IMG/VR virus record: IMGVR_UViG_3300005584_001400
Coordinates: 1 to 22,787 of that record
Strand: one strand, 5' to 3'
Length of the DNA stretch: 22,787 bases
From: a virus
The notes below the pieces were generated by a model. The model worked only from the letters and a program-made list of their open reading frames with translations. It ran no database searches and was not told where the DNA came from. Position 1 is the first letter of the stretch. Every line of letters begins with the position of its first letter. The translations under genes and the position numbers were made by a program. Of this stretch, positions 1 to 22,787 are shown piece by piece.

Positions 1-117
1 TGCCATGCACGACCCAAGATAATTCTATCCTATGCCTTTGGTGACACATCGGATGGTGATGAGAGCGACGAGTTAAATCTCGATGAGTCAATTAAAAGAG
101 TACTTCGGAAACCATGA
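1..117 (+). CDS. C-terminal fragment of an unidentified gene
   Basis: An open frame enters from the left edge and ends at TGA 115-117, giving the last 38 residues of a protein. The visible tail has a hydrophobic stretch (IILSYAFG), then an acidic run rich in Asp, Glu and Ser, then a basic end (IKRVLRKP). The stop overlaps the ATG of the next gene (ATGA at 114-117), so the two are probably translationally coupled and share a transcript with uvsW. Acidic tails occur on phage replication and recombination proteins such as UvsX, but the fragment is too short to assign. The reading frame is supported by the coupling; the identity is unknown. Confidence 0.6.
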   Translation, partial: CHARPKIILSYAFGDTSDGDESDELNLDESIKRVLRKP

Positions 118-1634
118 GCACAACAATTCAAGTTTCAAAGATTGACGAGGCACATCTTCGCATAACATGTGAGGATGCTGGAGTCCTACAGGAACTTTCC
201 GACTTCTTTTCGTTCTTCTCGCCTGGATACAAGTTCTCTCCGGCATTTCGGAATCAACATTGGGATGGCAAAATTCGAATTTTCAATCTTCGAAACCAGT
301 CTTTACCTGGTGGATTGTTATACCAGCTGGCTCAGTTCTGTTCCTCGCGGAATCATCAGCTGACACTGGCATCAGGGCTGACGCTTCCAAAGCTGTCAGA
401 AGCTAAATCCGCGTCGTCTGTGGCCGCTTATTCGGCCGTCGGCAATGATGGTGAAGATCTGGAGATAAGAGATTATCAAGCCGAAGCAATTGCCCATGGC
501 ATTGAAAATGAGAAGACGCTGCTCGTATCTCCGACTGGTTCTGGGAAATCGTTGATCATCTACCAACTTTTACGATGGTACTTAGACAATACCAAAGGAT
601 CTTCGGCCAAAGCCATTATCATTGTTCCAACTACGGCGTTGGTCGAACAGATGTTCAAAGACTTTACGGATTATTCGGCCGGTGATAAAACGTTTAGCGC
701 GGAGAAAAACTTGCACATGATCTATTCTGGCCAAGAAAAAGATTCAGATGCACCGGTCATTATCACTACTTGGCAATCGGCGATTACGATGGGCCCCAAG
801 TGGTTCGAAAGCTTTGGTGCCGTCTTTGGCGATGAAGCCCACCTTTTCAAAGCCGCATCACTGACGAAGATCATGAGCTGGCTCAAGAATGCATGGTTTC
901 GCATTGGAACAACTGGCACTCTTCCGGGTGGAGAAGATGCTAAGGTTAATCGGCTGGTGCTGGAAGGTTGCTTTGGTCCGGTTTTTCAAGTGACGACGAC
1001 GGCCGAACTCATTGATTCTGGAACTCTGGCAGATCTGAAGATTCATATGATCGTTCTGAAGTATCCGGAAGCCGTGCGAAAAGAATACCGTGCTTCGGAT
1101 TATCAAGAAGAGTTGGAATTTCTGACGGCCTATGAACCGCGGAATCGATTCATCTTGAATCTGACGGCGGACTTGAAGGGGAATTCTCTGGTTCTGTATC
1201 AGTTCGTCGAGAAACATGGCGAACCGTTATTTGAAATGATCAAGAAGAAACTTGCCGGATCTAAGCGCAAGGTTTATTTTGTTTCCGGGGAAGTTGAGAC
1301 GGAAGAGCGGGAACGAATTCGTGGACTCGTCGAAAAGGAAGATGGGGCCGTCATCGTCGCTTCCGTCGGCACATTTTCAACTGGAGTCAATATTCGAAAC
1401 CTTCATAATATCGTTTTCGCCGCGCCAACAAAATCTCAGATTCGTGTTCTTCAATCGATCGGACGCGGTCTTCGAAAGACGGAGGATGACCGGCCAACGA
1501 CGGTATATGATATCGCCGACGATCTTTCCATCAAGGGAAATAAGAATTACACTCTCGGTCATGGCATCGAACGTGCTAAGATTTACACCATGGAAAAATT
1601 TGACTTTGAAGTTCACGATGTTCCAATCTCATAA
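114..1634 (+). CDS. uvsW: UvsW-type DNA/RNA helicase
   Basis: Superfamily 2 helicase homologous to T4 UvsW, which unwinds D-loops, R-loops and branched DNA and moves T4 from origin-dependent to recombination-dependent replication. The 506 residues match the length of T4 UvsW. The N-terminal ~100 residues carry the UvsW-specific substrate-binding domain (FFSFFSPGYKFSPAFRNQHW, then DGKIRIFN). The helicase core follows: Walker A SPTGSGKS with Lys145, the IIIVPTTALVEQM motif Ia region, the DEAH box at 240-243, and motif VI QSIGRGLRK at 447-455. All catalytic motifs look intact. The start ATG at 114 is chosen because the T4-like N-terminal domain begins there and it overlaps the upstream stop. There is only a weak GGA 7 bases before the start. 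A late-type promoter for the next gene lies across its stop codon. Confidence 0.97.
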   Translation: MSTTIQVSKIDEAHLRITCEDAGVLQELSDFFSFFSPGYKFSPAFRNQHWDGKIRIFNLRNQSLPGGLLYQLAQFCSSRNHQLTLASGLTLPKLSEAKSASSVAAYSAVGNDGEDLEIRDYQAEAIAHGIENEKTLLVSPTGSGKSLIIYQLLRWYLDNTKGSSAKAIIIVPTTALVEQMFKDFTDYSAGDKTFSAEKNLHMIYSGQEKDSDAPVIITTWQSAITMGPKWFESFGAVFGDEAHLFKAASLTKIMSWLKNAWFRIGTTGTLPGGEDAKVNRLVLEGCFGPVFQVTTTAELIDSGTLADLKIHMIVLKYPEAVRKEYRASDYQEELEFLTAYEPRNRFILNLTADLKGNSLVLYQFVEKHGEPLFEMIKKKLAGSKRKVYFVSGEVETEERERIRGLVEKEDGAVIVASVGTFSTGVNIRNLHNIVFAAPTKSQIRVLQSIGRGLRKTEDDRPTTVYDIADDLSIKGNKNYTLGHGIERAKIYTMEKFDFEVHDVPIS

Positions 1635-1637
1635 ATA
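1630..1637 (+). promoter_or_regulatory. Candidate gp55-type late promoter
   Basis: CATAAATA lies 6 bases before the ATG at 1644. T4 late promoters are just a TATAAATA -10 element read by gp55, and the cyanophage version is NATAAATA. Transcription should start about 6 bases downstream, at roughly 1643-1644, giving an mRNA with virtually no leader. The same octamer, with G in place of C, recurs at 13219 and 13716. A single AT-rich 8-mer is weak alone; the recurrence and position raise it. Confidence 0.45.
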
Positions 1638-1643
1638 TATTAT

Positions 1644-2099
1644 ATGACAGACGATCTGCATAATTACATTCAATCTCTTCCAGTCCGTTTATATCGGATG
1701 ATTGATGGTTCTTTAATCTTAGCCGAAGAAAGCCAGCGCAATATTAAGAATAATCAAGTACTCTTGCAGAAGCCATTACAGCTTTATCCGGTGGTGACAG
1801 CTGAACTTCAAATGCAATTGATCTGTGTTCCATGGATGCCGGAATTGAATGAACTCTTGAAAATTCGATTGAGCGACATTATTGCCGAATCGGAGGCTAG
1901 CTTTGATCAGAAATTTAAATATTCTCGACATTTCCTCATGACATATTTGCAGAAATTACTGTCGGCGGAGGAGTATAATAACATTATTTCAGAACAATGT
2001 ACAGCACATGCCAAGACTTCTGAGGCTCAGATCGGTGCTGCAAAATCGAAGCTTTTCAATGAAATTGAGAAGCAAGACAAATCGCATCGATGGCAGTAA
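1644..2099 (+). CDS. Small Sm-like-fold phage protein, unassigned
   Basis: A 151-residue protein. Residues ~12-65 look like an Sm/LSm-type beta-barrel (PVRLYRMIDGSLILAEE, then VLLQKPLQLYPVV and MQLICVPWMP). The family to which I compare it is the small LSm-like hypothetical proteins of T4-like marine phages, recalled rather than searched. Residues ~68-151 are helical and charged, ending in KSHRWQ. No catalytic motif is visible and I do not assign a function; RNA binding would be a guess. The ATG is 9 bases after the uvsW stop, with no Shine-Dalgarno sequence and a late-type CATAAATA directly upstream. It is followed by a 219-base non-coding stretch, so it may end this transcription unit. Confidence 0.8.
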   Translation: MTDDLHNYIQSLPVRLYRMIDGSLILAEESQRNIKNNQVLLQKPLQLYPVVTAELQMQLICVPWMPELNELLKIRLSDIIAESEASFDQKFKYSRHFLMTYLQKLLSAEEYNNIISEQCTAHAKTSEAQIGAAKSKLFNEIEKQDKSHRWQ

Positions 2100-2270
2100 A
2101 TCTCGAGGAGGTTCTTCTCGCAGCCTTCATACTTTCCTTTTCAGTTTCCCCTTTCCTTCAATCTCTCAATCCAGTTTGCCTTGACTAACCGTGGCCATGG
2201 CTGAAAGCTGGATCTATTGTAATGAGTGCTGAAAAGAAGTAAAGGCTATAATTACCAGACATTACGAATT

Positions 2271-2310
2271 GAAGAATAAAGTTGTACATGTTATGGTTAC
2301 GTGTTATAGT
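2271..2310 (+). promoter_or_regulatory. Promoter of gene 55 (shared family, leaderless type)
   Basis: TGTACA at 2283-2288, a 16-base spacer and TATAGT at 2305-2310. Read as TTGTAC with a 17-base spacer, it is also a good sigma-70 promoter. The 20 bases from 2271 match 17 of 20 with the 20 bases from 18603 in front of the primase-like gene. The -10 ends 8 bases before the ATG at 2319, so transcription should begin about 2 bases from the start codon. Confidence 0.7.
2285..2307 (+). repeat. Direct repeat inside the gene 55 promoter
   Basis: TACATGTTAT (2285-2294) and TACGTGTTAT (2298-2307) match at 9 of 10 positions with a 13-base period. They span the -35/-10 spacer and enter the -10. This could be a pair of operator half-sites read on nearly the same face of the helix, or chance in AT-rich DNA. 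Confidence 0.4.
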
Positions 2311-2318
2311 AGCTGAAT

Positions 2319-2936
2319 ATGAAAGCTGACACTATCGAAGATCTTCCAATCAAGAAACTTAAACCCTCTGAACGACCGCATTACGTAAACAATGTAGACT
2401 TTTCGACGGCTGTTGTCGAGTACGTGCGAGAGGTTAAAGCCTTTGCTCGAAATAAGAACGTGGGAAATCCTCCTAGAATTTCAGAATATATTGGTGAAAG
2501 TCTTCTGAAAATATCTCAAGGCCTTTCGCATAAACCGAATTTCGTTGGATATAGCTATCGAGAAGACATGGTGATGGATGCGTTGGAAAATTGTATTCGT
2601 GCGATATCGAATTTCAACGTGAATGCAGGAACTCGCAGTGGACTTCCAAATGCATTTTCATATTTCACACAGATCTGCTTCTTTGCATTCATTCGACGAA
2701 TTCAGAGGGAGAAGAAAATACAAGATACGAAAATGGCGTACATGGAATCTTCTGGAATAGATAAATTCGCCACCTTTGGAGAAGGCGAACATGGAGATTG
2801 TCCGTCCGTCGGAGAAGGCATTGTTGAACGAATTCGCCATAGAGTTTCGATTGGTAAGAGCTCAGATGCTATCGTGCCGAAAAAAATAGCTTCTTCGAGA
2901 AAGCCTAAGCCTTCAACGACATCCTCTCTCTATTGA
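2319..2936 (+). CDS. 55: gp55-like late-transcription sigma factor
   Basis: Homologue of T4 gp55, the minimal sigma factor that directs host RNA polymerase to late promoters with help from the gp45 clamp. At 205 residues it is slightly longer than T4 gp55 (185). Matching blocks are NPPRISEYIGESLLKISQGL (50-69), NFVGYSYREDMVMDALENC (74-92) and AFSYFTQICFFAFIRRIQRE (112-131), the last being the sigma region 2-like helix that contacts polymerase and the -10 element. As in T4 there is no region 4. The N-terminal ~20 residues are an extension. The C terminus is basic and serine-rich and ends SSLY, in the position where T4 gp55 carries its clamp-binding tail; whether it does that here is open. It has its own promoter, 219 bases after the previous gene, and only 8 bases before gene 47. 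Confidence 0.93.
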   Translation: MKADTIEDLPIKKLKPSERPHYVNNVDFSTAVVEYVREVKAFARNKNVGNPPRISEYIGESLLKISQGLSHKPNFVGYSYREDMVMDALENCIRAISNFNVNAGTRSGLPNAFSYFTQICFFAFIRRIQREKKIQDTKMAYMESSGIDKFATFGEGEHGDCPSVGEGIVERIRHRVSIGKSSDAIVPKKIASSRKPKPSTTSSLY

Positions 2937-2944
2937 TTTAAGTT

Positions 2945-4015
2945 ATGGCTAAAATTGCTATTATCAATGACACTCATGCCGGTCAGCGGAATGCATCCGA
3001 TGTTTTCCTCGACTATACGGATAAATTTTACCGCGATGTTTTCTTTCCAACCTGTAAAGCTCTAGATATTAAAACGGTCATTCATGGAGGTGATTATCTC
3101 GATCATCGCAAGTACGTAAATTTCAAAGCTCTTCATCGCACTCGCAAATCGTTTCTAGAACCGCTAGTCGCCAATCAGATGAAGATGATCATTATTCCCG
3201 GGAACCATGATGTCTACTATAAGAATACGAATGATCTCTGTGGACTTCGAGAAGTCCTTGGTTATTTTATCGAAGACATTGAAATAATCATGAAGCCGGC
3301 CGTCAAGCAGATTGAGGAATTGGATATTGCATTTCTTCCATGGATTGCTCCGGATAATTATGCCGATTCCATGGAATTCATTGGAAAGGCACCTGCGTCT
3401 ATTCTGATATCACATCTCGAGCTAGCTGGGTTTGCAATGATAAAGGGCATGCCAACTTCGACGGGAGGAATGGATGCCGCACTCTTCAATAGATTTGAAA
3501 TGGTATTGTCCGGTCATTATCATACCAAATCAACACGTGGCAATATTCATTATCTTGGAACTCAATTTCAACAGAGCTGGGCCGACTGCGATGATCCAAA
3601 GTATTTTCACGTTCTCGACACGGTGACGCGTGAGCTCGTACAAATAAAAAACCCCTTTACTTTGTTTGAGCGTGTGGTATATGATGAGACCGATCCATCT
3701 ACCTTTGCGCATAATCCGGAGAAATATAAAAACAAGTATGTCAAGATTGTCGTCACAAAGAAATCCGATTCTGCTAAATTTGACAGATTCCTCCAATCGA
3801 TTCAAGATGCCGGTCCAATTGAACAGCCGAGGATTATCGAATCGTTTGAAGAATTTGCTTCCGATCGGGTTGAAGATCATCAGATCGATTTAGAGGACAC
3901 GGGCCGTCTTCTCTATTCTTACATCGATGGAATAGAAACATCCCTGAATAAAGAACGTTTAAAGAAAATGATGAATGAACTTTTCGTCGAAGCACACCAG
4001 ACAAAATCTTCCTGA
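2945..4015 (+). CDS. 47: gp47-like recombination nuclease subunit (SbcD/Mre11 type)
   Basis: Metallophosphoesterase nuclease homologous to T4 gp47. With gp46 it resects double-strand ends for recombination-dependent replication and takes part in host DNA breakdown. The length, 356 residues, is close to T4 gp47 (339). All metal-ligand motifs are present in order: DTH at 9-11, GGDYLD at 48-53, GNHD at 86-89, SHLELAG around 158-164 and GHYH at 190-193. The C-terminal ~100 residues would be the capping domain that meets gp46. The ATG at 2945 lies 8 bases after the gene 55 stop and has no Shine-Dalgarno sequence. It sits in one tight unit with genes 55 and 46. Confidence 0.96.
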   Translation: MAKIAIINDTHAGQRNASDVFLDYTDKFYRDVFFPTCKALDIKTVIHGGDYLDHRKYVNFKALHRTRKSFLEPLVANQMKMIIIPGNHDVYYKNTNDLCGLREVLGYFIEDIEIIMKPAVKQIEELDIAFLPWIAPDNYADSMEFIGKAPASILISHLELAGFAMIKGMPTSTGGMDAALFNRFEMVLSGHYHTKSTRGNIHYLGTQFQQSWADCDDPKYFHVLDTVTRELVQIKNPFTLFERVVYDETDPSTFAHNPEKYKNKYVKIVVTKKSDSAKFDRFLQSIQDAGPIEQPRIIESFEEFASDRVEDHQIDLEDTGRLLYSYIDGIETSLNKERLKKMMNELFVEAHQTKSS

Positions 4016-4018
4016 ACA

Positions 4019-5731
4019 ATGTTAACATTTCGCTCTATCTCGTATAAGAATTTTCTATCGGCAGGTGATGTGCCTATCATGATTAACCTCGATCAGAATA
4101 TAACAACCCTGGTCGTTGGCACAAACGGCTCTGGAAAATCCACAATTCTAGATGCGATTTGTTTTGCACTCTTTGGCAAACCTCATCGCGACATCAAAAA
4201 TCCACAGCTCATCAATTCGATCAATGGCAAAAACTGCGAAGTTCACATTAAGTTTTCCATTGGGCTAGATAAATTTGAAGTCATTCGTGGATATAAGCCT
4301 TCAATATTTGAAATCTGGAAAAATGGAACACTCCTGAATCAGGAATCCCATTCGCGCGACTATCAAGGATTCCTCGAGACGAATATCCTGAAGATGAACA
4401 AAAAATCTTTCAATCAGATTGTTGTCTTGGGAGCTGGAAATTTTGTACCATTTATGGCGATGCCGATTTGGGATCGCCGCGGCGTCATCGAAGATCTTCT
4501 CGACATATCCGTATTCTCTGAGATGAATCATCTGATTAAGGATAAACTCGCCAACTCGCGCGAATCAATTGAGAAGAGCGAAAATCAGCTGGCCATTTTC
4601 AAAGAAAAGGTGACACTGCAATCAAAACATCTTTCCGAGCTTCGGCAAATCGATGCCGATTATATTCAACGAGCGCGCGATGAAATTACATCTCTGGAAA
4701 ATGAAATCTCCGGAGCTGCAAAAATAGCTCAAGGTCATCGTAATTTCCTAGATGATAATTCGAATATTCTCATCGATGCACATGCGAAATTACAGAATAC
4801 GCATCAGACCATGGTGGGATATCGAAAGCAAATTCAATCGAATCTTTTGAAAATTGGAGCGGAACTTGAATTCTATGAAAAGAATGATGAGTGTCCAACA
4901 TGTCGGCAACAAATCGAAGCTCCAATTAAAGAGCGTCGAGCACATGCATGTTCGCTTAAATCGGCCGAGTTTAATGATGGACTGGTGAAATTGAATAAAT
5001 CCATCGATGATGCTGATTTGAAATTCAAAAAAGCCATCGTTCAAATGAATGATCTGGCTAGAAATCAAACATCTCTGGCGGCCGTGAATGGAACTATCAC
5101 ATCTCTTCAATCTCAGATTGGAGCATTGCATAGAAAAATTTCCGAATCATCGGACAAAGTGGACATCAAACAAACTGAAGATGCACTATCCACATCCGAA
5201 CGCGATTATCTCGCTCTCACGGAAACACGCCTGAGTCAGATCGATGACCGCGCATATATAGACGTCATTCAGGAAATGCTTCGCGATACCGGCATTAAAG
5301 CTAAAGTGATCAAGCAATACGTTCCACTGATGAATAAATTCATCAATCAATATCTCTCGGTCCTCGATTTTTTCGTTTCATTCACGCTCGACGATTCATT
5401 TAACGAATTGATCCGATCGAGACATCGCGATGATTTTTCATATGCTTCTTTCTCCGAAGGAGAGAAGATGAGAATCAATTTGGCAATTCTTTTTACGTGG
5501 CGCCAGATCGCCAAGCTTAAAAATCATTGCGCGACCAATCTTTTAATTCTCGATGAAACGTTCGACTCGTCTCTGGATGGTGATGGAGTGGAAAATCTTC
5601 TGCGAATCTTAAATACGATGACGGCGACCAACGTCTTCGTCATCACTCACAAAGCTGAGATGATGGCCGACAAGATGCAATTTAAGCTCGAATTCGTCAA
5701 AAATGGCAACTTTTCCATGCTCAAAACATAG
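4019..5731 (+). CDS. 46: gp46-like recombination nuclease ATPase (SbcC/Rad50 type)
   Basis: SMC-like ATPase partner of gp47. Its 570 residues are close to T4 gp46 (560), so the coiled-coil arms are short. Visible parts in order are Walker A GTNGSGKST at 34-42 (Lys40), the Q-loop region near FNQIVVLGAG, coiled coil from ~185, the zinc hook CPTC at 292-295, a second coiled-coil arm, the ABC signature FSEGEKMRINLA near 478-489, and Walker B LLILDETFDSSLDGDG with Asp512/Glu513. The D-loop follows directly and a His occurs in the VITHKAEMM H-loop. Everything needed for a working Rad50-type ATPase is present. The ATG is 3 bases after the gene 47 stop with no Shine-Dalgarno sequence, as expected for co-translation of a two-subunit complex. 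Confidence 0.96.
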   Translation: MLTFRSISYKNFLSAGDVPIMINLDQNITTLVVGTNGSGKSTILDAICFALFGKPHRDIKNPQLINSINGKNCEVHIKFSIGLDKFEVIRGYKPSIFEIWKNGTLLNQESHSRDYQGFLETNILKMNKKSFNQIVVLGAGNFVPFMAMPIWDRRGVIEDLLDISVFSEMNHLIKDKLANSRESIEKSENQLAIFKEKVTLQSKHLSELRQIDADYIQRARDEITSLENEISGAAKIAQGHRNFLDDNSNILIDAHAKLQNTHQTMVGYRKQIQSNLLKIGAELEFYEKNDECPTCRQQIEAPIKERRAHACSLKSAEFNDGLVKLNKSIDDADLKFKKAIVQMNDLARNQTSLAAVNGTITSLQSQIGALHRKISESSDKVDIKQTEDALSTSERDYLALTETRLSQIDDRAYIDVIQEMLRDTGIKAKVIKQYVPLMNKFINQYLSVLDFFVSFTLDDSFNELIRSRHRDDFSYASFSEGEKMRINLAILFTWRQIAKLKNHCATNLLILDETFDSSLDGDGVENLLRILNTMTATNVFVITHKAEMMADKMQFKLEFVKNGNFSMLKT

Positions 5732-5793
5732 GAACCGCAAGGCTTTAGGTGCAAGTCGTTGGCCGCCAACGGCGAAATAGTTTCATCTTTTCT

Positions 5794-5831
5794 CACTATT
5801 TTATTTACATCCTCAAAATTCTTGGTATACT
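5794..5831 (+). promoter_or_regulatory. Promoter of the CobT-like gene (leaderless type)
   Basis: TTTACA at 5804-5809, a 16-base spacer and TATACT at 5826-5831. The upstream CACTATTT at 5794-5801 is repeated at the same distance in the promoter at 8171 (14 of 17 bases identical from CACTATTT through the -35). The -10 ends 6 bases before the ATG at 5838, so the predicted mRNA begins at or next to the start codon. Confidence 0.72.
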
Positions 5832-5837
5832 AGTCTC

Positions 5838-8132
5838 ATGATCGAGCAAGACAATAAAGTGAATATGGTTCAGCAAGGAATGCTGGCCAAACTTCTCGCC
5901 AAGGAGAATCTGAGGATTCATCATGGCAACTATACGACGGCATTCTTCGACCCGGCGGCCCGCGTTCTTGGACTTCCAATCTGGAATGTCTCAAAAGACG
6001 TGTATGATCTTCTTGTCGGACATGAGGTTGGCCATGCTCTATACACGCCAGCCAGTGCCATTCAAGACTTTAGGAAGCAATGCCCCAACATCCCTTTCGA
6101 TGCTCTCAATGTCGTCGAAGATATTCGCATTGAACGAATGGTGCAGGACATGTATCCGGGTCTAAAGAGCGCATTTCAAAAGGCTTACGTCGCGATGGTT
6201 GAACGGAACTTCTTTGGAACTAAGGGAAAAGATATCGCGACACTAGGCTTCCTCGACCGTCTCAATCTCCATGCAAAAGCTGGAACGGTCGTGAATGTTA
6301 ATCTCTCTGTCGAAGAGAAAGCGATCTATGATAAATGTTTGGCAGCCCAGACAATCGAAGATTGCATTCAAATCTGCAAAGACATTGCCCACATGATTGA
6401 GAAATCGAAAAACGACGAGCGGACTAACAAGGGCGAGGATGCCAAGGGCGAGGATGCCAAGGGCGAGGATGCCAAGGGCGAGGATGCCAAGGGCGAGGAT
6501 GATGACGGAACAGAATCCGAGAGTGGTGAATCGGCCGGCGAAGGCGAAGACGATAAAGCTGAAGAATCGGAGAATGAGGAAATCTCGTTGAATGAAGATT
6601 CGAATTCTCCTGCAGGCGAAAGCGCCGCTTCTACATATTCTGAAGATGTTGGCTCGAATTCCACTGAAGGCTCAAATGCGTGTGGAGAATCGATTCCCTC
6701 TTCAAAGCGTTCGTATAGTTCCGTAGAAGAGGAGCTCACTTCGAACACGGCCGACAATTTGCAAGACTCCTTAGCAAGATGTCTTCAAGACACCTCGGGC
6801 ACGTCGCACGCGATTGAACCTTCGGAGCAGGCGATCCGCGCCTCGATCATTCCCTTCAAGACCGTTTTAAACCTTCGTCAAGCGAAGCTTCAATATAATT
6901 CGTTTATGAACGCGCCGGAGACTAAAACGTTCATCGCCGAAAGGAGAAAGTCTGCCAACAAATTCGTCTCCGCGCTGACTCGAGAATTTGAAATGCGCAA
7001 GGCGGCTTTTCAATATTCCCGTGCACGGCAATCGAATTCCGGCACTTTAAACATGTCGAAGCTTCATGCATACCGATATGCCGAAGACATCTTCAAGTCT
7101 AATACTATCACGCCCAATGCTAAGAATCACGGCATGATGATGTTTGTCGATATGTCTTCATCGATGCAAGCTTGCATCGATGACGTCTTTGAGCACACAA
7201 TCAATTTAGTCATTTTCTGCCAGAGGTTGAATATTCCGTTTGAAGTCTACGGCTTTACAACTCCAAACATAAGCCGCTTACGCAGCATCCCTGCAGCACA
7301 GTGGGAAATCAACATCCAGACGTTAAACACCGTTGAACTTTTCTCGTCGCGAATGAATTCCAAAGAGCTGGAATTGGCTATCGACCAAGTTTTGGCCAAT
7401 AGACATTTCAAATTGATTCGTTGGTCAGCCGCGAGCATTGCGAAGTATAAAAATGTCAGTCCCGTAATATGCCAATATGATGAGCTCCATGGAACTCCTC
7501 TCAACGAAACGGTGATTGTCGCTCACACTCTAGTCAGAGATTTCAGGAAAAGAAATGTTGTTCAGAAAATGAATATCGTTTTTCTGACAGACGGCGCAGG
7601 TTCACCTCTCGAATATGAATGCTCTAAGCTCGGATATCGCATGAAGACGAAAGTGTCAGTCGTAATCAATAAGCGGCTGGTCGAGTATCAGACGCATTCA
7701 TATAGTGCCAGCGCCCTAGATGTTGCGAACATATATGAAAAGCTCGTCGAGAATCTTCGAATCACGACAAATTCAAATGTGATTGGCTTCTTCATTCCAA
7801 TGAATAATGGTCGCGGAATCACGGCTATCGATTGCATGTTCCATTTCGATAGAAAGCTTCAGGTAAGTGAGCAAAACGTGCTTGACAAAGCCAAAGAACA
7901 ATATAGAAAAGAACATATCTGCGTCGTCAACGGAGCACACAATTTCACTTCCTATTTCGTTCTCCCTCCATCTGGAGAGCTCGAGCTCCAAGAAGATGGA
8001 GATTTCGCTGACGCGGTCGAGGCGAATTCTAAGCTCACGACGTCTAAATTGGCTCGAGCATTTACAAGTTTCAACAAGAAGAAGAGCGAATCTCGAGTGA
8101 TTTTGAAGAAATTCTCAGAGATTATTGCTTAA
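5838..8132 (+). CDS. CobT-like protein: HExxH metallopeptidase-type domain plus VWA domain
   Basis: A 764-residue protein in three parts. The N-terminal ~190 residues contain HEVGH (62-66), a zinc-protease HExxH motif, followed by NVVEDIRIER (91-100), whose Glu94 or Asp95 could be the third metal ligand. Residues ~195-300 are a highly acidic, serine-rich linker that includes a tandem GEDAK repeat. The C-terminal part holds a VWA fold with MIDAS residues DMSSS (Asp438, Ser440, Ser442) and FLTDG (Asp585). The LEDxRIE-like block and VWA resemble CobT/NorD proteins that work with MoxR-type AAA+ ATPases, and such an ATPase is encoded next. I infer a metal-dependent, ATPase-driven protein-remodelling or processing role; cobalt chelation is unlikely with no other cobalamin genes in view. 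It starts from its own leaderless-type promoter. Confidence 0.85.
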   Translation: MIEQDNKVNMVQQGMLAKLLAKENLRIHHGNYTTAFFDPAARVLGLPIWNVSKDVYDLLVGHEVGHALYTPASAIQDFRKQCPNIPFDALNVVEDIRIERMVQDMYPGLKSAFQKAYVAMVERNFFGTKGKDIATLGFLDRLNLHAKAGTVVNVNLSVEEKAIYDKCLAAQTIEDCIQICKDIAHMIEKSKNDERTNKGEDAKGEDAKGEDAKGEDAKGEDDDGTESESGESAGEGEDDKAEESENEEISLNEDSNSPAGESAASTYSEDVGSNSTEGSNACGESIPSSKRSYSSVEEELTSNTADNLQDSLARCLQDTSGTSHAIEPSEQAIRASIIPFKTVLNLRQAKLQYNSFMNAPETKTFIAERRKSANKFVSALTREFEMRKAAFQYSRARQSNSGTLNMSKLHAYRYAEDIFKSNTITPNAKNHGMMMFVDMSSSMQACIDDVFEHTINLVIFCQRLNIPFEVYGFTTPNISRLRSIPAAQWEINIQTLNTVELFSSRMNSKELELAIDQVLANRHFKLIRWSAASIAKYKNVSPVICQYDELHGTPLNETVIVAHTLVRDFRKRNVVQKMNIVFLTDGAGSPLEYECSKLGYRMKTKVSVVINKRLVEYQTHSYSASALDVANIYEKLVENLRITTNSNVIGFFIPMNNGRGITAIDCMFHFDRKLQVSEQNVLDKAKEQYRKEHICVVNGAHNFTSYFVLPPSGELELQEDGDFADAVEANSKLTTSKLARAFTSFNKKKSESRVILKKFSEIIA
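6431..6500 (+). repeat. 15-base tandem repeat, 4.7 copies, coding for GEDAK
   Basis: The unit GGGCGAGGATGCCAA is repeated exactly at 6431, 6446, 6461 and 6476, with a partial fifth copy at 6491-6500. It keeps frame and encodes four GEDAK pentapeptides plus GED in the acidic linker of the CobT-like protein. Perfect copies indicate recent slippage or expansion. Length changes would lengthen or shorten the linker without a frameshift. Confidence 0.95.
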
Positions 8133-8170
8133 AGATGTGCAAGTGGCTGATATTCAATTGCGTAAACTTT

Positions 8171-8208
8171 CACTATTTGCTGTACATTTAAACAAAACGG
8201 TGTAGAAT
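8171..8208 (+). promoter_or_regulatory. Promoter of the CobS-like gene
   Basis: TGTACA at 8181-8186, a 16-base spacer and TAGAAT at 8203-8208, with CACTATTT at 8171-8178 as in the promoter at 5794. Unlike most of its family, it leaves a leader of about 35 bases before the ATG at 8251. The 13 bases at 8195-8207, overlapping the -10, match the core of the palindrome at 9505-9517 at 12 of 13 positions, so the two may share a regulator. Confidence 0.62.
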
Positions 8209-8250
8209 TATCTCATAACGGTAAGAAAACAAAACGACGGAAAATATATT

Positions 8251-9468
8251 ATGAATCACTTGATTAAACTGACAGTCGAAAAACTCTATGAACGGAGTCC
8301 GGGGCAAAATGTCTGGCACCGAGATGCGATTAGTGATGTCGCGCGTTCTGTTGGACTTTCGTGGACTGACATCAATGCGCATCTCCTCAATGCAAATTTG
8401 CGCCGAGCGCGCGGATGCTATGACATTTCAATCTACCGCAGCGACACGGATATCACCGGTCCAGTCAAGTCTCCTCAGATGCCGACTGCTGAGGGCGAAA
8501 GCAATCCGTCGCCTACATCACCGGCGGCGCCCGAAGTTTTCAAGCTCGCTTCACGAACTGTTCAATCGATTGTCAATGACGACATTCACATTCCAGAAAT
8601 CGATTCGACCTTTGTTCGGTGGGGCGAATATGACACCATCCTCAAAGCAATCGAATCCAGAACGTTCTTCCCGATTTACATCTCCGGACTTTCTGGAAAT
8701 GGGAAGACTATCATGGTGAAGCAAGTATGTGCTAAACTCAAGCGCGAATATTGCCGAGTTCAAATCTCTCCGGAAACTGACGAAGATGATTTGATTGGCG
8801 GATTTCGACTTCTGGGAGGCGAGACGGTATTTTGCAAAGGCCCGGTCATTAAAGCGATGGAACGTGGATGTGTCCTGCTCATCGATGAAATTGACCGCGG
8901 TTCGAACAAAATTATGTGTCTGCAGGGAATTCTAGAAGGCGAGCCGGTGCTCATCAAGAAGACAGGTCAGATAATCGTTCCCGCTCCCGGATTCACGATT
9001 ATTGCGACGGCGAATACGAAAGGGCGCGGTTCCGACGATGGTCGTTTCTCGGCGGCCGCATTCATCGATGAAGCTTTCCTCGAGCGATTTGTTGCTACGA
9101 TCGAGCAAGAATATCCTTCCGCTTCTGTCGAAAAGAAGATCGTGATGAAGCACATGGAGCTGTATGGGAAAGTCGATGAAGCCTTTGCCGATCACTTGGT
9201 CTCATGGTCCAATGTTATTCGAAAGACACATGCAAGTGAGGCGATCGATGATTTGATTTCAACTCGAAGACTCTGTCACATCACACACACTTTCGCCATC
9301 TATGGCGATCGAGCGCGTGCCATTAAACTTTGTACGGCTCGATTTAATCAGGATACGCGGAATGCCTTCATGGACCTTTATTCAAAAATCGACGCAACGA
9401 TCGTCGTTTCAACGACCGTCGTTTCTCCCGCTCCTCAAGAGCCCGCTCCTCTTCCTTCGCCTTTCTGA
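8251..9468 (+). CDS. cobS-like: CobS/MoxR-like AAA+ ATPase
   Basis: A 405-residue ATPase closely resembling the protein called CobS in T4-like cyanophages. Residues 1-60 (LTVEKLYERSPGQNVWHRDA onward) look like a small helical winged-helix-type module, then a Pro/Ser-rich linker. The AAA+ core starts near 120: Walker A SGLSGNGKT with Lys152, ETDEDDLIGGFRL, Walker B VLLIDEID with Asp212/Glu213, sensor 1 in IIATANTKGRGSDDGRFS, and an EAFLERF arginine-finger segment. The tail is Pro-rich. The pairing with a VWA protein next door is the usual arrangement of MoxR-VWA or CobS-CobT partners, so I infer one complex. The cobS name in phages reflects similarity, not shown cobalamin synthesis. Own promoter with a short leader. 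Confidence 0.9.
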   Translation: MNHLIKLTVEKLYERSPGQNVWHRDAISDVARSVGLSWTDINAHLLNANLRRARGCYDISIYRSDTDITGPVKSPQMPTAEGESNPSPTSPAAPEVFKLASRTVQSIVNDDIHIPEIDSTFVRWGEYDTILKAIESRTFFPIYISGLSGNGKTIMVKQVCAKLKREYCRVQISPETDEDDLIGGFRLLGGETVFCKGPVIKAMERGCVLLIDEIDRGSNKIMCLQGILEGEPVLIKKTGQIIVPAPGFTIIATANTKGRGSDDGRFSAAAFIDEAFLERFVATIEQEYPSASVEKKIVMKHMELYGKVDEAFADHLVSWSNVIRKTHASEAIDDLISTRRLCHITHTFAIYGDRARAIKLCTARFNQDTRNAFMDLYSKIDATIVVSTTVVSPAPQEPAPLPSPF

Positions 9469-9483
9469 AAATTATGATTTATC

Positions 9484-9524
9484 GTAATTTCGTTATTTAC
9501 TTCTAAACGGTTTAGAAGTAGTAT
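9484..9524 (+). promoter_or_regulatory. Promoter of the small HTH gene
   Basis: TTTACT at 9496-9501, a 17-base spacer and TAGTAT at 9519-9524. The 20 bases from 9484 match 17 of 20 with 15379-15398 in the gene 43 promoter. The spacer is almost entirely filled by a perfect palindrome, which suggests repression by occlusion. The leader to the ATG at 9583 is ~50 bases and is A/C-rich from 9553 on. Confidence 0.6.
9499..9519. promoter_or_regulatory. Perfect 21-base palindrome, probable operator
   Basis: The arms ACTTCTAAAC (9499-9508) and GTTTAGAAGT (9510-9519) are exact reverse complements around a single G. They lie between and overlap the -35 and -10 of the HTH gene promoter. A dimeric repressor site is the simplest reading, and the downstream small DNA-binding-type protein is the obvious candidate for autoregulation (inferred). 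It is not followed by a T-run, so a terminator is unlikely. Confidence 0.65.
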
Positions 9525-9582
9525 TAGTGACATTGGTTGACAGCAACTGATAACAAAACAAACAGACAAACAAAACAAAAAC

Positions 9583-9837
9583 ATGACAAAGACAAAGACA
9601 AACAAAGTGAATCAGAAGAACACTCAAAAATTGGCGAAGCTGCTTAAACGTTTCAGTCAGCCCACGGCGGTTCTGGAATATCTCAAGGGCAGCGGCGTTA
9701 GTATTACGAGCGCTGAAATGCGAAAGGCTGGAATTGCCAATCCGAGTGCGGTCATCGATCGCCTGCGCTATCGCGGGAATTTCGTCGGCACCTCCAAATT
9801 TGGGCAAGGCACCGATCGTTCCTTTTATCAGAATTGA
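9583..9837 (+). CDS. Small winged-helix/HTH-type DNA-binding protein
   Basis: An 84-residue basic protein. The first ~15 residues are Lys/Asn/Gln/Thr-rich and disordered. Residues ~22-80 read as a compact helical domain with a turn (AVLEYLKGSGVSITSAEMRK, then AGIANPSAVIDRLRYRGNFV), similar to small phage helix-turn-helix or winged-helix proteins that place a recognition helix at PSAVIDRLR. I do not recognise a named T4 counterpart. Its promoter carries a perfect palindrome, consistent with autoregulation. The mRNA leader is A/C-rich and lacks a Shine-Dalgarno sequence. A 15-base gap separates it from the next gene, so they are probably co-transcribed. Coding status is well supported by codon use; function is inferred from fold only. 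Confidence 0.8.
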   Translation: MTKTKTNKVNQKNTQKLAKLLKRFSQPTAVLEYLKGSGVSITSAEMRKAGIANPSAVIDRLRYRGNFVGTSKFGQGTDRSFYQN

Positions 9838-9852
9838 TAATCACAATTAGTT

Positions 9853-10308
9853 ATGGGCTACGTATTATTTCCAGACCAACTTCCACCCAAAAGTGTTGAG
9901 AATCCGTCATCTCTATCGACTGGAAATAACGCCGGCGGAATCGGGTGCAAGCTCGATTCCGTCGGTGACGTTGGAAAGAAGTATGATTCTGGAAAGCCGG
10001 AATATGCTCTTCTTCCTCCATTTGCTCTGGATGAAGTTGTAAAAGTTCTAACGATAGGCGCGATGAAGTATCATCGCAATAACTGGAGATTGGTTCCAGA
10101 TGCGCCGCGCCGCTATTTTAATGCAGCTCAGAGACATATGTGGGCTATAGCCCGCGGTGAAAATGTCGATGAGGAATCCGGTCTTCACCATGCCGCCCAT
10201 GCAATCTGCTGTCTCCTATTTCTAATGGAACACGATTTGGGCCACGCAATATCAACAACTTCTATCGATTCAACATCACAAAAAAAACTAAACACTACCA
10301 TACAATAA
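9853..10308 (+). CDS. dATP/dGTP diphosphohydrolase-family protein (MazG-like, DUF5664)
   Basis: A 151-residue protein whose residues ~40-130 match the phage dATP/dGTP diphosphohydrolase N-terminal family (PF18909/DUF5664): GKKYDSGKPEYALLPPFALD, EVVKVLTIGAMKYHRNNWR, then AAQRHMWAIARGENVDEESG and LHHAAHAICCLLFLMEHDLG. This is an all-alpha NTP pyrophosphohydrolase fold. The acidic and His residues on its helices (DEVV, RH, DEESGLHH) would bind Mg2+ and nucleotide. The family includes MazZ, which removes dATP and dGTP in phages that replace adenine by 2-aminoadenine. No PurZ-like gene is visible and gp43 is the ordinary T4 type, so dNTP-pool adjustment is the safer reading. The first ~40 residues are a Ser/Gly/Asn-rich extension and the last ~20 a polar tail. 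It abuts gene 45 (1-base gap). Confidence 0.85.
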   Translation: MGYVLFPDQLPPKSVENPSSLSTGNNAGGIGCKLDSVGDVGKKYDSGKPEYALLPPFALDEVVKVLTIGAMKYHRNNWRLVPDAPRRYFNAAQRHMWAIARGENVDEESGLHHAAHAICCLLFLMEHDLGHAISTTSIDSTSQKKLNTTIQ

Positions 10309-10309
10309 T

Positions 10310-10990
10310 ATGCTTAAGCTATCTAAATTCACCGTCGAAGTTTTGAAGAATTTCGCTTCGATCAATCCCAATCTTGTTGTCTCCGGAGGTTCGACTCTTT
10401 CGACAATTGCCGAAGCCAAGAGCATCTTGGCATCCGTAACAATTCCAGAGAATTTTCCACAGACTTTTGGAATCTACGATCTGAATGAATTCATCTCAAT
10501 CCTCAGTTTGATGGATGAACCTGAATTAGAATTCGCCGAAGATTCGGCAATTCTATCTTCGGGAAATACTTCCGTGAAGTATCGATTTGCGAATCCATCG
10601 GTTCTGACCACTCCGAGCAAAGCTATTAAGATGCCGGAAACGGATTTGTCTATTCGAATTACGGCTGATATGATTGCGAAAATTCGGAGGGCGGCATCTG
10701 TCCTAGGTCATTCGATTTTCGCCATTAAAAGCTCACCCTCCGGAGCTCTGAGTCTGGTTGTCTATGATGCAAAAGACGCGTCAGCAAATTCGTTTGCCTT
10801 GGGACTCACCGATCCTCCATTGAAAAATGAACTCCGCAAAGAATTCTCGTTGGAATTCCTAATCGATAATCTTAAGCTTTTTCCGGGAAATTACACCGTC
10901 GACATTTCGTCCAAGCTAATTTCGAAGTGGGTACATTCCGAATTCAAGCTTGAGTATTTTATCGCGCTCGAAAAAACCTCAACCCTCTAA
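10310..10990 (+). CDS. 45: gp45-like sliding clamp
   Basis: Homologue of T4 gp45, the trimeric ring that tethers gp43 to DNA and, in T4, is the mobile activator of late transcription through gp55 and gp33. At 226 residues it matches T4 (228). Similarity is clearest at the N terminus (LSKFTVEVLKNFASINPNLV aligns with the T4 start), at FGIYDLNEFISILSL in the first domain, and in LKLFPGNYTVDISSK near the C terminus. Clamps have no catalytic motif, so assignment rests on this pattern and on synteny with 44, 62, regA and 43. ATG at 10310 follows the previous stop by one base with no Shine-Dalgarno sequence, so translation probably depends on the upstream gene or on an AU-rich start context. Confidence 0.93.
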   Translation: MLKLSKFTVEVLKNFASINPNLVVSGGSTLSTIAEAKSILASVTIPENFPQTFGIYDLNEFISILSLMDEPELEFAEDSAILSSGNTSVKYRFANPSVLTTPSKAIKMPETDLSIRITADMIAKIRRAASVLGHSIFAIKSSPSGALSLVVYDAKDASANSFALGLTDPPLKNELRKEFSLEFLIDNLKLFPGNYTVDISSKLISKWVHSEFKLEYFIALEKTSTL

Positions 10991-11002
10991 TATTGAAATC
11001 CT

Positions 11003-11275
11003 ATGAGTTTAAATATCAAACCACTAAAAAAACACGTCATCTTTCGCGAAGATTCTACCTATGCCCGGCAGAAAAGTTCGATCATTCACACGATCGAACC
11101 TGAGGTGGCATGCATCGTCGAAGCTGTTGGTGATGACGTTAAACACGTCAAAGTCGGAGATCGCATTCATATTTCTGGACAGGAGACGGGAGTGTATCGA
11201 TTATATCCTGAAGATTATCGCTTCAAGGTATATTGCATTCCAGCCGATGAAATTCTGGCTGTCTATACGGCTTAA
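11003..11275 (+). CDS. GroES-like co-chaperonin
   Basis: A 90-residue protein with the GroES plan: NIKPLKKHVIFRED at the N terminus (compare NIRPLHDRVIVKR in GroES), a mobile-loop segment at ~20-32 (YARQKSSIIHTIE), EVACIVEAVGDDVKHVKVGD (the VxAVG..VKVGD strand pattern), and a C-terminal YCIPADEILAVY matching the ExDILAIVE end. T4 has its own cochaperonin, gp31, which replaces GroES so that host GroEL can fold the major capsid protein gp23; this small protein may play the same part. Finding it between genes 45 and 44, inside the replication cluster, is unusual compared with T4, where gene 31 lies elsewhere. It would act in the cytoplasm on host GroEL. Confidence 0.85.
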   Translation: MSLNIKPLKKHVIFREDSTYARQKSSIIHTIEPEVACIVEAVGDDVKHVKVGDRIHISGQETGVYRLYPEDYRFKVYCIPADEILAVYTA

Positions 11276-11309
11276 CTTAAATTTATCGGGCGCCGACTAT
11301 TAAAATTAC

Positions 11310-12263
11310 ATGACATCTAATCCAAATGAATTTCTGTTTGTTGAAAAGTATCGTCCTCAGACAATCGATGATTGCATTCTTCCGTCAAATCTCAAGAAGA
11401 CATTCAACGAAATTGTAAAGTCTGGCCAGCTTCAGAACATGCTTCTGACGGGGACGTCGGGCCTAGGCAAAACCACTATTGCACGCGCATTGTGTAATAT
11501 GCTCAAGCTAGACTACATTCTAATAAACGGTTCAGAGGAATCTGGAATCGATGTCCTTCGTAATAAGATTCGGCATTTCGCTTCGACGATATCATTATCG
11601 GGGGTAGATTCTTGCAAAGTGGTCATTCTCGATGAAGCGGATTACCTGAATCCGCAATCCACACAGCCCGCCCTTCGTGGATTCATCGAGGAGTTTTCTT
11701 CAAATTGTCGATTTATCTTCACGTGCAATTTTAAGAATCGAATCATCGAGCAGCTCCATTCCCGATTAACGGTCATTGAATTCAATACAACCAAGAAAGA
11801 TTTGGTTGCTCTGGCCGGTCAATTTCATGATCGCCTGAAGAAGATTCTCGATATCGAGAAGATCAAATACACGGATAAAGCTTTGGCCGATCTTATTATC
11901 AAGCACGCACCAGACTGGCGCAGAATCTTAAATGAGTGCCAGAGGCATGCCGCATCCGGTGAAATTACTGCCGCGGCTATCGCAACTCTTTCAGATTCGA
12001 ATATCCTGGCTCTGATTAAGAATCTGAAGGAGAAGGATTTTCGTTCGATGCGAATTTGGGTTGCAAACAACAATGACATCGATGCGGCTCAAATATATCG
12101 ATCGATCTATGATTGCATTACCGATGTTGCTCAACCTCAATCGATACCCGTTGCGATAATCACTCTGGCAGATTATCAATTCAAAGGAGCTTTTGTCGCC
12201 GATCGCGAAATGAATATTGTTGCATGCCTGACGGAATTGATGGCATCGGTTGAATTTCGTTAA
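11310..12263 (+). CDS. 44: gp44-like clamp-loader ATPase subunit
   Basis: AAA+ clamp-loader large subunit; in T4 four gp44 and one gp62 open the gp45 ring on primer-template DNA. The 317 residues match T4 gp44 (319). Motifs are FLFVEKYRPQTIDD at the start, Walker A LLTGTSGLGKTT with Lys54, Walker B VVILDEADYLN with Asp108/Glu109, sensor 1 FIFTCNFKNRI, and the arginine-finger segment HSRLTVIEF. In T4 and cellular loaders that last motif reads SRC; here Cys is Leu but the catalytic Arg is kept. The C-terminal ~100 residues form the collar domain. The ATG at 11310 has no Shine-Dalgarno sequence and sits 34 bases after the co-chaperonin gene. Confidence 0.96.
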   Translation: MTSNPNEFLFVEKYRPQTIDDCILPSNLKKTFNEIVKSGQLQNMLLTGTSGLGKTTIARALCNMLKLDYILINGSEESGIDVLRNKIRHFASTISLSGVDSCKVVILDEADYLNPQSTQPALRGFIEEFSSNCRFIFTCNFKNRIIEQLHSRLTVIEFNTTKKDLVALAGQFHDRLKKILDIEKIKYTDKALADLIIKHAPDWRRILNECQRHAASGEITAAAIATLSDSNILALIKNLKEKDFRSMRIWVANNNDIDAAQIYRSIYDCITDVAQPQSIPVAIITLADYQFKGAFVADREMNIVACLTELMASVEFR

Positions 12264-12280
12264 TAGAAAGAAGCGAATAT

Positions 12281-12757
12281 ATGTATATAGATCATTCGAT
12301 GGAATACAATATATTACAGGCGCTGTTACATAAATTGCCTAGAGTAGATCCTTTCAAGACTGTTATTTTAAATGTTTCGCCCGATTATTCTTCTACGGTC
12401 GCTATGCATATGGCCCATTATCTTTCCGATGAAGGTCACATGTTGGATATAATATCCGTAGATGTGCCGTATCCGGGAGAGAGCAAACATTTATACGTAG
12501 AAGCTTTTAAAAAGACATGCTTGCAGTTTATAGGCAGGTATAGCAAGATAATCTTATGCGAAGCCGCCGTGTTATCGGGGAAAAATTATACCTGGCTGAA
12601 AGATATACTCTCGACTAAAGGCTATGACGATGACAGTATTATCTCAGCCGCTCTACTAGAAATGCATAGCAGTATATTTAAGTCGACTTTTGTTGGCGAG
12701 TATATTGAGGATATGCCAGAGTTTTATTGGGAAAGATATAATAAAGCTTGGGACTAA
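12281..12757 (+). CDS. Unassigned alpha/beta phage protein between genes 44 and 62
   Basis: A 158-residue protein with alternating strands and helices: FKTVILNVSPDYSSTVAMHM (25-44), HMLDIISVDVPYPGES, YSKIILCEAAVLSGKNYTWL (~88-107), then a C-terminal block SSIFKSTFVGEYIEDMPEFY ending ERYNKAWD. The topology recalls a Rossmann or type I phosphoribosyltransferase fold, with the SGKNYTW loop where a PRPP loop would lie, but the acidic PRPP signature is absent and I do not assign an activity. Codon use stands out: many ATA and TTA codons that neighbours largely avoid. It also has a purine-rich AGAAAGAAG before its ATG, the nearest thing to a Shine-Dalgarno sequence in the cluster. This may be a later insertion splitting the 44-62 pair. 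Confidence 0.85.
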   Translation: MYIDHSMEYNILQALLHKLPRVDPFKTVILNVSPDYSSTVAMHMAHYLSDEGHMLDIISVDVPYPGESKHLYVEAFKKTCLQFIGRYSKIILCEAAVLSGKNYTWLKDILSTKGYDDDSIISAALLEMHSSIFKSTFVGEYIEDMPEFYWERYNKAWD

Positions 12758-12792
12758 TCGCACGATTATATTTGTGAATTCAAAACTTCATT

Positions 12793-13212
12793 ATGATTCA
12801 ATTAACTTCAACGAAATCGAAAAAGCTTTCGCCATTTGATTTTCTCAATTCGATCAACGAAGGACTCAGATCGCCGAATATCTTTTCAGATGCATCTCTC
12901 GAAGATAAAGCCTATCCTGCATTCATGGTCAATCGAGGCCTTTCGTACTTCCTTGATACCATTTTGCTAGCCAATGAAATGAATCGGAGAGCCGGTTCTA
13001 TTCCCGGAAAAATGCAGTATGAATTTCTCCGACGATCGATTCGTCCACGTAAACGTTTTTCGAAGTGGTTCAAGAATGAAGAGCCCGATGATCTAGCTCT
13101 AATCAAGCGAGCCTATGGATATTCTTCTGACAAAGCTCGGCATGTCCTTCACCTATTTTCGCCGGCCTCATTGGCTCTGCTCAGGCAATCGATGGATGTC
13201 GGTGGAAAATAG
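12793..13212 (+). CDS. 62: gp62-like clamp-loader small subunit
   Basis: A highly diverged but recognisable homologue of T4 gp62, the single non-ATPase subunit of the gp44/gp62 loader. The diagnostic block is KAYPAFMVNRGLSYFLDTIL (37-56), followed by QYEFLRRSIRPRKRFSKWFK. It aligns with the T4 KDYSKFMVENALSQF and YLMAAVPRGKRYGKWAK segments, keeping FMVNxxLS, RxKRFxKW and their spacing. At 139 residues it is shorter than T4 gp62 (187), the missing part being mainly at the C terminus. Position between 44 and regA agrees with T4 order. No Shine-Dalgarno sequence; ATG follows a TT dinucleotide as at many starts here. Confidence 0.85.
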   Translation: MIQLTSTKSKKLSPFDFLNSINEGLRSPNIFSDASLEDKAYPAFMVNRGLSYFLDTILLANEMNRRAGSIPGKMQYEFLRRSIRPRKRFSKWFKNEEPDDLALIKRAYGYSSDKARHVLHLFSPASLALLRQSMDVGGK

Positions 13213-13218
13213 CCAATA

Positions 13219-13226
13219 GATAAATA
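13219..13226 (+). promoter_or_regulatory. Candidate late promoter before regA
   Basis: GATAAATA, the T4 late -10 octamer with G for the first T. The predicted start is near 13232, 16 bases before the regA ATG at 13248 and 3 bases before a 12-codon out-of-frame ORF at 13235. RegA is an early protein in T4, so late transcription of its gene would be unexpected; the site could also be a chance match. Confidence 0.35.
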
Positions 13227-13247
13227 CTGTCATAATGAAATTTCGTT

Positions 13248-13706
13248 ATGGCTTATCCTTCAATGAGCGCTAAATTGTCCGATAGATCGGAAGATCTGGC
13301 GCCGTGGACTCCACAGACTATGTTGGAGGTCGTATTCAATGAGCCAGATGATTTTCTGAAAATTCGAGAAACCCTTACTCGAATTGGTGTTGCATCTCAA
13401 CGTGAAGTCAACACTCTCTATCAGTCATGTCATATTCTGCATAAGCAAGGGCGCTACGTCATTGTTCACTTCAAAGAACTGTTCATGCTAGATGGTAAGC
13501 CGTCAGATTTCAGCATCGATGATCTGGGCCGGCGAAATACGATCGCTCAGTTGCTTTCAGATTGGGGATTGCTCACGATTGTAAAGCCGTCTGAAATGCA
13601 GCAAAGATCATCTCTTCGACAGATTAAAATTATTTCCCATAAGCAAAAAGGCGATTGGAGTTTGATTCCGAAGTATAAAATTGGTTGCGTAAAGAGAAAA
13701 CTTTAA
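13248..13706 (+). CDS. regA: RegA-like translational repressor
   Basis: Homologue of T4 RegA, the RNA-binding protein that represses translation of many early mRNAs, including its own, by covering initiation sites. The match runs nearly end to end from residue 25: MLEVVFNEPDDFLKIRETLT, then YQSCHILHKQGRYVIVHFKE, RRNTIAQLLSDWGLLTIV, IISHKQKGDWSLIPKYKIG. T4 RegA has 122 residues; this frame gives 152 because of 24 extra N-terminal residues and a short C-terminal tail. Met25 at 13320 aligns exactly with the T4 start, so the true start may be 13320 rather than 13248; neither has a Shine-Dalgarno sequence. The gene follows 62 as in T4, but two further genes separate it from 43. Confidence 0.95.
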   Translation: MAYPSMSAKLSDRSEDLAPWTPQTMLEVVFNEPDDFLKIRETLTRIGVASQREVNTLYQSCHILHKQGRYVIVHFKELFMLDGKPSDFSIDDLGRRNTIAQLLSDWGLLTIVKPSEMQQRSSLRQIKIISHKQKGDWSLIPKYKIGCVKRKL

Positions 13707-13715
13707 TTCACCGGC

Positions 13716-13723
13716 GATAAATA
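13716..13723 (+). promoter_or_regulatory. Candidate gp55-type late promoter, leaderless
   Basis: GATAAATA with predicted transcription start about 6 bases on, at or next to the ATG at 13729. The gene driven, a cell-wall hydrolase fusion, is the kind of product expected late in infection, which makes this the best supported of the three ATAAATA sites. Confidence 0.5.
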
Positions 13724-13728
13724 CCATT

Positions 13729-14841
13729 ATGGATACGTTTAAATTGTCGCCAGAGAATTCGAGCTCAGATTTCAAAATCTATTGCGATATGGATGGTGTT
13801 CTAGTCGATTTCCTTGGAGCATTTCGACAGCTCTCCGGAGGAAAGGATTGGGATGAAGCGCTTCGCGATTTAGGCTTCGAGGAAGTTTGGCGCCTGATAA
13901 ATCATGGTGGATCTGCTTGGTGGGAAAATCTCGAATGGCTTTCCGATGGACACAAGCTTTGGGAATTTATACGCCAATTCAATCCAATAATTCTTTCGGC
14001 TGGAGCGACTTCTCGGACCGGGAATCTCGCCCAGATAGGAAAAAAAGCATGGTGTGCCAGAGAACTTGGAGGTTCCATCGAGGTTATCGTAGCCGATCGT
14101 GGAACAGATAAAAAATACTGGGCCAAGCCCGGGTATATTTTAATCGATGATCTGGAGGAAAACATCCTCGTCTGGAAAAGCCGTGGAGGCATAGGAATTC
14201 ATCACCAGGACGCTCTCAGAACGATTTCTGAGCTGAAGCAGTATATGCAACCGCCTCAGGACAAAAAGAGCCTGGGGGAGAACTGGAGAGCTGGAATAGC
14301 AGGCGGAATGATGGCCTTGGGAGCCCTGACAGGCCCTGGAGCTCTTCCAGATGCGTCTGGAGCCAGTATGACAATGCCCATCAAACGTCCTGCCGTACGT
14401 CCTGCCGTACGTGCCACCGTGCGCACGGAGGCTGAGAATATGAATATCTTTGCCTCCACTTTAATTGGAGAAGCCGGCGGTGAAGGCATTAAAGGCATGC
14501 AAGCCGTCGCCAATGTCATCATGAATCGTGCTCGGGGCGACTTCTCCAAAGTTGGCGCCGTCTGCCTTAAACCATATCAATTTTCGATGTGGAATGGAAA
14601 ACGCGATCAGATCAAGTCTGTTGTGCACAAAGCTAAAGCTCATGCTCGTTGGAAAGATGCTATGCTTTTGATTCAACAAGCTAAAGATGGTAAGCTGCAG
14701 GACATTACCGGCGGCAGCGACTTCTACTTCAATCCAAAGTTGGCAATGCCTAAATGGGCCAATCAATTTGAAAAAACATATACGATCGGTCGACATGATT
14801 TTTACAAGCACGGCAAAGTTGCTGTCTCCAAGTTCTATTGA
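13729..14841 (+). CDS. Fusion of HAD-type 5'-nucleotidase-like phosphatase and SleB-like cell-wall hydrolase
   Basis: Two enzymes in 370 residues. Residues 15-175 are a HAD fold: motif I YCDMDGVLVDF (Asp20, Asp22), motif II LSAG (Ser90), Lys in the cap/motif III region (Lys106 or Lys128) and motif IV LIDDLEEN (Asp140, Asp141). This resembles the 5'(3')-deoxyribonucleotidase-like proteins of phages. Residues ~185-212 are Gly/Ala-rich and hydrophobic (AGIAGGMMALGALTGPGALP), perhaps a membrane-associating or flexible segment. A short RPAV repeat follows. Residues ~233-370 match SleB/CwlJ-type hydrolases (PF07486), with probable catalytic Glu248 in FASTLIGEAGGEGIKGMQAV and ANVIMNR. SleB domains cut peptidoglycan glycan strands, so a lysis or entry role is likely; why it is joined to a phosphatase is unclear. 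Confidence 0.88.
   Translation: MDTFKLSPENSSSDFKIYCDMDGVLVDFLGAFRQLSGGKDWDEALRDLGFEEVWRLINHGGSAWWENLEWLSDGHKLWEFIRQFNPIILSAGATSRTGNLAQIGKKAWCARELGGSIEVIVADRGTDKKYWAKPGYILIDDLEENILVWKSRGGIGIHHQDALRTISELKQYMQPPQDKKSLGENWRAGIAGGMMALGALTGPGALPDASGASMTMPIKRPAVRPAVRATVRTEAENMNIFASTLIGEAGGEGIKGMQAVANVIMNRARGDFSKVGAVCLKPYQFSMWNGKRDQIKSVVHKAKAHARWKDAMLLIQQAKDGKLQDITGGSDFYFNPKLAMPKWANQFEKTYTIGRHDFYKHGKVAVSKFY
14386..14421 (+). repeat. 12-base tandem repeat in the HAD-SleB linker
   Basis: CGTCCTGCCGTA occurs exactly at 14386-14397 and 14398-14409, followed by a degenerate third copy at 14410-14421. It encodes RPAV RPAV RATV, a basic, proline-containing hinge between the hydrophobic segment and the SleB domain. 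Confidence 0.85.
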
Positions 14842-14879
14842 GTCGAAGCGGCGCGAAATGTTTTAACATAAGTACTTAT

Positions 14880-15260
14880 ATGAGTAATTGGGAATGCAGC
14901 TATTGGAGAGACGTGATGGACGACGGCAGAGTAGTCATTGTGACTATAAAAGACGTATTTGATCTAATTAAACGAAAGCGGGTGCCAGTACAAGAAATTG
15001 CCGTGAAGATCCTTGAACCGTATGCCGTTCATAAGTACAAAACTCTTCCTCATGTGTTGGACAGAGTTGAAAAATCCAACCTGGATTATCCGATCATCGT
15101 CTTAAAAGAAACTGATGGCACATATCAAATTCCAGATGGTCATCATCGTTTGCAAAAAGCAATCAATAATAAGATACCTTGCATCAAAGCTTACGTGATT
15201 AAATTTGAAGATATGCCGAGTGATTGGCAAAAACTTTTCAAAAGTATTTCCCAATACTAG
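14880..15260 (+). CDS. ParB/sulfiredoxin-fold protein
   Basis: A protein of about 126 residues from the ATG at 14880. The frame also opens at a TTG at 14838 that overlaps the previous stop, but the first 14 residues from there look unconserved, so 14880 is preferred. The C-terminal half carries the ParB/Srx pattern LDYPIIVLKETDGTYQIPDG followed by HHRLQKAINNKIPCIKAYVI, where the GHHR-type turn is the nucleotide- or DNA-binding box of ParB-like domains. The N-terminal helices include an IKDVFDLIKRKRVPVQEIAV segment. Such domains occur in phage CTPases, nucleases and modification proteins; which applies here cannot be told. It closes the group before the structured region upstream of gene 43. 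Confidence 0.78.
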   Translation: MSNWECSYWRDVMDDGRVVIVTIKDVFDLIKRKRVPVQEIAVKILEPYAVHKYKTLPHVLDRVEKSNLDYPIIVLKETDGTYQIPDGHHRLQKAINNKIPCIKAYVIKFEDMPSDWQKLFKSISQY

Positions 15261-15280
15261 TATTCGAATTCAAATTCCTC

Positions 15281-15289
15281 GGGGGGGGG
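15281..15289. repeat. Run of nine G
   Basis: G9 at 15281-15289, 21 bases after the stop of the ParB-fold gene. Long G runs are rare in this sequence and prone to slippage. It is non-coding here, so length changes would affect spacing or structure rather than a reading frame; an assembly error in its length is also possible. Confidence 0.9.
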
Positions 15290-15293
15290 ATAG

Positions 15294-15355
15294 TTTACTG
15301 GAATCAGTCGGTTTCACTGATCAGTAAAAATGTCATTTGCCAGTAAAAGTGCATC
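15294..15355. repeat. Hairpin and CAGTAAAA repeats upstream of gene 43
   Basis: TTTACTG (15294-15300), a 2-base bulge and ATCAGT (15303-15308) pair with ACTGATCAGTAAA (15316-15328) across a 7-base loop, making a 13-bp stem. CAGTAAAA recurs at 15342-15349 in a direct repeat (CAGTAAAAATG and CAGTAAAAGTG, 20 bases apart), so TTTACTG/CAGTAAA occurs three times in 60 bases. No T-run follows on either strand, so a terminator is unlikely. Iteron-like or regulatory use is inferred only. Confidence 0.6.
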
Positions 15356-15364
15356 ATCGTAAAA

Positions 15365-15409
15365 TAAAGGTCCATGGAGTAATTTGATTGTTTACTTCAC
15401 GGACCTTTA
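15365..15409. promoter_or_regulatory. 18-bp imperfect palindrome over the gene 43 promoter
   Basis: The arms 15365-15382 and 15392-15409 pair at 16 of 18 positions with one further G-U and one A-C, around a 9-base loop. The right arm covers the -35 and most of the spacer of the gene 43 promoter, so a bound repressor would block polymerase. If transcription came from further upstream, the same sequence would form an RNA hairpin ending 15 bases before the GTG, comparable in position to the T4 gp43 translational operator. Confidence 0.7.
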
Positions 15410-15418
15410 TGATATATT
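15379..15418 (+). promoter_or_regulatory. Promoter of gene 43 (leaderless type)
   Basis: TTTACT at 15391-15396, a 16-base spacer and TATATT at 15413-15418. Bases 15379-15398 match 9484-9503 at 17 of 20 positions. The -10 ends 6 bases before the GTG at 15425, so the mRNA would begin at or next to the start codon, and the start has no Shine-Dalgarno sequence. Confidence 0.65.
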
Positions 15419-15424
15419 GATCAA

Positions 15425-17980
15425 GTGCCTAAGCTAAATCTCCAATTTTACACGTCTGTTGCCAGGTCGATGAATATGCTGTTGGTTCGTGGATATGATA
15501 GAAAAGGAAATCGAGTTCAAGAGAAGGTTCGATATCGCCCGACTTTTTACCTCGAATCTAAAGATCCTTCAAGAACAAAGCTCCGAGCGCTCGATGGTAC
15601 GCCGGTTGAGGAAATGCATTTCGATTCGATGTCCGAATCTAGAAAGTTTGTTGAGACATATAAAGATGTTCCAAGCTTTAAAGTGTATGGAAATGATCGG
15701 CACATTCCGGCATTCATCTACTCCCAATTTCCGCTGACGGTTCCATATCTTCCAGCGCTCATTCGAATCTGTACACTCGACATCGAGGTGGGTAAAGAAG
15801 CGTGGGGTTATTCTGAAGTCGATGAAGCTAAAAATCCAATCACGGCTATTACGGTAAAGAATTCAACAGATAACACATGTCATACGTGGGGTTTGAAACC
15901 CTACGACTCTTCGAAGGCTATCACAACACGATATGCAATCGACTATCGCCAGTTTAAAACTGAAGGTCAGATGCTCGAAGATTTTCTTCGTTGGTGGATT
16001 CATCCGGATAATTCTCCGGATATTATCACCGGTTGGAACGTTCGAGCCTTTGATATTCCATATCTGGTCACTCGAATCACAAATCTCGGCGGCGATGAGG
16101 CGGCCAGAGTGATGAGTCCATGGAACTTAGTTGAAAGGAAAGAGGTGAAGCTCCGAGGGAAAGCACAACTTATGTGCGAGCTCGTCGGAATTCAACAGCT
16201 CGATTACATGGATCTCTTTCAGAAGTTTGCATATACCTATGGAGCACAGGAACAGTATACTCTGAATCACATTGCCAAAGTTGTTCTGGATGCAAATAAA
16301 CTCGAATATGAGGGCACGCTCGACGATCTGTATCATGCAGATCATCAAAATTTTATTAACTACAATATAATCGATGTTGAACTTGTAGATCGTCTGGAGG
16401 AGAAGCTAGGTCTGATTCAGCTCGTTCTAATGATGGCTTACATGGGCGGCGTGAACTACGCGGACACACTAGGAACGACAGCGATCTGGGATTCAATCAT
16501 CTTTCGTAAGTTGGCCAATTCAAATCGCATTGTTCCATTTCAGGACGAGCCGCCTGCACATGTTCCTCAATTCTCCGGCGGGTACGTGAAAGATGTTGAA
16601 GTTGGAATGCATGAGTGGGTGCTTTCATGTGACGTAAATTCTGAATATCCAAACCTGATTGTGCAATATAACATGTCGCCCGAAACATATATTCCTCAGA
16701 CGAAGATGGAAGTAAATCCAGACATGATCATCGATCGAATCTTAAATGATCGACCACTCTTTTCAGAGGATCCGGAAGTATGTGTGGCCGCTAACGGTGC
16801 ATGTTTTCGAAAGGATATCAAAGGCATCATTCCTCTCATTGTTGAAGATCTATATGAACGCCGAGTGAAGGTTAAAAAGGAAGCTTCTACGAATAAAAGA
16901 TTACTCGAATCTCTGTCTAAAGATTCCTCTGACAGGCCAATCATCGAGAAAGTAATTGCCAAGCTCGACACCGAGCAGCTGGCCGTGAAAATTCTTCTAA
17001 ATTCGCTTTTCGGAGCCTGTGGAAACAAGTATTTCCGTCACTTCAATCTGGCGATGGCTGAGGGAATAACACTCTCCGGCCAGACGGCAATTCGCCTGGC
17101 CGAATTAGCCGTTAATCGGTATGTTTCAAAGATGATAGGAGTGGAAAAGGACAGAGTTCTGGCTGTCGATACCGATTCCATCTACGTTACACTAAAAGAT
17201 GTTGTCGACAAATTCAAGCCCTCAGATCCTATTTCATTTCTCAACGAGTTCTACGAGAAAGGAATCGGTCCTGAAATTGAGTTAATCTTTGAAAAGTTAT
17301 TCAAAGCTACCAGAGCCTATAAAAATCGCATGGTCATGAAGCGTGAAGCAATTGCCGATCGCGGTGTCTGGACAGCCAAGAAGCGATACATTCTAAACGT
17401 CCTAGATAATGAGGGCGTACGCTACGCCGAACCTAAGTTGAAGATAATGGGCATTGAGGCCATCAAGTCTTCGACTCCGGCCGTATGTCGAAGTGAAATG
17501 AAACGAATGTTTAAGATTATCATGTCGGGCGATGAGAAGAAAACTCAGGCTACAATTGCTGAATTTCGCGTAAGCTTTTCTAGTCTGCCTCCACTTCAAA
17601 TTGCTTTCCCTCGAGGTACCTCCGATTTAGAAACATATGAATGCAAATCGCAGATCTATCGAAAGGGCACACCCATTCACGTGCGCGGTTCGCTCTTATA
17701 CAATCACCTCCTCTCGGTGAAAGGACTTGAATCCAAATATAAAAGCATTAAATCTGGAGATAAAATTCGGTTCATCTACTTGAAAGTGCCAAATGATATT
17801 CATGAGAATGTGATAGCGTTTCCGGCTTCAATCGATTTACCCATTGAATTTGGTCTCCACAAATTCATCGATTACGATTTGCAATTTGATAAGACGTTCC
17901 TCGAGCCGCTTCAAATTATTCTAAAGTCGATTGGATGGACGTCAAAAGACTCTGGCTCACTCGAAGAATTCTTTGGATAA
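15425..17980 (+). CDS. 43: gp43-like family B DNA polymerase
   Basis: Replicative polymerase with 3'-5' proofreading, homologous to T4/RB69 gp43; 851 residues against 898 in T4. The exonuclease is intact: Exo I LDIEVG (Asp119, Glu121), Exo II GWNVRAFDIP (Asp210), Exo III YNIIDVELVD (Tyr313, Asp317). Polymerase motifs are A CDVNSEYP (Asp403), B KILLNSLFG (Lys522, Asn526) and C VDTDS (Asp582, Asp584). Two pocket positions differ from T4/RB69: the Leu of SLYP is Glu407 and the Tyr of motif B is Phe529. The protein ends GSLEEFFG, matching the clamp-binding LDFLFG tail of T4 gp43. No intron, intein or frameshift is seen. The GTG at 15425 is chosen because residues 1-20 fit the T4 N terminus and the promoter points to it; the first in-frame ATG is 16 codons later. 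Confidence 0.97.
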   Translation: MPKLNLQFYTSVARSMNMLLVRGYDRKGNRVQEKVRYRPTFYLESKDPSRTKLRALDGTPVEEMHFDSMSESRKFVETYKDVPSFKVYGNDRHIPAFIYSQFPLTVPYLPALIRICTLDIEVGKEAWGYSEVDEAKNPITAITVKNSTDNTCHTWGLKPYDSSKAITTRYAIDYRQFKTEGQMLEDFLRWWIHPDNSPDIITGWNVRAFDIPYLVTRITNLGGDEAARVMSPWNLVERKEVKLRGKAQLMCELVGIQQLDYMDLFQKFAYTYGAQEQYTLNHIAKVVLDANKLEYEGTLDDLYHADHQNFINYNIIDVELVDRLEEKLGLIQLVLMMAYMGGVNYADTLGTTAIWDSIIFRKLANSNRIVPFQDEPPAHVPQFSGGYVKDVEVGMHEWVLSCDVNSEYPNLIVQYNMSPETYIPQTKMEVNPDMIIDRILNDRPLFSEDPEVCVAANGACFRKDIKGIIPLIVEDLYERRVKVKKEASTNKRLLESLSKDSSDRPIIEKVIAKLDTEQLAVKILLNSLFGACGNKYFRHFNLAMAEGITLSGQTAIRLAELAVNRYVSKMIGVEKDRVLAVDTDSIYVTLKDVVDKFKPSDPISFLNEFYEKGIGPEIELIFEKLFKATRAYKNRMVMKREAIADRGVWTAKKRYILNVLDNEGVRYAEPKLKIMGIEAIKSSTPAVCRSEMKRMFKIIMSGDEKKTQATIAEFRVSFSSLPPLQIAFPRGTSDLETYECKSQIYRKGTPIHVRGSLLYNHLLSVKGLESKYKSIKSGDKIRFIYLKVPNDIHENVIAFPASIDLPIEFGLHKFIDYDLQFDKTFLEPLQIILKSIGWTSKDSGSLEEFFG

Positions 17981-17983
17981 ACT

Positions 17984-18208
17984 ATGAAAGCAATACTCGA
18001 ATTTAATCTACCAGAAGAATCACGTGAACATCGCGCGGCTATTCAGGCGCTCGATTGGAAGTACGTCGTCGAGGATATGGATCAATATCTCCGTTCTCAA
18101 ATGAAATATCAGGGGCTGACCAAAGAAGCCAATGATGCACTGCAGGCGGCTCGAGATAATCTCACTAACCTTTGCAACGATAACGACATAAACATAAATG
18201 AATACTAA
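17984..18208 (+). CDS. Small conserved phage protein (MKAILEFNLP type)
   Basis: A 74-residue acidic protein that begins MKAILEFNLPEESREHRAAI, then contains ALDWKYVVEDMDQYLRSQMK and a helical C terminus. Proteins with this start, a short strand followed by a WxxxxxDQYLR helix, are common in phages of many kinds and have no established function that I know of. It starts 3 bases after the gene 43 stop and its end overlaps the next gene by 11 bases, so it is co-translated with both. A GGA lies 11 bases before the ATG, a weak ribosome-binding signal at best. Confidence 0.82.
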   Translation: MKAILEFNLPEESREHRAAIQALDWKYVVEDMDQYLRSQMKYQGLTKEANDALQAARDNLTNLCNDNDININEY

Positions 18209-18611
18209 CTGGCCACGTGATATCGCAGAAATGCACACTCATTATGGTGTGAAAGAGGCAACATCGAAGCTCGATTCGGAGAAGCTAAAAGCATATCTTC
18301 AATTTCGATTTGACTTTCTACAGGAAGAGATCAATGAAGGTAAGGCCGCTATACAAACGGGAAACTCAGAAGAGATCGTCGATGCGCTGATCGACCTTTG
18401 CGTCGTCGCTATCGGCACTCTAGATGCGTATGGCGTGGATGGACAGAAAGCATGGGATGAGGTGCTCAGAGCGAATATGTCTAAGAAGATTGGCATCAAG
18501 GCTTCTCGACCAAATCCCTATGGACTTCCAGATCTCGTAAAGCCGCCGGGGTTTATATCTCCATCCCATCAAGGCAATCATGGAATCATTCCAAAGGCTT
18601 TTGAAAAATAA
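18198..18611 (+). CDS. MazG-like NTP pyrophosphohydrolase
   Basis: A 137-residue protein with the all-alpha NTP-PPase core: FRFDFLQEEINEGKAAIQTG (EExxE metal-binding helix), then SEEIVDALIDLCVVAIGTLD (ExxD on the second metal-binding helix) and AWDEVLRANMSKKIG. These acidic pairs bind Mg2+ in MazG and phosphoribosyl-ATP pyrophosphohydrolase relatives. The C-terminal ~35 residues, Pro/Gly/His-rich (GLPDLVKPPGFISPSHQGNH), are probably a disordered tail. The enzyme likely cleaves a dNTP or an alarmone-related nucleotide to adjust pools during replication; the substrate cannot be read from sequence. The ATG at 18198 overlaps the upstream gene; Met12 at 18231 is a possible alternative start. The promoter of the next gene overlaps its stop codon. 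Confidence 0.85.
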   Translation: MNTNWPRDIAEMHTHYGVKEATSKLDSEKLKAYLQFRFDFLQEEINEGKAAIQTGNSEEIVDALIDLCVVAIGTLDAYGVDGQKAWDEVLRANMSKKIGIKASRPNPYGLPDLVKPPGFISPSHQGNHGIIPKAFEK

Positions 18612-18643
18612 AGCTGTACATTTGATTCAATCTGAAGTACATT
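18603..18643 (+). promoter_or_regulatory. Promoter of the primase-like gene (leaderless type)
   Basis: TGTACA at 18615-18620, a 17-base spacer and TACATT at 18638-18643. Bases 18603-18622 match 2271-2290 at 17 of 20. The -10 ends 8 bases before the ATG at 18652. It leaves only 2 bases before the in-frame TTG at 18646, which argues that ATG 18652 is the true start. Confidence 0.65.
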
Positions 18644-18651
18644 AGTTGCAC

Positions 18652-19602
18652 ATGGTAGCACTGACAATATTTAAGTCGATCTTCGATAATAAGACCCATC
18701 GTAAGATGGAGCTTCAATCGTTCGATCAGCTCGAAGATCTTCTATATAATCTGTCAAAGGCTCCTGGCTACAAGCCTAGGAAAGATGAGAGGTTTAATTC
18801 GAATGCATCTCCACTCATCACTCCAGCTACGTTTCAGGCTGGAATGACTCGCGCTAATGCAAACGTAATAGGCTGGGCAGGATGGGCCGCGATCGACGTC
18901 GATGAGTATCCGGCTGGCGGATTCGAAGATGCGATCGCGGCTTTTAGAGGATGCCGGCACGTCTGTTATTCATCGGCATCTTCAAAGAAAGAGCATCCTA
19001 AGTTTCGAGTAGTTCTTCCTCTAACATGTTCTGTGCCGGCCGAGAAGATTCGGCACTTCTGGTTCGCTCTCAATAAAGAGTTTAAGTCTTTGGCCGATCC
19101 GCAGACCAAAGATCTTTCTCGAATGTATTACGTGCCTGCGCAGTATCCAGATGCACATAACTTTATTTTCTCACATCGAGAAGCCCCTATTCTAAATCCT
19201 CCGGAGCTGATGTCAAAATACTTCTACATTGAGAAAGCGCAGCCCGGTATTCTGGATAATCTTCCAGAACATGTGCAGAAGTCTATTGAAAAATATCAGA
19301 GGAGTCGATTGACTAACTCCCATAAGTATTCTTGGACATCATATAAGAATTGTTCATTTGTCAAAAGGGAATTGGTTCGACAATATGAATCAATATCTTC
19401 TACTGGATGGTATCGATTGATGTATGTTATCATGTCATCTATTGCCGCTTCGGCTATTCGAAAAGGATATCCAATCACGGCTTCTGAAATTTCCACGCTT
19501 TGTCGAGAACTCGATCGCGATAATGGATCTTGGTACAAGAATCGTGGAATGGAAATCGAAGCGGCCCGCGCAATAACCTTTGCTCTGAAAGGTGCTAAAT
19601 AA
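18652..19602 (+). CDS. AEP-type primase/polymerase-like protein
   Basis: A protein of 316 residues from ATG 18652. The central part matches archaeo-eukaryotic primase (PrimPol) proteins of phages and plasmids: GWAAIDVDEYP (Asp82 and Asp84 as the metal-binding DxD), YSSASSKKEHPKFRVVLPLT (the second motif and conserved Arg119), then ADPQTKDLSRMYYVPAQYPD (a third-motif Asp and the SRxYYVP strand). In the usual second motif a His follows Ser; here it reads SSASS, so the NTP-binding His may be lost or displaced. The C-terminal ~100 residues are helical (GWYRLMYVIMSSIAASAIRK) and may be a primase C-terminal or helix-bundle domain. T4 primes with gp61, a DnaG-type enzyme, so this would be an added or replacement priming activity. 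Confidence 0.72.
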   Translation: MVALTIFKSIFDNKTHRKMELQSFDQLEDLLYNLSKAPGYKPRKDERFNSNASPLITPATFQAGMTRANANVIGWAGWAAIDVDEYPAGGFEDAIAAFRGCRHVCYSSASSKKEHPKFRVVLPLTCSVPAEKIRHFWFALNKEFKSLADPQTKDLSRMYYVPAQYPDAHNFIFSHREAPILNPPELMSKYFYIEKAQPGILDNLPEHVQKSIEKYQRSRLTNSHKYSWTSYKNCSFVKRELVRQYESISSTGWYRLMYVIMSSIAASAIRKGYPITASEISTLCRELDRDNGSWYKNRGMEIEAARAITFALKGAK

Positions 19603-19606
19603 ATTT

Positions 19607-20281
19607 ATGAAAGTCGCCGTCATAACACCATATTACAAAGAAGACGAGACGATGATGCTTCGATGCATCAACTCCGTCAAGGCTCAGACACATAAAGACG
19701 TAACACACCTGCTTGTCGCGGATGGTCATCCTCATGCCAATCATGCTTCATGGGGAGTTGAGCACATGGCTATTCCAAACTGCGGAGACTATGGAGACAC
19801 TCCTCGAGCAGTGGGTGCAGCTATTATTGCATGTCGAAAAGAATATGACGCCGTAGCCTTTCTCGATGCAGATAACTGGTATGAGCCGAATCATGTTGAA
19901 GAAGCATTGCGGCATATGAATAAGCCTATCGTGACGACTGGACGAAACCTCCGTCGTGTCGATGAATCTCTTCTAGCTCAGTGTCCAGAGTCTGACGGCA
20001 TCAACTTTTGTGACACGAACTGCTACGTAATTCATCGAAATGCCTTTGGCGTCATTGGCCGTTGGACCTATAAGGAGAATAAGTATGGTATCGTCGGTGA
20101 TCGGATGTTCTGGGCGAGTCTTCCAAAAGAACACGTAGCCCGATCGCCAAAGTATACGGTAAACTATACGACTAAGTTCGCCGTTCACTATCTTCATTTT
20201 GGTGAAAAGCCTCCGGAAGATGCTATCGAATTTAAGAATGGTCCAGATGGATTACCAGTGGCGCATAGATATTATTCGTAA
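19607..20281 (+). CDS. GT2-family glycosyltransferase
   Basis: A GT-A-fold glycosyltransferase of 224 residues. The N terminus VAVITPYYKEDETMMLRCIN and SVKAQTHKDVTHLLVADGHP is the classic GT2 nucleotide-binding strand and loop. AFLDADNWY (Asp87, Asp89) is the metal-binding DxD-type motif. The acceptor half includes CDTNCYVIHRNAF and GDRMFW, where the Asp of GDR may be the catalytic base. The ATG at 19607 is preferred over an in-frame GTG at 19592 that lies inside the previous gene, because the beta strand begins right at 19607. It opens the sugar-related cassette and ends 1 base before the next gene. The donor sugar and the target are unknown. Confidence 0.88.
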   Translation: MKVAVITPYYKEDETMMLRCINSVKAQTHKDVTHLLVADGHPHANHASWGVEHMAIPNCGDYGDTPRAVGAAIIACRKEYDAVAFLDADNWYEPNHVEEALRHMNKPIVTTGRNLRRVDESLLAQCPESDGINFCDTNCYVIHRNAFGVIGRWTYKENKYGIVGDRMFWASLPKEHVARSPKYTVNYTTKFAVHYLHFGEKPPEDAIEFKNGPDGLPVAHRYYS

Positions 20282-20282
20282 T

Positions 20283-21206
20283 ATGCATATGGCTTACGTA
20301 AATATATGGCCGGGATTCGATCAAAATGATTATCCTGAAAAATGTTTCTTTACAAAACTACTTCGCGAATCTGCCTCAGATCTTAAAATAGACGTCGGCA
20401 TGCGTCAAGGAGAAAGGTACGATCTGGTGCTGTCGATGTTTTCCCCGATGGCCGGCGCGCCGGCATATAAAGACATGAATACGGTTGAATCCAAGAGTAT
20501 CTGCTTTACCGGAGAGAGTTACGACGTCGTATCAACGACTCCAGGATGTGGAGCTTATATTGGCTTCGATCATATCAAAGATGTTTCAAGTGATGTGAAA
20601 TACTTAAGATTTCCTCTCTATGCAATGTACCATTTGGATTACATGGAAAAATATGCATGCTCATCATTTGAAGAATTGAGACGCAAATTCGAAAAGAATA
20701 CACATACGAAGAAGTATTCGGCCGTCGTATCCAATCCAAATAATCAATTGAGAACAGAAGTCATTAGAACACTCACGTCAATTGGACTATGCGATTCCGG
20801 AGGTGCCGTTCATAACACGGTCGGTCAGATAGGATGGTCATCTGATGCCAAGATGGATCTGAGTTCACGATCAATGTATGGCATGGCATTCGAGAATAGA
20901 TCTAAAGTTGGTTACATAACAGAGAAGATCTATGAGTGCTTCATGGCTGGAACCGTGCCATATTACTGGGGCGCATCGGATATCAATGAAGAGTTTAATC
21001 CTAATTCATATCACACATTCGATTCATCGAGCCTTGAATCAATCAATAAATCTATTCAGCATATGATCGATGTTCTATCTAATGATTCGCTACGCCAAAC
21101 TATGAAAGTTGTTGATCCATTCGCAGGATTGAGATCTGAAGTATACATAAAGAATGGAAAGCAAATCATCAAAGATTTCATTATGAATTATATTGAAACC
21201 AAATGA
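20283..21206 (+). CDS. GT10-like (alpha-1,3-fucosyltransferase-type) glycosyltransferase
   Basis: A 307-residue GT-B-type enzyme. The C-terminal domain has the family signature GYITEKIYECFMAGTVPYYW followed by GASDINEEFNP (Glu214, Lys215), which binds the nucleotide sugar in GT10 fucosyltransferases. AVVSNPNNQLRTEVIRTL resembles the start of the C-terminal Rossmann domain (compare VxSNC...R). The N-terminal half (VNIWPGFDQNDY, ICFTGESYDV) fits the acceptor domain. The frame opens further upstream, but 84 bases of that overlap the previous gene, so ATG 20283 or 20289 is the likely start. Its end overlaps the next gene by 4 bases (ATGA). GDP-fucose is the usual GT10 donor; the actual donor and acceptor here are inferred at family level only. 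Confidence 0.85.
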   Translation: MHMAYVNIWPGFDQNDYPEKCFFTKLLRESASDLKIDVGMRQGERYDLVLSMFSPMAGAPAYKDMNTVESKSICFTGESYDVVSTTPGCGAYIGFDHIKDVSSDVKYLRFPLYAMYHLDYMEKYACSSFEELRRKFEKNTHTKKYSAVVSNPNNQLRTEVIRTLTSIGLCDSGGAVHNTVGQIGWSSDAKMDLSSRSMYGMAFENRSKVGYITEKIYECFMAGTVPYYWGASDINEEFNPNSYHTFDSSSLESINKSIQHMIDVLSNDSLRQTMKVVDPFAGLRSEVYIKNGKQIIKDFIMNYIETK

Positions 21207-21991
21207 AAAAGCTTTTTCTGTCATCTTCTGCAGGCTATAATTGGGATCACATCGAGACTTGGAATCTATCCGCAAAAAAGACTGGTCATGACGTATGTAA
21301 CATTCTCATCAATCCAGCCAACGACTTAATCGAGTCGTGTACGGTTAATCAGGTTGGAGCGATTGCATATTCTATACGGAATACAAATAAGCCACCGCAC
21401 AATCTTAGATTTTTACTGCAATATAAGTATCTCATGTCTGTAGCGGATAAGTATTCTCATGTTGTTTTGACGGATAGTCGAGATGTATATTTTCATTCGA
21501 ATCCATTTCCTTTGATCGAACGATTGATGGAACAACGAAAAAGAAGCATCATCTGTGGAAGTGAGTGTATCGCATATCAGGATGAACCGTGGGGAAATCG
21601 AAATCTCATGGAGGGTTTCTGGTACGTCTATGATGAATATAAGACTCGTGAGATCTGCAATGTCGGTGTGCTCTGCGGAGACGTTAGATGCGTAGCCGAA
21701 CTTTGCCTCATGCTGTTTACGATGTGTTATCATAATCCAGCCAGTGTATCAGATCAGTCTTCATTCAATGTGCTAATGGGCACGGCATTTGGTCAGGAAA
21801 AGATAGCCGTGACAAAGCCATCGGATGGTCTCATGATTCATCTTGGTACGATCGGTGATCAAAAGTTCAAAGACAAACTTACTGAGAAGTCTACGTGGGA
21901 TGAAAGCAAGTTGCCTATGATCGATGATATTGTTATACCGATCATTCATCAATACGATCGAATCCATCACGTAAAAAACTTAATAAACTGA
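21203..21991 (+). CDS. GT-A-type glycosyltransferase-like protein
   Basis: A 262-residue protein beginning MKKLFLSSSAGYNWDHIETW. The central segment RFLLQYKYLMSVADKYSHVV leads into LTDSRDVYFHSNPF, where Asp91 and Asp94 form a DxxD in the position of the GT-A metal motif. The tDSRDVxFxxdPF pattern is that of nucleotide-diphospho-sugar transferases related to PF03407 and GT8-like enzymes. Later blocks ICNVGVLCGDVRCV and SDQSSFNVLMGT (an N-x-G strand and a D-x-S acceptor-side motif) are typical of these. No signal peptide or membrane segment. It overlaps the previous gene by 4 bases and precedes an FkbM methyltransferase, so it belongs to the same cassette. Substrates unknown. Confidence 0.8.
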   Translation: MKKLFLSSSAGYNWDHIETWNLSAKKTGHDVCNILINPANDLIESCTVNQVGAIAYSIRNTNKPPHNLRFLLQYKYLMSVADKYSHVVLTDSRDVYFHSNPFPLIERLMEQRKRSIICGSECIAYQDEPWGNRNLMEGFWYVYDEYKTREICNVGVLCGDVRCVAELCLMLFTMCYHNPASVSDQSSFNVLMGTAFGQEKIAVTKPSDGLMIHLGTIGDQKFKDKLTEKSTWDESKLPMIDDIVIPIIHQYDRIHHVKNLIN

Positions 21992-22006
21992 TTAGAAATA
22001 CGAATT

Positions 22007-22627
22007 ATGGAATACTTCTCTCAACTGCAGCAAGACAAATTTGTCGATGACATTTTGAAGCAAAAAACAGACGGGTTTTTCATCGACATAGGTGCGCATG
22101 ATGGCGTATCATGTTCTAATACGCTGTTTTTCGAACGCTTTCGAAATTGGAATGGAATTTGTATAGAACCGGCATCGGTTGAATTCAAAAAACTAGTTGA
22201 GAATCGGCGTTCGACGAATATCAACGCGTGTGTCTCTGATTACAACGGAGAATCAGAATTCACGTATGTGGATGGTTATGCTATGATGCTTTCCGGATTG
22301 ACGGAGCGATTCAATCAGATGCACATCAATCGAATAAACGATGAAGTAAAGATGCATGGTGGTAGCATCAATCGCATTATGTGCCCGGTCATCACGCTTC
22401 AGAGTATCTTCGAAAAGCATTCGATATATGACGTTGACTATTGTTCTATCGACACGGAAGGCTCGGAACTGCAGATTGTTAAGTCGATCGATTTTGATAA
22501 AACGAACATAAAGGTTTTTAGCATTGAAAATAATTATCAGGAAACTGATATCCAACACTTCTTAGAATCTAAAGGATATAAGTTGACGATAAAGCTGGCT
22601 TGGGATGATATCTACGTGAAAATATGA
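22007..22627 (+). CDS. FkbM-family methyltransferase
   Basis: A SAM-dependent methyltransferase of 206 residues with the FkbM plan: SQLQQDKFVDDIL, then FIDIGAHDGVSCSNTLFFE (25-43, the SAM-binding glycine loop), NWNGICIEP (48-55, acidic residue that holds the ribose), ACVSDYNGESEF, and YCSIDTEGSELQIVKSIDF (the conserved DTEGxE region). Family members methylate hydroxyl groups of sugars or antibiotics. In phages they commonly travel with glycosyltransferases, so the target is probably a sugar added by the preceding enzymes. The stop overlaps the ATG of the next gene (ATGA), indicating coupled translation. Complete, with no broken motif. Confidence 0.92.
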   Translation: MEYFSQLQQDKFVDDILKQKTDGFFIDIGAHDGVSCSNTLFFERFRNWNGICIEPASVEFKKLVENRRSTNINACVSDYNGESEFTYVDGYAMMLSGLTERFNQMHINRINDEVKMHGGSINRIMCPVITLQSIFEKHSIYDVDYCSIDTEGSELQIVKSIDFDKTNIKVFSIENNYQETDIQHFLESKGYKLTIKLAWDDIYVKI

Positions 22628-22787
22628 ACGAAGCTACATTAGTTACAGCATTCTTTGATTTGGATCGATCTAAATGGTCATCGCCGATGTTCCGTAGGTC
22701 AAATGATGTCTACTTCGAAGCGTTCTCGCGATTGGTTCGTCAGGACTATCCGATGGTAATTTATGTCGACGATAGGCATTTGAATAA
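22624..22787 (+). CDS. HtrL/YibB-family protein, N-terminal fragment
   Basis: The frame opens at ATG 22624, overlapping the FkbM stop, and runs off the right edge after 54 codons. The start TLVTAFFDLDRSKWSS, then YFEAFSRLVRQDYPMVIYVD, matches the HtrL/YibB family (PF09612), glycosyltransferase-like proteins named from the E. coli LPS region; their hallmark is VTAFxDIxRxxW followed by an MVIYxD strand. It extends the sugar cassette beyond the window. Only the N-terminal fifth or so of a usual-length family member is visible, so catalytic residues cannot be judged. Confidence 0.8.
   Translation, partial: MNEATLVTAFFDLDRSKWSSPMFRRSNDVYFEAFSRLVRQDYPMVIYVDDRHLN

Follow-up and report, generated by a model that had tools for sequence, protein, structure and literature searches.

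A MoxR/CobS-type ATPase and a metallopeptidase-like/VWA partner encoded by a conserved gene pair of T4-like phages

The cobS gene, which belongs to the core genes of T4-like cyanophages (PMC3037559), frequently appears among the auxiliary metabolic genes (AMGs) assigned to vitamin B12. Two published readings of gene pairs of this type are in conflict. Liu et al. (2021; PMC8651126) described a viral cobST cluster that includes cyanophage genes, considered 'cobT' to have been mis-annotated as a peptidase, and proposed a hijack of host CobN, whereas Iyer et al. (2021; PMC7824862) described a MoxR-VWA-metallopeptidase pair in group 2.2 jumbo phages and proposed a role in virion assembly. The conserved HExxH motif offers a direct test between the two. 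The present analysis adds the contrast in HExxH, the missed equivalog cut-offs, the scarcity of CobN, the co-occurrence of the two genes, their replication/recombination neighbours in unrelated elements, and structure models. Hundreds of phages are already known to carry the pair, annotated with vitamin-B12 names. The preliminary description of the locus had presented it as the best candidate for an undescribed system; this view could not be maintained, since both genes have PHROG families (phrog_459 and phrog_249) in addition to the two published readings.

The window, that is, the whole stretch of 22,787 nucleotides analysed, is T4-like phage DNA in which two neighbouring genes encode a MoxR/CobS-type ATPase and a metallopeptidase-like/VWA partner. 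Both open reading frames were found at the coordinates previously assigned to them (Table 1). The phrog_249 and phrog_459 genes are adjacent and lie between gp46 and gp45, as in the T4-like CobS-peptidase pair, with an 84-aa ORF and a gene for a dATP/dGTP diphosphohydrolase-like protein as further neighbours. This replication-module position is conserved: gp46 was found upstream in 50/56 T4-like IMG/VR loci and gp45/gp44 downstream in all 41 testable ones, and the pair is likewise placed between gp46 and gp45 in HTVC008M and Syn9. The proteins of the window are diverged from those of named phages, to which the ATPase is 45-58% identical and the peptidase only about 30%.

Table 1. Coordinates of the gene pair, its upstream sites and the domains and motifs of the encoded proteins in the window.
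Feature	Position	Strand	Basis
Metallopeptidase-like/VWA gene, 764 aa	5838..8132	+	ORF; phrog_459 'peptidase' E 8.8e-159; 'CobT' of Liu 2021
MoxR/CobS-type AAA+ ATPase gene, 405 aa	8251..9468	+	phrog_249 E 1.4e-100; AAA_5 66.7 bits
Sigma70-type promoter-like site TTTACA-N16-TATACT, CACTATTT upstream	5794..5831	+	Similar site in L005-L008
Sigma70-type promoter-like site TGTACA-N16-TAGAAT, CACTATTT upstream	8171..8208	+	Similar site in L005-L008
Zincin-like N-domain, residues 13-188	5874..6401	+	AF2 pLDDT 87.8; Foldseek ranks 1-9; hhalign 99.4% to plasmid/ICE family
HEVGH, residues 62-66	6021..6035	+	H62, E63, H66 invariant 42/42
N91-VV-E94-D95-I-R97-I98-E99, putative third-ligand helix	6108..6134	+	N91, E94, D95, R97, I98 invariant 42/42; E99 40/42
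Acidic low-complexity linker with GEDAK repeats	6402..6842	+	Sequence
VWA region with helical extensions, residues 336-764	6843..8129	+	AF2 pLDDT 78.7; Foldseek top match NorD VWA 9qh6_G, E 1e-6
MIDAS DMSSS (438-442)	7149..7163	+	T553 (7494-7496) and D585 (7590-7592) complete the MIDAS; all invariant
Walker A GLSGNGKT, residues 146-153	8686..8709	+	Conserved in 33 representatives
Walker B LLIDEID, residues 209-215	8875..8895	+	D212, E213, D215 33/33

The two genes had been proposed to have matched promoters. The 8-mer CACTATTT and a sigma70-type site are indeed present upstream of both, and the copies of the 8-mer at 5794 and 8171 are the only ones in the window. However, about 1.1 copies would be expected in the window from base composition, and the CACTATTT box varies in the relatives L005-L008, where a sigma70-type T[GT]TACA-N16-TATACT-like site is kept at both genes; the 8-mer was therefore rejected as a pair-specific signal. 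A similar sigma70-type site is also found upstream of gp55, so that the promoter match is not special to the pair. In the window and in Syn9, both genes have sigma70-type sites and not late TATAAATA sites.

The phrog_459-type peptidase occurs in 463 phage records. When records were grouped by organism name, tallies for both genes were equal (Synechococcus 365/365, Cyanophage 61/61, Prochlorococcus 24/24, Pelagibacter 3/3), and outside the T4-like phages the ATPase records (Vibrio 13, Rhizobium 10, Pseudomonas 6, Klebsiella 6) are accompanied by CobT-type partners in equal numbers. The pairing is thus near-obligate; one gene is generally not kept in phages without the other, in agreement with the co-occurrence expected in the preliminary description, the exceptions being the contigs L052 and L065, in which the ATPase gene does not adjoin the peptidase gene.

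Pfam and NCBIfam scans of the 764-aa protein returned nothing usable, with no VWA domain detected by Pfam, and a PDB sequence search gave only matches resembling low complexity. An intact HEVGH motif and a VWA domain with a complete MIDAS had nevertheless been claimed for it, and conservation bears out both: the HEVGH residues are invariant among 42 phage homologues less than 92% identical to each other (Table 1), and D438, S440, S442, T553 and D585 are likewise invariant in homologues, so neither is a chance motif. In the AF2 model, HEVGH lies in helix 53-69 and E94 in helix 87-105, which gives the HExxH plus glutamate on a later helix that is typical of gluzincins. The nine highest-ranking Foldseek matches of the N-domain model were all zincins (selecase/jannalysin, ArdC), at weak similarity (best E 0.13, TM <0.5). 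Structure prediction, the check proposed earlier for this motif, places HEVGH in a helix of a putative zincin-like fold, and the N-domain is probably a gluzincin-like, metal-dependent, proteolytic arm. The modelled VWA region is related to NorD-type VWA domains, its closest solved match being the NorD VWA in complex with NorQ.

As described beforehand, the partner is a MoxR/CobS-type AAA+ protein with full Walker motifs; it also has an ATANT sensor 1 and an ERF arginine finger, and the motif set is nearly invariant in 33 representatives. Such an ATPase beside a VWA protein with a complete MIDAS has the make-up of a MoxR/VWA co-chaperone pair. In the PDB, matches of the ATPase include midasin, CobS and NorQ chains.

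The HExxH motif is also present in distant relatives from Rhizobium phages V1VFA-S and RHEph10, SSU5, a Klebsiella phage-plasmid, CRP-810 and an IncC plasmid, and takes the form HECYH in ICP2, where the pair lies near primase, helicase and PolI genes. A DnaE-linked clade of the pair comprises Rhizobium, Pseudomonas, Stenotrophomonas, SSU5, Klebsiella, Acinetobacter and Methylobacterium elements. Some of its members lack both histidines (hairong SEIAK, Acinetobacter QEVAK, BUCTxx99 REVST) and keep the pair and its position; catalysis is therefore not needed everywhere. Of 52 loci from IncC/ICE relatives, 42 contain DUF3150 and 24 have ssb, bet or exo at a distance of up to about 10 kb. In Gordonia phage Kvothe the annotation shows no replication gene next to the pair, and in CRP-810 it shows only an endonuclease V for DNA repair. 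A reading of NorD-labelled relatives (e.g. L123) as real NorD with an intact HExxH was rejected, as their AAA, DUF3150 and tra neighbours identify them as plasmid/ICE-type proteins. For plasmid Rts1, deletion data (PMC10838148) could not be assigned to the AAA or the VWA gene.

The explanation that we favour, which we judge to have about an even chance of being correct, is that the pair works as a machine that remodels proteins at the expense of ATP and has a metal-dependent arm, probably a proteolytic one; it would act in the replication phase of infection and not as a cobalt chelatase. The MoxR-type ATPase would assemble into a hexameric ring, on which the VWA domain of the partner may dock as NorD does on NorQ. 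A client protein would be gripped by the VWA through its metal-bound MIDAS, and ATP turnover would twist or pull it. The N-domain, with its putative gluzincin-like metal site, tethered by a long acidic linker, would then probably cut the strained client, or else hold it. The client is most likely to be a phage or host protein tied to DNA replication or recombination, although the nearness of the pair to replication genes may reflect simple modular packing. The earlier suggestion of protein remodelling rather than cobalt insertion is the more likely one, with the metallopeptidase-like domain, the VWA and the MoxR ATPase all supported; the pair may, as was also suggested there, process a host or virion protein.

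Alternatively, the pair might act on structural proteins, remodelling and cutting them as heads or tails mature. Such a role in virion assembly, published for the jumbo-phage pair (PMC7824862), has a precedent in the ATV tail and would agree with the intact peptidase-type residues. It is nonetheless unlikely, as the pair lies among gp46, gp45 and gp44 and not among virion genes, its promoter sites in the window and Syn9 are not of the late type, and its relatives occur on conjugative plasmids and ICE-like loci, which produce no virions.

HExxH was found in 42/42 diverse phage homologues and in 0/25 genuine CobT N-domains, which argues against the cobST reading (PMC8651126), also embodied in the cyanophage AMG annotation, by which a CobS/CobT cobaltochelatase would take over host CobN and raise cobalamin output. 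The ATPase does match TIGR01650 (CobS), but with 55.7 bits against an equivalog cut-off of 558.6, and the search of the 764-aa protein for the CobT equivalog (TIGR01651) gave only noise, with nothing above the cut-off. In the ATPase tree, whose long branches restrict its use to this point, T4-like ATPases form a clade separate from genuine CobS. In favour of the cobST reading, there is a distant homology to CobT, seen only through intermediates; direct profile comparison of the N-domains was not significant (4.6%). Against it, a CobN match was found in only 2/50,697 phage records, neither from a cyanophage; SAR11, the host of pair-bearing pelagiphages, lacks MetH and MetE (PMC12478193); and the pair carrier cyanophage P-HM2 has nrdA/nrdB (PMC5082946). 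Altogether, we regard cobalt chelation as quite improbable.

It is likewise quite improbable that the pair serves as a cofactor chaperone for a phage metalloenzyme, with HExxH binding or passing a metal and no cutting, as NorQD does with iron in nitric oxide reductase. In its favour, NorQD functions in metal insertion (PMC13036017), NorD is the closest structural match of the VWA, and HTVC008M and Syn9 have 2OG-Fe(II) oxygenase genes in the vicinity of the pair; yet no single metalloenzyme is common to all carriers in the neighbourhoods read, and the IncC/ICE carriers adjoin recombination genes instead. A conflict or counter-defence device related to MoxR-VWA ternary systems, a link raised in the preliminary description, has their domain logic (PMC7159879) and a mobile-element distribution in its favour but is very improbable, given no PADLOC match for the pair, no third core component (VMAP, iSTAND, FtsH, propeller) among the window neighbours, and a core position fixed in the replication module of T4-like phages and not a variable-island distribution.

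Should the pair prove to be a remodelling protease that works at replication, a marine 'AMG' call that is among the commonest would be wrong, and phages and IncC-type conjugative plasmids would have a protein machine in common. A broader and more tentative proposal, possible rather than probable, is that the phage 'cobS-cobT', the IncC/ICE AAA-DUF3150-VWA and the DnaE-linked phage-plasmid genes are one widespread mobile-element remodelling protease coupled to replication or recombination, with genuine CobT as a derived relative that has lost catalysis. On this view, the much-cited cobS of cyanophages would not belong among the vitamin genes.

Compared with known systems, CobS/CobT have the AAA+ protein and the N-domain/acidic linker/VWA layout in common with the window pair, which differs in scoring far under the curated cut-offs and in the absence of CobN from the phage. 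The metallopeptidase motif that sets the window apart from viral cobST as published is absent from genuine CobT, which mostly has HHDxxxH in its place. NorQ/NorD have the same VWA fold and MIDAS, a likeness that covers the VWA, but a different client and context. The jumbo-phage pair has, by its published description, the same domain architecture and partner; it was proposed to act in virion assembly, whereas the window pair sits in a replication module and its promoter sites are not of the late type. In the IncC/ICE set the N-domain is homologous to that of the phage, with HExxH and NxxEDxRIE shared; the set differs in its third gene, DUF3150, its ssb/bet/exo neighbours and its shorter protein. 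The closest system is the pair of phrog_459 ('peptidase') and phrog_249 ('porphyrin biosynthesis (CobS)') of T4-like cyanophages and pelagiphages, with near full-length matches, the same gene order and the gp46-gp45 position; there is no essential difference, and the window genes are diverged members of it.

The pair lies among the clustered replication genes of a T4-like phage, in a 22.8-kb virus record with the gene order uvsW, gp55, gp47, gp46, peptidase, ATPase, a small ORF, a dATP/dGTP diphosphohydrolase-like gene, gp45, gp44, gp62 and a gp43-type polymerase. Assignment of the polymerase, gp46 and gp47 is from sequence and from synteny with HTVC008M and Syn9. From 79 IMG/VR loci, residue conservation in the peptidase protein was scored over 42 homologues with mutual identity <92%. 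The N-domain residues H62, E63, H66, N91, E94, D95, R97 and I98 and the MIDAS residues D438, S440, S442, T553 and D585 were invariant among them, indicating that the HEVGH motif and complete MIDAS of the preliminary description are real and conserved. The AlphaFold2 model of residues 1-188 was good (pLDDT 87.8), with HEVGH inside a single helix and E94 two helices further on. Its closest solved folds were zincins, all weak matches (E 0.13 and worse), with selecase/jannalysin and ArdC at ranks 1-9 and Wss1 and PprI further down the list. The VWA was not detected by Pfam profiles alone; the model of residues 336-764 (pLDDT 78.7) gave as best fold match the NorD VWA domain in complex with NorQ (E 1e-6).

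Coordinates of features in the window, in loci of relatives (L-numbers) and in one phage record
Feature	Coordinates	Remarks
Peptidase gene	window 5838-8132	HEVGH residues 62-66; DMSSS residues 438-442
Repeat in acidic linker of peptidase	window 6431-6500	tandem copies of a 15-base unit encoding GEDAK
ATPase gene	window 8251-9468	AAA+ protein of MoxR/chelatase type
ORF, read by eye	window 13729-14841	HAD/5'-nucleotidase-like N-terminus fused, unusually, to a SleB-like cell-wall hydrolase C-terminus
Cluster downstream of replication genes, read by eye	window 19592-22627	glycosyltransferases (one fucosyltransferase-like) and FkbM-type methyltransferase
CobT-type partner	L084:3370-5448	SEIAK, both histidines absent
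CobT-type partner	L170:3703-5631	QEVAK, both histidines absent
CobT-type partner	L207:5983-7968	REVST, both histidines absent
CobS-type ATPases, DnaE-linked clade	L083:5596-6891, L084:5542-6789	N-terminal Cys/His zinc-finger-like stretch (weak C2H2 match, L083), perhaps DNA-binding
Genes annotated NorD	L168:5001-6815, L123:9839-11653	IncP plasmid and Pseudomonas, respectively
CobN-like match	OQ572414.1 16274-19957	Pseudomonas phage Y13

The proposal of an undescribed system was not borne out, since both proteins fall in named phage families and two papers already cover the pair. Liu et al. 2021 read it as cobST working together with the host's CobN (PMC8651126); for Iyer et al. 2021 it is, in jumbo phages, a virion-assembly chaperone of MoxR-vWA-metallopeptidase make-up (PMC7824862). 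In addition, cobS was listed as cyanophage core by Sullivan et al. 2010 (PMC3037559). Of 50,697 phage records, 463 contain a match to the peptidase and 510 one to the ATPase. The two counts agree for records named Synechococcus, Cyanophage, Prochlorococcus and Pelagibacter; the surplus for the ATPase, in Vibrio, Rhizobium, Pseudomonas, Klebsiella and Stenotrophomonas, equals in number the records with a more distant CobT-type partner. These tallies are by organism name, record-by-record identity being checked in opened records only. Other arrangements were observed in L052 and L065 (phage contigs with the ATPase not adjoining the peptidase gene, and gp45 directly next in L065), L088 and L104 (ATPase upstream) and L099 and L101 (ATPase on the other strand).

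In T4-like loci, gp46 was upstream of the pair in 50/56 and gp45/gp44 downstream in all 41 testable cases. Primase, helicase and PolI lie near the pair in ICP2, and DNA polymerase III alpha one to several genes on in the DnaE-linked clade (Rhizobium, Nickievirus, Stenotrophomonas and SSU5-type phages; Klebsiella, Acinetobacter and Methylobacterium elements), where SSU5 has its gene labelled 'DNA polymerase'; these lineages count once because they form one clade in the ATPase tree. The set on IncC plasmids comprises AAA, a hypothetical gene, ssb, bet, exo, DUF3150 and VWA. A genome scan gave 52 more distant loci (L115-L166), 42 with DUF3150 and 24 with ssb, bet or exo no more than about 10 kb away. 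The scan used patterns for NxxEDxRIE or HEVGHAL, so that neither motif is independent evidence there. Most of these loci have HExxH; it is absent from at least L118, L125, L127, L129 and L131, which were omitted from the alignment (A4) where HExxH is invariant. Counter-examples on context are Gordonia phage Kvothe, with no annotated replication gene near the pair, and CRP-810, with just a DNA-repair endonuclease V. The two genes annotated NorD (nitric oxide reductase activation protein) are probably misnamed; they sit in AAA-DUF3150-VWA sets near tra genes.

Regarding the matched promoters suggested previously, TTTACA/TGTACA-N16-TATACT/TAGAAT promoter-like sites do precede both genes and recur at both in L005-L008, where the upstream box varies. 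The late T4-like sequence [N]ATAAATA was found neither near the pair in the window nor, in HTVC008M or Syn9, within 200 bases upstream of each gene, whereas Syn9 gp22 has it. This favours expression with replication genes and argues against a purely virion role. A client drawn from replication or recombination has a slightly less than even chance of being correct.

The pair is probably not a cobalt chelatase. The ATPase scored one tenth of the CobS equivalog cut-off, CobT models gave no match to the peptidase protein, and T4-like ATPases and genuine CobS formed separate clades, with long branches. HExxH was present in 0/25 genuine CobT N-domains, read from alphaproteobacterial genomes searched for CobT above the curated cut-off; HHDxxxH stands at that position in most of these. 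All 25 were chosen for having E-x-A-R-x-E, so that their sharing of E-x-A-R-x-E is not independent evidence. Since the phage N-domain aligned with that of IncC/ICE-type proteins (probability 99.4%) and with DnaE-linked proteins (97.5%), and the latter with CobT (72%; direct phage-CobT alignment, 4.6%), CobT is a remote cousin lacking the HExxH site, which it may have lost in its descent. A CobN query matched 2 of the 50,697 phage records, neither a cyanophage. A near full-length CobN-like match in the unannotated record of phage Y13 may be either host DNA or a gene of the phage itself. The nrdA/nrdB genes encode a class I, B12-independent reductase, and SAR11 is not known to make cobalamin. 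This host of pelagiphages with the pair is without MetH and MetE (PMC12478193), and P-HM2, a carrier of the pair, has nrdA/nrdB (PMC5082946).

Both HExxH histidines have been lost from three members of the DnaE-linked clade, namely hairong (SEIAK), the Acinetobacter element (QEVAK) and BUCTxx99 (REVST), all of which have kept the VWA, the ATPase and their position. This natural experiment, in which the pair and DnaE neighbourhood remain, suggests that the metal site, kept in most members, is dispensable in some, as would be expected if the central function were remodelling, with cutting as an addition to it. The odds of active proteolysis by the N-domain appear evenly balanced.

Domain make-up and pairing were observed, and all further steps of the proposed mechanism are inferred by comparison with NorQD, in which a VWA finger enters the AAA+ pore, the N-domain lies on the ring, the linker is stretched and the MIDAS touches the client (PMC13036017). 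By analogy, the phage AAA+ ring would twist a VWA-bound client, which the tethered N-domain would cut or clamp.
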